Positions 1-64,000 of a stretch of DNA of 64,000 bases are shown one piece after another (positions within the stretch are counted from its first letter, which is position 1; each line of letters starts with the position of its first letter). The DNA is from Methanoculleus taiwanensis (GTDB lineage: Archaea; Halobacteriota; Methanomicrobia; Methanomicrobiales; Methanoculleaceae), in NCBI RefSeq assembly GCF_004102725.1, contig NZ_LHQS01000002.1, positions 1,045,984 through 1,109,983 on the forward strand, given 5' to 3'. The position numbers and the translations under genes are program-made. The notes under the pieces were generated by a model. The model made no database searches. It was not told the origin of the DNA and was given only the letters and a program-made list of their open reading frames with translations.

Positions 1-185
1 CGATCCTCGGCGACCATATCCGCCAGCCGCTCCAGGTGATCCTCGGCATTGCGGATATCATCGGTGACGAGAAGAGCGAGATCCTTGCCCAGCAGGTACG
101 GAGGATCAACAATATCATCAGGCAGCTCGACCAGGGCTGGATCGAGTCACGAAAGGTGCAGGAGTTTCTTCGGCGGTGCGGCTGA
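1..185 (+). CDS. C-terminal end of PAS/histidine-kinase-like sensor (partial)
   Basis: An open frame enters from the left edge and stops with TGA at 183-185; about 60 residues are visible. They contain LGDHIRQPLQVILGIA, an H-box-like dimerisation helix, then a second helix ending in LDQGWIESRKVQEFLRR. The same C-terminal module closes the PAS protein at 1889-2938 (LGDHIRNPL, LDRGWVES). No ATP-binding domain follows, so this looks like another PAS sensor that ends after the DHp-like helices. The N-terminal part, and therefore the signal sensed, is outside the window. Confidence 0.7.
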   Translation, partial: ILGDHIRQPLQVILGIADIIGDEKSEILAQQVRRINNIIRQLDQGWIESRKVQEFLRRCG

Positions 186-237
186 CGGCCGGGGGTCTGC
201 ACGGCCGATCTCCGGGAGGCTATCCGTCGACAACAAT

Positions 238-245
238 CTATAAAT
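238..245 (+). promoter_or_regulatory. TATA box for the gene at 271
   Basis: CTATAAAT is centred about 29 bases before the ATG at 271. Archaeal TATA boxes sit about 25-30 bases upstream of the transcription start, so the transcript would begin at or next to the start codon. No Shine-Dalgarno sequence is seen, which fits a leaderless message. Confidence 0.5.
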
Positions 246-270
246 CGTTTCCCGCAAATCACCTGCCCGT

Positions 271-630
271 ATGGCGACCCGGAGACAGATCGAGGCTACG
301 CGTGAGAACCTGAAGCGAGCACAGGATTCCCTGCACGAGATGAATCACTGCGAGAATGCTCCCGGCGAACCGACCTGCAGCACGGAGGTGGATCGCCCGC
401 GGAGTGACCGGTTCCGGGCGCAGGCGCGGCTCTCCGTGGCGGAGCCGGAGCGGCTCACGTCGGCGCAGCGGGAGGCACGGCGCGAGAATATCAAGAAGGC
501 TCAGAGAGCCCGCAGTTATGAATCCTGGACGAAGAAGGAGCTCTACGAGCGGGCGACGGAGCTCGGTATCGCCGGCCGCTCGCAGATGGCGAAAGGCGAG
601 CTGATCGTGGCGCTGCGGGCGAGACAGTAG
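271..630 (+). CDS. Small basic protein with Rho-N/SAP-like C-terminal domain
   Basis: A 119-residue, highly charged protein. The last 40 residues (SYESWTKKELYERATELGI, then a short loop and a final helix) match the helix-extended-loop-helix pattern of Rho N-terminal or SAP-like nucleic-acid-binding domains. An internal duplication is visible: TRENLKRAQ near residue 11 and RRENIKKAQRAR near residue 72. The middle (residues 25-60) looks disordered. A DNA- or RNA-associated role is inferred from the domain only; no partner is evident nearby. Confidence 0.65.
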   Translation: MATRRQIEATRENLKRAQDSLHEMNHCENAPGEPTCSTEVDRPRSDRFRAQARLSVAEPERLTSAQREARRENIKKAQRARSYESWTKKELYERATELGIAGRSQMAKGELIVALRARQ

Positions 631-678
631 CGCTGCCGTTCCGGGTCTCGAACCGCCCGTATCCCCGGGGAGTCGGGT

Positions 679-1317
679 CTATCGATTTTTTCTGAAGAGT
701 GCCTCAATCTCGACCCTCGGGTAGTCGTTCCCCCGGATCCGCATCTGCCACCGGTGGGTCTGCACCGAGACCGGAGTCAGCATGGAGAAGAGGGCGGCGG
801 TCTCTTCAGAGGTGAAGTAGTGGGTCAGAATGGCGTCGCCGCGGCGGTAGGTATGCTCCTCGACCTCTGTCCCCTTCCCGGCCCGCATATCCTCCGTCGA
901 AAAAGCCCGGAAGAAGAGGAGACCGCCGTCCCGCAGTACGCGGGAGGTCTCGGCAGCAATCCGCGCCCGGTCGTCTGCGAGCAGGTGGCCGGCGATATGG
1001 AAGAGGAATACGGCATCGAAGCTGCCGTCCCGGAGAGGGAGCGAGCGGGCGTCGGCGACGAGCAGGTGGATGCCGGTCGTTCCGAACCGGGCGTGGCTCA
1101 TCCGCACGGCGGTCGGCGAGATGTCGAGCGCCGTCACGCTCCAGCGCTTCTCCGCCATCGCCGCGAGTGTCTTGCCGTCCCCGCACCCGAGCTCGAGGAC
1201 ACACGAGCCCGGCGGCAGCTCCGGGAGGCGGCCGGTGACGCCGCCCCAGAGCCTGCCCCGGCGTGCGTAGTCGTTCTCCCACGAGGGAGGGGCTGTATCC
1301 ACGGATCCAGGTTGCAC
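679..1317 (-). CDS. Class I SAM-dependent methyltransferase
   Basis: A 212-residue protein with the Rossmann methyltransferase signature. Motif I is VLELGCGDGKTL (about residues 40-51), followed by the acidic residue in TALDIS that binds the SAM ribose, then ADARSLPLRDGSFDAVF (motifs II-III). It resembles the Methyltransf_11 group; the substrate cannot be told. The start is a GTG at 1317 and is uncertain, since another GTG lies five codons in. Its 5' end is about 10 bases from the stop of msrB, transcribed the same way, so co-transcription is likely. Confidence 0.8.
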   Translation of the reverse strand: MQPGSVDTAPPSWENDYARRGRLWGGVTGRLPELPPGSCVLELGCGDGKTLAAMAEKRWSVTALDISPTAVRMSHARFGTTGIHLLVADARSLPLRDGSFDAVFLFHIAGHLLADDRARIAAETSRVLRDGGLLFFRAFSTEDMRAGKGTEVEEHTYRRGDAILTHYFTSEETAALFSMLTPVSVQTHRWQMRIRGNDYPRVEIEALFRKNR

Positions 1318-1327
1318 CGGATCCGGG

Positions 1328-1807
1328 TTAAAGGGTTCGCGTATCGGGCACGAACTGCAGGGATGCCGAGTTCATGCAGTACCGTTTGTACGTCGGCGGC
1401 GGGCCGTCGTCGAAGACATGCCCGAGGTGGGCGTCGCATCGCCGGCAGAGCACCTCGGTCCGGGTCATGAAGAAGCTCCTGTCGGTCTCCGTGGCGACGT
1501 TCAGCTCGGAGACCGGCTTCGAGAAACTCGGCCACCCCGTCCCCGACTCGAACTTCGCCTCGGACGAAAAGAGGTCGGTCGAGCAGCAGACGCACTGGTA
1601 GAGCCCCTTCTCTTTGCAGTTCCAGTACTGTCCGGTGAACGCCGTCTCGGTGCCTGCCTGCCGGGCGACGTGGAACTGCTGCGGCGTGAGCAGTTCCCGC
1701 CACTCTTCCTCTGTCTTTCTTATCTTCTCGACCAGTTCCACCGAATCGGCCCTGGCATTGTAGATCCTGACGAGCTCCTGCTCCCCTGTGGATACCGTAT
1801 GGTTCAT
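1328..1807 (-). CDS. msrB: Peptide-methionine (R)-S-oxide reductase MsrB
   Basis: Reduces the R-epimer of methionine sulfoxide in proteins, repairing oxidative damage. The 159-residue product has the MsrB fold signatures: zinc ligands C72-x2-C75 and C121-x2-C124, the substrate motif SGTGWPSF (88-95), HLGHVFDDGPPPT (127-139), and catalytic Cys144 in RYCMNSASLQF. The ATG at 1807 is chosen because GGGAGG lies about 9 bases upstream; a longer frame to 1870 has no such site. It stands immediately upstream of the methyltransferase gene. Confidence 0.93.
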   Translation of the reverse strand: MNHTVSTGEQELVRIYNARADSVELVEKIRKTEEEWRELLTPQQFHVARQAGTETAFTGQYWNCKEKGLYQCVCCSTDLFSSEAKFESGTGWPSFSKPVSELNVATETDRSFFMTRTEVLCRRCDAHLGHVFDDGPPPTYKRYCMNSASLQFVPDTRTL

Positions 1808-1888
1808 CGTCCTGCCTCCCGTAACCGAAGCAGACCTGCCGAAGATATAAAGATATTCCTCCACCCGCACCGGGATGGCGGTGTTCCG

Positions 1889-2938
1889 TTACCGCTGGCC
1901 GTAGTGTTTCCGGAGGAACCGTCGCACCTTCTCGGACTCGACCCAGCCCCGGTCGAGCCGGTCGATGGTGCCGTTGATGAGCGCCGCCTGCTCGAGGATC
2001 TTCGCCGAGGCCGGTGTCTCCTCGATCCCGGCGAGGCCGACGATGACGGCGAGCGGGTTTCTGATATGATCCCCGAGCACGGCAAACTGCTCGATGTTCT
2101 GCTCGATCTGCTCGAAGGCCTTCTTCCGGATCTCTTCGGTGCGTTTCCGTTCGGATATATCCCGCGAGATGGAGAGAACGGTCGGGCGTCCCTGCAGGAG
2201 GAACCGGAGAGCGTTTATCTCAACGGGTATCCGCCTGCCGCCTTTCGTGACGTGCTCCATCTCAAAGAGGAGCTCGTCGGTCACCCTGAACTGTTTCAGC
2301 ACTGCCGAGATCTCCCCTATCCGTTCCGGTGGGGTGATATCGAGCGGCGAGAGGTTGAGCAGTTCGTCCCGGGTATACCCGAGCCTTCTTTCGGCGACCT
2401 CATTCACCTCGATGAACCGTACCGGCATGGAATCCGGCGAAAGCGTGAAAACGAGAACGGCGTCGCTGCCCTTGTTAAAGAGCATCCGGTACCGCTCTTC
2501 GCTCTCCGTAAGCCGCCGTTCGGTCGTCTTCCACCGCGTTATCTTCCGGTAGATATCGAGCCGGTGCTGCAGCATCGGGTAGATGTTGAGCGGCCGGCTG
2601 GTGTACTCGAGCCAGAACTCCCTCCCCTCCGGGGTGACGGCATGGAGTTCGAGGTTGTGGACGTTTCGCCGCTCCCGGTTCGAGGAGAGGACGGCGTCCG
2701 ATACCTCCTCCGGGCGCTCAAGTGTCGGGGCGACGACTGTCAGGAAGAACTCCTCGCCCTGCATCCCGGCGACCTCCCGGTCACGGAGTTCGAAAAACCT
2801 CCGCATCGCGGCATTCACCCATCTGATCCTTCCATCCTGCCCGACGAGGACGACGCCGTCCTCAAGTTCGTTCAGCACATGAAAGATGGTGAAGAGGAAG
2901 AACATCGACATATCCGTATTTTTCTCACCGTGCATCAT
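1889..2938 (-). CDS. Double-PAS sensor protein with DHp-like tail, no ATPase domain
   Basis: A 349-residue soluble protein with two PAS domains (about 20-135 and 150-265; the second ends SISRDISERKRTEE). It closes with a helical segment LGDHIRNPLAVIVGLAG resembling a histidine-kinase dimerisation helix. It then stops at LRKHYGQR without the N, G1 or G2 boxes of a HATPase domain. The C-terminal 65 residues match the partial gene at 1-185. The start at 2938 has GTGAT about 5 bases upstream. It may receive or relay phosphate, or act by dimerisation; the role is not known. Confidence 0.8.
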   Translation of the reverse strand: MMHGEKNTDMSMFFLFTIFHVLNELEDGVVLVGQDGRIRWVNAAMRRFFELRDREVAGMQGEEFFLTVVAPTLERPEEVSDAVLSSNRERRNVHNLELHAVTPEGREFWLEYTSRPLNIYPMLQHRLDIYRKITRWKTTERRLTESEERYRMLFNKGSDAVLVFTLSPDSMPVRFIEVNEVAERRLGYTRDELLNLSPLDITPPERIGEISAVLKQFRVTDELLFEMEHVTKGGRRIPVEINALRFLLQGRPTVLSISRDISERKRTEEIRKKAFEQIEQNIEQFAVLGDHIRNPLAVIVGLAGIEETPASAKILEQAALINGTIDRLDRGWVESEKVRRFLRKHYGQR

Positions 2939-3208
2939 ACTGAATCACTCTTAATCCCGTCCGGTATTCGTATCGGCGCCTTCTGATGAGCGATTCGACC
3001 GTTCCCGGTTCTCTGTCGGCCGGGAGGCTGATCGCTGCAGATGGAAGTACATTTCCATGTTTGGAATATAATCATTGTGATAACGATCCGCTCTCCCACT
3101 GCCCCGTTCCCGGTTTGTACCGGTTACGGCCTGCCCCGTGGGGCGTCCGGCCGGTCCCGGGCGATCAATTCGGATCGGTTAAATCCTGTCCCTCCCCTGA
3201 GAAGAGTG

Positions 3209-3646
3209 ATGAGAAAGATCGGCATGGCATCCCTCCTCCTGGTATTCTGTCTTGCGATCATCCCCGGGTGCACGACGCAGCCTGACGGGGCGAGCGCTCC
3301 TCTGGTGATACCCGTCGAGACCCAGAGCCCGGCAGCGGAACTCTCGGGAGCTCCGCACCCCTCGTTCGACCATTCGGTCGTGAGCCTGCAGAAGCACTAC
3401 CGGGCCGACGGCTCCTGCTACTGGGTGGCCACGGCAACCATCACCAATACCGCCGATGTCGCCGGAAACGGCGTTGTCATCCGGTTTAAACTGGTGGACG
3501 ATGAGAGCGGCGGCATCCGCTCGACCGGAACCGAGTTCGTCTCCCGGTTCGGTGCGGGGGATACCAAACGGTTCACCCGGGAACTGAACGGCGAGGGCGA
3601 CAGATCCTACCGCCTCGAGCTGGAGACGCTCTACGACATCTCCTGA
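3209..3646 (+). CDS. Secreted lipoprotein of unknown function
   Basis: A 145-residue protein with a lipoprotein signal: MRKIG, a hydrophobic stretch, then a lipobox ending IIPGC at about Cys21. The mature part begins with a Ser/Pro/Thr-rich linker and continues as a beta-rich domain (HYRADGSCYWVATATITNT...GDTKRFTREL) resembling small Ig-like FxLYD/DUF3426-type modules. The ATG at 3209 was chosen because the signal peptide begins there; the frame upstream of it has no signal. No enzymatic motif is seen. Confidence 0.7.
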   Translation: MRKIGMASLLLVFCLAIIPGCTTQPDGASAPLVIPVETQSPAAELSGAPHPSFDHSVVSLQKHYRADGSCYWVATATITNTADVAGNGVVIRFKLVDDESGGIRSTGTEFVSRFGAGDTKRFTRELNGEGDRSYRLELETLYDIS

Positions 3647-3713
3647 CCCGGCCGGTGCGGCGGCAGACGAGAAGGATTATTGCGGTGTACGCCGGAGTAG
3701 CGGGAGAAGACGT

Positions 3714-4409
3714 ATGAGAATACTCGGGATTAACGGGAGCCCGCGCGGGTCGAAGAGCCAGACACTCCGGCTGCTCAACGCGGTGCTCGACGGCGCCCGC
3801 TCGGCCGGGGCGGAGGTCGACTACGTGGATGTCTGCAAACTCCGGATCGAGTACTGCAACGGGTGCACCGTCTGCTACGAGCGCGGCGAGTGTGTCCGGA
3901 AAGACGATTTTTCCGGGTTATACCGGAAGATGCTCGAGAGTGACGGCATCGTCTTTGCCTCCCCGAACTACATCAACTCCGTCACGGGGCAGATAAAGAC
4001 GCTCCTCGACCGGATGGCGGATGCCATCCACTGCCAGATGTTCACCGGCAAGTACGGGTGCGCCGTCTCCACCGCCGGGGGCTCCGGGGCGGACGAGGTC
4101 GCCGACTACTTAAACAGTGTCCTGCAGATCCTCGGGGCGAACACGGTCGGCAAAGTCGGTGTCGTCCTCGGGCCCGACCCGGAGGCGATCATCCCTGCGG
4201 AGCGGCATGCCTACGAGCTCGGGAAGACCCTTGCGGGTGCTATTCTGAACCGGACAACCTACCCTGAGCAGGAGGAACTGCACGCGGCGATGACCGACCG
4301 GATGCGGCGTCTCGTCATCGCGAACAAAGACCGCTGGCACCATGAGTACGAGCACTGGAGCAGGATCGGCACGGTGCCCGAGCGGCTCGAAGAGGGAAGG
4401 CCGGAATAA
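3714..4409 (+). CDS. Iron-sulfur flavoprotein (NADPH-dependent FMN reductase family)
   Basis: A 231-residue flavodoxin-fold protein. The FMN phosphate loop GINGSPRGSKSQT is at residues 5-17. The compact cluster motif C-x2-C-x2-C-x5-C (CNGCTVCYERGEC) is the spacing typical of archaeal iron-sulfur flavoproteins, which carry a [4Fe-4S] cluster and FMN and transfer electrons between ferredoxin and small oxidants. SPNYINSVTGQIKTLLDR is the second flavin loop. It is one of four such genes in the window (also 18176, 20157 and 34714). Confidence 0.88.
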   Translation: MRILGINGSPRGSKSQTLRLLNAVLDGARSAGAEVDYVDVCKLRIEYCNGCTVCYERGECVRKDDFSGLYRKMLESDGIVFASPNYINSVTGQIKTLLDRMADAIHCQMFTGKYGCAVSTAGGSGADEVADYLNSVLQILGANTVGKVGVVLGPDPEAIIPAERHAYELGKTLAGAILNRTTYPEQEELHAAMTDRMRRLVIANKDRWHHEYEHWSRIGTVPERLEEGRPE

Positions 4410-4424
4410 CTTTCTCTCCCGTGT

Positions 4425-7400
4425 TTATGCCTCCGTCTCCCGGAGGATGCGCCGGATCGTCTCTGCGAGCTCCGGTTCTGCGGTGGCGAGACTCTCGGTG
4501 AGACGGCCGCGTGCCGTCTCGCCCATCTCTATCAGTGCCCGTTCCGCACGCCGCCTGACGGCGAAATGGTCGTCCCGGAGCGCACGGAGGAGCGGCGCTA
4601 CCGCGTCCGTCCCCCCGATACGGGTGATCGTCTTCACGGCGCTTATCCGGACATCGGCCGAGAGGTTGTTGAGTTCCTGTGCGAGTGTTTCGATGGCGAC
4701 CGCCCCCATCCGCTCGACCTCGGCCCAGCGCTCTCTCGCTATCAGGTAGTAAACCTGCTCCGCTTCGTTCCCTGGTGTCCAGCCGAGGCTTTCGAGTGCT
4801 TCCGCAACGCCGAGCTTCAGCTCCCGGTCGCCGTGCCTGAGGGCGTCGAGGAGATGGTCTTGCACAAGTCCCCCCGGATCTTTCAGCGCCTCGAGCGCGG
4901 CATGGCGGACGCGGTCGTCGACGTCGTTGAGCGCCTGGAGCAGGGGTTCGATGGCGCGCCTGTCACCGATATACCCGAGAGACCGCGCCGCGGCGATCTG
5001 AACGGCCTCGTCGCGGTCGCGGAGAGCGAGCGTGAGGGGTTCGATGGCCATCTTCTTTCCCATATACCCGAGCGCCTCGGCTATGACCGCCCTGACCTCG
5101 GCGTCGCGTTCGCGGTGCAGTCCGGCGATGAGCGTCTCAATTGACCGATCGTTTCCGATCTTTCCAAGATTCCGCGCTGCAACGATCCGTATTCTGCCGT
5201 CGTCGTCCGCAAGAGCATTCATGAGCGGTTCGACGGCGACCTCGCGCATCTCCCCGAGAACGCCGGCAGCGGCCGTCTGGATCTCGGGGTCTTCATCCCT
5301 GAGCGCCCGGATCAGGCCTTCTGCGGCGGGTCTGCCCATCATAATCAGCCGGGTTGCCGCCCCGAGCTGGGACGTCCAGGTCTTCTCCCGAAGACCCCGG
5401 ATGAGATTTGCGATCTCCTGCTGCCCGTGTTCACTGAACGCCTTTGCGTCCTCCTCGCTAATGCTCTTTTTCTTCTTCTTCTTCTTCTTCTTCGATTCCG
5501 CGGACGCCGCCTCGACCTGCTCCCCGAGCGCTCTCCTCCAGACATCGAGGACGTCGCGTCTCTTCAGCGCCTGCGAGGCCTTCTCTCGCACATCGGGATC
5601 GTCGTCGTGCAGGGCGCCGAGCAGCGCTTCCGTCGCCCGGTCATCGGCGATCTTCCAGAGTGCATCGATCGCCGCGAGCCGTTCGATCTTCAAGCCGCCC
5701 CTGAGCACCAGCGAGAGTGCGGCGGCGGCCGGTGCGCCGATATCGCCGAGCGCCTGGGCAGCGCTCCAGCGCACCTCCGGCCCCGGGTCACTCAGCCGTT
5801 CGATCAGCGCTGGGACTGCCCGCGGATCTTTCATGCTCCCGAGTGCTCGTGCGGCGGCGACCCTGACTATCGCTGCCGGATCGGTTAGAGCCGCGAGGAG
5901 GGCTTCGAGTGCCCCATCCCCGATCGCTGCGAGGGCATCCGCGGCCGCGTGCCTGACGCCGACGTACGGATCGCTGCAGAGGTTTATAAGCGGCCTGACC
6001 GCCCTTCTATCGCGGAGCCGGCCGAGCGCTGCTGCTCCGGCGATCCGGACGTCCTGGTCGGTGTCCGTGAGTACTCCGATGAGCGGCTCGACGGCTCGCG
6101 TCCCTCCCATATCCCCGAGCGCCTCCGCGGCAGCGATCCGGACGACGTAACTCTTGTCCCGGAGCGCACCGATAAGGGCGTCGACTGCCGCATCCCCCAT
6201 CCCTCGCAATGCTTCGATCGCAGCAGCCCTGACCTCTTCGCTGCCGTCCTGCAGTGCCTTGAGGTAGCGCTCAAGAGGGGTGAGCGCAGCCTCGCTCTCT
6301 TCTCTCTCCGGAGTTTCTCGTGGCTGCACCGGATCCGGGAGATCGAAGGTGGTGAGCATCTCTTCTTTCTCGTCCCCCTGGACGAGCGATGCATCCTCGT
6401 CGTCGGGGAGCGCGTCGAAGATCTCCTCTTCAAACTCCGGCGGCAGCAGGTGATCCAGGGATAGTGCCGGTGCCTGTTCCACAGCTGCTTCCCGGAGTTC
6501 CTCTTTCGCCTTCGTCCATGCCTGCATCGCCCGCCGGTTCTCTTCGATCAGTTGTGAAAGGCTGACTTCGGGTTTCTGTGGCTGAACCGGAGATGCGCTG
6601 TCCGGCGGTGACGGCTGCTCCGGACTTGCGGACGTTGGTCTCTCGGCACCGGATTTCTTTGTCTGGAAGGTCGGTCTTCCGAACCGCTCTTCGAACCGCT
6701 TCTGGACGCCGAGCCCCTCTTTGAGCTCGCGGTCGTACCTGTCCGACCGCTCGACGACCGGCCGGGCACGCGCTTCCGCTTCGTTCCACTGCCTGATGAC
6801 CGCAACAGCGCGGACTGCCGCCTTCGCGAGGACGGGGTCTTTGCTCCTGCATCCGCGGGCGAGCGCCTCGAGCGCCGGTGATCCGATCTTTTTAAGCGCC
6901 TCAGTCGCCCCGGACCGCACACCGGAGTGATCTTCCTTCAGTGCATGGATCAGTGGATCAATGGCCGGTCGCCCCATCCCGACGAGCGCGTTCCACTGCT
7001 CCTTCGCTATCAGGTACTGGACCTTCTGGAGTACGCTCTCCGGTTTCCAGCCCAGCCTGTCGAGTGCCCAGGCCGCTTCCATCCGCACCTGGTGGCAGTC
7101 CTTCTCAAGGGTCTTAAGAAGAGGAGGTCGCGCCCGGGGGTCGCGGATCTCCCCGAGCGCCTCTATCACCGCGGTTCGCACGAGGATGTCCGGATCGTCG
7201 AGCGCCCGTACCAGCGCCGGGATCGCCGGAGCCTCGCTGAGCTTCCCGAGAGCTCGTGCCGAATCTCTTCTGACCCGGGGGTCTTTGTCGGCGAGCCCCC
7301 GGATGAGGACCGGAGCTGCCCCCCTCTTGAGTTTGACGAGTTCGCCGTAGTCACCCCGAAGAAAGTGATAGGTTGCCGTATCGTCCTGCTCGGACGGCTT

Positions 7401-7901
7401 CCACTTCAGGCGTGCAAGCGAACGGGCTGCCGCACGGGCCACCCGGGTATCGGAATCGCCGAGTGCCTCCCGCAGCGGCGGGATTCCCTGCGGACTCATC
7501 CCCGAGAGAGCGATCGCCGCTCCCTGCCGTATCGCCGGCCGGGTATGGTGAAGTGCCGGAATAAACGTATCGAGAGCGGCTGTTCCCACCCCGGCCAGTG
7601 CATCGGCCATGGTCTCCTGCGCATCCTCCGGGATCTGAATGAGAAGAGCAAGGAGCAGTGGAAATACAGGCGCACCGGCGGCTATGAGCCCCTCCGAGAT
7701 CCACCGGCGATCGGCCTGACCGCTCCGTTCAAGCCTTGCGACCAGCACGGGAACGGCGGCTGCACCGAGGCTGTAGAGTGCGACTGCGGCCTCTCTCCGA
7801 ATAGCCTCGTCCCTGGACGCCAGCACCTCTATCAGGCCGTCGATATCCTTCTGCTCTTTTAATTGTCCGATATTCGGCCTGAATCTATCGAAGATTGCCA
7901 T
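4425..7901 (-). CDS. Giant HEAT/PBS-repeat scaffold protein
   Basis: A 1158-residue protein made almost wholly of about 31-residue HEAT repeats of the PBS-lyase type (pattern D..VR..AA.ALG.IGD..A...L...L). Three blocks are visible: about residues 15-375, 535-765 and 820-1155. Between blocks 1 and 2 lies a Pro/Glu-rich acidic linker; between 2 and 3 a run of ten lysines is coded by an AAG/GAA-type triplet tract near 5465-5492. A module with LxWxP followed about 10 residues later by Y(H/Y)LI or FL and a Trp or Gly-Asp occurs three times, near residues 165, 280 and 1055. No signal peptide or membrane segment is seen. It is probably a cytoplasmic protein-interaction scaffold; partners are unknown. 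Confidence 0.88.
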   Translation of the reverse strand: MAIFDRFRPNIGQLKEQKDIDGLIEVLASRDEAIRREAAVALYSLGAAAVPVLVARLERSGQADRRWISEGLIAAGAPVFPLLLALLIQIPEDAQETMADALAGVGTAALDTFIPALHHTRPAIRQGAAIALSGMSPQGIPPLREALGDSDTRVARAAARSLARLKWKPSEQDDTATYHFLRGDYGELVKLKRGAAPVLIRGLADKDPRVRRDSARALGKLSEAPAIPALVRALDDPDILVRTAVIEALGEIRDPRARPPLLKTLEKDCHQVRMEAAWALDRLGWKPESVLQKVQYLIAKEQWNALVGMGRPAIDPLIHALKEDHSGVRSGATEALKKIGSPALEALARGCRSKDPVLAKAAVRAVAVIRQWNEAEARARPVVERSDRYDRELKEGLGVQKRFEERFGRPTFQTKKSGAERPTSASPEQPSPPDSASPVQPQKPEVSLSQLIEENRRAMQAWTKAKEELREAAVEQAPALSLDHLLPPEFEEEIFDALPDDEDASLVQGDEKEEMLTTFDLPDPVQPRETPEREESEAALTPLERYLKALQDGSEEVRAAAIEALRGMGDAAVDALIGALRDKSYVVRIAAAEALGDMGGTRAVEPLIGVLTDTDQDVRIAGAAALGRLRDRRAVRPLINLCSDPYVGVRHAAADALAAIGDGALEALLAALTDPAAIVRVAAARALGSMKDPRAVPALIERLSDPGPEVRWSAAQALGDIGAPAAAALSLVLRGGLKIERLAAIDALWKIADDRATEALLGALHDDDPDVREKASQALKRRDVLDVWRRALGEQVEAASAESKKKKKKKKKSISEEDAKAFSEHGQQEIANLIRGLREKTWTSQLGAATRLIMMGRPAAEGLIRALRDEDPEIQTAAAGVLGEMREVAVEPLMNALADDDGRIRIVAARNLGKIGNDRSIETLIAGLHRERDAEVRAVIAEALGYMGKKMAIEPLTLALRDRDEAVQIAAARSLGYIGDRRAIEPLLQALNDVDDRVRHAALEALKDPGGLVQDHLLDALRHGDRELKLGVAEALESLGWTPGNEAEQVYYLIARERWAEVERMGAVAIETLAQELNNLSADVRISAVKTITRIGGTDAVAPLLRALRDDHFAVRRRAERALIEMGETARGRLTESLATAEPELAETIRRILRETEA

Positions 7902-8126
7902 GGTCGGTACACATCGTCCTGCCGCTCCGAAAACCCGAAAGAGTAGCTGGGTTCTTTAATGGGTGAATCCCGGCAGATATAGGTGTTAGTTTCTCCTGCA
8001 GAGCCATAAATGTTCCATTCCGTCGTCGGCGTTCCTTCCGGGTGCGGCTCTTCCAGCGCTCTGTTCCTGCCGTGAAGCGGGGCGATGCCAATCTTTATCG
8101 CAGAGAAGGGAGGTATACCGACACTT

Positions 8127-9191
8127 ATGGTGGCGCTTGATATTACCCGGCTCCCTGCTATCGTGCATACGCTCACTCCCGAAAAGGCTGCACTCTTTGG
8201 ACGGATATACTCCTACTACAGCGAGACGGGGCGGCTCGTCCTCCCCGAGCAGATGCAGGACTGGGTGCATGAGAAGTACGGCGAGATCGAACGCCAGCAG
8301 ATCGTCCGCGTGATCAATATCCGGACGAACGAGAGCACGCTCTACAACTCCGTCAGGGCACGGCGGCCGGTCATAACGGTGCGGGAGGATGAGGCTCTTG
8401 CGCTGCCCGGGTCGGGGAACGGCGGGCCGTTCGCCGTCCCGCTCACAGAGACTCCTGAGGATACGTTCGGCAGGATCCACGGCGACCACTGGGTGACGGC
8501 GAGCAACATCGCCAAGTACGACTACCTCCACGCTCTCATCATCGCGCGGGACGACGAACCGTTCACGACCGATGAAGCCCGGATCCTCGATCTCCTCAAC
8601 GTCGCCGTCCGCTGGTGCCAGGAGGCGAACCGGGTTAATCCTGCGGCCGTGTATCCGTTCCTCCTCTGGAACGTGCTCTGGCGGGCGGGAGCAAGCGTTC
8701 TGCACTGTCACGCACAGATACTCCTCACGCACACACCCTACAGTGCTCCTGCCTGGATGGCGCGGGTGCGTGACGATTACCGGCGTGACTACGGGAGCGA
8801 GTACTACGAAGACCTCTTTGCCGTCCATACCGAACTCGGTCTCGGCCTCACGTTCGGCGGCGCATCGGTGATGGCGCACCTCACTCCGAAGAAAGAGCAT
8901 GAGGTGGTTCTGTTTGCAAAGACGCCGCACAGACTCGCCCCGGCGCTCTCGAGAGTCCTGCTCTGCTATCAGCGGATGGGTATCCGGAGTTTCAACGTCG
9001 CCCTCTTTATGCCGCAACTTGAAGAAGGGGATTACTACGTTGCCCGTATCGTCGACCGGGGGGATATCGCCGCACGCACCTCCGATATCGGCGGCATGGA
9101 ACTGTATGCCGGAACGCCTATCGTCGCATCCGATCCGTTCCGGCTCATGGAGCATCTCTCGCTGGCGATGAGCCGGGGGCAGGAAGGGTAG
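8127..9191 (+). CDS. Galactose-1-phosphate uridylyltransferase-like protein (HIT superfamily)
   Basis: A 354-residue protein with a HIT-type active site, GASVLHCHAQI (about residues 188-198). In GalT enzymes the equivalent HPHGQ carries the nucleotidylated histidine. The N-terminal half is beta-rich and ends in a second conserved stretch, ASNIAKYDYLHALII. The Pro-to-Cys change in the motif and overall divergence mean the sugar and nucleotide are uncertain. The ATG at 8127 is preferred because GGGAGGT lies 13 bases before it; an ATG at 8085 would add 14 residues. It converges with a glycosyltransferase gene, so a shared role in sugar or glycogen metabolism is possible. Confidence 0.7.
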   Translation: MVALDITRLPAIVHTLTPEKAALFGRIYSYYSETGRLVLPEQMQDWVHEKYGEIERQQIVRVINIRTNESTLYNSVRARRPVITVREDEALALPGSGNGGPFAVPLTETPEDTFGRIHGDHWVTASNIAKYDYLHALIIARDDEPFTTDEARILDLLNVAVRWCQEANRVNPAAVYPFLLWNVLWRAGASVLHCHAQILLTHTPYSAPAWMARVRDDYRRDYGSEYYEDLFAVHTELGLGLTFGGASVMAHLTPKKEHEVVLFAKTPHRLAPALSRVLLCYQRMGIRSFNVALFMPQLEEGDYYVARIVDRGDIAARTSDIGGMELYAGTPIVASDPFRLMEHLSLAMSRGQEG

Positions 9192-9223
9192 GGACTCCTG
9201 CGGAGGTGGTTTTCTTCCGCCTT

Positions 9224-10378
9224 TCAGCAGATGAGATGTTCTTTCGCCGCAGTATTCCGGTAGGTCTCGGCAACTCTCTTCGCGACGGTCTCCCACCGGA
9301 ACTGCTGCTCTACTTTCTCCCGTCCCTGCCTTCCCATTGCAGCGATTCTGGCCGGGCTGTCCGCTACCGAGAGAAGCCCCTCGGCGATGCTCTCGGGCCT
9401 CGGGAGCACCTTGACGCCGTCCGTGCCGTGCTCGATATTCTCCCCGAGGCCGCCGACGTCCGATGCCACGACGCACCGTCCGGCGCTCCACGCCTCGAGG
9501 AGCACAAGACCGAAGGGTTCGTTTCTGCTCGGGATGACGACGACATCCGCCGCGTTCAGGAGGCGGAGGTGATCGGCGTCGGCGAGGTGGCCGAGGAACT
9601 GTACCGGAAGTTTCTCTGAACGTTCTTCGAGCGCCCCGCGCATATCGCCGTCCCCGACGAAGAGGATCTTGCCGTCCTGGTGGTGCTGCAGAAGCGTCGG
9701 CACCGCATCGACGAGCATATCCGGGCCTTTCTGCCAGGCGAGCCTCCCCACGAAGAGCAGAAGAGGTTCGTCCGGGTCGAGTCCGTGCTCCCGTTTCACG
9801 TCGTCCGGGTTGACGTTTGTCCTGTACTCCTGCGGCACCACGCCGTTCGGGACCACGTCGATCTTCCAGTCCGGCACATTATAAAGCTGCATGGCCTCGC
9901 TGCGGAGCGTCGAGGAGACCGCCGTGACCCTCTTCGCAATCAGCCCTCCATACCATTCTTTCCCCGATATCTCCCGGTATGCCCATCCGTCTCCGACGGT
10001 GTTGCCGCATCGCCCGTACTCCGTTGAATGATAGGTAAAGACCGTCTCCCGCTCCTGCAGGTGGTGCATCGCCTCGACGACATGCCAGTCGTGGAAGTGG
10101 AGGACGTCGAAGGGCGTTCTGTCCTGTCCCCGGAACCGCTCGACCATGTCACGGCTCATCCGGCCGCAGTAATCGATGATATCGTTACCCGTGGGCTGGC
10201 AATAGTGGTACTGCACTCCGTTGATCTCCTCGCCGTCTCCCCGCCCCCTCGTGAAAAAGTGTATCTCATGGGTACGGGCGAGTGTCTCTGCGAGGTTGGT
10301 TGCTGCGTTGGCAAGTCCTCCGACCCGTTCGGCATGGAGAGACTCCCAGCAGAAAAAAGCAATCTTCAGACTTTCCAT
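9224..10378 (-). CDS. GT4 family glycosyltransferase (glycogen-synthase-like)
   Basis: A 384-residue GT-B glycosyltransferase. The N-terminal acceptor domain starts MESLKIAFFCWES and has a Gly-rich VGGLANA loop typical of starch/glycogen synthase-like GT4 enzymes. The C-terminal donor domain has LLFVGRLAWQKGPDML, then NAADVVVIPSRNEPFGLVLLEAW, which holds the E-x7-E nucleotide-sugar motif. The ATG at 10378 has GAGG about 8 bases before it, and the longer frame upstream is not protein-like. The probable reaction is sugar transfer from an NDP- or UDP-sugar; the acceptor is unknown. Confidence 0.85.
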   Translation of the reverse strand: MESLKIAFFCWESLHAERVGGLANAATNLAETLARTHEIHFFTRGRGDGEEINGVQYHYCQPTGNDIIDYCGRMSRDMVERFRGQDRTPFDVLHFHDWHVVEAMHHLQERETVFTYHSTEYGRCGNTVGDGWAYREISGKEWYGGLIAKRVTAVSSTLRSEAMQLYNVPDWKIDVVPNGVVPQEYRTNVNPDDVKREHGLDPDEPLLLFVGRLAWQKGPDMLVDAVPTLLQHHQDGKILFVGDGDMRGALEERSEKLPVQFLGHLADADHLRLLNAADVVVIPSRNEPFGLVLLEAWSAGRCVVASDVGGLGENIEHGTDGVKVLPRPESIAEGLLSVADSPARIAAMGRQGREKVEQQFRWETVAKRVAETYRNTAAKEHLIC

Positions 10379-10784
10379 ATTTTTCCTCTTCGTTTCTTTA
10401 TCGATTGGTAAACTGTTTTCAGGACCCGCATGCCTGCTGACTGCTGCCGCATCTTCCGGGTGGTTCCGGCTCCCCCCCCCTGTTCCTGCACGAAAGACGA
10501 AATATAGAGACCCCTGTCTTTTAGCAGCTCTCGGCGACATTTCCTACCCGGGTCTTCAGGTGCCGTCTTCGTATTGGTATAGACTGGCGGACGTCTGAGC
10601 CCTTCTCCGCACGGGGCCGGTATGTTCCTGTTACCACACCTCACAGGTTCCGGCAGCCCGGGCAGTCAGCGCCCTCCTTATACCCTCGAAGAAGATAATG
10701 GTTTGCAGGTGAGAGAGCGGCACTTGATCCGCAGGGAAACGCATATTCTGCCGGATACGCGGTGCAGACCGGGCGGCATGAACA
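10379..10784. other. Intergenic region, nothing recognised
   Basis: About 400 bases between the glycosyltransferase start and the stop of the Mut7-C gene. It holds a C9 run near 10472-10480 and must contain the glycosyltransferase promoter, but no clear gene, tRNA or repeat is seen. Confidence 0.4.
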
Positions 10785-11288
10785 TCAGAGGAGGGAGATG
10801 CCCCGGAGCCGCCGTATGAGATGCTCGCCGTGCGACCCCATCCAGTAGAGTTTTTTGCATCCGGCGCACCAGAAGAAGTCCGTATCGGCGCAGCCCACCG
10901 GGGCGTAGGTTGTCTCCCTGATCTCCCGCTCCGTTGCAGGGCGGAGACGGGCGTTGCAGACGGAGCAGCGGCTCATCCGGATCTCCGGCCGGATAAGCCC
11001 GGCCTCGACGAGCTGCCTGACCTGGTCGAGGACGTCTTCCGAATGGATATAGACGGCCGCATCGCCGCCTCTCCGGGCAAGCTCTTTGTCGCGGGTGAGC
11101 AGAATTCGGCTGCTCTCCGCCGCAATCTCGAGGAGGACGGTATCTTCGCGGGTATTGCCCCGGGTGAGCGAACTTGCGCTCATCGTATCGTAGCCCATGA
11201 AGCGGAGGTAGCGGGTCAGCGTCCCGAGCATACGGTCGGCGAGGAACCGCACCCCGCTTCCGGTCTTTTCAGTCGATCTTCGAGACAT
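10785..11288 (-). CDS. Mut7-C RNase domain protein
   Basis: A 167-residue protein of the Mut7-C family, a PIN-like RNase domain with a zinc ribbon. The N-terminal motif RFLADRMLGTLTRYLRFMGYD has the first acidic residue, and ILLTRDKELA has the second. The C-terminal treble clef has C-x2-C (CSVC and CAGC). Its first 20 bases overlap the end of the AmrS gene at 11269, so the two are translationally coupled. An RNA-cleaving role is inferred from family knowledge. Confidence 0.82.
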   Translation of the reverse strand: MSRRSTEKTGSGVRFLADRMLGTLTRYLRFMGYDTMSASSLTRGNTREDTVLLEIAAESSRILLTRDKELARRGGDAAVYIHSEDVLDQVRQLVEAGLIRPEIRMSRCSVCNARLRPATEREIRETTYAPVGCADTDFFWCAGCKKLYWMGSHGEHLIRRLRGISLL

Positions 11289-12282
11289 ACGTGATACTGC
11301 CGCCGCAGGCCGTACACCGGTGGTCTTCGACTCCTACGACCCTGGTCGCAAACCCCGTCCGCTCGATCGCGACCGCACCGCACTCCGGGCAGTAGGTGTT
11401 CTCGTAAGGATGGTTCATGACGTTGCCGAGGTACGGGTAGTGCATGCCGAGGCTCTTTGCGTGCTCGTAGATCTTCTCAAGCTGCGCAACGCTGGTCGGG
11501 CCTTTATCCTGCATCTTGTAATCGGGGTGGAACCGGGTGAAGTGCATCGGGGTATCGGGGCCGAGGTGTTCGAGCACCCACCGGATCAGGGAGTCCATCT
11601 CTTCGATGGAGTCGTTCAGCCCCGGAATGACGAGGGTCACGGTCTCGACGTGCAGACCGAGCTCGTGGGCGAGTATCGTGGCGTCGAGGACGGGTTCGAG
11701 CTTTCCGCCGCAGACCTTTTTGTAAAAGGTATCCGAGAAGGCCTTGATATCTACGCGGAAGGCGTTCAGCATGCCCGCGACCTCGCGGAGCCCCTCCTCG
11801 GTTATGTAGCCGTTCGTGACGTATACCGTGCCGAGCCCCTGCTGCCGGGCGAGCGATCCCATGGCGAGAGGATACTCGTGCCAGATCGTCGGTTCGTTGT
11901 AGGTCCAGGAGATGCTCGCAGAGCCGGTCTCGACCGCCCGGCGCACTCCTTCCTCAGGAGCGAGGTCTCGGAGCATCTGCTGCTCGAGGGTTGCCTGGGA
12001 GATATGCCAGTTCTGGCAGTGGCTGCAGTGGAAGTTGCAGCCGATGGTGCCGAGCGAGTAGCAGAGGCTGCCCGGGAGGAAGTGAAAGAGCGGTTTCTTC
12101 TCGATGGGATCGACCGCCTCGGCGCTGATTTTGCCGTAGGTAGCGGCATACAGCGTTCCACCGCGATTTATCCGAACGCCGCAGACACCCTGCTTCCCTT
12201 CGCGAATGGTGCAGCGGTGCGGGCAGAGCGAACAGTGTACCGTCCCGCCTTCGAGTTTCTCGTACAGTCGTGCTTCATGCAT
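11269..12282 (-). CDS. amrS: AmmeMemoRadiSam system radical SAM enzyme AmrS
   Basis: A 337-residue radical SAM protein. An N-terminal Cys cluster (CSLCPHRC, GVCGV) precedes the SAM cluster motif CNFHCSHCQNW, which is C-x3-C-x2-C. It ends in a zinc-ribbon-like tail with CPEC and CTACGG. This matches the PflA-like AmrS group, which co-occurs with AMMECR1 and Memo homologues; those partners are not in the window. The start at 12282 (MHEARLYEKLEGG) was chosen from the family N-terminus; the ribosome site is weak. It overlaps the Mut7-C gene, suggesting one operon. Confidence 0.88.
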   Translation of the reverse strand: MHEARLYEKLEGGTVHCSLCPHRCTIREGKQGVCGVRINRGGTLYAATYGKISAEAVDPIEKKPLFHFLPGSLCYSLGTIGCNFHCSHCQNWHISQATLEQQMLRDLAPEEGVRRAVETGSASISWTYNEPTIWHEYPLAMGSLARQQGLGTVYVTNGYITEEGLREVAGMLNAFRVDIKAFSDTFYKKVCGGKLEPVLDATILAHELGLHVETVTLVIPGLNDSIEEMDSLIRWVLEHLGPDTPMHFTRFHPDYKMQDKGPTSVAQLEKIYEHAKSLGMHYPYLGNVMNHPYENTYCPECGAVAIERTGFATRVVGVEDHRCTACGGSITYVSKID

Positions 12283-12451
12283 GCGGACCACATATCCGAA
12301 TGAGATAAACCCCTGTATATAGGTGATGCCGGAACCGCCGTCGCGCCGCCGCGGTATTCGCACCGTTTGTACGCGTATCTCGTGTATTCCCGGCGTTGAC
12401 GGCGTATATATCTGCATCTCCGGGAGAGAGGCAGTGCACCGTCTTCAACAG

Positions 12452-12458
12452 TTATATG
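12452..12458 (+). promoter_or_regulatory. TATA box for UMP kinase gene
   Basis: TTATATG lies about 33 bases before the ATG at 12488. The distance would place transcription start about 5-10 bases before the gene, with GGTGG just ahead of the ATG as a possible ribosome site. Confidence 0.4.
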
Positions 12459-12487
12459 AGTGATCTGTTGGAAAAGTATACGGTGGA

Positions 12488-13192
12488 ATGAAGAGGATAG
12501 TCATCTCACTCGGCGGCTCGGTTCTAGTCCCAAATCTTGAGTCGAATAATATAGAACGGTACGTTGCCGTTCTCAAAAAGATAGCCGAAAAATGCCGGAT
12601 TTTTATTGTGGTCGGCGGCGGCGGAGAGGCACGCCGTTATATAGGGGCGGCGCGATCCGTCGGCATCGACGAGGCGACGGCGGACGAACTCGGTATTATG
12701 GTCACGCGCCTGAACGCACGCCTGCTCGTCGGCGGACTCGGAACGGCTGCATATCCCCGGGTGGCCGAGAACTACACCGAGGCGAAGGAGTTTGCGGAGA
12801 CGGGGAAGATAGTCGTCATGGGCGGGGTCACTCCGGCGCAGACGACCGATGCCGTCTCGGCGGTGCTCGCCGAGAGCGTCGGTGCGGATCTTCTCATCAA
12901 TGCCACCTCGGTCAACGGGATCTACAGTGCCGATCCGAATAAGGATGCGGGCGCCGTCAGGCACGAGCGGTTGACGAGCGGTCAGCTCCTCGAGATCATT
13001 GCCCACGGGAGACTCAATGCCGGCGCGAACACCGTTCTTGATATCGTCGCCGGGAAGGTCGTCGAACGGAGCGGCATCCCGCTCCTGGTGCTGGACGGCC
13101 GCGACCCCGAGAACCTCGCAAGGGCGATCCTGAAGGGCGAGTTCGTCGGCACGATCGTCGGGGATGCGGGCTCCTGCCCGCTGCCGGTCTGA
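12488..13192 (+). CDS. pyrH: UMP kinase (archaeal PyrH)
   Basis: Phosphorylates UMP to UDP in pyrimidine nucleotide synthesis. The 234-residue product is of the amino-acid-kinase fold. Residues 3-12 (RIVISLGGSV) form the phosphate loop, VVGGGGEARRYI the second glycine loop, and NATSVNGIYSADPNKD the nucleotide-binding region. It is short, as archaeal UMP kinases are, and lacks the extra N-terminal segment of bacterial PyrH. tRNA-Pro follows on the same strand. Confidence 0.93.
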   Translation: MKRIVISLGGSVLVPNLESNNIERYVAVLKKIAEKCRIFIVVGGGGEARRYIGAARSVGIDEATADELGIMVTRLNARLLVGGLGTAAYPRVAENYTEAKEFAETGKIVVMGGVTPAQTTDAVSAVLAESVGADLLINATSVNGIYSADPNKDAGAVRHERLTSGQLLEIIAHGRLNAGANTVLDIVAGKVVERSGIPLLVLDGRDPENLARAILKGEFVGTIVGDAGSCPLPV

Positions 13193-13250
13193 TCGGCCTC
13201 CCCTTCATCGGCAACTATTTTTGCTCGCTCTGCCAATGTATTCAGGCACA

Positions 13251-13325
13251 GGGGTAGTAGGGTAGCCTGGTCCATCCTAGAGCGTTTGGGACGCTTTGAC
13301 GGCAGTTCGAATCTGCCCTACCCCA
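13251..13325 (+). tRNA. tRNA-Pro (anticodon TGG)
   Basis: Folds as a full cloverleaf without an intron. The acceptor GGGGTAG (13251-13257) pairs with CTACCCC (13318-13324), followed by discriminator A325. The anticodon stem GAGCG/CGCTT encloses loop TTTGGGA with anticodon TGG at 13287-13289. The T arm is GGCAG TTCGAAT CTGCC. The short D stem with an AGCCTGG loop is typical of archaeal tRNA-Pro. CCA is not encoded. The next gene starts 7 bases later. Confidence 0.93.
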
Positions 13326-13331
13326 TCGATT

Positions 13332-13991
13332 ATGGATCCGGATACGGCATGTGCAATCTACCGGCGCCTTTCGAAGCACTATCCTATCGTCGGCGGCCGC
13401 ACCAACTTTATTCCGTTCGACAATCCGTTCGAGTCCCTTATTCTGACCATCCTCTCCGCCCAGACCACCGACCGGTCGGTCACTGCCGTGCGCGATGCGC
13501 TCTTTTCGCGGTACCCGACCCCGGAGGCGCTCGCCGCTGCCTCGCCTGCAGAGGTCGAACCGATCATCAGGACGATCGGGTTTCATCACGCAAAAGCTGC
13601 GTATATCGTCGGGACGGCGCAGAAGATCGTCGAGTCGTTCGGCGGCGAGGTGCCGCGGACGATGGACGAACTCCGGTCGCTGCCCGGCGTCGGGAGAAAG
13701 ACCGCGAACATTGTTCTTTCCCATGCCTTCGGGATCAACATCGGGATCGCCGTTGATACGCACGTTAAAAGGGTCTCGCACCGTCTCGGGATGACCGATA
13801 GCAGAAATCCCGATATCATCGAACGCGATCTTATGGCGCTCCTCCCCGAGGGGACCTGGGGTGAGGTGAACTATCTCCTCATCCGGCACGGCCGGGAGAT
13901 CTGCACGGCCAGAAACCCGCAGCACGATGCGTGCTTTCTCCGTGATCTCTGCCGCTACTATGCAGAAGAAGTGAGGGCGAAAAGCCCCTGA
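13332..13991 (+). CDS. nth: Endonuclease III-like DNA glycosylase/AP lyase
   Basis: Base-excision repair enzyme that removes oxidised pyrimidines and nicks the abasic site. The 219-residue product has the helix-hairpin-helix LPGVGRKTAN with catalytic Lys123, and the catalytic Asp142 in IAVDTHVKRVSHRLG. The C-terminal iron-sulfur loop is CTARNPQHDACFLRDLC. Its spacing is that of the usual C-x6-C-x2-C-x5-C, but the second position is His198 rather than Cys (ligands C191, H198, C201, C207). The start at 13332 is the first ATG after the tRNA. Confidence 0.9.
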   Translation: MDPDTACAIYRRLSKHYPIVGGRTNFIPFDNPFESLILTILSAQTTDRSVTAVRDALFSRYPTPEALAAASPAEVEPIIRTIGFHHAKAAYIVGTAQKIVESFGGEVPRTMDELRSLPGVGRKTANIVLSHAFGINIGIAVDTHVKRVSHRLGMTDSRNPDIIERDLMALLPEGTWGEVNYLLIRHGREICTARNPQHDACFLRDLCRYYAEEVRAKSP

Positions 13992-13993
13992 TC

Positions 13994-14000
13994 TTTTTTT
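13994..14000 (+). terminator. Oligo-T terminator after nth
   Basis: Seven T residues begin 3 bases after the nth stop. Archaeal RNA polymerase terminates at such runs. The tract overlaps the stop codon of the convergent pit gene. Confidence 0.45.
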
Positions 14001-15174
14001 AAAGCCAGATCGCCTGGTAGACCAGGAAACAGAGCCAGGCAACGATCGCGGCTGCCGGAATCGTCAGAACCCACGCGGCGACGATCTCGCGGACGATACC
14101 CCATTTTACCGCGGAATAGCCGCGGGTCGCGCCGACACCCATGATCGCGCCGGTCGTGGCGTGGGTCGTCGAGACCGGCACGCCGAAGGCGGTCATGAGC
14201 GAGAGGACGGCACCCGCCGACGTCGAGGCGCAGAAACCCTGATACGGCCGGATCTTGGTGATCTTGTTTGCCATCTTATCGATGACGCGCCACCCGCCGA
14301 GGAGCGTTCCGAGCGAGATGGCAAACGCCGAGGCGAGGATGACCCAGAGAGGGACGGAAAACTCGGTGATCAACCCGCCGGCAAGGAGCAGCGCCGTGAT
14401 GATACCCATCGCGTTCTGGGCGTCGTTGCTGCCGTGGCCGATCGCCTGGAACGAGCCCGAAAAGATCTGGAGGTTGCGGAAGATATTGTTCAGCCGCTGG
14501 GGCGGGTAGTTCCGGACGGTGCGGACGACGATGAGCGCGAACGCGAATGCCGATATGAGCCCGAGCATCGGTGAGACGACGATGAAGACGAGGACCGCGA
14601 GGATGCCGCTGATCTTGATGATACCCGTTGCGATGAGCACCGGAAAGGTCAGCGTCACCCCGATCAGGGCGCCGAGAGCGACGTACCGCGATACGGGCTC
14701 CTTGTGGTACAGGGCGAGGGCTGCCAGCGCGGCCATGCCGAGTACCGCTCCTATGAGCCCGTAGATCACCACGAGTTCGACGATCTCCAGCGTCGGCCAG
14801 CGTATCGCCGAAACACCCGCGCCGGCAATGCCTGCACCGAGCAGTCCGCCGATGAGCGCGTGGCTGCTCGAGACCGGGATGCCGAGGTACGAGGTGACGA
14901 ACACCCAGAGGACGGCACCGATGAGGCCAACCAGAATGAGCGGGGGGGTGAGGAACATGGGATCGACGATCCCTTTTCCGATCGTCTGTGCAATGGCGGT
15001 CGTAAAGAGCAGCGGGCCGACGAGATTGAAGATGCCGGCGAGTGCCACTGCCTGAAGCGGGGTGAGCGCCTTTGTGGCGATGATGGTGGCGATGGAGTTT
15101 GCAGCATCGTTGAGCCCGTTTGCGAAGTTGAAGAGCAGCGCAAGGGCAACTCCGATGAGTATGACGAGTTCCAT
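13999..15174 (-). CDS. pit: PiT-family inorganic phosphate transporter
   Basis: A 391-residue integral membrane protein with the PiT duplicated signature. The first copy is FNFANGLNDAANSIATIIATKAL (about residues 15-37); the second is GHGSNDAQNAMG in the second half. At least ten hydrophobic helices are visible. It imports phosphate with H+ or Na+. The ATG at 15174 starts 5 bases after the stop of the DUF47 gene, an arrangement common for PiT permeases and their PhoU-like partners. Confidence 0.92.
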   Translation of the reverse strand: MELVILIGVALALLFNFANGLNDAANSIATIIATKALTPLQAVALAGIFNLVGPLLFTTAIAQTIGKGIVDPMFLTPPLILVGLIGAVLWVFVTSYLGIPVSSSHALIGGLLGAGIAGAGVSAIRWPTLEIVELVVIYGLIGAVLGMAALAALALYHKEPVSRYVALGALIGVTLTFPVLIATGIIKISGILAVLVFIVVSPMLGLISAFAFALIVVRTVRNYPPQRLNNIFRNLQIFSGSFQAIGHGSNDAQNAMGIITALLLAGGLITEFSVPLWVILASAFAISLGTLLGGWRVIDKMANKITKIRPYQGFCASTSAGAVLSLMTAFGVPVSTTHATTGAIMGVGATRGYSAVKWGIVREIVAAWVLTIPAAAIVAWLCFLVYQAIWL

Positions 15175-15179
15175 GGCAA

Positions 15180-15818
15180 TCAGGAGTGTCTGATGGCGAT
15201 ATCGCTGAGGATATTGGCGGCGTCTTCGCACTTATCGGTGGCGAGCTCGAGGTTCTCGTAGATATCCTTGAGTTTGATGATGGTGATTGCATCGCTCGTC
15301 GTGAAGAGGTTCCGGATAGCTCTTCCGAGCACCCCGTCGGCGATATTTTCGAGCCGGTTCACCTCGATGCACCGTTCTTCGATGTTCTTCGGATCTTTAA
15401 TGGTCCGGATGCCCTTGACCGCACCCTCCACTTCGACGACACTGACCTGGATCAGCTTCGCAAGCTCGATCATGGCGTCGTCCGTCTCTTTGATGCAGTA
15501 ACTGTGCATCTGCTGAGCGGTGCCGTCGATGTAGTCCAGAATGTCGTCGAGTGCCGATGCCAGACGGGAGATCTCCTCGGGTTCGAGCGGCGTGATGAAC
15601 GTCCGGTTCAGCTGCTCGTAGATCTCGTGCGTGATCTCGTCGCCCTCGTGTTCGATATCCTTCATCAGCTGGACTTTTTCTTTAACGTTCGTATAGTCCT
15701 CGACAAGCTCTACCAGGAGATCGGCCCCTTTGACGACCGTCTCCGCCTGCTTCTCCAGAAGATCGAAGAATATCCGATCCTGCGGTACAACCCACTCCTT
15801 GATTCCCACAATAATCAC
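15180..15818 (-). CDS. DUF47 (PhoU-like) phosphate transport regulator
   Basis: A 212-residue all-helical protein of the DUF47/TIGR00153 family. Characteristic features are FDLLEKQAETVVKGADLL near the N-terminus and the metal-binding type motif DIEHEGDEITHEI (about residues 54-66), followed by LDDILDYIDG. Members form PhoU-like bundles and modulate the adjacent PiT permease. The gene is directly upstream of pit on the same strand, 5 bases apart. Confidence 0.9.
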   Translation of the reverse strand: MIIVGIKEWVVPQDRIFFDLLEKQAETVVKGADLLVELVEDYTNVKEKVQLMKDIEHEGDEITHEIYEQLNRTFITPLEPEEISRLASALDDILDYIDGTAQQMHSYCIKETDDAMIELAKLIQVSVVEVEGAVKGIRTIKDPKNIEERCIEVNRLENIADGVLGRAIRNLFTTSDAITIIKLKDIYENLELATDKCEDAANILSDIAIRHS

Positions 15819-15962
15819 CAGAATGGTATGTCTTCTCTCTCAAAATAGCGATCGTTTTTCCCTGGCAGTACCGGTGCGCTGACGGGGGGAGCAATTGCCG
15901 TATCTGCCCGACCAACCCGGGCAGGTCGTTTCTCCGAGCGTACGAGGGGCCGGGAAGAGCGG

Positions 15963-16226
15963 TCACGCCCCGCTCCTGAGACGATCGTTTCCTCTTCCGT
16001 TGACGAGAGCGACGAACCCGATTCCCCCGGCGATGTCGAAGACGAAGAATATGAGGAGCTGGATCGTCGTGATGCTCTGGCTATTCAGCGGACTTCCCAT
16101 ACCGCCGGGAAAGAGGCCGGGTAGGGCGAGTGCTGCGAATTGTGTATGAATAGCAATAATAAGCATCTGAATGATTATTACGCCGGTTAAGAATTGCAGC
16201 ACGTACAGCAGGGTATTCTCTTTCAT
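15963..16226 (-). CDS. Small membrane protein, two helices
   Basis: An 87-residue protein with two hydrophobic segments (about residues 7-35 and 54-75) joined by a Gly/Pro-rich loop, ending in a short basic tail. It starts MKENTLLYVLQF. The family is not recognised. It stands alone, upstream of the phosphate genes and on the same strand. Confidence 0.5.
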   Translation of the reverse strand: MKENTLLYVLQFLTGVIIIQMLIIAIHTQFAALALPGLFPGGMGSPLNSQSITTIQLLIFFVFDIAGGIGFVALVNGRGNDRLRSGA

Positions 16227-16491
16227 TTACAGAGTGTTGGCATCAGGTGATAATCAAATTAGCTGATATTTGTAACTTTCTTTAGGGTGGTGTAACCGCC
16301 GTTCCAGGGATTTTCAATTCAAATAACGTAGATTTGATATTATCTGGAGCTGCGACGACGCATGGAGGGAAATGGACGGGAGATGGAAAGGGTTGACCAT
16401 CAGCGGCTTATCGGCCTCCTGAACGGGGTTAAAAACCGGGCGCAGCCCCGGCTGGAAGCGGGCCGTGACTGTGTCGGAAGTATTCAGATAG

Positions 16492-16503
16492 TTTTATATT
16501 ATA
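16492..16503 (+). promoter_or_regulatory. TATA box for membrane protein gene at 16541
   Basis: TTTTATATTATA in an otherwise GC-rich stretch, about 40 bases before the start at 16541. Its position allows a short leader carrying the GGTGAT ribosome site at 16531-16536. Confidence 0.45.
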
Positions 16504-16540
16504 GGTACTATTCCTTGGGAGTGTTCCTCGGGTGATGCAA

Positions 16541-16837
16541 ATGACAAAGGAGAAAGTGAAGGTGAAACACCTCGGAGTATGGTCGGTCGCATGGTTCTTC
16601 GCTATTCTGAGTGCCCTGTACGGGCTGGTTAACGGAATCCTGGTCGTGATTGCAACGGCGCCGGTACTCGATGCAAGCATTTTTGCTGCGATCGGGGGTG
16701 GTATTTTCGGCATCATCGTCTCGGTGATTGTCTGGGCGATCGGAGGATTTGTCGGCGGAGCAATCGCGGCGATCATCTACAACTTCGTCTTCGCCGCTTC
16801 CGGCGGTATTGAAGTGGACCTGGATGTAGAATCATGA
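16541..16837 (+). CDS. Small membrane protein (two to three helices)
   Basis: A 98-residue protein starting MTKEKVKVKHLG, followed by hydrophobic segments at about 12-35 and 42-78 with glycine zipper-like patterns (IGGGIFGIIV, IGGFVGGAIAAII). The acidic tail is IEVDLDVES. It resembles DUF3566/CvpA-like small membrane proteins only in general layout. The ATG at 16541 is taken because GGTGAT lies 4 bases before it; GTG or ATG codons at 16532 and 16535 are alternatives. Confidence 0.55.
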   Translation: MTKEKVKVKHLGVWSVAWFFAILSALYGLVNGILVVIATAPVLDASIFAAIGGGIFGIIVSVIVWAIGGFVGGAIAAIIYNFVFAASGGIEVDLDVES

Positions 16838-17053
16838 TTCTCTTTTTTCCGGGATTCCTGCGCTGAAGCTCTGCAGCCTTGTTTTCCATTCCCGGATCCG
16901 CGGAAAAGCATGCCGGAGGAACAGCGTTCTCCACCTTCGCAGAGCGTCTTCAACAGCCCCGGCGTCGGGGCAGCGACGATCACCGGGGAGCTTGCCACTG
17001 CCTGAAAACCCGGGTAACTATCTTTGCTGGATACGACGTTCCTTTCATACAGC

Positions 17054-17612
17054 ATGGAGACGTTCGAGGAGGCAAGGGCGTTCACCGATGATCCGTCGTA
17101 CGACGCCGAGCGGCAGATTGCATTCGAGGAACTCCGCACCGGGATGAACGAGGGTTCGATTGACCCTCCGCTGCGAGCTCCTTCGGGAGTTTTCAGAGGT
17201 CCCTCACTGTTTCACCCTGCAGAGCTGCTACGGCCATTTCGTACACGAACGGCAGCCGGATGCTCATAATCTCGAGCCACTTGCAGGCTATGCAGGTGTG
17301 ATCGACGAGGTTTTGTACCGCATCGCGTATCTGGCGGTCTGTATCCGAAATAGTGAGGCAGGCTTTGCGCTGCAGCGTGATCTCCGGGACGTCGCCGGGA
17401 TCGATCCGTCGTACATCCAGTTCGGGAGCGCCGGGTGGTTCTGGGAGCGGCGTATCAATACATACGTCCTACAGGTGGAGCCGGAGCGGTGCAGACTGGA
17501 GGACACCTGCCCCGTCGGCATCGACGAAGCCCTTCGCCTGGAGCAGGTTCGTGAACGGTTCTTCCGCGAGCTGCTCGGAATAGCCCGGAGACACCGCTAT
17601 CCGGAGGGGTGA
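17054..17612 (+). pseudogene. Frameshifted gene of unknown function
   Basis: Two overlapping frames read as one protein. The first (from ATG 17054: METFEEARAFTDD...RTGMNEGSIDP) loses sense near 17160-17175. The second frame then continues with ELLREFSEVPHCFTLQSCYGHF and runs well-formed to 17612. Restoring one protein needs one base removed (or two added) around 17150-17180. The joined product would be about 185 residues, with a Cys/His-containing core and no family I can name. It could be a true mutation or a sequencing error. Confidence 0.5.
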
Positions 17613-17671
17613 GCGCGGGCTCATCCCCGTTCGACAGGTTCATATGCATCCCTGCCGTTGAAGCCTCTGCT

Positions 17672-18175
17672 ATGACCTCGCGAATGCTCTCCCGCGACGA
17701 CCTCGAGCAGCGGGTCGTCGATTTTCTGGCGACGGAAGGAATGTGCGTCCTCGCCACCTGCTCGATGAACGTCCCGAGGGCGTCCGCCGTCGAGTTCTTC
17801 CCGGCAGGGACGACGCTCTATATCCTGACCGAGGGAGGCCGGAAGGTTGAGAATATCAGCGAAAACCCGGCAGTCTCGGTGGCTATCCATACGCAGTTTA
17901 TCGGGTGGGAGCATATCAAGGGTATCCAGCTGACCGGCATCGCGGAGATAGGCAGATACGGATCGGCGATATTCAGCGAGGGCGAGGCGGCATACCGGAG
18001 GAGAAAGGGGCAGGATGCCCGGAGCATCCCTGAAGAGCTCTACGCAATCCGGATCACGCCGGTGCGGATTGAGTTTCTTGACATGACGCGGAGAGCGGAA
18101 GGTCTCTCGCCGAAGCAGGAGATCGAGTATCCGGTGGATGCCGGCCGCGCAGGTGTCTGCCGGGTCGGGTTCTGA
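17672..18175 (+). CDS. Pyridoxamine 5'-phosphate oxidase-like flavin-binding protein
   Basis: A 167-residue split-barrel protein. The N-terminal pattern VDFLATEGMCVLATCSMNVPRASAVEFF is the strand-turn-strand that opens the FMN-binding split barrel, and LYILTEGGRKVENISENPAVSVAI is the next conserved block. Members bind FMN, F420 or haem and reduce small molecules; which cofactor is used here is not clear. The ATG at 17672 matches the family start; a frame extending upstream to 17609 is unlikely to be translated. Confidence 0.8.
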   Translation: MTSRMLSRDDLEQRVVDFLATEGMCVLATCSMNVPRASAVEFFPAGTTLYILTEGGRKVENISENPAVSVAIHTQFIGWEHIKGIQLTGIAEIGRYGSAIFSEGEAAYRRRKGQDARSIPEELYAIRITPVRIEFLDMTRRAEGLSPKQEIEYPVDAGRAGVCRVGF

Positions 18176-18964
18176 TCACCCGGTCTCCGCAAGGCTCCGC
18201 CGGATCTGCCGCCGGGTCTGCCATTCAATTACGCGGCCGACGGCGTCGTAGACCGGGTTGACCGGCACGTCGACGAAGTAGCGCTTCCCGGGCGCGAGCC
18301 AGCCCATCTCGTCCCAGTAGGCGTAGTCGACCGGAGAGTGGTTTCGGAGCTCGTCGAACGTTCCCCGCTGGCCGTGAAAGATGATGACGTCCCGAAGGCC
18401 GGGTGACGCCCGCGTCTTCCGGTTTAGGGCCTCATAAAAAACTCTTGCGGCATCTCTGAGTGTCTGCTCGTTCTTCTGCGTCTGCCGTGCGGAGATCACC
18501 GGCGACGTGACGATACCGGCGCGGCCGGCGACCTCGAACCCCCAGACGGTGGCGACGAGGTTTAAGTAGTCGAGGACGTCTTTCTCCCCGAGCGCACCGG
18601 CGGTCGCGAGGAGGAGCGCTTTTTTGTCGAAGAACCGGGGACGGTGAAAGATGTAGCTCAACCGGTCGATGAAGACCTTCATCAGCCCCGAGACGTTCAT
18701 TCCGTAGACCGGAGAGGCGAAGATCACGCCTTCGGCGTCGTGCATCTTCTGCTCGATCGACGGGGCGTCGTCCTTTCGGGGGCAGCGCTCCTCGCCCTTC
18801 TCGAAACAGAGGAAACACCCGAGGCACTGGGCGAGGTTGGCATCCTTCAGCATCAGGTACTCAAACTCCACCTCCCCGAGCGACCGCATCGCTGCCTCGA
18901 TCGTCTGTGCCGCCCGGTAGGTGTTGCCTTTCCGCGGGCTGCCCATGATGACAAGGACTCTCAT
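18176..18964 (-). CDS. Iron-sulfur flavoprotein (flavodoxin/FMN reductase family)
   Basis: A 262-residue protein beginning MRVLVIMGSPRKGNTYRAAQ, the FMN phosphate loop. The cluster motif CLGCFLCFEKGEERC is C-x2-C-x2-C-x6-C. ASPVYGMNVSGLMKVFIDRLSY is the flavin ring loop. A C-terminal extension of about 60 residues (WDEMGWLAPGKRYF...) is absent from the shorter paralogues and may cap the active site. It is divergent from the rhodopsin gene, with 93 bases between the two starts. Confidence 0.85.
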   Translation of the reverse strand: MRVLVIMGSPRKGNTYRAAQTIEAAMRSLGEVEFEYLMLKDANLAQCLGCFLCFEKGEERCPRKDDAPSIEQKMHDAEGVIFASPVYGMNVSGLMKVFIDRLSYIFHRPRFFDKKALLLATAGALGEKDVLDYLNLVATVWGFEVAGRAGIVTSPVISARQTQKNEQTLRDAARVFYEALNRKTRASPGLRDVIIFHGQRGTFDELRNHSPVDYAYWDEMGWLAPGKRYFVDVPVNPVYDAVGRVIEWQTRRQIRRSLAETG

Positions 18965-19057
18965 GGGCATCCCATGGCGGCCGGACAGCATCAATCAGCC
19001 GGTTGATCGGCACTATCCTTATGTAGTCCGGCACGCATCATGGCGCAGTGAGATGCT

Positions 19058-19711
19058 ATGGCCGGTGAAGAGATGCTTGTCTTCTGGGCAGGGGCGGTGA
19101 TCTTCGGGCTTGCCACCCTGCTTTTCGTGGTGCTCAAGCTTCGCAGACCCGAATATGGGATCTTCTACGGTTCCGATATCTTCGTCTGCTTTATTACGAC
19201 GATCTCGTATGTTACGATGGCGCTCGCCCTCGGGACATCCGTCGCAGCGGACGGACAACCGATATACTGGACGCGGTGGCTCTACTACATCGCAAGCTGC
19301 AGTATCCTGACGCTCGACGTGGCCTATCTCGCCGGCAGGCCGACGGTGACGAAGTTCGAGGTCGCACTCTTCACCGGGCTCGTCATGTTCTGCGGCTTTC
19401 TGGCAAGTTTCCTCACCGGGCCTGAGAGGTGGTGGTTCTTCGCATTCAGCAGCGCCGCATACGCAGGGCTCCTCTACACCCTCTTTGCCGGGACGGGGCG
19501 GGCAGAGCCGGGGATGAAGCCGGTCATGTGGTTTATCCTGCTATTCTGGACGCTCTTTCCGGTCGTCTGGGTGCTGGCGCCGACTGGGCTCGGGATCATC
19601 ACGACTCCTGCCGGGGCGGTTCTTTACGCCATCCTCGACATCATCACCAAGATCGTCTTCGGTCTCTGGATCACGATGCGTATTCTCCCTTTCCGGCAGC
19701 CGATCGGATGA
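19058..19711 (+). CDS. Microbial (type-1) rhodopsin
   Basis: A 217-residue, seven-helix protein that aligns along its length with bacteriorhodopsin. Helix G has AILDIITKIVFGLWI, with Lys198 (retinal Schiff base, bR K216) and Asp194 (bR D212). Helix F has W164-x2-FP-x2-W171 (bR W182, Y185 as Phe, P186, W189), with exactly the bR spacing to the lysine. Helix C has YWTR with Arg73 (bR R82). The acceptor position D85 is Tyr76, T89 is Ser80, and D96 is conserved as Asp87. Loss of the proton acceptor argues against a normal outward proton pump; a sensor or unusual photochemistry is more likely. No transducer or retinal-synthesis gene is nearby. GTGAG lies 6 bases before the ATG. Confidence 0.9.
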   Translation: MAGEEMLVFWAGAVIFGLATLLFVVLKLRRPEYGIFYGSDIFVCFITTISYVTMALALGTSVAADGQPIYWTRWLYYIASCSILTLDVAYLAGRPTVTKFEVALFTGLVMFCGFLASFLTGPERWWFFAFSSAAYAGLLYTLFAGTGRAEPGMKPVMWFILLFWTLFPVVWVLAPTGLGIITTPAGAVLYAILDIITKIVFGLWITMRILPFRQPIG

Positions 19712-19752
19712 CCGGCGCTTCGCCGCTCCTCTCCGCTTACCGATCCCCTGCC

Positions 19753-20067
19753 TCACCTCTCGTCAGCCGGCTTTTTGAGGTGCGCACGCAGGTACGCAAA
19801 ATCATCCTCGGTCGCGTTGATCTCGTAGAGCACGGTTCCGTACCCCGGACAGAGCTTCGTGAAGGGAAGAAGGATCTTCTGCCTCCGGATCTGCATGCCG
19901 AGAAGCATCGGCGCTTTGAGCAGTATCCGGATATCCCGGAAGACAAACTCCGGGTAGAGTTCGTACTGCTCTTTTGAGTTCTTCGTAACGTACCTGTTCA
20001 CTTCATCGGGCGTTGTGTCCTTTAAGAGCACCTTGCCGCCGAGATTGTTAATGCATCGGGAGGGCAT
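19753..20067 (-). CDS. DUF1894-like methanogen protein
   Basis: A 104-residue protein starting MPSRCINNLGGKVLLKDTTPDE. The order of blocks (Cys-Ile-Asn near the start, a VRKN-like helix NRYVTKNSKEQY, then a beta strand and LLPFTKLCPGYGTVLYEI) resembles DUF1894, a family confined to methanogens and without known function. It converges with the rhodopsin gene. Confidence 0.6.
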   Translation of the reverse strand: MPSRCINNLGGKVLLKDTTPDEVNRYVTKNSKEQYELYPEFVFRDIRILLKAPMLLGMQIRRQKILLPFTKLCPGYGTVLYEINATEDDFAYLRAHLKKPADER

Positions 20068-20156
20068 ATGTTCGTATGTCTCCGAACTAGTTTGTATACT
20101 TTCCGGAGCACTATTGCAGGAAAACTATACCAACCCGACCGCCGATACCTCCGGTT

Positions 20157-20732
20157 ATGTACGTTGTCGCATTCAGTGGAAGCCCGCGAGCGGAGGGGAA
20201 CACCGAACGGCTGATCCGCCACGCCCTCGCCGTCCTCGAGGAGGAGGGGATCGAGACCGAACTCGTCCGGATCGGGGGAAAACCGGTTCACGGCTGCACG
20301 GCATGCCAGAAATGCTTCGAGAACCAGGATAAACGCTGTATCATCGGGAAAGATGTCGTCAATGACTGCATCGAAAAGATGATCGCGGCAGACGGGATCA
20401 TCATCGGTTCGCCGACCTACTTCGCCGACCTCTCCCCCGAGACCAAAGCCCTCATCGACCGGGCAGGGTTCGTGGGGATCGCTAACGGCGGGCTCTACGC
20501 CCGAAAGGTGGGTGCAGCGGTCGTCGCCGTCCGCCGTGCCGGAGCGATCCACGCCTTCGACTCGATCAATCACTTCTTCGGCATCAGCAATATGTTCACG
20601 GTGGGCTCGTCCTACTGGAACATCGGCATCGGGCTTGAGGCAGGGGACGTCGAGGAGGATGCCGAGGGAATCGCGACGATGCAGAACCTCGGGCGGAATA
20701 TGGCGTGGCTCTTAAAGAAGATAGCCTCGTGA
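20157..20732 (+). CDS. Iron-sulfur flavoprotein (NADPH-dependent FMN reductase family)
   Basis: A 191-residue flavodoxin-fold protein: MYVVAFSGSPRAEGNTERLI is the FMN loop, and CTACQKCFENQDKRC is C-x2-C-x2-C-x7-C. SPTYFADLSPETKALIDR is the second flavin loop. It is the shortest of the four paralogues in the window. The next gene begins 17 bases after its stop, so the two are probably co-transcribed. Confidence 0.87.
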   Translation: MYVVAFSGSPRAEGNTERLIRHALAVLEEEGIETELVRIGGKPVHGCTACQKCFENQDKRCIIGKDVVNDCIEKMIAADGIIIGSPTYFADLSPETKALIDRAGFVGIANGGLYARKVGAAVVAVRRAGAIHAFDSINHFFGISNMFTVGSSYWNIGIGLEAGDVEEDAEGIATMQNLGRNMAWLLKKIAS

Positions 20733-20748
20733 CCCGGCCCGGTGCCGT

Positions 20749-21279
20749 ATGACTGTGATCCTGTATATCGCCGCAAGCCTCGACGGCTATATCGCCCGCG
20801 AGGACGGCGACGTCTCATGGCTGGAGATATACGGGGAGAGCGGGGAAGATTACGGCTATCCGACCTTCTTCGCCGGGATCGATGCGCTCGTCATGGGATC
20901 GAGGACGTACGAGCAGATTGTAGGATTCGGCGAGTGGCCGTACGGGGATAAGCCCGTCTACGTTGTTTCGGGGAGGAGGCTGCCGGTTCCCGAAAGGGCG
21001 AACGTCACCTTTCTTTCGGGCACCCCGCACGACCTCGCCCTCTGCATGCGGAGACGGAACCACAAAAACGTCTGGCTGGTCGGGGGCGCTTCGCTTGCGG
21101 GGCAGTTCCTGCGCGACGGCCTTGTCGACGAGATCATCCTCACGGTCATCCCCGTGCTGCTCGGCGGGGGCATCGCGCTCTTCGGGAGGCTTGGGAGCGA
21201 GGTGCACCTCGCCCTTCTCGGTGCCGAAACCTACCCTGCCGGCGTCGTTCAACTGCGATACGCAATTCAGCCGGGATAA
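20749..21279 (+). CDS. Dihydrofolate reductase/RibD-C fold protein (YyaP-like)
   Basis: A 176-residue protein of the RibD C-terminal/DHFR-like family. ILYIAASLDGYIAREDGDVSWL is the family opening, DALVMGSRTYE the cofactor-binding stretch, and VWLVGGASLAGQFLRDGLVDEIILTVIPVLLGGG the NADPH-binding and closing segment. The reaction is likely an NAD(P)H-dependent reduction of a small pterin- or riboflavin-type compound; the substrate is unknown. It follows the iron-sulfur flavoprotein gene closely. Confidence 0.85.
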   Translation: MTVILYIAASLDGYIAREDGDVSWLEIYGESGEDYGYPTFFAGIDALVMGSRTYEQIVGFGEWPYGDKPVYVVSGRRLPVPERANVTFLSGTPHDLALCMRRRNHKNVWLVGGASLAGQFLRDGLVDEIILTVIPVLLGGGIALFGRLGSEVHLALLGAETYPAGVVQLRYAIQPG

Positions 21280-21355
21280 GTGCGGATTTCGAAAGAGATA
21301 AGGGATATCTTTTCTATTGTTTATCAGGAGCCTTTCAGGGCGGGGCTGGTATACC

Positions 21356-22243
21356 GTGAACGAACTCGATGATTTTCTCGAACCGCTGCATCAGGGCGTC
21401 TGGGAGGTTGCGGTACCGAAGGAGTCGGTGGAAGGGTCACCGGGCACCGGGTGGGCGAAGTCTGCGATCAACCTCCCCACCCCCGGCACGATCGCCAGTT
21501 ACCGGAAAGGGCAGTACCACGTGCACGAGACGGCGACGGAATGGCGGGTGCACCTCGACCGCTACGATCCGAAGGTGCATCCGCTGCTTCACCTGGTCGA
21601 CGATGCCCCGCTCGTCTTTATGATCAGCGGCACGCTCCTGGCGCTCATCATGGATACGAAGAGCGCTCTACGCAGGGAGACCTCATCCCTCGTTGCGGAG
21701 CAGAAGGCGGCATGGCAGCTCCTGCTCGTCGCCGGGTTCTGCATGATGCTGATCGGCGTGCTGATCGGTATCGACCCGCTCTCATCCTTCGAGCGGATCG
21801 TCATTCTCGGCGTCCGGTTGAGCGTTCTCTGCCTTGCTCTCGTCATCATCGCAAAAGGGCTTGACCCGCGTTCTTTCCGGGTCGTTTCCGGCGGGAGAGT
21901 CCTCCTCGGGTTCGGCATCCTTGCTGTCGGCCTCACGTCGTTCTCCCTCGACCTTGAGTGGGTGGCCTCGAGTTTCGTCCTGATCCTGGCACTCTGGGCC
22001 TTCGCGAGCGCCGTCGTCTCGCTGAAACGGACTGTCCGGGGTCGTTTCGACGTCCCGGAGGGTTTCTACAAGCGCCTCGGTATAGGCATCGCCTCGCTGC
22101 TCTTCGCTGTTCTCATCCTCGCGGTTCCGGACGCGGTCGAGGAACTGCTCGTGTATGCCGTGAGCGCGATTGCCCTGCTCTTCGGGTTCTTGCTGGTGCT
22201 CGAAGGACTGGGTTTCCGGAGGCGGATGAAGGCGGAGGTCTAA
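21356..22243 (+). CDS. Membrane protein with soluble N-terminal domain
   Basis: A protein of about 295 residues. The first 110 residues are soluble and include a conserved-looking EVAVPKES...SAINLPTPGTIASYRKGQYHVHE segment. A hydrophobic segment (LVFMISGTLLALIM) follows near 95-108, then six or more helices from about residue 125 to the end. The layout of the C-terminal half resembles HdeD-type small-helix membrane proteins. The GTG at 21356 (VNELDDFLEPLHQ) is the likely start; a TTG at 21317 is an alternative. No specific function is recognised. Confidence 0.6.
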   Translation: MNELDDFLEPLHQGVWEVAVPKESVEGSPGTGWAKSAINLPTPGTIASYRKGQYHVHETATEWRVHLDRYDPKVHPLLHLVDDAPLVFMISGTLLALIMDTKSALRRETSSLVAEQKAAWQLLLVAGFCMMLIGVLIGIDPLSSFERIVILGVRLSVLCLALVIIAKGLDPRSFRVVSGGRVLLGFGILAVGLTSFSLDLEWVASSFVLILALWAFASAVVSLKRTVRGRFDVPEGFYKRLGIGIASLLFAVLILAVPDAVEELLVYAVSAIALLFGFLLVLEGLGFRRRMKAEV

Positions 22244-22355
22244 CGGAGCGCCGTTCCCGGAGGCGGGCATCGCAGCCTGCCGGGCGGGGCTGAAGCGTCC
22301 ACCGTTTCAAGCACCGTTCCACTTATTGTCTGATACAGCGTACCTTTTTAATGAA

Positions 22356-24998
22356 ATGCGTGAACCGGCCGTCAAGAAAGATCTCTACTGGTGCGATACC
22401 TGCAACGTCCCCCTTATAGGACGCCGATGCGGCTGCGGAGCGGAAGGGAGACAGATCCCTCTCCTGCAGCCCTACGATCTCCGCCCGGCACTCGCGGCGG
22501 ATGCCGACCTCATCAGGAGGCTCGTGCACGAGCGATTCGGCGCGGTTCCCCTGCCGAAGATCATCCTCCTGAACAAGACCGGAGGCACCGACCGTGCCGA
22601 CCTCGTGATCATGCACGGGAACCGGTTCGGCTGGCTCACGTTCGATCCGGTGGAGCGCCGGTTCAGTCTCGATATCGCGCCCGAGGCGCTCCCCCATATC
22701 ATCCCGTACGCAACGCGCGGCATCGTCGCGCTTGAGGATCACCTCGACCCCGGCAGGGGAAAGATCCGTATCGGCGGCAAACGGTTTCCCTTAACCAGCC
22801 CGGTGGCCGACGGGATGGCGATCGTGACCTACCGGGGCAAACACGGCACCGGAATCGTCCGCGAGGGGCATATCAAGGTGAAGGAACTCTCGCCGGTAAC
22901 CCCCCGGGAGTGCAGCGACCCTGACTGGAACGTCGCGATCGACCGGAACCGCTACCACCTCAAAAACCTCGAGCGGGCCGCCGTCCGCACCATCAAGCAG
23001 CATATGCACGACCGGCCGAACGCGAACGTATCCTTCTCCGGCGGCAAGGACAGCGCCGCCGTCCTCCACCTCGCCAGGAAAGCCGGTGTTACGAAGGCGT
23101 TCTTCATCGATACCGGGATAGAGCTCCCCGAGACGGTCGAGTACGTCGCATCGCAGGGCGTCGAGATCGTCCGGAAAGCCGGAGATTTCTTCCAGGCGGT
23201 CGAGAAGGTCGGGCCGCCCGGGAAAGACCATCGCTGGTGCTGCAAGCTCCTAAAGCTTCATCCGCTCAAGATCTACCTCGCCGAGGTCGGCCCCTCCGTC
23301 ACGATGCAGGGGAACCGGTGGTACGAGTCATGGAACCGTGCCGATCTCGATGAAACCAGCCAGAACCCGGCGAACCCCCTGCAGCTGAACGTATCCCCGA
23401 TACGGAGCTGGCGGGCGCTCGAGGTCTTCCTCTACCTCTGGTGGCGGAACGTTCCCATCAACCCGCTCTACGATAAGGGACTCGAACGGATCGGGTGCTA
23501 CCTCTGTCCGGCCATGCTCGAAAGCGAGTACGAAGCGCTCCGGGTCATGCACCCCGACCTCACCCGCCGCTGGGACGAGTTCCTCGAGAAGTGGGCTGCG
23601 AAGTCGGGGATGCCCGAGGCCTACTGCACCTGGGGGCTCTGGCGATGGCGGGCGCTGCCGCCGAAGATGCGCGAACTCTGCAGGGAGAAGGGTATTCCCG
23701 TCAACGACGACTATACCCTGCGTCCCCTGCCGGAGGCTGAGCGGCGGGTTCTGGCCGAACCTGCTGCACGGGCTCCGCCTGCCGAACCGCCCGTGATCGC
23801 CGATGAGGCCGAGGGGTTCGCCGTGGATGCCGTCAGGAAAGATTTCCCGATCCTCGGCGACTTTGTCTACCTCGACTCCGCAGCGATGAGTTTCTCACCG
23901 GAGCCCGTCGTAGCGGCGCACCTCGAGTTCGAACACCGCTACCGGGCCAACGTCGGGCGGGGCGTGCACCGGTTCACCCGGATAGCGACGCAGCGTTACT
24001 GGCATGCTCACGAGAAGGTGGCGCGGTTCATCGGGGGCGATGCGGGCGTTACTGTCTTTACGAAGAACACGACCGAGGCGATCAACATGGTCGCGCAGGG
24101 GCTCTGCTGGAAGCCGGGAGACCGGGTGATCACCACGATCCTCGAGCACCACTCGAACCTGCTGCCGTGGCGGGCGCTCGCTCGGCAGGGTGTCGCGCTC
24201 GACGTCATCGGCATCAACGAGGACTACTCGCTCGACCTTGCCGCGCTCGAGGACGCCATCACCGATACGACCCGGCTCGTCGCCGTCACCCACGCCTCGA
24301 ACGCCATCGGCGTCGTTACGCCCGTCGAAGAGATCGCCCGGATCTGCCGTGACCGCGGCGTTCTCCTGCTCGTCGACGCTGCGCAGTCCGTCCCGCATAT
24401 GCCCGTCGATATCGGCAGGCTCGGATGCGACTTCCTCTGCTTCTCGGGCCACAAGATGCTCGGGCCGACCGGCACCGGCGTCCTCTGGATGCGGGAGGCG
24501 ATCATCGAACCGTCCCTGCTCGGCGGGGGGATGATCGAGACCGTGACGGAAGATGCGTATGTTCCGGCGGAAGGTTACGGCCGCTACGAGGCCGGGACGC
24601 CGAACGTTGCCGGCGGGATCGGCCTCGGGGTTGCGGTGGACTATCTCGAAGCCATCGGCATGGAGAAGATCCGCCGGCACGAAGAGCGCCTGACGACGCG
24701 GCTCATCGAAGGGCTCTCTGCCATCGACGGCGTCCGGGTCTACGCTCCGAAGGATCCGGCATCCCGTATCGGTGTCGTCTCCTTCAATGTCGAGAATATC
24801 CACCCGCATGAGGTCGCGCAGTACCTCGACGAGGAGGCGGAGATCCTCGTCCGGTCGGGCTACCACTGCTGCCAGCCGCTCATGGAGTATCTCGGTCTGC
24901 CCGACGGGACGGTGCGGGCGAGCTTATCGCTCTACACCACCGAGCAGGAGATAGATCTCCTCATCGCCGCCGTCGGCGAGATCGCACGGGGACGCTGA
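22356..24998 (+). CDS. Fused PAPS-reductase-like ATP-pyrophosphatase and SufS-like cysteine desulfurase
   Basis: An 880-residue multidomain protein. Residues 13-28 are a zinc ribbon (CDTC, CGCG); 40-200 look like a PUA-type domain. From about 220 to 440 comes an N-type ATP-PPase of the CysH family, with the PP-loop SFSGGKDS near residue 227 and cysteines in RWCCKLLKL and CYLCPAM. From 500 to the end comes a complete group II cysteine desulfurase: PLP lysine 700 in SGHKMLGPTG and catalytic Cys838 in RSGYHC. The desulfurase would supply persulfide to the ATP-PPase half, as in tRNA thiolation or sulfur-cofactor synthesis, rather than sulfate assimilation. The ATG at 22356 is chosen; a TTG at 22326 is possible. 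It converges with fdhD. Confidence 0.88.
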   Translation: MREPAVKKDLYWCDTCNVPLIGRRCGCGAEGRQIPLLQPYDLRPALAADADLIRRLVHERFGAVPLPKIILLNKTGGTDRADLVIMHGNRFGWLTFDPVERRFSLDIAPEALPHIIPYATRGIVALEDHLDPGRGKIRIGGKRFPLTSPVADGMAIVTYRGKHGTGIVREGHIKVKELSPVTPRECSDPDWNVAIDRNRYHLKNLERAAVRTIKQHMHDRPNANVSFSGGKDSAAVLHLARKAGVTKAFFIDTGIELPETVEYVASQGVEIVRKAGDFFQAVEKVGPPGKDHRWCCKLLKLHPLKIYLAEVGPSVTMQGNRWYESWNRADLDETSQNPANPLQLNVSPIRSWRALEVFLYLWWRNVPINPLYDKGLERIGCYLCPAMLESEYEALRVMHPDLTRRWDEFLEKWAAKSGMPEAYCTWGLWRWRALPPKMRELCREKGIPVNDDYTLRPLPEAERRVLAEPAARAPPAEPPVIADEAEGFAVDAVRKDFPILGDFVYLDSAAMSFSPEPVVAAHLEFEHRYRANVGRGVHRFTRIATQRYWHAHEKVARFIGGDAGVTVFTKNTTEAINMVAQGLCWKPGDRVITTILEHHSNLLPWRALARQGVALDVIGINEDYSLDLAALEDAITDTTRLVAVTHASNAIGVVTPVEEIARICRDRGVLLLVDAAQSVPHMPVDIGRLGCDFLCFSGHKMLGPTGTGVLWMREAIIEPSLLGGGMIETVTEDAYVPAEGYGRYEAGTPNVAGGIGLGVAVDYLEAIGMEKIRRHEERLTTRLIEGLSAIDGVRVYAPKDPASRIGVVSFNVENIHPHEVAQYLDEEAEILVRSGYHCCQPLMEYLGLPDGTVRASLSLYTTEQEIDLLIAAVGEIARGR

Positions 24999-25073
24999 CG
25001 CGTAGCGCAGGCTGCACTTCGCGTCTTGGCGGCGTAGGCGTGACCGACCGGACGTGAAGCCCGCTGCACAGCC

Positions 25074-25805
25074 TCACGCAGACAGTCCCGTTATCCTCTC
25101 CGCGTGCGCATAGACCGCCATGTCCGGCGTTCCCGCAGACCCGACGATGCAGAGGCCGGTCTCCAGAGCGATCTCCACGGCGAGGGCCGTCGGGGGTCCG
25201 GTGGAGACGAGCACCGGGATCTTCGCCATGAGGCACTTTCGGACCATCTCGGAGGTGACGGATCCGGTGCCGACGGCAACCATCCGGGAGAGGTCAAAAC
25301 CGTCACGCAGTCCCCGCCCGATCACCCGGTCAAGTGCATTGTGCCGGTCGAGATCCTGAGAACAGGCGACGATCCGGCTCCCGTCTGCGAGGGCGACCGC
25401 CTCGAGCACGCCGGGCGCAGGGAGAGCATCGACGGCGGCCTTGATCTCCGGAACGGCTACCATATGGTCCGAGTCGATCGCGGGCAGCTTCTGCGTGTCG
25501 ATGTAGGAGGCCGCGCCCCCGCACCCGGAGAGGATGGTCTTCTTCACATTCCCCCTCCTGAAGGGATCCTTTGTAAGGACACTGATCCGGTTCTCTTCGA
25601 TCCTGACTGACTCGATCTCGCCAGGGCTCCGGATAATCTCTTCGGTATAGAGATAACCGGTGATGAAGTCCTCAAGCCCGGCGGGGCTCAGGATCACGGT
25701 CGTCAGGTGCCTGCCGTTGACGAAGATCGCCACCGGCGCCTCTCTGGCGACATCCTGGACAAACTCGCCGTCGCCGATACGGGTACAGGTGATTCGCTGA
25801 AACAT
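25074..25805 (-). CDS. fdhD: Formate dehydrogenase accessory sulfurtransferase FdhD
   Basis: A 243-residue FdhD protein. In bacteria FdhD passes sulfur from a cysteine desulfurase to the molybdenum/tungsten cofactor of formate dehydrogenase. Landmarks: FVNGRHLTTVILSPAGLEDFITGYLYTE (residues 29-56), Cys95 in TILSGCGGAAS, the cofactor-binding stretch DLDRHNALDRVIG, and STGPPTALAVEIA. The second Cys of the bacterial CxxC is absent. The ATG at 25805 has GTGATG just upstream. Formate use is common in Methanoculleus, which fits. It is convergent with the fused desulfurase gene, 75 bases away. Confidence 0.92.
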   Translation of the reverse strand: MFQRITCTRIGDGEFVQDVAREAPVAIFVNGRHLTTVILSPAGLEDFITGYLYTEEIIRSPGEIESVRIEENRISVLTKDPFRRGNVKKTILSGCGGAASYIDTQKLPAIDSDHMVAVPEIKAAVDALPAPGVLEAVALADGSRIVACSQDLDRHNALDRVIGRGLRDGFDLSRMVAVGTGSVTSEMVRKCLMAKIPVLVSTGPPTALAVEIALETGLCIVGSAGTPDMAVYAHAERITGLSA

Positions 25806-25994
25806 GATCATCACATCGCAGACTGTCGGCATCGGGTTTATACCCCCGGTGCGGGACCATCGTGTGTAGAGGTGTGCGGGAGGGAGTCATAATACCTGAT
25901 ACTCCCGGGCAGGGAGGGGCGAAGCGTCCCGTGCCCGGGAGATCACAACGCCCCCCCCGTACCCGCGGCACAAAAAAAGATGTTTGTGGAATCT

Positions 25995-27521
25995 TCACTC
26001 GACGGCCGCAATACTGATGCTGAAGCAGTCCCCGCTGAAGAGAGCCAGATCGTATTCTGCCGTATCGGAGACGATCGCCGGATACTGCCTGGCAAGCCTG
26101 AAGAGGGCGGCGTCCTCCGGCAGTGCGGGATCCATCGGGGTGTCGACGTTCTTCTGGATGATGAGGCGCGCAGGATCGAGGTTGGTGGCATAGTAGTCCT
26201 TGAACACTGTTCGCTTCTCGTCGGGTATGGTGACCCAGTCCCCCGCATCGGCAACCGTCACGTCGTTCGGGACCCATCCGTAGCCGGGCAGGTAGTACTC
26301 CGACCAGAAGTGGGTGCCGGCATCCTCAGACAGCAGCATCTGGTAGCCTCCGGGCGTGCGGGCCGGGATCCCGAGCGACCGGCAGAGCGCAGCAAAGAGC
26401 ATGCTCTGGGTGCCGCAGTCGCCGTGACCGGTCTCGAACATGTAGGTGGACTCAGCGACCTTCGGCACCCGGGCGTCGAGTGACGTATGCGGGACGTGGC
26501 TGTAGGGGTAGGTCTCGATGATGTAGCGGTAGATCAGCTGTGCCTGGAGGTGCGGGTTCGTCTCATTCCCGACGATCTCCTTTGCTTTCTGCCGGATCGC
26601 ATCCGTGATCTCGATGTTCCGCTCGGATGTCGTGTAGAGCAGGTACTCGGGATCGCTCGTGTTGTACTCCCCGACCTGTGCCGGGTCGATGTCGTCAAAG
26701 ACCTGTTCGTAGGAGACAAAATCGATATCCGCCGAGAGTATCAGGTCTCCGTTGACCGCTTCGGCCGGGATCTCGTAGTAGACGTAGCCGATGACTCCCG
26801 TGGTGACTGGGCCGGCGACGATGTAATCCGGGCACGACAGGTTCGTAACGGTCACGTTCCGTTGCGAGTCCGTCTCGACCGGAAGCGGGTACCAGATCTT
26901 CAGCATGCCCGACGAGGGAAGCATCTCGTGCGGAATCTCAAGCAGCTCGACTCCGGCGTAGTGCACCGGGTTCACGTACAGCCCGGTCTTCCCGGATGGG
27001 GTCTCCGACCAGGCGTATCGAGCGGTATAGTCGATATCAATACTCTTGATCTTCTGCATCTCGTCGACGTGCGCGTAGAGGTAGTCCGAGGCGACGTCGT
27101 AGAAGTAGAGCGTCTCGTTCTCCGAGACGATCGTCTGCGCACGGTTCTCCAGCCAGTCGGTTATCTTCTCGTCGGTGATGCCGGATACCTTCTCCCGCAG
27201 CGCCGCCTCTGCGCCCGCGGCATCGAACTGATACTCAATGTATGTCCTGTTCGCCCGGAACATTGCATTCCTGGCCGCCTGTGCATTATCGGAATCGCCG
27301 GCACCGGCATAGAGGGCACAGGCCTCCGCAAAGCGTTTCTCAGCGATCCGGTAGTTTGCATCCGCGTATTCGGCCAGACCCCGGGCATATGCCTCGTCGG
27401 CAGGCGAGGCGCCCGATGCATCGGGTACTTTCTTTTCTTCCGTTATGCCGGTGCAGCCCGCCGCAAACGAGAGAAGGAGGGCGGATACGACCAGAAGAGC
27501 GGTAACGAAACGGTGATCCAT
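25995..27521 (-). CDS. Transglutaminase-like lipoprotein
   Basis: A 508-residue exported protein. A lipobox (LLLSFAAGCTG, Cys about 22) follows a signal peptide starting MDHRFVTALL, so it is probably anchored outside the membrane. Residues 40-110 are tetratricopeptide-like helices. The transglutaminase core near residues 340-420 has the catalytic triad: Cys in GHGDCGTQSMLFAALCRSLGI, His in AGTHFWSEYY, and Asp in GWVPNDVT. Such proteins act as cysteine peptidases or cross-linkers of extracellular peptides. The start was chosen from the signal peptide. Confidence 0.87.
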   Translation of the reverse strand: MDHRFVTALLVVSALLLSFAAGCTGITEEKKVPDASGASPADEAYARGLAEYADANYRIAEKRFAEACALYAGAGDSDNAQAARNAMFRANRTYIEYQFDAAGAEAALREKVSGITDEKITDWLENRAQTIVSENETLYFYDVASDYLYAHVDEMQKIKSIDIDYTARYAWSETPSGKTGLYVNPVHYAGVELLEIPHEMLPSSGMLKIWYPLPVETDSQRNVTVTNLSCPDYIVAGPVTTGVIGYVYYEIPAEAVNGDLILSADIDFVSYEQVFDDIDPAQVGEYNTSDPEYLLYTTSERNIEITDAIRQKAKEIVGNETNPHLQAQLIYRYIIETYPYSHVPHTSLDARVPKVAESTYMFETGHGDCGTQSMLFAALCRSLGIPARTPGGYQMLLSEDAGTHFWSEYYLPGYGWVPNDVTVADAGDWVTIPDEKRTVFKDYYATNLDPARLIIQKNVDTPMDPALPEDAALFRLARQYPAIVSDTAEYDLALFSGDCFSISIAAVE

Positions 27522-27681
27522 ACAAGATAACAGAGATAAACATTGGATAAACCTTTCTATCTCTATTGGCTGTCTTACTGGAGTTTTCGGTGTTTTCGCG
27601 CGTTCTCCAGTCGTTGCCAGGAATGAAGAGCACGCCAGGCCGTGCTCCCGTAGAGGCCGCTGCCGGAGGTTCTCCCTGACA

Positions 27682-29337
27682 CTATGCCTTGCCGTATCGG
27701 ATGTTGCCGTCCGGGACTCGCATATCGAACCGGGCTCCGCTGCCGTGCGTTCCGGTCTCCAGGAGGGCAATCCCGGTGATGGCGAGGATCTCACGCGAGA
27801 GGAAGAGGCCGTGGCCGGTGTTCCTGCCGACACCCCACCGGAAGAGTCCGTCCCTCTCCTCCATCGGGACGCCCTGTCCGTCGTCCTCGCACCGGAGGAA
27901 CGTGCTGCCGTTGTCGCGCCTGACCGAGAAGGTGATCTCCGTCACATTCCCGCCGTGGCGGAGCGCGTTCTCAATGAGGTTGTAGACGACCCTGGAGAAG
28001 AGGGGATCGGCATAGATCTCGGCACCATCGGTATCGGCACGGATCGTCACCGGATAGCTCCGGAACGAGGCGGCCTCCCTCTCCACGATGGTTCCGACGT
28101 TCTGCCAGACCGGAGACTGCTGGCCGAGATCCTGATAGTCACGGGTGAACTCGACCTGCTGCTGGATGATCCCGGCCGCCGTATCGCATTTTGCAAGCCG
28201 GTTGAGAAGGATGGGATCTTTTGTATCCTCCGACGCAAAGGAGAGGTGACCACGGAGAACCATCACCTGGTTTAAGAGGTCGTGCCGGGTGATGCTTGAG
28301 AGGAGGGCGAGTTTTCTGTTCGACTCCCGGAGGGCGTTCTCGTGCCTCTTCCGTTCTGTGATATCCCGGAGTATCACCACAGCTCCGGCAAATGCTCCGT
28401 CGTCGCTCCGGATACCGGCGCCGGAGATACTTACCGGGAGCGGGCGGCCGTCTCTCTGCTCCAGGGTGGTTTCGCGGTCAGAGACCGATCCGTCCGTCCG
28501 GATGGCCGAGAAGATCCGCCCGGCCTCCGGGCGGTCGGCGAAGAGCGTATCTGCCGGAGTGCCGGCGAGACCGGGGCGGTCGCGCCCGAGCATCGCCGTC
28601 AGCGCAGCGTTCGTCTCGATGATGTGGTTATTGTCGTCGAGGAGCAGCAGCCCGTCGTTCATCGTGGATACAATGGTATCCGCCGTCGTCTGCGGGGTGA
28701 TGATGAAGAGTCCGTACCTCCAGATCGCGTATCCGACGAAGAATGTGTACCAGATCGCGGTGACCGCCGGGAGCTCGAATATCGCGAAGAACGGTATCGT
28801 ATCCGCGGCGAGGTAGGAAAAGCCCGACAACAGCGGGACGGATATTCCGACGGCGACGAGTCTGGCCTGCCGTCGTTCAGCCCCGTCCGGAACCCGAAGC
28901 ATATACCGGGTGCAGAGGAGCCAGGCGAGCGTGGCGCAGGCGAGCGTCCAGAAGTACGCCAGGAGAATGACGGGATGCACGTTTGCGTAGTCCGTCTCGA
29001 TCGAGTACGCTGCAGCTGCAAACGCCACGGCGGGAAGGTAGAGGCCGGCGAGCGTCCAGGGGGTACGGGAGCCGCGGAGGTGCCGATTTTTCGTAAACAA
29101 GAGGATGAAGTGAACGGTAAGGGCGGTATCGACGGGCCAGATCGCTCCCACTGCGTTCCAGACGCCGGCGGACGCCTCCCCGAGCGCGAACTGCATGAAT
29201 TCGCTGAACGCCCAGAGCGATCCCGTGACCGAGGAGAGAAAGAATATCTGATGGAGGCGACTCGCAGGATTCTTTCCAAGGACAAATGCCCCGAGGAGGG
29301 CCACGGCGACGGCAGCGACGAAGAAGAGCTGTGTCAT
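27682..29337 (-). CDS. 7TM sensor histidine kinase with PAS domain
   Basis: A 551-residue membrane kinase. The N-terminus has seven hydrophobic helices (to about residue 215) of the HisKA_7TM type. A PAS domain follows (about 225-340, ending ILRDITERKRHE), then the phosphoacceptor box SITRHDLLNQ near residue 350. The ATPase domain has the N box NLIENALRHGG, G1 EDDGQGVP, and the G2 region GRNTGHGLFLSREI. The TRHDLLNQ-type H-box is common in methanogen kinases. No response regulator is adjacent. The ATG at 29337 is preferred to a GTG at 29358. Confidence 0.88.
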   Translation of the reverse strand: MTQLFFVAAVAVALLGAFVLGKNPASRLHQIFFLSSVTGSLWAFSEFMQFALGEASAGVWNAVGAIWPVDTALTVHFILLFTKNRHLRGSRTPWTLAGLYLPAVAFAAAAYSIETDYANVHPVILLAYFWTLACATLAWLLCTRYMLRVPDGAERRQARLVAVGISVPLLSGFSYLAADTIPFFAIFELPAVTAIWYTFFVGYAIWRYGLFIITPQTTADTIVSTMNDGLLLLDDNNHIIETNAALTAMLGRDRPGLAGTPADTLFADRPEAGRIFSAIRTDGSVSDRETTLEQRDGRPLPVSISGAGIRSDDGAFAGAVVILRDITERKRHENALRESNRKLALLSSITRHDLLNQVMVLRGHLSFASEDTKDPILLNRLAKCDTAAGIIQQQVEFTRDYQDLGQQSPVWQNVGTIVEREAASFRSYPVTIRADTDGAEIYADPLFSRVVYNLIENALRHGGNVTEITFSVRRDNGSTFLRCEDDGQGVPMEERDGLFRWGVGRNTGHGLFLSREILAITGIALLETGTHGSGARFDMRVPDGNIRYGKA

Positions 29338-29608
29338 AATCCCATACCAGGAGAACACGAATTATTTCTGGAAATTCCCCTATATATAACATCTGTTTTC
29401 CGATATCGATTATTTCATTCTATTTTTAGATACTATGAAATTTTGATTCCTAATTTGCCAGAAATGCGAATATTATTCTTCATGCCCTGACTGGTTTACA
29501 TTCCTCGAAGCATGAGCGAAGCGGTCATGATCCCCGGTGCACGGCGCCGGTTTGACAGGCTCCTCGGGAAAGGGGAAAAAGTATTATTTGATACGAAGAT
29601 CTCACTCC

Positions 29609-30163
29609 ATGGCGCCTTCTGAACGGTATCGATCTCCCTCTCGATTCCTTCTCGTGACGGCGGCGTGTCTCCTCGCGCTTTCGGTTGTTCCCCACTCTGC
29701 TCTGGGATCAACCCCACCGCTGCTACCCGAGCTCACGCTCTCGGTATCTGACGGCACGATACTTCCCGATGACGGTATGACAATCTCCGTAGCGTGGCAC
29801 CGGGAGGGGAGCGTGTATCCGCCGCCTGGGGTTATCCAGGTGACGCTCTACAGTGTTTCGGATGAGAAAGTTATCGGGACGTACCCCCTTTCGTCGGACG
29901 CGGTCGAGGAGCCCGACGATACGACCCGTCACTACAGCGGCGTGATACGTGTATCGGATCTGCCTCGGGGAGGACTGATCGTCACTGCCATCGATCCTAT
30001 CTCCGGCGCCGAACGGCGTATCCCGGTCATCCTCAAGGAGACCGGCGCCGACTACAGCGATCTTCAGCACAGAAGGTTCAGTGGGAGTCTGCTCATCGGC
30101 GTCGCTCTCCTGCTCGCCTTCGGGCTGATCGTCGTTCCCGGTCTCCTTTTACGGCGGAGATAA
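29609..30163 (+). CDS. Membrane-anchored secreted protein of unknown function
   Basis: A 184-residue protein with a signal peptide (residues 12-33), a beta-rich extracellular domain (about 38-150, ending IDPISGAERRIPVILKE), and a C-terminal helix LLIGVALLLAFGLIVVPGLLL followed by LRRR. This layout suggests a type I anchored surface protein. The ATG at 29609 was chosen because the signal peptide follows it. AT-rich sequence (GTATTATTTGATA near 29581-29593) lies 15-30 bases upstream and may hold the promoter. Confidence 0.6.
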   Translation: MAPSERYRSPSRFLLVTAACLLALSVVPHSALGSTPPLLPELTLSVSDGTILPDDGMTISVAWHREGSVYPPPGVIQVTLYSVSDEKVIGTYPLSSDAVEEPDDTTRHYSGVIRVSDLPRGGLIVTAIDPISGAERRIPVILKETGADYSDLQHRRFSGSLLIGVALLLAFGLIVVPGLLLRRR

Positions 30164-30265
30164 AACCAAAACCCGGCCCTGACGCTGCAGCAGACCTTCA
30201 CGGGATCCGCGCACGGCACTTTTCACGGCTGCAAAAAGGAGAGGATCCCCGGAATCATCACGGGA

Positions 30266-30520
30266 TCACTGCACTTTGATTGCTTCTTCGATCGGCATCG
30301 CCGGTGCGACGTGCGCCACGCCGTAGGAGCTGAACGGTGCGGTGATCCGCATCACGGACTTCTCGTCGTCGGCCTCGAAGACCGCTACCGACATGTGTCT
30401 CCCGATCAGGACATACCGATGATGCACCTTCACGTCCGACGGAAACTGGAAATGTTTCCAGAGTTCCACGACCCGGTGCGTATGCTCCGGCTCGAACTGG
30501 TACCACAGGACAAACAGCAT
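30266..30520 (-). CDS. Small DUF3303-like protein
   Basis: An 84-residue ferredoxin-like-fold candidate: MLFVLWYQFEPEHTHRVVELW opens like DUF3303, and VAVFEADDEKSVMRITAPFSS is the middle block. The start at 30520 is well supported by AGGTGA 4-5 bases upstream; the extension to 30550 is ruled out by this. No function is known for the family. Confidence 0.7.
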   Translation of the reverse strand: MLFVLWYQFEPEHTHRVVELWKHFQFPSDVKVHHRYVLIGRHMSVAVFEADDEKSVMRITAPFSSYGVAHVAPAMPIEEAIKVQ

Positions 30521-30655
30521 TGCTTCACCTCGCTCCTTCCCCTGCCACATCGAATATATACCTTACCCACGCCCGGTCTCCGGGGAGCACTCCCGGCGGT
30601 ATACGCCGGGCACAACAGGAGAGATGCCGGGAGATAGCCGAGCTGAAGGCGTAAT

Positions 30656-31369
30656 TCACCAGTCTTTCTTCATCGCCTCCGCCCGGAGATCTTTCGGCAT
30701 CAGCTCGACGGCGTACCGGAGCGCCGTCCGGGGCATCTCCCGCTTCTTCTGCATGACATAGGCGAAGACTTCGTCCTGGTGCTTCCGGCTCGCCTCCTTT
30801 AAGAGCCACCCGTAGCCCTTCTGCACCATATCATCCGTATCGGTGAGGAGCAGGTCGGCGATCGCGAAGACCTCGGCGAGGAACATCCCGCGCTTTGCCG
30901 GCACGATCAGCGAGACTGCTGCCGCCCGCCGCATCCAGCGGTTCTCCGACTGCGTCCAGCCCTGCAGCTCCCCGATCAGGTCGGGATACCGCATGACGAG
31001 ATCCCCGACGGCGTGATTGCAGAACCCATCGCAGGCAGCCCAGTTGGTGATGTAGGTATCGATCCAGCGGGAAAAGACGGCGATGTCATCGGGTTCGAAC
31101 CTGTCTGCGAGCTTCGGAACCCATGTGGATACCACGAACGCCTCCTCCATGAGCCCCGAGCGGTAGAGCTCTTCGCAGAGCCGGAAGATCTCTTGCTTAT
31201 CCCGGGACTTGACGTCTTTCCAGTACTTCTTTGCAATTGCCGTTGCGGTTGCGGTCTTCATCCCGTAGCACCGGACGTCTTCCTTGAAGAACCGCTGCGA
31301 CTTCTTCCGGATCTCGGGGTCCGCGTGCGCCGCGAGTTCCTGCCGTATCGATTCGATGACCGGATCCAT
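30656..31369 (-). CDS. AlkD-like DNA alkylation repair protein
   Basis: A 237-residue all-helical HEAT-like protein of the DNA alkylation repair family, which excises 3-methyl- and 7-methyl-purines without base flipping. The opening IRQELAAHADPEIRKKSQRFFKE and YGMKTATATAIAKKYWKD match the family. The central ITNWAACDGFCNHAVGDLV holds the conserved Trp and Asp of the active-site cleft, and NRWMRRAAAVSLIVPAKRG is the next conserved block. Length is typical. Confidence 0.87.
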   Translation of the reverse strand: MDPVIESIRQELAAHADPEIRKKSQRFFKEDVRCYGMKTATATAIAKKYWKDVKSRDKQEIFRLCEELYRSGLMEEAFVVSTWVPKLADRFEPDDIAVFSRWIDTYITNWAACDGFCNHAVGDLVMRYPDLIGELQGWTQSENRWMRRAAAVSLIVPAKRGMFLAEVFAIADLLLTDTDDMVQKGYGWLLKEASRKHQDEVFAYVMQKKREMPRTALRYAVELMPKDLRAEAMKKDW

Positions 31370-31402
31370 TATTCAGGTGTACGAAGGGAGGGATGATAAG
31401 GG

Positions 31403-31657
31403 ATGCGGCGGGCTGGTTTGGAGGATCTGGATGCTGCCCTCTTCCTGTACACGCACCTGACCGATAATGGTGAGGAAATCCGGCGGAAACTCCGGAATAT
31501 AGGATTTGATACGTCTCTCCCGACGCATCTACTGGAGTATGTGTGGCGGCAAAACTGTAACACGGGTGCTTCTTCCGGCTCTATGAAAGGGTCGGGTCTG
31601 TCGGGAATGCCAAAGAAGAGTTCATCGCATATCCGCCGTCAGTCGGGGGAGTCATAG
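31403..31657 (+). pseudogene. Possible remnant of a GNAT acetyltransferase
   Basis: The first 20 residues (RRAGLEDLDAALFLYTHL) look like the opening of a GNAT acetyltransferase, but the frame soon becomes Ser/Gly-rich and unlike the family, ending 84 residues in at 31657. Another frame nearby reads GCFFRLYERVGSVGNAKEEF, also protein-like. It is most likely a decayed gene fragment; it could be non-coding. Confidence 0.25.
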
Positions 31658-32149
31658 ACCCGCCCTGAGACTCCTGCGTTCCAGGAGCAGCACGTCCCGC
31701 CAGGTGCCATCTTTCATCCGGCCCAGGCGTTCGCGGCGGCCGACGACGCAAAAGCCGTGCTTCTTATGGAGGGCGAGGCTGGGTTCGTTCTCCGGAAAGA
31801 TGCCTGCCTGTAGCGTCCAGAACCCTTCCCGTTCCGATGCGGCGATGAGCTCGGCTAAGAGCGCGCTCCCGACCCCCAACCCTCGGGCATCTTTTCCTAC
31901 GTAGACACTGACTTCGGCCACGCCGGCGTAAACCGGGCGCCCGGAGTAGGGGCTGAGCGCTGCCCAGCCCAGAATCTTCCCGTTGCCGACGGCAACAAAA
32001 CGGCAGGATCGAATATGGCCCGCATCCCAACGCTCCCATGACGGTGCTTCCGATTCGAACGTTGCGTTGCCGGTGGCAATACCCTCCAGATGAATACGGT
32101 GGAGATCTTCCCGGTCAGCGGCGCTCATTTCCCGTACGATGAATTCCAT
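31652..32149 (-). CDS. Phosphinothricin-type GNAT N-acetyltransferase
   Basis: A 165-residue acetyltransferase. VREMSAADREDLHRIHLEGIATGNATFESEAPSW is the PAT/YncA-type opening. The acetyl-CoA loop is DARGLGVGSALLAELI. IFPENEPSLALHKKHGFCVVGRRERLG is motif B. It probably acetylates an amino acid, methionine derivative or phosphinothricin-like amine. It is the last of three same-strand genes with the GNAT at 32235 and the HxlR regulator. Confidence 0.85.
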   Translation of the reverse strand: MEFIVREMSAADREDLHRIHLEGIATGNATFESEAPSWERWDAGHIRSCRFVAVGNGKILGWAALSPYSGRPVYAGVAEVSVYVGKDARGLGVGSALLAELIAASEREGFWTLQAGIFPENEPSLALHKKHGFCVVGRRERLGRMKDGTWRDVLLLERRSLRAGL

Positions 32150-32234
32150 CTCGATGAGCCTCGTCTATCGTATTCGAATGTTCGTCCGGATGCGCGATAA
32201 GTGATGTGGTATCCGGGGGATGCCCCTCCCCCGG

Positions 32235-32702
32235 CTACTCCCTCTTCTGCTCGAGCACCGTCTGCCGGGGGCAGAACCCGAATTTCCAATAAAACGAAAA
32301 GGACTCCTCGTTCCCGTCGGCGACCGAGACCCGGTTCCTGACCGAGCCGTTCGCATCCAGCCACGCGAGCGCCCGGTTCACGAGGGTCGTGCCGATCCCT
32401 GCTGAGCGGTACGTCTCTTCGACATAGATCGACTCGATCTCGCCCGTCATCTCCGGCGAGAGCGAACTTACGCAGTAACCCACGTATCTGCCAGCCGCCG
32501 GATCGAAGGCAAGGTCGACCTGCAGGGCGCCGGCCGCTATGAGTCTCACGAAGTGTGCCTTCCGGTCGGCGAAGGTCATCCGCTCGTACCGGCTCCGGAA
32601 CGCCCGGGCATGTGTATGGTGATGGTCGTTGAGCCTGACCCAGAGCGGGCGGATCAGTTCGATATCGGTGATGCCAATGGTGTGATATTCGATAGGAGGC
32701 AT
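32235..32702 (-). CDS. GNAT family N-acetyltransferase
   Basis: A 155-residue GNAT protein. SIYVEETYRSAGIGTTLVNRALAWL is the acetyl-CoA-binding motif A, and GNEESFSFYWKFGFCPRQTVLEQ the closing motif B. The substrate is not known. It starts 18 bases after the HxlR stop, so the two are probably one transcript and the acetyltransferase may be under HxlR control. Confidence 0.85.
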   Translation of the reverse strand: MPPIEYHTIGITDIELIRPLWVRLNDHHHTHARAFRSRYERMTFADRKAHFVRLIAAGALQVDLAFDPAAGRYVGYCVSSLSPEMTGEIESIYVEETYRSAGIGTTLVNRALAWLDANGSVRNRVSVADGNEESFSFYWKFGFCPRQTVLEQKRE

Positions 32703-32720
32703 CGGTGACTCCCGGGCAGG

Positions 32721-33098
32721 TCATGCCTTCCCTTTCCCGGCCTTCGTCGGGCATCGGGATACGGCCGCATCGTCGATGCCGAGATATTGCGCACCCCAGG
32801 CGCAGAGCGCTTCCATGATCGGGAGCAGGGTCTTGCCGAAGTCCGTGATGGCATATTCCACCCGGGGCGGCACCTCGGGATACACCGTCCTCGTGAGAAC
32901 CCCGTCCGCCTCGAGCTCGCGGAGCTGCTTCGTGAGCATCTTCGTGTTGACTCCCGGTATCATCTTCTGCAGCTCGGAAAAGCGCATCACATCGTCGCCG
33001 AGCGCCCAGAGGATAAGCGGCTTCCATTTTCCTCCGATGACGTCGAGTGCAGCCTCGACCGGGCAATGGTACGTCTTCCCGTTCTTCGTGTAGATCAT
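32721..33098 (-). CDS. HxlR-family transcriptional regulator
   Basis: A 125-residue winged-helix regulator. CPVEAALDVIGGKWKPLILWAL is the family signature with the conserved Cys12, a residue that senses electrophiles or oxidants in relatives. MRFSELQKMIPGVNTKMLTKQLRELEADGVLTRTVYPEVPPRVEYAIT is the recognition helix and wing. GGAG lies 6 bases before the ATG. It is divergent from the flavin reductase operon at 33266 and probably controls both sides. Confidence 0.92.
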   Translation of the reverse strand: MIYTKNGKTYHCPVEAALDVIGGKWKPLILWALGDDVMRFSELQKMIPGVNTKMLTKQLRELEADGVLTRTVYPEVPPRVEYAITDFGKTLLPIMEALCAWGAQYLGIDDAAVSRCPTKAGKGKA

Positions 33099-33265
33099 GG
33101 TTACTCCAATGAAAGTATATTACAATTATGCCCGTATCTCCTATATATTCAGTTAGGGCAGATAGTAGTCTAATGGGTCGGATTGCCCTTGCAGAAGAAT
33201 AGCCGTTATCCCTGCGAGGGGTTACCCAGGAGTCTTCGCATACAGAGCGGAGTGAGGAGATATCT
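33099..33265. promoter_or_regulatory. Divergent promoter region between HxlR and flavin reductase
   Basis: The 167-base gap is locally AT-rich, with TATATTACAATTAT near 33114-33127 and CTATATATTC near 33142-33151. They could serve leftward and rightward transcription. HxlR proteins bind imperfect palindromes in such gaps; I could not assign an operator with certainty. GGAGATAT near 33256 is the ribosome site for 33266. Confidence 0.45.
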
Positions 33266-33841
33266 ATGGATAAGATACAGATCGGACTGAACTTCTTCAT
33301 CCCGATGCCGGTAGTGCTCGTCGGGACGCAGGTGAACGGAAAAGCGAACTTCATGACCGTAGGCTGGTGCTCGCGGGCGAACGCGAACCCGCCTATGATC
33401 CTCTGCGGAATCGGGAACCACCACTATACGCCACGAGGGATTGCAGAGACGGAGACCTTCTCGGTGAATATCCCGTCATCGGCTCTGATGGAGAAGACCG
33501 ATTACTGCGGGCTCGTCTCCGGGGATGCGACTGACAAGTCCGGCGTGTTCGATATCTTCTACGGCTCGCTCAAGACCGCACCGATGATCCGGGAATGCCC
33601 GGTAAATCTCGAATGCCGCCTCGTGCAGGCGGTGCCGCTTCCGACCAATACGATCTTTATCGGCGAGATTGCGGGGGCGTATGCAGATGCGTCGGTGATG
33701 CAGGACGGAAAACCGGACTTCCCCGCGATCGACCCGCTCCTCCTGACGATGCCCGACAACCGCTACCGGCGGCTCGGGGAACCTGCAGGGGATGCTTGGA
33801 GCGCCGGCAGGGACCTGATACAGCAGTCGCAAAGAACCTGA
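33266..33841 (+). CDS. Flavin reductase family protein
   Basis: A 191-residue split-barrel flavoprotein. IPMPVVLVGTQVNGKANFMTVGWCSRANANPPMILCGIG is the FMN-binding core. The middle segment ETFSVNIPSSALMEKTDYCGLVSG contains a Cys often seen in archaeal relatives. It probably uses FMN to reduce or sense small molecules. It is first of a three-gene run with the nitroreductase (15-base gap) and the iron-sulfur flavoprotein, divergent from HxlR. Confidence 0.9.
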   Translation: MDKIQIGLNFFIPMPVVLVGTQVNGKANFMTVGWCSRANANPPMILCGIGNHHYTPRGIAETETFSVNIPSSALMEKTDYCGLVSGDATDKSGVFDIFYGSLKTAPMIRECPVNLECRLVQAVPLPTNTIFIGEIAGAYADASVMQDGKPDFPAIDPLLLTMPDNRYRRLGEPAGDAWSAGRDLIQQSQRT

Positions 33842-33855
33842 ACGGACGGCATAGG

Positions 33856-34674
33856 ATGGAAACCATATTCGTAGATCAGGATCTCTGCACCCGCTGCGGG
33901 ATCTGTTCCGTCGTCTGCCCGATCTCGATTGTCGATGCGGCGGATGACCATACCCTTCCCGAAGTTCGGGAGGAGAAGGCCGGGATGTGTATTGTCTGCG
34001 GGCACTGCGAAGTCTCCTGCCCGTCGCAGGCGCTCCTCCTGAATGTCAGGCCGGACGAGAAGGTGGGTATACCGGCCGGTGCCGGCGCCCTGTCGGCTGA
34101 AGGCCTCGGTGTTTACCTGCAAAAGCGCCGGTCCGTCCGTCATTACACAGACGATCCCGTCTCCAGGGAGACGATCCTGCAGATTCTCGATATCGCCCGG
34201 TACGCACCTTCGGGAGGAAACGGACAGCCGGTACAGTGGCTTGTCGTTCACGATCCGGAGAACGTCCAAAAAATCGCCGGGCTGACCGTCGACTGGATGA
34301 AGACCCTGCTGCAGAGCAGCCATCCGATGAGCGGCTACGTGCCGGGGCTCATCGGAGCATGGGAGGCAGGGAACGATGTCATCTGCCGCGGCGCTCCGCA
34401 CCTGCTCTTTGCCCACGTGCCGGAAGGGAACCCGGTCGCATCCGTGGATGCCATCATCGCGCTGACACACGTCGATATCGCCGCCCCGGCATTCGGCATC
34501 GGCACCTGCTGGGCCGGCTTTGTCGCAATGGCCGCCGCCTCGCACGAGCCGCTCCAAAGAGAACTCGGCCTCCCCGCAGGGCGGAAGAGCGCCTATGCAA
34601 TGATGTTCGGCCATCCGCAGTACAGGGTCTGCGGCATCCCCCGCAGGAGCCCGGCGCAGGTGACCTGGAGATAG
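33856..34674 (+). CDS. Nitroreductase with N-terminal 2[4Fe-4S] ferredoxin domain
   Basis: A 272-residue fusion. Residues 8-60 form a ferredoxin domain with two cluster motifs: CTRCGICSVVCP (C-x2-C-x2-C-x3-C) and CIVCGHCEVSCP. From about residue 85 comes a nitroreductase domain: RRSVRHYTDDPVSRETI, ARYAPSGGNGQPVQW (FMN contacts), and GIGTCWAGF. Electrons from ferredoxin would pass to FMN and then to a nitro- or quinone-like substrate. It is second in the HxlR-divergent operon. Confidence 0.92.
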   Translation: METIFVDQDLCTRCGICSVVCPISIVDAADDHTLPEVREEKAGMCIVCGHCEVSCPSQALLLNVRPDEKVGIPAGAGALSAEGLGVYLQKRRSVRHYTDDPVSRETILQILDIARYAPSGGNGQPVQWLVVHDPENVQKIAGLTVDWMKTLLQSSHPMSGYVPGLIGAWEAGNDVICRGAPHLLFAHVPEGNPVASVDAIIALTHVDIAAPAFGIGTCWAGFVAMAAASHEPLQRELGLPAGRKSAYAMMFGHPQYRVCGIPRRSPAQVTWR

Positions 34675-34713
34675 GTGCGGATGGCTGAAAAGTATCCCCG
34701 GGAACGAGCTGCC

Positions 34714-35358
34714 ATGACTGTTATCGCGATCAACGGGAGCCCACGAAAAACGTGGAACACGGCAACCTTGCTCGAACACGCGCTCGAAGGCGCCGCATCG
34801 GAGGGGGCGGAGACGGAACTCGTCCACCTCTACGACCTTGACTTCAAGGGATGCTCGAGCTGCTTTGCCTGCAAGCTGAAAGGCGGAAAGAGTTACGGGA
34901 GATGTGCCGTGCACGACGAACTGACCCCGGTACTCGACCGGATCGCCGAAGCGGACGGCCTCATCCTCGGTTCGCCGATCTACTTCGGCACCGTTACCGG
35001 GGAGATGCGGTCTTTTATGGAGCGGCTGCTCTTCCCGTACCTGGTGTACTCGAGTCCCCCATCCTCCCTCTTCGAACGGAAGATCCGGACGGCTTTTATC
35101 TACACGATGAATGCTCCTGAAGCGTACGCAAAGGAGATCTACGCAGGCCATATCGGAGCCAACGAGTATGCCCTGAAGATGCTGTTTGGTCAGGCGGAGT
35201 CGCTCTGCTCGTTCGAGACGCTCCAGTTCGAGGACTACGATAAGGTCGTCTTCAGCTACTTCGACCCTGAGGAGCGGCGGGAACGGCACAGGACGGTCTT
35301 CCCGGAGGACTGCAGGCGGGGATTCGAATTGGGCGCTCGCCTGGGAAAAACCGCGTGA
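34714..35358 (+). CDS. Iron-sulfur flavoprotein (FMN reductase family)
   Basis: A protein of about 214 residues: MTVIAINGSPRKTWNTATLL is the FMN loop, and CSSCFACKLKGGKSYGRC is C-x2-C-x2-C-x9-C, a longer last gap than the usual 4-7. SPIYFGTVTGEMRSFMERLLFP is the flavin ring loop. The ATG at 34714 matches the family start; an ATG at 34681 just after the nitroreductase stop would add 11 residues. It is third in the HxlR-divergent operon. Confidence 0.87.
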   Translation: MTVIAINGSPRKTWNTATLLEHALEGAASEGAETELVHLYDLDFKGCSSCFACKLKGGKSYGRCAVHDELTPVLDRIAEADGLILGSPIYFGTVTGEMRSFMERLLFPYLVYSSPPSSLFERKIRTAFIYTMNAPEAYAKEIYAGHIGANEYALKMLFGQAESLCSFETLQFEDYDKVVFSYFDPEERRERHRTVFPEDCRRGFELGARLGKTA

Positions 35359-35455
35359 AGAAGGCACAGCAGAGTTCATCGATCGAAACCGACTCCTTGA
35401 GGCGTATCGGGAATCGACACGATAGTGTCCCCTCTACCCCGGGAAAATGCCATAC

Positions 35456-36352
35456 TTATCGTGCATGACGATTCATGACCTGCCGTCTCCCGAGGTATCG
35501 CTCGATATGCGTCTTTGGTATCCCCCTTCCGAGCAGGCGTCCGAAGACCTCCTCCCGGCCGAAGATCGCGATCTCGCTCTTTGCCCGGCGCAGCGCTTCG
35601 ATCTCGTCGCGGTATGGGATCGGCCCTTCCCCCTCCGTCAGGCGCCGGAGCTCGGCAGGGCCACAGCCGGTGCCTGTCGCCCCGGCAAAACCATCCTCCC
35701 GGTGCACCTCGATACGGCAGGTTCCGGTTGCGGAGACTGCGGCGTACTCGATCCGCCGCCACCCCTGCTGCCAATCGATCACCGCGTAGGAGAACGGTGA
35801 GCAGTCGAGGGAGATATACGCCTTTCCGGCAATCTCGCCGACCAGCGTCCCGTAGTGGCCGGTGATGATGCACGCTGCCGGAAGATCGAAGAGCCACGTC
35901 CGGTTTGCGTACGGGGCGTGCGCCACCACGATATCGACCGCTTCGAGGACTGATTCGGCCATCCTCCGCTCGTTCCCGGTGGGGACGCCGAGGAAGCGTA
36001 TGCCGCGAACGGCCTCTGTCCTTGACGAGACTTCGTGGAGGTAGGGGCTTGCTTCTGCTGCATCGCGGACACGGTTGTACGTGCCGATTGAGTCGTCGTT
36101 GTTCCCCTCGACGACGATGCAGTGCCTTCCTGCTGATACGAGGTGGCGAAGAAGGCCGATGAACCGGTCGGTCTCGTTCGGCTCCGCCCGTGAACACCGG
36201 TCGTAGGCGGCATCGCCGGCAAAGACAACGATTGCAGGGTCGGTCTCCCTGACCACGCGGAGGAACGAGGAGGCGTCGACCCTCCGGTTCCCGGAAGAGC
36301 CCCGCATCTTCACTCCCCATGCAAGATCGCTGAACGCCAGTATCCTCGTCAT
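35456..36352 (-). CDS. Calcineurin-like metallophosphoesterase
   Basis: A 298-residue protein with most metallophosphoesterase motifs: ILAFSDLAWG (Asp but not the usual DxH His), IVVFAGDAAYD (GD), IVVEGNNDD (GNH-like, with Asn-Asp), VVAHAPYA (His), and ITGHYGTLVGE (GH). The changes at the first and third motifs suggest altered metal ligands. The C-terminal 70 residues (from TEGEGPIPYRDE) form a helical extension. The substrate is unknown. Confidence 0.75.
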   Translation of the reverse strand: MTRILAFSDLAWGVKMRGSSGNRRVDASSFLRVVRETDPAIVVFAGDAAYDRCSRAEPNETDRFIGLLRHLVSAGRHCIVVEGNNDDSIGTYNRVRDAAEASPYLHEVSSRTEAVRGIRFLGVPTGNERRMAESVLEAVDIVVAHAPYANRTWLFDLPAACIITGHYGTLVGEIAGKAYISLDCSPFSYAVIDWQQGWRRIEYAAVSATGTCRIEVHREDGFAGATGTGCGPAELRRLTEGEGPIPYRDEIEALRRAKSEIAIFGREEVFGRLLGRGIPKTHIERYLGRRQVMNRHAR

Positions 36353-36412
36353 GGCCGGAAGGTAGTGCTACAAGAGGTGATAGGCCTCGCGGTCGGGGAT
36401 GCGCAACGCCGG

Positions 36413-36985
36413 TTACTCCGCGCCCTCTGCGAACCGGTACGCCCCCTTCGGCACCAGCATCTCAAACCGTGCCCCGCCCTCCGGCTCGCCGGTCTCCCGG
36501 ATTGCTATGTCGGCGATGGAGAGAAACGCGCGGGCAAGGAAAAGGGCCATCCCTGGCTTTTCCTCGAACCTCCTCTCAAACATCTGCTCTTTCAGGTGCT
36601 GAGGTATTCCGGCCCCGTCGTCGGTCTCACGGTACTGCAGGCTGATCCTCGTTGCCCCTGCGGCGTGCAGGACGACGTTCTCCACCAGCACCACGAAGAC
36701 CTTCTCAAGGAGCAGGCCAGCATAGATCTCGAGCCCGTCGACTCTGAGATCGCGGGAAACATCAAGCATGTCGAGATGGGATATCGCGTAGAGGAATGCA
36801 TGCATCACATTCTGCCAGGCCGAAGCCCAAGATCCTGCTAATTCCTGGCAAAGGCAAGCGAATCCCGGAGCGCCTGCTCCTGCCGACACTCCTCCCGCTG
36901 CCGGGTCATCCCAAGCTCCCTCTCCAGTTCGAGATACCCGGAGAGCGAGAAGACCGCACTCTGGACCTCGTCAAATACTGCGCTA
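36413..36985 (-). pseudogene. Decayed histidine kinase
   Basis: The frame 36413-36889 ends as a kinase ATPase domain (LVENVVLHA N-box, DDGAGIPQHLKEQMF, PGMALFLARAFLSI). A strand is missing, because YRETDDG runs straight into GAGIP, and no H-box is present. A second frame at 36838-36983 reads FDEVQSAVFSLSGYLELE...EQALRDSLAFARN and then stops, like the linker before such a domain. Both lack plausible starts. The whole stretch looks like a truncated, frameshifted relative of the PAS kinases in the window. Confidence 0.55.
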
Positions 36986-37051
36986 TCCGACCGTCATGCT
37001 CCGTTTCTCAAAGCAAAAGTCTATTGCCCTCAGATAGCACAAAATAACCAT

Positions 37052-37804
37052 ATGAAATACGCATTCTGGATACTGCTCCTTATCGCAGCCGTAATCCTCA
37101 CGTGCGGCTGTACCCAGCAGTCCGCAGTTTCTCCGACGGAACCGACGACTACGCCGACGGCTGCCGACCAGCCCGCCCTTGCACGCCTCTCCGACTCCAG
37201 CCCCAACGCAACGCTCTCTCTCGATGCGGGCGTCCTTCTCCTGTCGTTCCACGCTGCCGGGGCGCAGAAGATGGATATTGGTTTTGCGGATGTCTCCGAC
37301 GTATACAGTGTATGGTATGACTTTTCCACGACAGGGCCTTTCGACGGTTCGCTCGTGCTTCCGGTCCCCCAGAAGGAAGAGTATCTGCTGAACGTCTCCG
37401 GAACCGGTGCATGGACCGCGAGTGTCTCGCGATTCGAACCGGATGCCGTCCTGAGAGCGCCGCTGAACCTCTCCGGCGACGGCACAAAAGTGCCTCCGGC
37501 GTTCTACCTGGAAGAAGGGCAGTATATATTCGAGAGAAATGAGACCGGCGTATCTTCGCCCCTGTACGAACTTCTGTATGCGAACGGCAGTTACGTCATG
37601 GATGCGAACAACACCTACGTCGAGCCCGGATTCCACGAACTTTCTCCTGAAACGTTCCGGATCATCACGATCCCTCAGTCGGGCGAGTATATTATGAGCG
37701 TCCTTGCCCGGGACAATCCCGGCAACTGGACGGTTTCCATCCTCTCCGCTCCTACCCTGCCTCCGCTCGGACCGGGGCCTGAGATCCCGGAGAAAGGAGA
37801 ATAA
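37052..37804 (+). CDS. Secreted lipoprotein of unknown function
   Basis: A 250-residue protein with a lipoprotein signal (WILLLIAAVILTCGC, Cys20), a Thr/Pro-rich linker, then a beta-rich body with several N-glycosylation sequons (NAT, NVS, NLS, NET, NGS, NNT, NWT), as expected of a surface protein in a methanogen. It ends in a Pro-rich tail (LPPLGPGPEIPEKGE). No catalytic motif is seen. It stands alone. Confidence 0.65.
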   Translation: MKYAFWILLLIAAVILTCGCTQQSAVSPTEPTTTPTAADQPALARLSDSSPNATLSLDAGVLLLSFHAAGAQKMDIGFADVSDVYSVWYDFSTTGPFDGSLVLPVPQKEEYLLNVSGTGAWTASVSRFEPDAVLRAPLNLSGDGTKVPPAFYLEEGQYIFERNETGVSSPLYELLYANGSYVMDANNTYVEPGFHELSPETFRIITIPQSGEYIMSVLARDNPGNWTVSILSAPTLPPLGPGPEIPEKGE

Positions 37805-38292
37805 CTCTTTTTGAAGTGGGAAGGTCGGAACCGATCGGCAGACGACGGTTTTCCCATCCCCCTTTCCGGCGAAAGAAATACACCTGCAGGTACGTGCTGA
37901 GCGGCGCCCGCCACATGCATGAAAGACGTCCCCGGGAAGATGGCGATTCTGTTTTTCTCGATCGTTCTTCGGTAGATGATCAGGAGGTTGTTTCCAAGCT
38001 CCCTCCGGATCTCGAAGACGGGTCAACCCGACGGGTGCTCCGGATGCACACCATTGCAGCAGTGTACCTTCCATCCGGAGCCCGGGGCGTTCCGGCGAGT
38101 CAAACAAAAAGGAATACATGCAGGAAATTCGCACGCTATACGGAGACGTACGACCACGGGAGGGTTCTGTCGAACCGTATTTTCGGCAAAGAGCGAATAC
38201 CCACACCTTTGCCTGCATTTTCTACCGCGTATCGCTCATGGTACTTCTGCCCGCCGGATCCGTTCGGTCTCTCCTGTCGGTGAAACAGACGC
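37805..38292. other. Intergenic region, no convincing gene
   Basis: About 490 bases between the lipoprotein and the sensor kinase. Short protein-like stretches exist on the minus strand (near 37930-38030), but none has a start or a family signature; they may be gene debris. No tRNA or repeat was seen. Confidence 0.4.
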
Positions 38293-40008
38293 ATGATTGA
38301 TACGGATACGGTGATCCTCTGCACCATCGTCGTCGAGGTCTTCCTCGCGATACCCCTTGCCGCGTACTGGAAGATGCAGAGTACCTATCCCGGTTTCTCC
38401 GTATCGTTTCTCAGCCTCCTGACCATGGCCGTCGGGCAGACGGCCTCCCTCTTCCTCGACGGAGTCCTGCCGGAGCGGGGCGTCATGATTATAAACGGCT
38501 TCTGCATCCTGCTCGCAGTACTCTTCCTCCTCGACGGGCTCACCCGTTTCTTCCGCAAAAGCCCGCTTCGGCGCGAGATCTACGTTGCCGGGATCCCTGC
38601 CCTCGTCGCCGCTGCTCTGCTTATCGCGATGACGCAAAACCTCCTCCTGCTCAACATCCTCTTCTCCGGAACATTCGTCCTGATCGTCTCGCAGAGCATC
38701 GCCGTCCTCCTCGCCGCTCAGGAGCAGAGAACCCTCTCCCGCCTGCTGGCATCCATCTACGCCCTGCTCATACTCCTGATCGTTCTGCGCCTCGTATCCG
38801 GGGTATTCGATCCGACCGCCTTCACACTCGTCAACGATACGCCCCTGCAGAGGATAGGGCGCCTCTTCGTCCTCGTGACAACCTTTACTGCGACGTTCCT
38901 GTTTCTCCTCCTGCATTTCCAGAGGATGTCGACCGAACTCACCTGTGCGAAGCGGGCGGCCGAAGACCTCGCCGACCGTTATGCCCTTGCAATCTCCTCG
39001 GGGGATGCGGGTATCTGGGATATGGACATAAGGACGGGAGCACTCGCTCGCGACGCCTCGCTCGACCGCCTCGTCGGAGCCGGTGCGGGTACCGATGCGA
39101 GTATGCAGGATATCCGGCACCATCTTGAGGGGAACGAGGAGTTTCGCCGGCTGCAGGAGACAGTCGGGCGGTACGAGCGGGACGGTGGCGATCTGACGAC
39201 CGAGTTTCCGATACGGCGCGACGACGGGAGCCTGCAGCACCTCCGAGCGCACGTCCGGGTGATCCCGGGGAAGGAGCGGGAGGATGCCCGGGCGATCGGG
39301 CTCCTCTACGACATCACGCCCCTCCGGAAGGCAGAGGCCGCCCTGAAGACGGCGCACGAGAAGCTGAACCTGCTCACCGGCATCACCCGCCACGACATCC
39401 TCAACCAGGCGATGGTCGTCACCGCCTACGGCGAGATGCTGCTTGAACGGCCACGGAATGCCGAGGAGGAGCGGATGATCCGGGCGGTCGTCGAAAGCGG
39501 CGAGAGGATCACCCACCTGATCCGGTTCACCGGCCAGTACCAGAACCTCGGGCTGCAGGAGCCGGATTGGATCGATCCCGTCGCAGTCATGAGCGACGCC
39601 TCCTTGAGAAGCCTTCTCGGGAAGCAGACGCTCCATCTCCCGGCGCCGGGCACCCGGATCTATGCCGACGGTATGTTCGAAAAGGTGCTCTACAACCTGG
39701 TCGACAACTCCTGCAGGCACGGCGGGAAGGTCACCACCGTCACCCTCTCCTACCGCTTCGATGCCGGAAGCCTCATTATCGTCTACGAGGACGACGGCGT
39801 CGGCGTTCCGGACAGTGATAAGGAGGCGATCTTCCGGCGGGGTGTCGGGAAGAATTCCGGGCTCGGCCTGTTTCTCTCACGCGAGATACTCGCCATCACG
39901 GGGCTGTCGATCCGGGAGACCGGGACGCACGGCAAGGGTGCACGGTTCGAGATCCACGTGCCGCCGGGACTCTTCCGCATACCGGGCGACGAGTGCCCTG
40001 GGTCGTAA
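38293..40008 (+). CDS. Membrane sensor histidine kinase with PAS domain
   Basis: A 571-residue kinase. Six or seven hydrophobic helices occupy residues 5-210 and a PAS domain 225-345 (ending LLYDITPLRKAEA). The phosphoacceptor box ITRHDILNQ is near residue 365. The ATPase domain has N-box NLVDNSCRHGG, G1 EDDGVGVP, and GKNSGLGLFLSREI. The architecture and C-terminal half are close to the kinase at 27682, so they are paralogues. No response regulator is adjacent; the signal is unknown. Confidence 0.87.
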   Translation: MIDTDTVILCTIVVEVFLAIPLAAYWKMQSTYPGFSVSFLSLLTMAVGQTASLFLDGVLPERGVMIINGFCILLAVLFLLDGLTRFFRKSPLRREIYVAGIPALVAAALLIAMTQNLLLLNILFSGTFVLIVSQSIAVLLAAQEQRTLSRLLASIYALLILLIVLRLVSGVFDPTAFTLVNDTPLQRIGRLFVLVTTFTATFLFLLLHFQRMSTELTCAKRAAEDLADRYALAISSGDAGIWDMDIRTGALARDASLDRLVGAGAGTDASMQDIRHHLEGNEEFRRLQETVGRYERDGGDLTTEFPIRRDDGSLQHLRAHVRVIPGKEREDARAIGLLYDITPLRKAEAALKTAHEKLNLLTGITRHDILNQAMVVTAYGEMLLERPRNAEEERMIRAVVESGERITHLIRFTGQYQNLGLQEPDWIDPVAVMSDASLRSLLGKQTLHLPAPGTRIYADGMFEKVLYNLVDNSCRHGGKVTTVTLSYRFDAGSLIIVYEDDGVGVPDSDKEAIFRRGVGKNSGLGLFLSREILAITGLSIRETGTHGKGARFEIHVPPGLFRIPGDECPGS

Positions 40009-40850
40009 CCATACACTGCGCATCATGCAGGGAAGGCGTCCTGCCGGTGCACGCCTTGCGATTATCGATTGCACCCAATCTTACTCGACGGGAGAGAAAA
40101 CTCGCGATGAAAGCGATGCGGGCAATGATGATCGGTGTTTACAGGAGACATGGCCAAAAAGCGGATCCCGAGTTATGCATTGAGCATACTCCAGGATACT
40201 ATATGCTTCAGGACATATCGGATTGCATGGGGGACGAGGCACAGGGAATAATTACAGGGAAAAGTGTATCCGCGACGATGCCGGGGGAATCTTGTCTTCC
40301 TGTTGCAGTACCCCCGGACAGCGGCTGGAAAAGCTCTCCGGCATGCAATACGAAACCTGACCTCTTCTCCGGGTCCCTTTACCTTTACCCACTCAAAGCC
40401 GTGAGATTATAGAATCGAATGCGACGTGTGAGTTCGTCCCAATTGCTGCCGGTGGCCTTTCCGATAGTTCCGTTACATTGGCGAAGGCAGGAGCAGGCAT
40501 CACCCTGCCGGATAGGCGTCATGTTTTCACGATCGTCCCCGCCCGATTGAGGGAACATTCACGCTGCCATCTCGGGGAACCGTTCCGGCCGTGATAGTCA
40601 CCGCCGTTACTTGCTTGGGCAGGGAGATTCGTTCCCAAAAAGCCGAATGCTACCGGGAGCAAATCCCAAAGGTGTCCGGGAATGAAAAGATCGATCTGGA
40701 ACGGGGTACTTTTTGGTCACCGGATCAGCGGAAATAACTGCAATAGATGCCGGGTTATCATATCGGGAGAGGGGCGGGAGGGGGATCGCCCCCTCCTGCC
40801 AGAGTGTTTTGGGGACAAACTCCGGTACAGGCTCATCCGCATGTGACGAC
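40009..40850. other. Long intergenic region, no convincing gene
   Basis: About 840 bases between a sensor kinase and the convergent cupin gene. Codon bias is poor in all frames, and the short open frames have no recognisable motifs. It may be decayed sequence. Nothing else could be supported. Confidence 0.4.
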
Positions 40851-41243
40851 TCATACGAGCGCCGGTACGAACACTGCCAGCAGCGAAAGATCCTCATGGT
40901 GCGCACTCACCGCATGACGGACTCCTGGCGGGGTGACAAATGTCTGACCGTCAGCGAGGGGAATTTCCTTGTCTTCGAACAAAAAGACCCCCGTCCCGTC
41001 GATGATACGATTCCATTCCCACTGGGTTTCATGGTTATGGTCCATGACCTCATGGTTCTTCCACACCCGGACGAGGTGGTAACTGAACGCACCGCCAGTC
41101 TCTTTTCCGGTCACCAGGTCTTTGAGAAAGACCCCTTTCCACTCAGGATGCGGATACCAGGGTTTTTCCGCACTCATGATCTCAAGATCGGGGAGAAACA
41201 CGACTCCCTGGTCAAAGATATCCAGGACGTTCTTCTGTTCCAT
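40851..41243 (-). CDS. Cupin-domain protein
   Basis: A 130-residue cupin. The metal-binding first motif is VMDHNHETQWEWNRIIDGTGVF (His, His, Glu) and the second is TFVTPPGVRHAVSAHHED (His). Small single-domain cupins may be enzymes or sensors. Its start lies 50 bases after the adf stop on the same strand, so it is probably the second gene of an adf operon and may assist alcohol or ketone metabolism. Confidence 0.83.
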   Translation of the reverse strand: MEQKNVLDIFDQGVVFLPDLEIMSAEKPWYPHPEWKGVFLKDLVTGKETGGAFSYHLVRVWKNHEVMDHNHETQWEWNRIIDGTGVFLFEDKEIPLADGQTFVTPPGVRHAVSAHHEDLSLLAVFVPALV

Positions 41244-41293
41244 AATTGTTCTCCAGTCGCATCGGCAGGTAAAAAGAGTAAGATGGATTCATC

Positions 41294-42286
41294 TCAGTCT
41301 TTCACTGCGGGGATTACTTCCTTGAAGATATCGATGCCCCGGTTCACATCGGGACTCGAATTTCCGAGGCAGAAATGAGTGATTCCGGCGGCTTTGAATC
41401 TCTCGATCTCCTTGATGAGCCCTTCCGCATCGGTTGCAACCATGAAGTTTTCTTTCATCGTGTCATGCCCTACGAGGTTCGCGTGGAGTTCGACCTCCTT
41501 TGAATCGTAGACCTTGTATTTGAACATGGCAGGAACCAGGCAACCGGCCCAGAAACGCAGTCCCTCAATTGCTTTGTCATAGTCGGGATCGACGGAGTAC
41601 CAGATCAGCATCGCACGCTCCATCTTGGCGGGGTCTTTTCCCGCGTCAGCCGCACCTTTTACGAAGTTCGGGATGGTAACGTTCTTCAGTACGGACGGAT
41701 CCGCAGCCACCGTCATAAGGTGGTCGCCGTATTTCCCTGCAAGCCGTGCACCCTTCGGACCCATTCCGCTGAAGTAGAGAGGAACCTCATCTTCGGGTTT
41801 GGTGTACATGAACGCCTTGTCGAGGGTGAAATACTTCCCCTTGAAGGTGACGGGCTCCTGGCTTCCCCAGAGCTGACGCATCACTCCGATGGCTTCCACC
41901 GTCATGTCCTGCCGCTCGGGTACGCTTGGCCATTCACCGGTCACCGGGACCTCATTCATGGCCTCGCCGGCGCCGACGGCGATACCAACTCTTCCCGGAT
42001 ACATCTGCCGGAGTGTCGCAAATGTCTGCGCAACAATCGCCGGATTGTATCGCATGACCGGGCAGGTGATACAGGTGGAGATAAAGACCTTCTTGGTTGC
42101 CTCAAGTGCCGCTCCCATCCATGCCCAGGCCTGTGCGGACTGCGCATTCGTGTGATACCACGGGTGGAAATGGTCGTCGGCCCAGACCGAGTCAAAACCG
42201 ACATTTTCTGCCCGAATGGTCTGTTCCAGTGCATCCCTCGGCTTGTACTGCTCCAGAGACGCGAAATATCCTACTTTCGTTTCCAT
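41294..42286 (-). CDS. adf: F420-dependent secondary alcohol dehydrogenase Adf
   Basis: A 330-residue TIM-barrel protein of the bacterial luciferase-like (LLM) family. It oxidises 2-propanol-type secondary alcohols to ketones with coenzyme F420, feeding electrons to methanogenesis. The length and recalled family sequence match the crystallised Methanoculleus Adf almost throughout: GYFASLEQY at the start, WADDHFHPW with the active-site histidines, FISTCITCPVMRYNPA with the non-prolyl cis peptide region, VGAGEAMNE, and IKEIERFKAAGITHFCLGNSS. The ATG at 42286 has GAGGTAG 6 bases upstream. Followed by a cupin gene. Confidence 0.93.
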   Translation of the reverse strand: METKVGYFASLEQYKPRDALEQTIRAENVGFDSVWADDHFHPWYHTNAQSAQAWAWMGAALEATKKVFISTCITCPVMRYNPAIVAQTFATLRQMYPGRVGIAVGAGEAMNEVPVTGEWPSVPERQDMTVEAIGVMRQLWGSQEPVTFKGKYFTLDKAFMYTKPEDEVPLYFSGMGPKGARLAGKYGDHLMTVAADPSVLKNVTIPNFVKGAADAGKDPAKMERAMLIWYSVDPDYDKAIEGLRFWAGCLVPAMFKYKVYDSKEVELHANLVGHDTMKENFMVATDAEGLIKEIERFKAAGITHFCLGNSSPDVNRGIDIFKEVIPAVKD

Positions 42287-42449
42287 GTCTACTACCTCGT
42301 GCCGGAAAAGAGGGGCATGCACGGGTAAATGACGATCCCGCGACCAAAATATTGAACTATTGTTCCGGTTATACATTGATCGGTGTGTTCGGCTGGAGTC
42401 CACATATCCGAGGCGATACTCGTCGAAAGTTGTTGACCTCAATGTACGC

Positions 42450-42506
42450 TATTGTGGATCCCGGCTGCCTCGCCCATGCTGTTTCGCTCGTTTCCGGTAT
42501 TGTGGA
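42450..42506. repeat. Direct repeat pair TATTGTGGA upstream of adf
   Basis: TATTGTGGA occurs at 42450-42458 and 42498-42506, 48 bases apart, 160-220 bases upstream of the adf start. The second copy is followed by CTTTCATCCAC, giving an inverted GTGGA...TCCAC. It could be an operator. Confidence 0.45.
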
Positions 42507-42556
42507 CTTTCATCCACGTACTGAAATTTCACCATGACACGGATAAACCTGTTTTT

Positions 42557-42690
42557 TATTGCTCGCCATTACGTGAAGACCGCCACGGTCAATGATTCTG
42601 GGAATACTCCCGGTTTTCCCCGGTACGTGGAAAAATACTCCCGGTTCCTCTCCCTGCGAAAAGATCTGCGACCAGTTATTGCTCGCCATT
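42557..42690. repeat. Two nested direct repeats in the adf upstream region
   Basis: TTATTGCTCGCCATT (15 bases, identical) is at 42557-42571 and 42676-42690. Between them AATACTCCCGGTT (13 bases, identical) is at 42603-42615 and 42634-42646. The inner copies are 31 bases apart, close to three helical turns, as expected for paired binding sites of a dimeric regulator. The region lies between adf and the HTH-PAS regulator gene. Confidence 0.6.
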
Positions 42691-42784
42691 GAATGTTGCA
42701 TGCACGGATAGTAACGGTGGCGAAGAGGCATGAGCGCGAAAAAGAGGGGTCCCCGCCGGAAGGTGTGCGAGCCAGGCACCGCGG

Positions 42785-44944
42785 TCAGTCCGTGCCGGCC
42801 CCTGATCCGGGGTCTGTATCCTCGATCACCGCTTCGGTGACGTCGATCATGAATGACGCGATCTCCCCGGAAGGAAGCTTGAAGACATAATGGGATATCC
42901 AGGGAAAGTCCTCGCGGTTCCGGTATTTGAGCGGCGTAACGAACTCCGGCTTTTCAGTGGTCAGAACGCGATACAGAAGATCGTGCACGTACGGGTTCGG
43001 GAGATCGGGGAATTCTTCGAAGAGTTTCTTTCCGACGAGATCTTCTTTGTTCGTCCGCAGGAGGGCTGCTGTTACCCTGTTGACGTCTTTGATGATGTAC
43101 TCCTCTCCCTGCCCGACCGGCTCATAGATCAAGACGCCGTTGCAGGTGTTCTCAAAGAACGAGTGATACCGGACCTCCTTCAATTCGGTCCTGCGAAGCG
43201 CCTCCTCCGCTCTCTTCCGGTCGGTGATATCGAGGATGATCCCATTCCAGACCGTCTCGTTCTTCAGCCGGACGGGTTGTGAGAGTACCCGGATGAACAT
43301 CTCCTCCCCGGTGGGTTTGATAAATCTCCCCTCGAACTCCCAGGGTGCAACCCTCCCTATCACATCTTCTATCGATTTGAACCAGCGTCTCTGGTCTTCC
43401 GGAGCGATACACGTACTGTATCGCTGGATCCAGGTGTCCAGGGGGTCAGGGCAGAGGCCGTAGACCTCGGTGGAACGGTCATCGACATAATAGGTGCCCC
43501 ATTCGCCGGAGTCGCGGGCATAGAACTGGTAGACGATCCCCGGAAGGTTGCTGGTGATACCCCGGAGCCGTTCCTCGCTCATGCGGAGTGCCTCCTCCGC
43601 TTTCCTCCGGTCGGTAATATCGAGGAATATCCCGTTCCAGACCGTCTCGTTCTTCAGACGCACCGGCTGGGATACTCCCCGGATGTGCATCTCCTCCCCG
43701 GTGGGTTTCAGGAATCGCCCTTCGAATTCCCAGGGTGCAACCCTCCGTATCACATCGTTGATCGAGTCGAACCAGCGTTCCTGGTCTTCCGGAGCGATGC
43801 ATGCGCCGTACCTCTCAAACCATGTGTCCAGCGGCTCGGTTGTTACCCCATAGATCTCCTGCGAGCGTTCATTGACGTAATAGACTCCCCATTCTCCGGA
43901 ATCGCGGGCATAGAACTGGTAAATGATCCCCGGTAGGTTGCTCATTATTCCCTGGTATCGCTCTTTCAGCTGTTTCTCGGCAATTTTCTTTGCTGTTATA
44001 TCGAGGAAGAGAATAAAAAATTCACGGGGCGCTTTTCCCCCTTTGTCGGTGACCGGTGCAAACACAACCTGGAAATACGCGACGCCTGATTTTTTGGTCG
44101 ATGTAAGCGTCTCTGATTTCAGCCGGTCGAAATTGCACGACAGCGTTAATTCAGCGATCTTCCCTTTCCTGATAAGGTCCTGGATGATGTCCCGGGAACA
44201 CATGACGTCATAGAGTTTGAAGTCTGCAAGGTCGGTGAACCTCGCGAGCCCGAGGATCTCGAGCGAAGCCCGGTTTGCATTCAGGATAGTCCCGTCTTCC
44301 TGGAAGAGGAAGATGCCGCTCGGAACTTCCTCGAAAAGGGTGCGAATCTTACGTTCGCTGTTTTTCAACGCCTCTTCGGTTTTTTTCCATGTGGTGATGT
44401 CGCGGAGACTTATCATGATCCCCGGGTTTCCGGTAAATGAGATGGAAGGTATAACCGTGGAGATGAATTCCATGAGAAATATCCGTTCAGTCCCACGCTC
44501 GATCAGCAGCATCTCGTTGATGAAGGTCTGGGAACTTAAGATCCGGTTAATGTTTTCCCAGATCGTGGGGTTATCAAAGAGCGCCAGATGTATCCGGGAC
44601 AGTTCGCTGCCGATGATGTTCCTTCCGGAATGGATGTTGAAGGTATCGATGAAACTTCTATTCACCATGAGGATATGCAGGTCCGCGTCAAGGATGACGA
44701 TCGCATCGGAAAGATAGTCGAAGAGATCGTCGAACGGGACGTTTTGAGCCGAAGAATATAATTTGGCCTTGCCGAAGGGTTTCATGATTACATGGCCGTG
44801 AGACTGGAGGACCTCGAGATATTTGGCCACGGAACCGCGGTTCATTTTCAAGGTACGCGAGATTGTGGAGATTGAAACCGCCTCGGGATACCGGTCCTGA
44901 AGAAATTCCCGGATCCGGGTATACTGGCCTTCCTTCCCACTCAT
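42785..44944 (-). CDS. HTH regulator with five PAS domains
   Basis: A 719-residue protein. Residues 1-65 are a winged-helix DNA-binding domain (VSISTISRTLKMNRGSVAKYLEVLQSHGHVI). Five PAS domains follow at about 70-190, 195-325, 335-460, 465-590 and 600-710. PAS3 and PAS4 are tandem duplicates: both contain LPGI(I/V)YQFYARDSGEWG and RVAPWEFEGRF(L/I)KPTGEEM, and are near-identical in DNA. There is no kinase domain, so it is a one-component transcription factor with a multi-ligand sensory stack. Its position next to adf suggests it may control alcohol use. Confidence 0.83.
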   Translation of the reverse strand: MSGKEGQYTRIREFLQDRYPEAVSISTISRTLKMNRGSVAKYLEVLQSHGHVIMKPFGKAKLYSSAQNVPFDDLFDYLSDAIVILDADLHILMVNRSFIDTFNIHSGRNIIGSELSRIHLALFDNPTIWENINRILSSQTFINEMLLIERGTERIFLMEFISTVIPSISFTGNPGIMISLRDITTWKKTEEALKNSERKIRTLFEEVPSGIFLFQEDGTILNANRASLEILGLARFTDLADFKLYDVMCSRDIIQDLIRKGKIAELTLSCNFDRLKSETLTSTKKSGVAYFQVVFAPVTDKGGKAPREFFILFLDITAKKIAEKQLKERYQGIMSNLPGIIYQFYARDSGEWGVYYVNERSQEIYGVTTEPLDTWFERYGACIAPEDQERWFDSINDVIRRVAPWEFEGRFLKPTGEEMHIRGVSQPVRLKNETVWNGIFLDITDRRKAEEALRMSEERLRGITSNLPGIVYQFYARDSGEWGTYYVDDRSTEVYGLCPDPLDTWIQRYSTCIAPEDQRRWFKSIEDVIGRVAPWEFEGRFIKPTGEEMFIRVLSQPVRLKNETVWNGIILDITDRKRAEEALRRTELKEVRYHSFFENTCNGVLIYEPVGQGEEYIIKDVNRVTAALLRTNKEDLVGKKLFEEFPDLPNPYVHDLLYRVLTTEKPEFVTPLKYRNREDFPWISHYVFKLPSGEIASFMIDVTEAVIEDTDPGSGAGTD

Positions 44945-45048
44945 AGGTACATACTATGCAGTACCGACCGTTAAAGGAAATGGTGCTGTATACACTACGA
45001 TATTCTACCAGCACTTTTTACCGCATTCTCCCTTCCCGAAGGGATATC

Positions 45049-45567
45049 TCACCGGGCAGCGGATGACGGCCTCCGCAGCACCGCGGAGATTCCATCGATG
45101 AGCAGGTAGATAGCCGTGGCCACGGCGATATCGGCGAGCATGAGACCGAGGTAGATCAGGCCGCTACTGAGCGTCGTATGCCAGGAGATGAACGGGATCA
45201 TAGAGAGCCCGGAGGCGATGAGGCCGAACGGGAGCAGGATGCCCGGCACCGCGACGAGCACGTAGCAGATCAGGACGTGGAAGATACGCAGATCCTTTCC
45301 GATGCGGTCGAAGATCAGAAACGGCGGGACAAGGACGGCCATCGGTGTCCCGATGAGGAGCGCCCCGATGAGCAGCCATGATGGATCGGTCTGTGCAAAG
45401 AGGATGAAGTTCAGCGCCATGCCGGCGGCAAGAAGCCCGGCCCGCATCAGCCTCTCCTCGAGGTGGCGGAGAACGGCGTACGCCGCTACGGCAACCCCGC
45501 CGCCGGCCAGAAAGACCAGCAGGCCGATGGAGATAATTATGTAGATGAAGCCCTCGACGACGTCCAT
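45049..45567 (-). CDS. Membrane protein, five to six helices
   Basis: A 172-residue protein with hydrophobic segments at about 8-32, 42-60, 64-85, 94-115 and 130-160. It starts MDVVEGFIYIIISIGLLVFLAGGG. The last segment LADIAVATAIYLLIDGI precedes a short basic tail. The family is not recognised and no charged motifs suggest transport of a specific substrate. Confidence 0.55.
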   Translation of the reverse strand: MDVVEGFIYIIISIGLLVFLAGGGVAVAAYAVLRHLEERLMRAGLLAAGMALNFILFAQTDPSWLLIGALLIGTPMAVLVPPFLIFDRIGKDLRIFHVLICYVLVAVPGILLPFGLIASGLSMIPFISWHTTLSSGLIYLGLMLADIAVATAIYLLIDGISAVLRRPSSAAR

Positions 45568-45864
45568 GACAATCTTCCTGTGTGTACAAGAACGAACCGG
45601 GGGGGTTTAATGGTGTTGGGAAAGGGGCGGGCGGCCAGGGGGTCTTATCCCTGCTGGAAATACCGCCGAAGAGGACGCATATTCCATTCTTTCCCGCCGT
45701 TTCCGGTGGGCGAAAAGAGGGGATCCGGAAAAGCGGGAATTTTGTTCAGATGCGCAAAATAGGGAGAACGTATTGAAATATAACGGCTATAGGAGCGAGG
45801 TTCTCTCCCCTAGCTCCGGGATCGGCCGTCTGAAGGCTTCTGTGAGGGTCGGAGATCCTGCTCT
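45568..45864. other. Intergenic region carrying a repeat copy
   Basis: About 300 bases without a gene. A 30-base element at 45820-45849 matches another in the gap upstream of the provirus (53677-53706); see the separate entry. Otherwise only an AT-rich patch near 45770-45790 is seen. Confidence 0.45.
45820..45849 (+). repeat. Dispersed intergenic repeat, copy A
   Basis: GATCGGCCGTCT-GAA-GGCTTCTGTGAGGGT, identical to copy B at 53677-53706 except for the three middle bases (GAA against ACG): 27 of 30. Both are in gaps between genes on the same strand. It may be part of a small RNA or of a spreading element. Confidence 0.55.
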
Positions 45865-46377
45865 TTAAGCACCCCCGTGTGCGGGTGCCCGGGTCACCTC
45901 CGCCTTTCGCCCGAGTTCGCCTGCAATGCCGATCATCTCGTGTATACGCTCATCGGTCGCATAGCCGCTGCCTGCCCACCGGATGACCCCCTGATGGTCA
46001 AGGAGATAGACATACCCGAGCGAGCGGTCGCTGATCTCGAGCGCCTGCCGAAACGCGGTCGAGTCGCCGTAGTAGGTCACTACATAGGGGTGTTTTTCGC
46101 GGGGAATCCCGCTTCTCATGCCTGCATCGATGGAGAACGACATGAGCCGCGGCCAGAACGCGTCGATGACGGGCAGTTCATAGGTGACATAGGTCTCGTC
46201 GCCGCCGAATTTCCGTACAAAAGGCTCACTCCAGGAATCCAGCATTCCCTGTGCATGCCGTTCGAACGCGACGGAGATGAGCGTAATACGGCCTGCCGCT
46301 ACACCGGGAATCGCCACATCCGATCCTGCAAGTGCATGCCCCTTGATCTCTGGAAACATTCTTCCGATAACACTCAT
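45865..46377 (-). CDS. ATP10-like thioredoxin-fold protein
   Basis: A 170-residue protein. FPEIKGHALAGSDVAIP opens like ATP10, and the C-terminal SLGYVYLLDHQGVIRWAGSGYA is a very good match to the closing motif of that family. ATP10 in mitochondria helps assemble the F0 sector of ATP synthase; prokaryotic relatives have no known role. No active-site CxxC is present. The ATG at 46377 has GGAGG about 8 bases upstream. The extension to 46533 is unlikely. Confidence 0.72.
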   Translation of the reverse strand: MSVIGRMFPEIKGHALAGSDVAIPGVAAGRITLISVAFERHAQGMLDSWSEPFVRKFGGDETYVTYELPVIDAFWPRLMSFSIDAGMRSGIPREKHPYVVTYYGDSTAFRQALEISDRSLGYVYLLDHQGVIRWAGSGYATDERIHEMIGIAGELGRKAEVTRAPAHGGA

Positions 46378-46743
46378 AGTCTTGCCTCCGGTCTGAAGAT
46401 CTCCACTGTTTTGTGAGGATAGCAGGCATCCGTGATGATAGTTTCTCTTCCGGGTATCGTTCCCGGGGGGGGTGAAGAGCGGTGCCGGGCAGTTATCGAA
46501 GGTACGCCGACCGGGTCTACCCGGAACCGTCACCGGCCGTCCTGAGACTCTGATTCACCCCGTGTGGCCGTGCTCGGAAAGAGCGGATCCTTTTCAAAAC
46601 CATTTTCTTCACGCAGAAGGAATAGTTCCGGTAAAGGAGATGCTTCATCGGTTAAAACGAATCGGCAGGATCCAAACGTTTCCGGGCACCTGCAGGGCAT
46701 CGAACCTGATGACACACCTGTTCTCCTGTAGGCCACGAGTACC
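46378..46743. other. Intergenic region between divergent genes
   Basis: About 365 bases between the starts of the ATP10-like gene and the permease gene. It must hold both promoters; no clear TATA box, repeat or RNA was seen. A G8 run lies at 46468-46475. Confidence 0.4.
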
Positions 46744-48450
46744 ATGCCGACAAAGCCGCCCGACCTGATCTACGGTGTGGACGAGACACCGCCGACCGTC
46801 CCCCTGCTCCTCCTCGGGCTGCAGCATATCTTCATCGTTATGAGCGCACTCGTCTTCCCGGTCGTCATCATCCGGGCGGTCGGGGGGAGCGCCGAAGACA
46901 CGGCGTTCGTCGTCACCATGTCGATGCTCGCGGGCGCTATCGGAACGGTGCTGCAGACGGTGAACCGAAGAGGGATCGGGTCGGGGTACCTCTGCCCGGC
47001 GGTCTGCGGCCCGTCCTATATCGCCGCATCGCTCCTCGCGGTGCAGACCGGCGGCCTCTCCCTGCTCTACGGCATGACGGCCGCCGCCGGTGTTGCCGAA
47101 ACCATCTTCTCGCGGTTCCTCCACCGCCTTCGGTTTCTCTTCCCGACCGAGGTCACCGGGGTGGTCGTCACGATGGTCGGGATAGCGGTCATCCCGATAG
47201 CCGTCCAGAATCTCATCGGCACCGGAACCGGCGATCCCGTCAGCGAACCGGCGGAACTTATCGTCGCGGCCGTCACTCTCGGCACGATGATCGCCGCCAG
47301 CGTCTGGAGCAAGGGAGGGCTCCGACTCTACTCCGTCCTCGTCGGGATGGTGGCCGGGTACATCGCCGCCGGGATAACGGGCGTCCTCGGGGCAGACGCG
47401 ATCGCCCAATTCGTTGAGGCGCCGCTCTTTGCACTCCCCGAGATCCGCCACCCCGGATGGTCGTTCGATGCGGCACTCCTCCTCCCGTTCATCATCGTCG
47501 TGCTCTCCTCCACGTTCAAGACCATCGGCGACCTGATCACCTGCCAGAAGATCAACGACGCCGACTGGAAACGGCCGGATATGCAGAACATCAGCGGCGG
47601 CATCCTTGCAGACGGCCTCTCCGCCGTCGTCGCGGGCCTCCTCGGCGGGATGGGGCAGGCGACCTCCTCGAGCAACGTCGGGCTTTCCATCGGAACGGGA
47701 GCCGCAAGCAGGGCGATTGCGTACGTCGTTGCAGCGATACTGCTCGTCCTCGTCTTCGTCCCGAAACTGGCCGCGGCCTTCGTCATCATGCCTGCGCCGG
47801 TGATGGGGTCGGTCGTTATCTACGCCGTCACCTTCATCATCGTCACGGGGCTGCGGATCATCACCTCACGGATGATGGACGCCCGCAAGACCTTCGTCGT
47901 CGGGCTCTCGTTCATCTTCGGCCTTGCGGCGGGGATGATCCCGGGCTTCGCCGACGGCATGCACCCGCTCGTCCAGCCCGTTTTCGTCTCCGCGCTCTCC
48001 GTCGCGACCGTGACGGCACTCGTCGTCAACCTTGTCTTTCGGATCGGAATAGCAGAGCGCCAGTCGCTGACGCTCGAGTCCGGGACCGGGTTTCCGGACG
48101 CGATCTTCTCGTTCTTCGAGCGGGTCGGAGGCGCCTGGGGTGCCCGGCCCGAGGTGATCCGCCGGGCGGAATCTGCAGTGAACGAGCTGATGGAACTCGT
48201 CACCATCACCGGTGCCGCGGACGGCCCGGTGCAGGTAGATGTGAAGTTCACCGAAGAGGCGCTCACTATCGTTGCCCGCTACCGGGGCAGAGCGCTCGAC
48301 CTCGAACCCGGCCGACTGCCAGCCGACCTGCTTGCCGACGGGGGAGACTTCTCCCGCCTCCCCGTGCTTCTGATCCGGCAGTATGCCGATACCGTCCGCA
48401 CGGATGAGCGGGACGGAGAGTGCCGGGTCAGGCTGCAGTTCGAGCACTGA
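46744..48450 (+). CDS. NCS2 uracil/xanthine permease with C-terminal GHKL-like domain
   Basis: A 568-residue protein. Residues 1-445 form a 14-helix NCS2 nucleobase transporter: PLLLLGLQHIFIVMSALVFPV is the family opening, and GGILADGLSAVVAGLLGGM with TSSSNVGL is the conserved substrate region. The usual glutamate motif of helix 8 appears as FKTIGDL, so the substrate may differ. Residues 460-568 are extra: ESAVNELMELVTI resembles the N-box helix of anti-sigma/GHKL ATPases, followed by strands and RLPVLLIRQYADTV, as in RsbW-like folds. Charged ATP-binding glycines are missing, so it may bind a regulator rather than ATP. Confidence 0.82.
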   Translation: MPTKPPDLIYGVDETPPTVPLLLLGLQHIFIVMSALVFPVVIIRAVGGSAEDTAFVVTMSMLAGAIGTVLQTVNRRGIGSGYLCPAVCGPSYIAASLLAVQTGGLSLLYGMTAAAGVAETIFSRFLHRLRFLFPTEVTGVVVTMVGIAVIPIAVQNLIGTGTGDPVSEPAELIVAAVTLGTMIAASVWSKGGLRLYSVLVGMVAGYIAAGITGVLGADAIAQFVEAPLFALPEIRHPGWSFDAALLLPFIIVVLSSTFKTIGDLITCQKINDADWKRPDMQNISGGILADGLSAVVAGLLGGMGQATSSSNVGLSIGTGAASRAIAYVVAAILLVLVFVPKLAAAFVIMPAPVMGSVVIYAVTFIIVTGLRIITSRMMDARKTFVVGLSFIFGLAAGMIPGFADGMHPLVQPVFVSALSVATVTALVVNLVFRIGIAERQSLTLESGTGFPDAIFSFFERVGGAWGARPEVIRRAESAVNELMELVTITGAADGPVQVDVKFTEEALTIVARYRGRALDLEPGRLPADLLADGGDFSRLPVLLIRQYADTVRTDERDGECRVRLQFEH

Positions 48451-48483
48451 AAAGGTTTATGCACCCTGTATCGGCGGACGGGC

Positions 48484-50304
48484 TCAGTCCGGGATTGTCG
48501 CTTCGTCCCGGTGCCGCTGCTCGTCCGGGCGCACCTTCTGCAGCGTGAACCGGAATGCCGTTCCCTCTTCCGGCTTTCCGGGCACCCTGTCCTCCACCCG
48601 GATGCTTCCGCCGTAGCGTTCCACGAGCGTCCGCACGATATAGAGGCCGAGACCCTTTCCGCTCCTCTTGCTCTTTCCTTTCTGGAACCGGGAGAATAGT
48701 GTGGGTTTTATCGCATCGGGTATACCGGGGCCCGTGTCCTCGACCGAGACCAGCACCCCGCCGTCCTGCTCAAGGGCACGGATTGTGATCACGATATCGG
48801 GCTCGCCGAACTTGATGCTGTTGCCGATGAGGTTTGTGAAGATTTCGGGGAGGAGGTCGTCGGCCCTGACGAAGAGCGGTCTTCCGCGATACCTGATGGT
48901 CGTCTCAGGGTGCTGCCGTATTTCAGCCCTGATAACCGCGTCGAGGTCGACGGGTTTCAAGGCGGGGTTCGGGGAGCGGAGATGCCTGATCGTGGAGACG
49001 TTCTGGATGATCTGGATGCTCCGGCTGACGGCCGATCGGATCTTCTGTGCCATTGTCCGGTTTTTCCCCTCGAGTTCATCTTTGAGAAGGTCGGTGTAGC
49101 CGAGTGCTACCGAATTGGCGTTGTTGATGTCGTGCACCATGATGTCGAGGTAGAGGTTCGCCTCTTCATTCGCCGCCAGGATGGCTTCTTCTGCCTGTTT
49201 GCGCTCGGTGATATCGGTGAACGTAACCACTGCCATGAGTGGGTCGCCGGCCGCATCGTAGATGAGGGTACCGCCGTAGTTGAATATGCGCTGCCAGTCG
49301 GCTCCGATGCGCCGTGTAAGGACTTCCATATCCTGGATGGTCTCCCCGCGAAGGATGCGTGACAGGGGCCACTCTTCCACCGGGAGGAAGGTGCCGTCCA
49401 TGGTTGAGAGCTCGAAGATGGTGGCGAACGCACGCTGGTTATCCAGTGCTTCCCCAAGACCGGGCAGCTCGTACATCTCCAGAGCGGCACGGTTCCAGTT
49501 GACCAGGTTGCCATTGAGGTCGGCGACGACCAGCCCTTCGTTCAGGCTCTCGACAACTGTACGGAGTTGGGTTTCGCTGTTCCGGAGTGCCTCCTCTGCC
49601 CGGATCCGGTCGGTGATGTCCTTCCCCGACCCGATGATCCCGGTGACGCGACCGCCGGCGTCCTTCAGAATGGCCCCCCTCCAGATGAGCGTGCGTTCAT
49701 CTCCACCCCTCGTCACGACAACATACTCATCACTCCCATACGATGAGGCTATCCCGGATAACCGGTGCGTGAATGCCTGCCGGGTGTCCTCCCGGATCCG
49801 CTCCGGTATCACAACGTCAAACCAGTTCTTCCCGAGGAGCTCGTCTTCCCGGTACCCCAGGAGTTCGCACCCGCGACGGTTGACGAGGGCGATGGTCTGA
49901 TCTGCGTTGATGACGACGAGCAGAACAGCGGCCACATCCAGGTAGCTCTGCGCCCGGTCGCGCTCTTTCTCGGTATTCTTCTGCTGCTCCTTCAGGCGCT
50001 CGGAGAGCCAGGCGATGACGAATCCGACCATGACGAGCATCAGCGCACGCCCGTAGTCGTTGAACGTCCCCGGATCTGTCCTGAGGAGGAAGTGGCTTGC
50101 GAGGACGAGCCCGGCAAGGAAAAATGCCACAATGATCCCCTTTCTCCCCCACCAGAGCGTCGCGAGGATGATGGGTATGTAGAAAAAATGGGAAAATACC
50201 GTACCTATTCCCAGAACCACATGGAAGTAGTAGGTCGCAATGACCGATACCGCGAGCAGGGTGCCGATGATAAATAAGCGGGCATTTTCGGTCAGTGGTG
50301 CCAT
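48484..50304 (-). CDS. Membrane sensor histidine kinase with two PAS domains
   Basis: A 606-residue kinase. Four or so hydrophobic helices occupy residues 8-100, followed by a coiled linker. PAS1 is at 120-245 (ending GSGKDITDRIRAEEA), PAS2 at 250-385 (ending TFTDITERKQAEEA). The H-box is YLDIMVHDINNAN near residue 400. The ATPase domain has N-box NLIGNSIKFG, G1 EDTGPGIP, F box FSRFQKGK, and G2 GKGLGLYIVR. The VHDINN-type acceptor is common in methanogen kinases. No regulator gene is adjacent. Confidence 0.88.
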   Translation of the reverse strand: MAPLTENARLFIIGTLLAVSVIATYYFHVVLGIGTVFSHFFYIPIILATLWWGRKGIIVAFFLAGLVLASHFLLRTDPGTFNDYGRALMLVMVGFVIAWLSERLKEQQKNTEKERDRAQSYLDVAAVLLVVINADQTIALVNRRGCELLGYREDELLGKNWFDVVIPERIREDTRQAFTHRLSGIASSYGSDEYVVVTRGGDERTLIWRGAILKDAGGRVTGIIGSGKDITDRIRAEEALRNSETQLRTVVESLNEGLVVADLNGNLVNWNRAALEMYELPGLGEALDNQRAFATIFELSTMDGTFLPVEEWPLSRILRGETIQDMEVLTRRIGADWQRIFNYGGTLIYDAAGDPLMAVVTFTDITERKQAEEAILAANEEANLYLDIMVHDINNANSVALGYTDLLKDELEGKNRTMAQKIRSAVSRSIQIIQNVSTIRHLRSPNPALKPVDLDAVIRAEIRQHPETTIRYRGRPLFVRADDLLPEIFTNLIGNSIKFGEPDIVITIRALEQDGGVLVSVEDTGPGIPDAIKPTLFSRFQKGKSKRSGKGLGLYIVRTLVERYGGSIRVEDRVPGKPEEGTAFRFTLQKVRPDEQRHRDEATIPD

Positions 50305-50764
50305 GGTCGGACGCTCCCTCCGTATGCTCTGTTTATATTGCTACCGCTTTATAATAATCCCCGCGATGGGGTATGAGCCGGTGTTCCCGAAACTCTATTC
50401 CGATCTGCAGGACACCCGCTCGTCGCTTCTTCCCTGGAATGTGCCTTATCTGCTCCTGACCCCTCCCGCGTGCCTTCCAGGGAGGTGCAGGCGGGAAAGC
50501 AGGGGGGCGATTCCGGCCCGGTGCCGGCATCCGGCTGCAGTATTCCTTATGGTGGGTGTCAGGCCGGGGAGCCGACAGATGTGTGTGGGGCGCCTCTCCT
50601 GCACGGTTATGGAAGATCTCTCCGGGGAAGGGCTGCCCGATATGCCCCCGCTGTCGAAGTTCCTGCGTGAGCGCCCAAGAGAACCGGTGAACATTTTTGA
50701 ATAGTCTCCCATCCTTCTCCTTCATGTAGTCCGGGAACCCCGGATGTAGCAGAGTGATGCGTCA
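50305..50764. other. Intergenic region, no convincing gene
   Basis: About 460 bases between the kinase start and the zinc-ribbon gene. Open frames on both strands are Pro/Arg-rich and lack domain signatures. The AT-rich stretch near 50330-50355 (TTTATATTG, TTTATAATAATCC) likely holds the kinase promoter. Confidence 0.4.
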
Positions 50765-50923
50765 ATGACACGAAAGATAATACGCTGCCCAATCTGCCGG
50801 AGCACCAACATCTATTGGGACGCCCGCGGCCTGTATGCGACGATGTATTACTGTCGGCAGTGTGGATACAACGGGGCGTTCATTCTCGAGTGCGATGAGG
50901 ATAGTGACGTTCCTCCGGGTTGA
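50765..50923 (+). CDS. Small zinc-ribbon protein
   Basis: A 52-residue protein with one zinc ribbon: CPIC (Cys8, Cys11) and CRQC (Cys30, Cys33), separated by STNIYWDARGLYATMYY. The tail is acidic (LECDEDSDVPPG). The fold resembles TFB/TFS-type or rubredoxin-like ribbons, and such tiny proteins are common and uncharacterised in methanogens. GTGATG lies 5-10 bases before the ATG. It is short enough to be missed by gene callers. Confidence 0.65.
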   Translation: MTRKIIRCPICRSTNIYWDARGLYATMYYCRQCGYNGAFILECDEDSDVPPG

Positions 50924-51072
50924 GCGTCGGTTCTGCCCTTCCCGCCAATCCGGTTTTGACAGACAGGAGAGGCCATCCCCGTCTTATGCGGCCTCTGAGA
51001 TAGAACGCGGAGTCGTGGTCTTCCACGAAAAATATCCGTCACCGTTCTCCCGGTTTTCATGGTGGCTGCGAT

Positions 51073-51153
51073 GAGATTAATGAATTGAGCAAGGCCGGCT
51101 GGGACGAATCCCTCGACACGCTCGCAGAAGTCCTGGAGGAAGGAGAAGCCGGG
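51073..51153 (+). pseudogene. C-terminal remnant of an AHSA1-type protein
   Basis: The frame just upstream of the SRPBCC gene reads EINELSKAGWDESLDTLAEVLEEGE. This is the closing helix of AHSA1/SRPBCC proteins (G-W-x2-S-L-D-x-L-A-E). It belongs at the end of such a protein, so it is likely the tail of a deleted tandem copy rather than an N-terminus of the next gene. Confidence 0.4.
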
Positions 51154-51633
51154 ATGGCGAAGATGAATATTACTGCCGAGCCGGGAAAGCAGGAGATCGT
51201 CATGACGCGGATCTTCGACGCACCACGGGAAGACGTTTGGAGGACGGTCACGGTTCCGGAGCTTATACCACGCTGGTGGGGGTCAAGGAGCTTCACGACC
51301 ACGGTTACTGTGAGGGATGTAAGGCCCGGCGGCATCTGGCGATTCGTCCAGCGCGACGCCGACGGTAACGAGTACGCGTTCCATGGCGTATACCACGAGG
51401 TCGCGCTGCCCGAGCGGCTTGTTTATACCTCTGAGTTCGAGGGCATGCCGGGCCGTGTGCAGCTTGAGACGGTGACGTTCGAAGACCTGAATGGGAGGAC
51501 GAAGATGACGGATCGATCTATCTTCCAGATAGTCGAAGACCGCGACGGGATGCTTCAATCGGGGATGGAGAAAGAGGTGACCGAATCCATGGATCGGTTG
51601 GCCGGACTGGTGGAAAAGCAGAGAGCGCGGTGA
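51154..51633 (+). CDS. SRPBCC (AHSA1-type) domain protein
   Basis: A 159-residue helix-grip protein. IVMTRIFDAPREDVWRTVTVPELIPRWWG is the AHSA1 opening; VRDVRPGGIWRFVQRDADGNEYAFHGVYHEV and PERLVYTSEFEGMPG are the conserved middle blocks. Its cavity binds hydrophobic ligands in relatives. It ends TESMDRLAGLVEKQRAR, where the family usually has GW. The ATG at 51154 has AGGAGAAG 6 bases upstream. Confidence 0.85.
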   Translation: MAKMNITAEPGKQEIVMTRIFDAPREDVWRTVTVPELIPRWWGSRSFTTTVTVRDVRPGGIWRFVQRDADGNEYAFHGVYHEVALPERLVYTSEFEGMPGRVQLETVTFEDLNGRTKMTDRSIFQIVEDRDGMLQSGMEKEVTESMDRLAGLVEKQRAR

Positions 51634-51823
51634 CCGGCGAAGGCAGGGCTCACCGATCAAAGCAGCCCGCTTCCTATCCCGGAATCTTCCTGATACCAAA
51701 AATCGATTTAGCGTGGGGATTTATCCCGATAGCCTCTTCAATACCCGGGATAATACCGATCCGCCTGATATTCATGACCCGTGTTTTCGATATGTACTTA
51801 TCTACCCTGCACGATGTGAATGT

Positions 51824-52723
51824 ATGAAACACCGAGAATATCCTCTCCCAGACAGTACAATCTGCCAAACTGCGTCTGGCCCCCTTGAATATGCAATCGT
51901 AGGGGAAGGGCCGCATATCCTGTGTTTTCATGGCGGCCCGGGAGGGTTTGACCAGAGTGCACTGACGTTCGACATGTTTGCAGATGCAGGCTTTTCACTG
52001 ATCTGCATATCACGACCGGGATACCTGGGGACGCCACTTGCAACCGGAAGAACGATTGCCGATCAGGCAGATGTCGCTGCAGCTCTTCTGGACGCTCTCG
52101 GGATCGACAGGGTCTTTGTGATGGGAGCGTCTGCAGGAGGTCCTCCCACGTATGAGTTTGCACTTCGGCATCCGGAGAGGACGAAAGCGATTATCGTCAT
52201 CGACGGCGTCAGCAGAAAGTACCTCATGCCCGATCAGGCGGGCAGGGTAGAGCAGGCGCTCTTCCTCTCCGATCCCGGCCTGAAGTTCGAACTGATGCTG
52301 GGAGACTTTTTCCCGAGGTCCATCGTTGCGGAGATGATCAAAACGGAAGGCAGGCTGTCCAAGGAAGAGCTGAAATCACGAGTCGGTCACATCATGAGCG
52401 ATGAGAAGAAACTGGACTATATCCTGAAGCTCTTCCATACGCTGTATCCGTACAGCCGGAGAAAGGAGGGGACCGAGAACGATCTCGCGAACTACTCACA
52501 GATTGATGCACTGCCTGTCGCGAAGATCACGGCTCCCGCCCTCATCATCCATGGAACAGCAGACGCAGACGTCGACATCGGCGATGCACTCTACGCAGCG
52601 GATGCCATTAAAGGCGCAGAACATTTCTGGATCGAAAAGGGTACGCACTTCTGCTTCTGGGCATCGCCTCAGGCCGAAGAGGCGCAGCAGGCTGCGATTG
52701 ATTTCCTGAAGCGGCATCAATAA
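51824..52723 (+). CDS. Alpha/beta-fold hydrolase
   Basis: A 299-residue hydrolase. The oxyanion turn HGGPGGFDQ is near residue 35; the nucleophile elbow is VMGASAGGP (Ser in G-x-S-x-G). The acid is in HGTADADVD and the catalytic His in EKGTHFCFW. The sequence is close to prolyl-iminopeptidase/esterase-type members with a helical cap (residues 140-210). The ATG at 51824 has a weak GTGA upstream. The natural substrate is unknown. Confidence 0.85.
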   Translation: MKHREYPLPDSTICQTASGPLEYAIVGEGPHILCFHGGPGGFDQSALTFDMFADAGFSLICISRPGYLGTPLATGRTIADQADVAAALLDALGIDRVFVMGASAGGPPTYEFALRHPERTKAIIVIDGVSRKYLMPDQAGRVEQALFLSDPGLKFELMLGDFFPRSIVAEMIKTEGRLSKEELKSRVGHIMSDEKKLDYILKLFHTLYPYSRRKEGTENDLANYSQIDALPVAKITAPALIIHGTADADVDIGDALYAADAIKGAEHFWIEKGTHFCFWASPQAEEAQQAAIDFLKRHQ

Positions 52724-52838
52724 GCTATTCTTTTTTGTGGAGGGACGCCTGCGCTCCGTAAACGCCGTTTTGCGTCACCGGAACCGGGAGCTGGCGACGT
52801 ATGCAGGATACTATGTCAGCAGGTGACATACGCCGATC

Positions 52839-53420
52839 ATGGATCGATCTCGTGACTGTCTGCCCGGGATGATGCCGGCGGTCACCACTATCGCAACGGC
52901 ACTGGGTCAGGTATGCCTCATCTGGGTTCACGCCGCATCGGAGCCGAAGGTGCGGAGAATTATCCTCCCCGGCGATCCGCGATCCGGTACGATAGTGACC
53001 GAAAACATGCCTTCCATCGAAAAGCCCCGTGATAAAGGCATCCAGGTGCTGATTGCCGGGATACAGTCCTTCCTCATGGGAAATGACATACACTTGACTA
53101 CCGACCTGCTCGACCTTGATCGGTGCCCATCGTTCCAGCGGCGCGTACTCCTCGCCGAATACGGCATACCCCGAGGGTACGTCAGCACCTACGGACGCAT
53201 CGCCCGACATCTCGGGAATCCCGGTGCCGCCCGGGCTGTCGGCAACGCGCTCGCCCGCAACCCGTTTCCCATCGTCATTCCCTGCCACCGTGCCCTGCGA
53301 GCGAACGGGCAGCTGGGGGGGTTTCAGTCAGGCCAGGTTGTGAAACGAAGGCTGCTCGAGATGGAGGGCGTCAGGTTCCGGGGGGACGGCCGGGTGATCA
53401 TGGAGCGGGTGTGGTACTGA
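52839..53420 (+). CDS. ogt: Methylated-DNA-protein cysteine methyltransferase (Ogt)
   Basis: Suicide repair protein that takes the methyl group from O6-methylguanine onto its own Cys. The C-terminal domain of the 193-residue product has the active site IVIPCHRALRANGQLGGF and the helix-turn-helix GYVSTYGRIARHLGNPGAARAVGNALARNP that binds the minor groove. The N-terminal 90 residues are divergent. Starts at 52869 or 52872 are alternatives to 52839. Confidence 0.9.
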   Translation: MDRSRDCLPGMMPAVTTIATALGQVCLIWVHAASEPKVRRIILPGDPRSGTIVTENMPSIEKPRDKGIQVLIAGIQSFLMGNDIHLTTDLLDLDRCPSFQRRVLLAEYGIPRGYVSTYGRIARHLGNPGAARAVGNALARNPFPIVIPCHRALRANGQLGGFQSGQVVKRRLLEMEGVRFRGDGRVIMERVWY

Positions 53421-53915
53421 ACACGAGCACTTCGAATACTCCCCGGGATCATAGCACTCCGGGGATGGAAGGGAGAGCCGGATTCTCTCTGTCCTGAAAG
53501 GAGGGCAGATGTGCAGTATTTTCCGATTTTACAGGAGGTTCAGAAGCCCGGATGCCGGTAGTGGAATTAGGTGGAGGATATTGTCCGGATTCCTGAAAGA
53601 ATGGAGAATCATCGAGGTATAATGGCCATATGAGCAAGGGTAATTGTGAGAGGATGGATACCCTGTCTCGCCTTGCGATCGGCCGTCTACGGGCTTCTGT
53701 GAGGGTGGTTTTTCCGGGGGATTCGGCCGGGATTGCGGATCTGTAAAGGGTTCTACTGTTGTACAGCGTAGTAATCATTTCATCTGTAAAAGTCAGTTTT
53801 AAGACGGATTTCCCTGGAAAAATCGCGTTGGCAACGCCAGTCGATCTCCGGACGCATGAACAAGAGATGCAATTTCCGGGGTGAAGCCTGCGATAATAAC
53901 TTTCAGAAAATAAGA
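53421..53915. other. Intergenic region at the provirus boundary
   Basis: About 495 bases between ogt and the attachment site. It contains the repeat copy at 53677-53706 and an AT-rich stretch (53755-53835). No gene is supported. This is the host flank downstream of the original tRNA-Ala position. Confidence 0.5.
53677..53706 (+). repeat. Dispersed intergenic repeat, copy B
   Basis: GATCGGCCGTCT-ACG-GGCTTCTGTGAGGGT, 27 of 30 bases shared with copy A at 45820-45849. It sits about 210 bases outside the provirus attachment site, so it belongs to the host. Confidence 0.55.
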
Positions 53916-53959
53916 TGGACCGAGCGGGAATTGAACCCGCGGCCTCTTCCATGCCAAGG
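53916..53959 (-). other. Provirus attachment site: 3' half of tRNA-Ala(GGC)
   Basis: Read on the minus strand, this is the end of a tRNA-Ala: anticodon loop TTGGCAT, GGAAG, AGGCC, the T arm GCGGG TTCAATT CCCGC, acceptor TCGGTCC and discriminator A (at 53916). The 5' strand of the anticodon stem is replaced by unrelated sequence, so the match ends at the anticodon loop, where SSV-type integrases cut. The intact tRNA should lie at the other end of the element, beyond 64000. Confidence 0.8.
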
Positions 53960-53960
53960 C

Positions 53961-54854
53961 ATGGGGGCGATTTCAGCCTCAGATGCCGAATATCTCAGTG
54001 ATAAATCTGCGGATGAAGAATCAAAGGCTAAAAAATCGAAGGAAATTTCCAAGCCCCCTGAGTCGATTAACAGCCTGTTTAAACGATTTAAGAAGGAATA
54101 CGGGGAGTATCTCCTGAACGTCCGAAAGATTACTGAGAAGAAAGCCCGGTGGTACATTAATGATATGGAAAAACTGCCGCCCATATCCTCCGTTCCAGAT
54201 TTGGTATTGGCGAGTTTAAGAGAAAACTCGACGAAAGCCTTTCGGAATTTCATTCACTTCCTTGAAGACCTGAAAGGGTATGACAGCATCTTGGGGATAC
54301 CGCCTGAGCGATGGTTAAAACCGGCCAAAGTAAAACAGTCCGGCGTTGTGGAGATATACGTCTCCAATGACGAGATTCGAGAAGCCTATGAGCATTGTCC
54401 GGATGAACTCAAGACGTTCTTCAGGCTCATGATGTACTCGGGGAGTAGGGGCACTCACCTTATCGGTCTGATCAAGTCCTTTGATATCCGACAGGTTATC
54501 ATCGATGAGGAATACCCGGAAGTGGCGCACTATCCCACGTCCGAGTTAGCCAAAGGCACGAAACGAACCTTTCACGTATACTTCCCGGCCAGCCTTGTTA
54601 GTGAGCTGAAGTGCTATTCGCTTCCCTACGAGCATGAGGATACGATATACAAGAAGCTCGCCCATGACCGCGTTAATTCTAAGACCATCCGGAAGTGGCA
54701 CATGAATTTCATGATCAAGCAGAGAGTGACGGAGAGCATAGCAGACTTCATCCAGGGCAGGGCAGCCGCAACGGTCGGCAGCGCTCACTATCTGAATAAG
54801 GTTCAGAATGCAACGGAAGAGTATGAAAAACTAATCGGGAAGTTCCCGATTTAA
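53961..54854 (+). CDS. int: SSV-type tyrosine integrase (C-terminal bulk)
   Basis: A 297-residue recombinase counted from the Met at 53961. The catalytic set is Arg163 in MYSGSRGTHL, Lys201, Lys241-x2-Arg244, Arg267 in FIQGR, and Tyr277 in SAHYLN. The spacings R244 to Y277 (33) and R267 to Y277 (10) fit archaeal SSV1-like integrases. The frame is open through the att site into host DNA as far as 53856, giving WTERELNPRPLPCQ from the tRNA. In such viruses the att site lies within int, so the true N-terminus is expected at the far end of the element. T7 at 54856-54862 probably ends transcription. Confidence 0.85.
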   Translation: MGAISASDAEYLSDKSADEESKAKKSKEISKPPESINSLFKRFKKEYGEYLLNVRKITEKKARWYINDMEKLPPISSVPDLVLASLRENSTKAFRNFIHFLEDLKGYDSILGIPPERWLKPAKVKQSGVVEIYVSNDEIREAYEHCPDELKTFFRLMMYSGSRGTHLIGLIKSFDIRQVIIDEEYPEVAHYPTSELAKGTKRTFHVYFPASLVSELKCYSLPYEHEDTIYKKLAHDRVNSKTIRKWHMNFMIKQRVTESIADFIQGRAAATVGSAHYLNKVQNATEEYEKLIGKFPI

Positions 54855-54911
54855 TTTTTTTGTCTTAGCTTATCAATCTGCACGGAGATTAACTTAAAAG
54901 TGAAATTTAGT

Positions 54912-55508
54912 TTACTTTAAGTTCCTTCGTTTGGCAAGGATAGACCCTACGGTTGACCTATTAGGTGTTTTAGCAGATTTTATACTATTTATGTTAATTT
55001 GGAGCTCGCACGAGCCAGTTGCCTTTCTTGTTTCATCCCTATTTGATTCTGCATTTTCGATAATGGCATTCAATTTTTTTTCAATAGCCGTAAACCTATC
55101 ATCGAGGTCACTTGAGATCTTATTATCTACGCTATTCGATTTGGCAGCTACCCCAAACATAATGCTCAATACAGCGATTACTGCTGCAAAACCGAAGTTA
55201 AGAAGTAATGAACCGTTGTTAAAGGTCAGTCCCCAAAATGACTCTGGTGTTAATGACTCTGGTGTTGATGATGCTAGTAATAATTGATTGTAACTCACTT
55301 CAATCAATCCAATTCCAAGAAACGAAACGATAAAACCCAATATTCCTAGGAAACAACAAACGCCCCAAACAAATGCCATACCTAGTGCCTTTTCCTTTCT
55401 GTGAATATGCCAAGCCACAATAGCGCTAATGATTACTGCCAATACAACAATAATAACATGATGCTGATTGAATAATTCGAGCAGTCTGACGAGTGTATCC
55501 ACATTCAT
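54912..55508 (-). CDS. AT-rich membrane protein (cargo gene)
   Basis: A 198-residue protein with three hydrophobic segments (about 17-35, 43-72, 97-120), followed by a cytoplasmic coiled segment (KISSDLDDRFTAIEKKLNAIIENAE). Its codon use is AT-rich, unlike the virus structural genes and the host, which points to recent acquisition. It lies just inside the att site, a usual place for accessory cargo. The function is unknown; a role in superinfection exclusion or host defence is only a guess. Confidence 0.6.
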   Translation of the reverse strand: MNVDTLVRLLELFNQHHVIIVVLAVIISAIVAWHIHRKEKALGMAFVWGVCCFLGILGFIVSFLGIGLIEVSYNQLLLASSTPESLTPESFWGLTFNNGSLLLNFGFAAVIAVLSIMFGVAAKSNSVDNKISSDLDDRFTAIEKKLNAIIENAESNRDETRKATGSCELQININSIKSAKTPNRSTVGSILAKRRNLK

Positions 55509-55619
55509 TATGGTTACCTTACGCTTTATTGGCTTGTACGGTTATATATACATAAGTGCTTAATTTCATCTCTAATCCACCCTTTAATCCTAAAAAGACA
55601 TAATAATAAAGGATAATTA

Positions 55620-56210
55620 TTATGCGGGTGTCCCGTTCCACCAAAACTCAAACTGCACCGTCAGCGAGCCTCCCGCCGGGACAGTGACCGGAGCGAATAC
55701 ATCCCGCGTAATCAGCGTAGGGTAACCCCCGTTATAGGTATCCTGACTCTCCATCTTCAGCCCGACCTCAGCGCAGACCGTCTCGGAAGCCATCGGGAAG
55801 GTAGCCGAGAATAACTGCTTGATGATACTCCCGGAGGTGATGAGCGCCGGAGCAGTCGGCAGCGCCTCCGCGACCTGAGCATACAACTGATAGTCGGTAA
55901 TCGTCGGCGGCGTATCGTTGCTTCCGACAATCGCCTTTAGACTGTTCGCCCAGGAACCCTCATAGCTGCCAGGGTCGTTATACGAGTACAGGCTATGAGA
56001 GGCAACGACGTAGCTGCTGATCGTCCTCACCGTACCGTTGATATCGGTATACTGATAGGTCGTCGGATCGCTCGTGTTGTTCCATCGCTTAATCCAGTGC
56101 GTGAGGAAGACCGCGAAGTTCCAGAGATACAGATCGTTCTTCTTGCACTCTTCCGCGATAACATTCCCGTCTTCATCGAATCCCTTAACCAGAATCGCTA
56201 GCATCGACAT
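55620..56210 (-). CDS. Beta-rich virion protein, paralogue 1
   Basis: A 196-residue protein homologous to its upstream neighbour at 56220. Shared blocks: (I/V)(A/S)EECK(K/D)NDLYL near residue 20, a middle S(N/S)(D/T)(T)PPTI-type stretch, and the end (F/V)APVTVPAGGSLTVQFEFWWNGTPA. The strand-rich pattern and duplication suggest a trimeric spike, fibre or turret protein at the virion vertex. AGGTGA lies 4 bases before the ATG. Confidence 0.6.
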   Translation of the reverse strand: MSMLAILVKGFDEDGNVIAEECKKNDLYLWNFAVFLTHWIKRWNNTSDPTTYQYTDINGTVRTISSYVVASHSLYSYNDPGSYEGSWANSLKAIVGSNDTPPTITDYQLYAQVAEALPTAPALITSGSIIKQLFSATFPMASETVCAEVGLKMESQDTYNGGYPTLITRDVFAPVTVPAGGSLTVQFEFWWNGTPA

Positions 56211-56219
56211 TTTCTCACC

Positions 56220-56828
56220 TCAGGACGGCATACCGTTCAGCCAGTACTCGAACTGCACCGTGATCGACCCGCCCGCCGGGACGGTAACCGGCGTGAAGAT
56301 ATCCCGCGTTAAGATGCAGTACACCCTTGCATGAGGTTCTTTCACCTTATACGCAACTTCGGAGAGCGTAATCGAATTTTCAAACGACAACGTACCGGTG
56401 AACACAATTTTTATGGTATTCCCATCGTTCAGGATAACCGGCGCGTTCGGCTGTACTTCCGCCGTATAATTCCCCAACGCGAAATCGTAAATCGTCGGAG
56501 GAGTGGACGATACGCCGAACTGAATACGCCCGGTATTATCCCAGCCGCCGCCGTCCTCTTGTGAGTTATCCGGAGACCCCCAGAACCCGCCACCGGTCGT
56601 GTAGGAATCACCGTTTAAGTCATGCCCCTTGAACCGCTGAGCATAAGAGGTGCTGATCGCCTCTTTCAGCACTCCCGCAATGAGAGCGCCCCAGTTGAGC
56701 AGATACAGATCGTTATCCTTGCACTCTTCCGAAACTATCCGCCCTTCGGCATCCCTCACCGTCACCGTGAGGTGTACCGCCGAGCCGTTCCCGCCTTCGC
56801 TGCTCTCGTTGTTAATCGCATCAATCAT
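56220..56828 (-). CDS. Beta-rich virion protein, paralogue 2
   Basis: A 202-residue paralogue of the next gene: it starts MIDAINNESSEGGNGSAVHLT, has IVSEECKDNDLYLLN, SSTPPTIYDFALGNY, and ends FTPVTVPAGGSITVQFEYWLNG. The stop is 9 bases from the next start, so the two are co-translated. A structural role at the capsid surface is inferred from the beta-rich make-up and position among capsid genes. Confidence 0.6.
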   Translation of the reverse strand: MIDAINNESSEGGNGSAVHLTVTVRDAEGRIVSEECKDNDLYLLNWGALIAGVLKEAISTSYAQRFKGHDLNGDSYTTGGGFWGSPDNSQEDGGGWDNTGRIQFGVSSTPPTIYDFALGNYTAEVQPNAPVILNDGNTIKIVFTGTLSFENSITLSEVAYKVKEPHARVYCILTRDIFTPVTVPAGGSITVQFEYWLNGMPS

Positions 56829-56839
56829 TCATGAGCCCC

Positions 56840-57214
56840 CTATAACTGAGCACTTACGAACGTGCCCCCGCCGCCGTTTCTGATGTTCACCACATCCGAG
56901 ACGACCAAAACCCGCATCGAGCCCCCGCCGGAAGCGTTCGGTAATGCGGAACCGAGCGTAACGCTCACCGCATTTCCCGAGCCCGCCGCTCTTGTATAAT
57001 TCGGAAATTCGACAACCGGAGGGAGCGCCGCCGGATACCAATCCCCCGGAATGAGCGTTATGCTCATCCCACCGCCAGCCTTGTACGCCGGAGGGAGTGA
57101 GGTAGATACTTTCGTACTCCCGCCGCCGCAGCCGACCCCCATCGGCAGACCGTAGATCGTCTTTCGCTCGGTGATAGCAATAAGCCCCTGAGGAGGGGTG
57201 AGCGACTCCGGCAC
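56840..57214 (-). CDS. Glycine-rich small virion protein candidate
   Basis: A 124-residue protein with strands separated by Gly-rich loops (GVGCGGGSTK, AGGGMSITL, ASGGGSMRV, RNGGGGTF). It starts with GTG immediately after the TGA of the previous gene, and AGGAGGTG lies 6 bases upstream, a very strong ribosome site. That decides this frame against a 129-residue frame in another phase. No homologue is recognised. Confidence 0.55.
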   Translation of the reverse strand: MPESLTPPQGLIAITERKTIYGLPMGVGCGGGSTKVSTSLPPAYKAGGGMSITLIPGDWYPAALPPVVEFPNYTRAAGSGNAVSVTLGSALPNASGGGSMRVLVVSDVVNIRNGGGGTFVSAQL

Positions 57215-57676
57215 TCACCGCACCTCCTGAAGCCGGACGAACTTAACGGTAATCTCCGTGAATACCGAATCATCGAACGATAAGGCATAGTTCAGCGTAT
57301 CGCCCGGATTCATCGGCACGTCGAAGACGTACCCGCACTCCGCGCTTAACTCCTGAGCCGAATTGAGGTACGCCGACCGCCCGTTGATGTAGTAGACGAG
57401 CTTCGCCGCCGTTCCGAGGCAGATATGAATCCGCACCATCGCCGCCGAATCGACGGAGAGATTATTCTTCAGAATCGGTTTGAGCTTCCCGACGAGGAAG
57501 TTATCCCACTGATTCAGATACAGATCGGCCTCAATCTCCTTCGTAAACTGCGTCTTGTAGATCAGCCCGAGGATCTTCACGCCGTCGCCCGCCGACTCGA
57601 TGAGCCTTACCAGACCTTTCCGGACTTCCTGCATCTCCGAGCAGAAGAGTTTGGCGAAACAGGTTAGATCGACCAT
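57215..57676 (-). CDS. Virion protein candidate with C-terminal beta domain
   Basis: A 153-residue protein. Residues 1-60 are helical (CFAKLFCSEMQEVRKGLVRLIE), and the rest is beta-rich, ending MNPGDTLNYALSFDDSVFTEITVKFV, which resembles a jelly-roll edge. GGGGTGA precedes the ATG. It may be a minor capsid or base protein of the vertex complex. Confidence 0.55.
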   Translation of the reverse strand: MVDLTCFAKLFCSEMQEVRKGLVRLIESAGDGVKILGLIYKTQFTKEIEADLYLNQWDNFLVGKLKPILKNNLSVDSAAMVRIHICLGTAAKLVYYINGRSAYLNSAQELSAECGYVFDVPMNPGDTLNYALSFDDSVFTEITVKFVRLQEVR

Positions 57677-57679
57677 CGC

Positions 57680-57823
57680 TCACCCCTTCCGCTTTTTGAG
57701 GAGCAGATATGCTCCGACAACGACGAGCGCACCCAGGAGATACGGGAGGTACTGCTTCCAGCCTTCCGCCTCATCCTCTCCCGCCATATTCGCCAGGATA
57801 TCCGCACAGGTAACGCAGCCCAT
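57680..57823 (-). CDS. Tiny single-helix membrane protein (47 aa)
   Basis: MGCVTCADILANMAG opens with a CxxC, followed by a charged stretch, one hydrophobic helix YLPYLLGALVVVGAYLLL, and a KKRKG tail. GAGGGTG lies 8 bases before the ATG. It starts directly after the previous stop and ends 4 bases from the next start. Small membrane proteins of this kind line the lipid layer of internal-membrane viruses. Confidence 0.6.
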   Translation of the reverse strand: MGCVTCADILANMAGEDEAEGWKQYLPYLLGALVVVGAYLLLKKRKG

Positions 57824-57982
57824 CTAAACACCCTCTTTCGGTTCCTTCTTCCCGGTCATCTTGGTATGATACGGACAGCACCGCATCTCAAAGAGCGCGA
57901 CCGTTATCTTCTGGTACAGGGAGAAGAGGAGCGCGTATTGCCCCCCGATAGCCACAAAGAGCGCCACCGTTTCAAGAGACAT
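57824..57982 (-). CDS. Small protein with one amphipathic or membrane helix (52 aa)
   Basis: MSLETVALFVAIGGQYALLF is hydrophobic, then QKITVALFEMRCCPYHTK and a charged tail (TGKKEPKEGV). GGTGAG near the end of the upstream gene can serve as its ribosome site. The tight packing with neighbours supports expression. Confidence 0.5.
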   Translation of the reverse strand: MSLETVALFVAIGGQYALLFSLYQKITVALFEMRCCPYHTKMTGKKEPKEGV

Positions 57983-57991
57983 ACCGCCCGC

Positions 57992-58369
57992 TCACCGCCT
58001 CAGCGCCATGTATTTCCCGACGACCCATAGCCCCGCGACAAGGAACACGAAGAAGAGAATCAGCCCGGTACTCTGCTTCACCATATCGCCCGGATTCGCC
58101 GGATTCAGCCCGAAGCCCTCTTTCACACCCGTTCCCGCCGCATACGCCCCGACACCGAGACCCGCACCGAGCCCCGCCGGATACGCAAACATCTTGCCGA
58201 ACCGCCCGAGCGCCGCCTTCGAGCCGGGAGCCGCCCCAATATCCCGCACCACCGAAGCGCCCCGCTGCCCGACCGACTGAAAAACTTCAGACGCTCCCTT
58301 AAGGCTCTGCGAAATCTCGCCGGTCTTCGCCATCTGCGCGACCCGGAGCAGAGGATTGTAGACGCTCAC
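57992..58369 (-). CDS. Membrane protein following the LPKV-repeat protein
   Basis: A 125-residue protein. Its GTG start overlaps the previous TGA (GTGA), which shows translational coupling. The middle is Gly/Ala-rich (PAGLGAGLGVGAYAAGTGVKEG), and the C-terminus has a clear membrane helix STGLILFFVFLVAGLWVVGKYM followed by ALRR. It may pair with the 603-residue protein, with which it shares C-terminal anchoring. Confidence 0.6.
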   Translation of the reverse strand: MSVYNPLLRVAQMAKTGEISQSLKGASEVFQSVGQRGASVVRDIGAAPGSKAALGRFGKMFAYPAGLGAGLGVGAYAAGTGVKEGFGLNPANPGDMVKQSTGLILFFVFLVAGLWVVGKYMALRR

Positions 58370-60177
58370 GCGACAACCCCCTTTACCGTCCGGATAGCCG
58401 ACCGTCCCGCCTTCGTCTTCGTGGCGACGTAGTAGCCGCCGCCCGCGATGACGATGCAGCACCCAAGGAGCAGCGGGAACGCCAGCCCCCGCCGCGCCGC
58501 CTCAGCGAAGAGCCCCCCGACGACCGGCAGACCTTCCAGGAAGCCGCCGACATCCTGCGCGAAGTTCTCCACCGGCACGAAGTACTCCCCGCCGGGATAC
58601 CCCGGATCATAATAGCCGTCGCCGTTGCCGTCCTCACCGGGATAGTACGGATCATACGGAGACTCGCCGCCGGTCGGGTCAGCACCCCACCAGCCGCCCG
58701 GATACTCATACTCGCCGGGATAGTCGGCAGCCCCCGGAGCCGTGCCGTATGGGTTGTACCCTGCATACGGATCATACGGGTACTCCCCGCCGCCGTCTTC
58801 ACCCGGAGGAGCGCCGAAAGCGCCGAGCGCGTTTAAGGCCATCGTGCCGAGCCCCGCACCCGTCACCCCGACGAGCGCCGCCGTGCCGAGCGTCTTCACT
58901 TTACTCTGCGCCTTCGGGATATCCGGCATCTTCGGCGCTTCGGTATCCGCTATCTTCATCATCCCGCTCTCAGGAGCCGGAGTTTTATAGCGGGGAGTCT
59001 CCGGAACGGGAGCCTTCTTTGTATAGGTCTCCCTCCACGAAACCGTATTTTTTCGCGGAGCCGGAGCGGGAGCTTTCTTCGGAGCCGGAGCCTTCCGGAG
59101 TTCCTGCACCCAGGCCGGTTTCTTCACGCTCCCGAACTTCCCGCCGATAGCGCCCGCTACTTTGCGAACATTACCCAGTTTAAGCATGTCACCACCTACT
59201 TTCAAGCCTTTTGAGCCGAGTTTTCCCCCTTTTATCAGACCGCGAGCCACGCCATACCCGATACCGCCGGTAGCGACACCGAGCGCGAGCGTTCCGGCAT
59301 CCACCGCCGCCCAAAAGTAATCTTCACCCGTCAAATCCCCGCCGCGACCCGTAGCGGTCTTATTGACGACGTTGATCAAGTCCATCGGTAAGACGGCATC
59401 CGCCGCCATCGTGCCGCCGACCTGAGCGACCCCTAACGCCGTCTCCGCCGTGTTCCGACCCGCAAAAGCCCGCGTTAACCCGTCCTCGTAACTCTTATCC
59501 CGAGCACCTATCAGCGCATCCGCCGCCCCGCTCACCGTCTTCAGTTCCGGGTTATCCGGAAGCTTCGGGAGAGCCGGGAGAGCGCCCCCGATTGCACCGG
59601 CAGCGCCGCCAAGGGTGTTCCCGACCGCACCGACCGCCCCGCCGATATCCGGCAGTTTCGGAAGATCAGGCAGCTTACCGGAGACGACCGCAGCAGTCGT
59701 AACCGCACCCGCACCCATCACCGCCGCCGGAAGCCCGACCACCGCCCCGGAGAGATCCGGCAGTTTGACCGCCGGAAGAGAAGGCAGCACGACCTTCGGC
59801 AGCGTCGGAAGCGTTACCTTCGGTATGTCCGGAATCTTGACGGTCGGCAGAGCGACCTTCGGGATGGAGATAACCGGAGGAGCGACTTTCGGGAGCATCG
59901 AGCCAGCCGAAGCCGCCGCTTCCGCCGCCCACCGTGCCGCTTGTGCCTGTTCTTCAACCCACTTCTGCGCCGCCTTTGTGCCCGCCCGCATCCCCGCAGG
60001 GAGAGAGGGTAGAGAAGGAAGAGAGACCTTCGGCAGCGACGGTACAGAGATTTTCGGGAGGGAAATCTTCGGCAGAGTCGGCAGCGTTACCTTCGGTAAT
60101 GAGGGAAAGGAAAACTTCGGGAGCGTGACCTTCGGTAGAGAGGGAAGGGAGAAACTAGGGAAGGATAGACCGAACAC
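58366..60177 (-). CDS. Large LPKV-repeat, Tyr/Gly/Pro-rich virion protein candidate
   Basis: A 603-residue protein. Residues 5-65 and 95-145 are tandem short repeats of the form LPKV(T/S)LP(T/S) or IPKVxLP, with Pro every 3-4 residues. The middle has Ala/Gly-rich hydrophobic stretches, then a basic Pro/Ala/Lys linker (APAPKKAPAPAPRK near 370). A membrane helix lies near 430. A Tyr/Gly/Asp/Pro-rich segment covers 455-535 (repeats of YPYDPY, PGEYEYPG), and a final helix is near 570. Position next to the capsid gene suggests a structural or membrane-crossing role. Confidence 0.65.
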   Translation of the reverse strand: MFGLSFPSFSLPSLPKVTLPKFSFPSLPKVTLPTLPKISLPKISVPSLPKVSLPSLPSLPAGMRAGTKAAQKWVEEQAQAARWAAEAAASAGSMLPKVAPPVISIPKVALPTVKIPDIPKVTLPTLPKVVLPSLPAVKLPDLSGAVVGLPAAVMGAGAVTTAAVVSGKLPDLPKLPDIGGAVGAVGNTLGGAAGAIGGALPALPKLPDNPELKTVSGAADALIGARDKSYEDGLTRAFAGRNTAETALGVAQVGGTMAADAVLPMDLINVVNKTATGRGGDLTGEDYFWAAVDAGTLALGVATGGIGYGVARGLIKGGKLGSKGLKVGGDMLKLGNVRKVAGAIGGKFGSVKKPAWVQELRKAPAPKKAPAPAPRKNTVSWRETYTKKAPVPETPRYKTPAPESGMMKIADTEAPKMPDIPKAQSKVKTLGTAALVGVTGAGLGTMALNALGAFGAPPGEDGGGEYPYDPYAGYNPYGTAPGAADYPGEYEYPGGWWGADPTGGESPYDPYYPGEDGNGDGYYDPGYPGGEYFVPVENFAQDVGGFLEGLPVVGGLFAEAARRGLAFPLLLGCCIVIAGGGYYVATKTKAGRSAIRTVKGVVA

Positions 60178-60197
60178 TCCCCCTCATCCCCTCAGCC

Positions 60198-61187
60198 TCA
60201 GAAGCCCGCCGTGCCTTCAATCATCGCCCGCTCCGCCGCCTCGAAAGCGCGAGCGTTGACGACATGCTCACAGGAGATGTACCGGAGCGTTCCGGCGTTG
60301 GCGGTCTTCACGGAGAACTGATAGTCTCCCTTCGTCCAGCGCCAGCCCCGCAGCCCGTAGCCATCCGCCGAGACTTCCTGAGCATAGTTGAAGATAGCGC
60401 AGCCCGCCGGAGCAGCACCCGCTACGCAGTACTTGAAATTCCCGATACCGCGAAGCGTCGCCCAATCGACGTTGAGCAGTTCCCGCCGATCCGGAGAGGT
60501 GACGACCAGCCCCACGTTGGACGGCTCAGCGCTGCCGTATACCCCGGAAGCGTCCGTGAAGGTCATCACGCCGCGCCGGTGAAGGGTTCCGGTCGGCAGG
60601 TCGAGCACCCCGGAGAGCTCAGTGTTTGCCGCGACACTCGACACCAGCGCGTAGACCTTCGGTTCCGCCGCCGCTTCCAGGTTCGCACCGTATTTGGCGA
60701 CGAACTCTTCCGGCGTATAGACGTTCTCGGAGATGCTCACGGTGATGGTAGCCGCCGAGACCGTAACCCCGGTCGTGATAGTAGTGTCGAAGACCGCCTT
60801 CAGCTCAAGGGAGTCTTTCGTCACCGCCAGGATATCGCCTTCGTTGAGGATCAGCGTGTAGGTCTCGGTCGTCGAAGCCGAATCGTTCACGCTCACAGTA
60901 TCGGCAGCGACCGCAGCCCCGCCGTACAGCCCGTCAAACGCATTGAGGATAGCGATATCCTTGCCGTTCAGCGCATAGTGAACGGTCGAGCCGTCCGAGA
61001 TGACCCGCACCTCCTGAAGCGCCTTCAGGATATCCAGCCCCGTTCCGGAGTATGCCCCGCCGAAAGCGTTGGCAATCGTGAGCGATACCTTCAGGATGAG
61101 TGCATCGATAACGGCATCTTTCGGAAGGTTGACACTCGTTTTATTCAGCGTGAGTGTATCGCTAAGAGTCCTTATTTTTGAGTACAT
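60198..61187 (-). CDS. Major capsid protein, double-jelly-roll type
   Basis: A 329-residue protein with the features of PRD1/STIV-lineage capsid proteins. The short N-terminal segment KTSVNLPKDAVIDALILKVSLTI is the first strand pair. Two consecutive beta-rich halves of about 150 residues follow, with few helices, Gly/Ser loops, and a mid-protein helix (YTPEEFVAKYGANLEA, 162-177) linking them. Length is within the 320-400 range of such proteins. It is flanked by tiny membrane proteins and lies in one array with the packaging ATPase. The call rests on pattern and context; structure prediction would settle it. Confidence 0.72.
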   Translation of the reverse strand: MYSKIRTLSDTLTLNKTSVNLPKDAVIDALILKVSLTIANAFGGAYSGTGLDILKALQEVRVISDGSTVHYALNGKDIAILNAFDGLYGGAAVAADTVSVNDSASTTETYTLILNEGDILAVTKDSLELKAVFDTTITTGVTVSAATITVSISENVYTPEEFVAKYGANLEAAAEPKVYALVSSVAANTELSGVLDLPTGTLHRRGVMTFTDASGVYGSAEPSNVGLVVTSPDRRELLNVDWATLRGIGNFKYCVAGAAPAGCAIFNYAQEVSADGYGLRGWRWTKGDYQFSVKTANAGTLRYISCEHVVNARAFEAAERAMIEGTAGF

Positions 61188-61211
61188 GCTATTCGTGCCC
61201 CCGTTCCGCCG

Positions 61212-61325
61212 TTATTTCTTGAGGAACGACATTACCAGAGCGATCACAATCGTGCCGATAACGAGCGGAAGCGCGTGTTCCATGATGATCGGTTTAGCCG
61301 CATCAACAGCCCTTTCAAAGTCCAT
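61212..61325 (-). CDS. Tiny membrane protein (37 aa)
   Basis: MDFERAVDAAKPIIMEHALPLVIGTIVIALVMSFLKK (no longer run quoted elsewhere): an acidic N-terminus, one helix about residues 19-34, and a Lys-Lys end. It sits directly upstream of the capsid gene. Too short for most gene callers; a virion membrane protein is likely. Confidence 0.55.
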   Translation of the reverse strand: MDFERAVDAAKPIIMEHALPLVIGTIVIALVMSFLKK

Positions 61326-61369
61326 CGTTTACACCTCGAATACTGATATTCTGCCCCGATACCGCCGCC

Positions 61370-61480
61370 TTACTTCTTCTCCTCGCCGAACATGGCAGTA
61401 GCCGCCCGAACCAGGACGACGAACGAGAAGGTAGCAAACGGCACACAGTAAGCCGCAAGGACACCCGTAATTATGTCCAT
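61370..61480 (-). CDS. Tiny membrane protein (36 aa)
   Basis: Begins MDIITGVLAAYCVPFATF, continues as one long hydrophobic helix, and ends MFGEEKK. It shares layout with the 37-residue neighbour. The ribosome site is weak. It lies between the AT-rich cargo gene and the capsid gene. Confidence 0.5.
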   Translation of the reverse strand: MDIITGVLAAYCVPFATFSFVVLVRAATAMFGEEKK

Positions 61481-61526
61481 GAGGGAGTATCCGCGAGGGA
61501 ATGAGAAAAAGAGGTAGTAACAATGA

Positions 61527-62087
61527 TTATTCCGGATTATTTACGACTTTGTTATGGAAAGACCCATACAGAGTTTTAAGTTGATAAATAAACCAGCACT
61601 CTTTAAGATATGCCACTTCAATTTTTGTAGTTAAGGCAGTAGTTCCATCGGATATACTATTGCAGACCCCTACTAACTCTGAATAAACTTTTTCTTGATC
61701 AGTTGAAAAAAGAAAAAGCCAACGTTCTGAGAAAATTTCATCTAGATTTGCCAAATCATGCCTGAGAATTTCGAAATTTAAGTAGATATCAATATTTTCT
61801 CCATTGCTAAAATCAATAGACATAAGGATATTCGATAATTCTTTAATTTTTATAGGAATATTGAATCTTTTATAAAAGGACTGTATCTCAGAAGGCTCCT
61901 TGTTGGCATAAGCATTGGATTCAAGTTCATTCGCGACGAATGACAGCATTGTCAATTGTTGATAGAATAAGCGTATTTTCTTTGTATTTTCTCGATTTTG
62001 TGTATATATCATCGCCGCTTGAGTCAATATGAAACCTAATAATACGCCACCTAGCGTAAAAACGCCGGTTAACACTATGCTATCCAT
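61527..62087 (-). CDS. AT-rich single-helix membrane protein (cargo gene)
   Basis: A 186-residue protein: an N-terminal membrane helix (VFTLGGVLLGFILTQAAMIY, residues 8-27), then a helical cytoplasmic body with YQQLTMLSFVANELE and many Asn, Lys and Ile codons. The low GC sets it apart from the flanking structural genes. The layout is like DUF-type proteins often found among defence genes in mobile elements; function is not known. It interrupts the array between the RHH and small membrane protein genes. Confidence 0.6.
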   Translation of the reverse strand: MDSIVLTGVFTLGGVLLGFILTQAAMIYTQNRENTKKIRLFYQQLTMLSFVANELESNAYANKEPSEIQSFYKRFNIPIKIKELSNILMSIDFSNGENIDIYLNFEILRHDLANLDEIFSERWLFLFSTDQEKVYSELVGVCNSISDGTTALTTKIEVAYLKECWFIYQLKTLYGSFHNKVVNNPE

Positions 62088-62185
62088 TGCACAACGGATC
62101 TCTACCTCAAACGTTTTTAGCTTATCGTGCTTGGCTTATTAGGGAATTAGATGTTAAATGAGGAATTTAAGGCAATATGAGCCCT

Positions 62186-62374
62186 TCATTGTGTTTTTCT
62201 AGTATTATCCGCATTTCCCGACCGATATTTTTGAATAAGAAGGTCTATCGTGGCACTATATGAAAGCCGTTCACCTTCAGGTTCAAGCTCTTCACGCACC
62301 GTATCCAACCGTCGCAATACCCGATTTGCGATAGCAATGCGCCACCAGCCCTTTACACTTCTCGTCTTCACCAC
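62186..62374 (-). CDS. Small ribbon-helix-helix protein candidate
   Basis: A 62-residue basic protein. RIAIANRVLRRLDTVREELEPEGERLSYSATIDLLIQKY has the strand-helix-helix layout of RHH repressors, with the second helix opened by SYSATI. The start is one of two tandem GTG codons (62374 or 62371). A DNA-binding role in provirus control is likely. Confidence 0.55.
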   Translation of the reverse strand: MVKTRSVKGWWRIAIANRVLRRLDTVREELEPEGERLSYSATIDLLIQKYRSGNADNTRKTQ

Positions 62375-62393
62375 CTCTCACAATACCTCTGCC

Positions 62394-62747
62394 TCACTTC
62401 CTCTTCTCGCCGAAGACATACCGCCGCCCGTCCTTATCGAATACCCATACCTCGCCGTCCTTCGGTATCCGCTTGATGTTGAAAGGAGCACCCTTCACCC
62501 GTTTCCGAGCCGCCGAAGCCGTGAGAAACCGGCGGGAAGTGATATTCTTCACCTGTATCCGTTTCATCTTCCCGTCCTTCCGAGCCGTGAGATCCGCAAA
62601 CCCCCGCCCGCTATCGGATTGCGTGACCGTATACCCCTGCCGTTTCAGCGCATCCCGCACCGCTTTTTCCCCGCTGTCGCCTCTTGTTTTGTTTCTCCCG
62701 TAATTCTTCCGCCCGCGTTCCGTCCGTTGTGCCTTTGTCGCCGCCAT
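62394..62747 (-). CDS. Hjc-like PD-(D/E)xK nuclease
   Basis: A 117-residue protein. SGEKAVRDALKRQGYTV contains Glu27 of the Holliday-junction-resolvase-like fold, GRGFADLTA contains Asp52, and RIQVKN the Q65-x-K67 catalytic element. The N-terminus is basic. It probably cuts branched or viral DNA ahead of packaging. It ends 14 bases before the ATPase start on the same strand. Confidence 0.8.
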   Translation of the reverse strand: MAATKAQRTERGRKNYGRNKTRGDSGEKAVRDALKRQGYTVTQSDSGRGFADLTARKDGKMKRIQVKNITSRRFLTASAARKRVKGAPFNIKRIPKDGEVWVFDKDGRRYVFGEKRK

Positions 62748-62761
62748 TGCTCACCCCCGGC

Positions 62762-63445
62762 CTAGCCGTAATGCTTCGTCGCCCGCTTGACCTCTCCCGC
62801 CGGGATGATCCGGTACTCGCTCGTCTTGTGGTCGTACTCTAGTACGTCGTGCATCCTCAATTCCCGGTTAATCTTGTCGAAGTCCGGAATGAGCGCCGAT
62901 ACGTACCGGATATCCTGAGGAATGGTAAACTTGAGAAGGTAGGTCATGTAGCATTGCGACCAGAGAAGCTTCGGGAAGTCCTGTATCCGCTGCGTGATAA
63001 ACCAGAGTGAAAGCCCCCGACCCCGCCCTTCTCTAGCCACAAGCTCTAATATCGGTGACGGTGCATAGGGGTTCTTGTTGTAATTGTGCGCCTCTTCAAC
63101 GACGATCACCCCTTTCCGCCCCAATGTATAGAAAGTGTCTATTAGTTTTGAATATTCCGCTATCAAATCCGTTGTTTTTGTGCGTAATGTCGGAATTGAC
63201 AGGATATAGGGGTATTTCACTAATTTTGTATAATCATACTCGGCATACGGTTTGATCTGCAACCGTTTAACGCCCTTGAGCCCGACGAGCCCGATATGGT
63301 TCTGCGTTTTCGTATCCAGAATGATAAATGGTATCTCATTCCGGTATAACTCCTCAACCAGAGAGCCCACAAAGTACGACTTCCCGCCGCCGGTCGGAGC
63401 CGCTATGAGCCGGTGAATGTTCTCGGATACGTCAATGGTGCTCAC
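62762..63445 (-). CDS. Packaging ATPase (A32/HerA-FtsK type)
   Basis: A 227-residue P-loop ATPase. The Walker A loop APTGGGKSYFVG is at residues 16-27; Walker B GVIVVEEAHNY is near 107-117 with the catalytic Glu-Glu; the sensor is FITQR (about 145). The small size and features match the genome-packaging ATPases of the PRD1/STIV lineage (STIV B204 type). It is the second hallmark of the element besides the capsid protein. Confidence 0.88.
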   Translation of the reverse strand: MSTIDVSENIHRLIAAPTGGGKSYFVGSLVEELYRNEIPFIILDTKTQNHIGLVGLKGVKRLQIKPYAEYDYTKLVKYPYILSIPTLRTKTTDLIAEYSKLIDTFYTLGRKGVIVVEEAHNYNKNPYAPSPILELVAREGRGRGLSLWFITQRIQDFPKLLWSQCYMTYLLKFTIPQDIRYVSALIPDFDKINRELRMHDVLEYDHKTSEYRIIPAGEVKRATKHYG

Positions 63446-63454
63446 GGTAGCCCC

Positions 63455-64000
63455 TCATAGCGAGGATACACCCTTCACGGTCGGAGTGCTCGTAAGCCGC
63501 TTCATCCAGGCCGGGAGCTCACCACTTCCCGCAGACTCAAACCCCTCTTTCGGAGCATCGACAGAGAGAGCCGGTATGTAATCCTCTCTCTTCTCCCCCC
63601 GCTTTCCGGAGCCCTCCTTAACCCGATACTCCGAGCCGGTGACAGGGTTTTTAATTCTCTTCTCCTCTTTCTCCCCGTCCTCTTCTCCATACTCCGCCTC
63701 TTCCTGTCTCCTCCGGTGCAGCTCAAGCAGAGCCGGAGTAAAGGCCAGCGCCAGCCCGCCGACCCCAACCGCCAGAGCGATACGTGGATCATCCGGTACG
63801 TTCCCGTCCGGGAAGTAATGCCAGAGCGCCGTATTCAGGAAGGGTTTTGAGAAGTGCTCGTATACAGAGGTATTCGGAGGAGGAAGCGCCGTCTTCCGGC
63901 AGTAATCCGCGCCCGTCGATACCGCCATGTCGAGGATCGCCAGGACTGGATGATCGCCCTTCTGCTCAGGTTCACCGCCCCGATCCGAGCCTTCCCCGTC
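63455..64000 (-). CDS. Membrane protein with charged tail (partial)
   Basis: The frame is open from the right edge, so the start may be outside; an internal ATG lies at 63928. After a Gly/Glu-rich N-terminal part comes one hydrophobic helix (IALAVGVGGLALAFTPALLEL), then a strongly charged segment (RRRQEEAEYGEEDGEKEEKR) and a soluble tail. It ends 9 bases before the ATPase start. Its place before the ATPase may mean it anchors the packaging motor to the virion membrane. Confidence 0.6.
   Translation of the reverse strand, partial: DGEGSDRGGEPEQKGDHPVLAILDMAVSTGADYCRKTALPPPNTSVYEHFSKPFLNTALWHYFPDGNVPDDPRIALAVGVGGLALAFTPALLELHRRRQEEAEYGEEDGEKEEKRIKNPVTGSEYRVKEGSGKRGEKREDYIPALSVDAPKEGFESAGSGELPAWMKRLTSTPTVKGVSSL

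Follow-up and report, generated by a model that had tools for sequence, protein, structure and literature searches.

A type-1 rhodopsin gene in a methanogen

The window, the whole 64,000-nucleotide stretch of Methanoculleus taiwanensis DNA that was analyzed, carries a complete rhodopsin open reading frame whose stop at 19711 lies about 40 bases from a DUF1894 gene. The features at the locus are as follows, and for the first two no functional link to the rhodopsin was shown.

17609 to 18175, plus strand: PNPOx-like gene, syntenic in Methanoculleus sp. FWC-SCC1, that weakly matches an F420-dependent PPOX-class model
18176 to 18994, minus strand: FMN-reductase/flavodoxin-like gene, divergent from the rhodopsin, syntenic in FWC-SCC1 with 77% identity
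19058 to 19711, plus strand: type-1 rhodopsin of the schizorhodopsin (SzR) clade, 217 amino acids, complete, with Y76/S80/D87, R73, D194, K198 and Asp40
19753 to 20067, minus strand: DUF1894 gene, next 3' of the rhodopsin (flank annotation)

The frame matches PF01036 (Bac_rhodopsin) over residues 7-205 with an E-value of 2.2e-27 and 96 bits, against a family cut-off of 24.6 bits, and is the single match to this family in the 2.75-Mb genome. AlphaFold2, for which ten sequences from the window and the related loci were used as input, models the window protein with a seven-helix architecture at a mean pLDDT of 90.6, in line with an earlier sequence-only reading that had aligned all seven helices with bacteriorhodopsin (BR). 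Alignment, model and profile together give the seven helices, the helix G Schiff-base lysine and the PF01036 match of a type-1 rhodopsin. The assignment of this gene to a methanogen also held, as coenzyme-M biosynthesis genes are found in the same genome, the DUF1894 gene adjoins and the site is syntenic with that of FWC-SCC1. Elsewhere in the window, an 890-residue frame (22326-24998, plus strand) looks like a fusion, its first half matching PAPS-reductase-like models and residues ~500-886 of its second half matching SufS-type cysteine desulfurase models.

Placement with the schizorhodopsins

Comparison with all PDB chains revealed SzR4 (7e4g) as the best sequence match at 131 bits, followed by AntR at 99 and bacteriorhodopsin at 57, and Foldseek likewise returned SzR4 7e4g as the top match of the model (rmsd 1.4 Å, TM 0.95 by target). 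This placement is matched by a maximum-likelihood tree, in which the window protein falls among the type-1 rhodopsins on the SzR side, grouping with SzR and AntR apart from BR, ASR, XeR and MrHR with a support of 100/99; the same split was recovered at 99/97 with two more distant rows included.

Residues were mapped to bacteriorhodopsin on a MAFFT alignment of 28 sequences, 22 of them on the SzR side. R82, D85, T89, D96, D212 and K216 of bacteriorhodopsin correspond to R73, Y76, S80, D87, D194 and K198, so that every one of these positions agrees with the earlier reading, including the retinal lysine and its counter-ion. The aromatic retinal box, whose helix F part had been described as intact, is only partly so: W182, P186 and W189 are kept as W164, P168 and W171, whereas Y185, W86 and W138 are F167, Y77 and F128. 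The changes Y77, F128 and F167 are common to schizorhodopsins. The SzR side shares an aromatic residue at BR85, Tyr at 86, Phe at 138 and 185, Tyr at 208, Thr at 215 and Thr at 53; the window rhodopsin has the corresponding pocket (T47, Y77, F128, F167, Y190 and T197), and every pocket position that separates SzR from BR, ASR, XeR and MrHR in the alignment is present in it.

By sequence, D194 is the single Schiff-base counter-ion, and the D85 acceptor of bacteriorhodopsin is replaced by Y76. Tyr at this position is restricted to the window protein and its FWC-SCC1 counterpart among the 22 SzR-side sequences, the rest having Phe. Since the helix-3 counter-ion position of schizorhodopsins is a neutral aromatic residue such as Phe or Tyr (PMC13093656, 2026), Tyr76 is a hallmark of the group and no anomaly, and the combination of an aromatic BR85 with a sole D212-type Asp counter-ion is found here as Y76 and D194. 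The sequence-only reading of Y-S-D as an unrecognized motif is not supported; sequence, fold and tree agree on the SzR side, and only the Asp at BR96 departs from the usual Glu.

With SzR4, the window protein shares the aromatic BR85, Tyr 86, Ser 89, the sole counter-ion D212, K216, Thr 215, Phe 185 and Tyr 208, but SzR4 is F-S-E with Asn at BR46, in contrast to Y-S-D with Asp40, at 36-37% identity. AntR (PDB 9or2) has the same pocket signature, belongs to the SzR side in the tree and is the second-best sequence match, yet it is F-S-E, 39% identical and on a separate branch with a Chloroflexota (Brevefilum) protein. Judged by sequence and predicted fold, the window protein is best classed as a schizorhodopsin-type rhodopsin, a new member of an already known group.

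Relatives, distribution and selection

A scan of genome contigs identified nine related loci. The rhodopsin of Methanoculleus sp. FWC-SCC1 is 90% identical to the window protein and has the same Y-S-D motif, the same Asp at BR46 and the same genomic site. The closest relatives beyond Methanoculleus are those of a Bathyarchaeota MAG (60% identity) and two Hermodarchaeota MAGs (52-55%), followed by Methanoculleus sp. SpSt-1212 and Methanomicrobiaceae M17C-73-02 (44% each), two Lokiarchaeia (35-37%) and a Chloroflexota Brevefilum MAG (36%). Rhodopsins over the cut-off are found in 4 of the 199 sampled genomes of the window's order and in 15 of 227 genomes of the Asgard phylum, one of which (L035) is not SzR-like. 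This last protein (G243:C37) has Asp at BR85, Lys at BR96 and a very long branch. A further match in another genome of the order (E 3e-4) was rejected as chance, being under the cut-off, overlapping a different membrane protein and containing an internal stop (L005). The viral contigs searched contained no relative of the window rhodopsin, and the sole match in the plasmid search was a Salinibacter rhodopsin with 26% identity. The four methanogen rhodopsins (window, FWC-SCC1, SpSt-1212 and M17C-73-02) are split in the best tree; their joint grouping is not rejected (p-AU 0.16), and one acquisition is thus not distinguished from two.

Between the window gene and its FWC-SCC1 ortholog, dN/dS was 0.050/0.44 (NG86) and 0.039/0.74 (YN00), a ratio of ~0.05-0.11, and the gene is under strong purifying selection and maintained. 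Contamination was considered and rejected, the gene being embedded in a 1.21-Mb contig, with matching GC, at a site syntenic with FWC-SCC1. Synteny, 90% identity and low dN/dS together indicate that the gene is neither contamination nor decaying.

The neighborhoods of the more distant relatives differ in content. In the Bathyarchaeota MAG (L019:10753-12286), a SOUL heme-binding gene and a heliorhodopsin (PF18761, E 7.7e-92) come after the SzR-like gene, which places two rhodopsin classes next to each other. By Pfam, the surroundings of one Hermodarchaeota SzR-like gene (L026:8488-13861; F-S-S with Asp at BR46) include genes for AhpC/TSA-peroxiredoxin, DNA photolyase and Fapy-glycosylase. By eye only, a PNPOx-like gene was recognized both there and at the second Hermodarchaeota locus (L020:200-3631), and photolyase-like and peroxiredoxin-like genes at the latter. 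A search of the window genome yielded no homologues of the photolyase, heliorhodopsin and SOUL neighbors.

Cytoplasmic-side carboxylates at BR96 and BR46

Across the 22 SzR-side sequences, BR96 is Glu in 12, Asp in 5 and Ser in 5. Glu is present in every typical SzR and AntR-like row of the alignment, SzR4 and AntR among them; Asp is found in the window protein (D87), FWC-SCC1, Bathyarchaeota, SpSt-1212 and M17C-73-02, and Ser in five Hermodarchaeota-type rows. The usual schizorhodopsin Glu (F/Y-S-E), which we take as typical and not strictly defining, is replaced by D87 here, and with Asp at BR96 against Glu in 12 of 22, the protein is termed schizorhodopsin-clade or schizorhodopsin-type.

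Thr46 and Asp96 are neighbors in bacteriorhodopsin. At the helix B position BR46, the Lokiarchaeia-type rows, SzR4 and Bathyarchaeota have Asn, and AntR and Brevefilum have Ala. Asp occupies it in the window protein (D40), in FWC-SCC1 and in the Hermodarchaeota-type rows, and SpSt-1212 and M17C-73-02 carry Glu. The nearest relatives outside Methanoculleus differ from the window protein, with its Y-S-D and Asp at BR46: the Hermodarchaeota rhodopsins are F-S-S with Asp at BR46, and the Bathyarchaeota rhodopsin is F-S-D with Asn. From the alignment, the cytoplasmic-side carboxylate appears to have shifted between helices, with the methanogen protein having both.

Proposed function and mechanism

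Homology to characterized schizorhodopsins makes it probable that the window protein is a light-driven inward proton pump, given that its Schiff-base region is the same as in the tested SzRs. In these, protons are moved inward and the D212-type Asp is assigned as the sole counter-ion, and formation of the M intermediate coincides with proton release to the cytoplasm (PMC7704677); re-isomerization then precedes reprotonation from outside (PMC13093656). By this scheme, light would isomerize all-trans retinal on K198, and the Schiff-base proton would leave toward the cytoplasm, the D85 site having no carboxylate, with D87 on helix C and D40 on helix B assisting. The retinal would then re-isomerize and the Schiff base would be reprotonated from outside past R73/D194, giving a net transfer of one proton inward per photocycle. 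Retinal binding, photocycle and direction are here extrapolated to a protein whose residues, predicted fold and family were established directly. Either D87 in place of Glu or the additional D40 could alter or abolish transport, which counts against the inward-pump reading.

The sequence-only reading had regarded this as a light-sensing gene, for which an inward proton pump is the better interpretation. Its observation that no transducer lies beside the gene was correct, as none was found among the scanned flanking genes of the window. In FWC-SCC1, a chemosensory block of ~7.2 kb lies between the rhodopsin and DUF1894:

L018:10761-17864, on the rhodopsin strand and directly 3' of it: CheW, MCP (Cache_3-Cache_2), CheA and a response-regulator kinase

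This cluster in the sister species hints at sensing and speaks against a pump. The protein would then be a sensory rhodopsin signaling to a chemotaxis pathway, with the SzR-type chemistry serving the photocycle only; the same-strand arrangement of CheW, MCP, CheA (Hpt-HATPase-CheW-REC) and kinase next to the ortholog, along with MCP and CheW homologues elsewhere in the window genome, is consistent with such a role. However, the window genome has no such block at this site, its best MCP and CheA matches elsewhere being only ~26-34% identical, and for this reason sensing ranks second. Furthermore, a sensor domain (Cache_3-Cache_2) is already part of the MCP in FWC-SCC1, and the SzR Schiff-base region is kept in both species. 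Overall, we consider sensing unlikely.

Retinal supply

No Brp/Blh (PF15461) was found in the window genome or in the 199 sampled genomes of the order; the search is validated by its recovery with the same model, over the cut-off, from 29 of 247 genomes in the phylum. Two haloarchaeal Brp proteins likewise had no match in 2,750,110 of the 2,750,720 bases of the genome, and neither a CarR/CrtYcd-type lycopene cyclase (PF18916) nor an RPE65-type oxygenase (PF03055) was found there. The earlier remark that no carotenoid oxygenase lies beside the gene is borne out in the scanned flanks and extends genome-wide for PF15461 and PF03055. Altogether, none of the retinal-forming routes searched (PF15461, PF18916 and PF03055) was detected in the genome. 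A carotenoid locus is nevertheless present, so that of the brp/blh and carotenoid genes considered in the sequence-only reading only the latter were recovered:

G000:C1 ~318.2-322.5 kb (L012:7225-11507), on another contig: C50-type carotenoid cluster with CruF-like PF04240, CrtI/D, PF00494 and UbiA

In this cluster, the CrtI/D-type desaturase is over the NF058655 cut-off and the UbiA prenyltransferase over that of NF009516, and PF00494 represents phytoene synthase. PF04240 occurs in 40 of the 199 genomes of the order and is consequently not tied to the rhodopsin.

That no retinal-forming enzyme was found counts against the pump reading, the holoprotein being putative in the cell. Known retinal-forming oxygenases need oxygen. 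For the proposed pump, retinal would be supplied from outside the cell or by an unrecognized route. That the protein is a relic, or stays without retinal in this host, would fit the missing Brp/Blh in this order, when 29 genomes of the phylum have it, and the missing lycopene cyclase and RPE65-type oxygenase. We consider this very improbable in view of the full-length frame, the retention of all retinal-pocket residues and the low dN/dS. PF15461 was also not found in nine SzR-carrying genomes, Asgard included, by a search without its own positive control, and its absence is therefore not peculiar to this host. An outward proton pump with D87 as a BR D96-like donor would account for the Asp shared with bacteriorhodopsin at BR96, but it is hardly credible, as the Asp or Glu that outward pumps need at BR85 is Tyr76 with no substitute carboxylate and the affinity is to SzR and not to BR. 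A xenorhodopsin was also rejected, since it needs Pro at D212 and Asp at D85, where the protein has D194 and Y76, and the tree is likewise against it.

A more speculative proposal, which we hold to be possible though doubtful, is drawn from the aligned residues: Methanoculleus, Bathyarchaeota and Hermodarchaeota would form an SzR sub-lineage in which helix B took over the cytoplasmic-side carboxylate of helix C (Glu at BR96 in SzR; Asp at BR46 with Ser at BR96 in Hermodarchaeota). The methanogen pair would perhaps be the true proton-trapping acceptor, with retinal either scavenged from outside or formed along an unknown route independent of oxygen.

Prior knowledge and implications

MtSzR of Methanoculleus taiwanensis and MsSzR of a Methanoculleus sp. 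were reportedly described by Kawasaki et al. in 2021 as thermostable inward proton pumps. That paper is cited in PMC9257189. The window protein may be identical with one of the two or closely orthologous, and possibly already described; if it is MtSzR or MsSzR, the finding is already published. Our literature search, whose reach did not extend to Inoue 2020 and Kawasaki 2021, returned no paper tying Methanoculleus to schizorhodopsins.

The rhodopsin is real, maintained and not unprecedented, and the points of interest are its retinal supply, its physiological use and the Asp40/Asp87 pair. Light is of no obvious use to a strict anaerobe that depends on methanogenesis, and pumping protons inward would consume the proton gradient rather than build it. 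The physiological role of inward pumps has been called unclear (PMC13093656, PMC12002130). A Methanoculleus bearing this gene would offer a living host in which the purpose of schizorhodopsins and the origin of their retinal could be tested.
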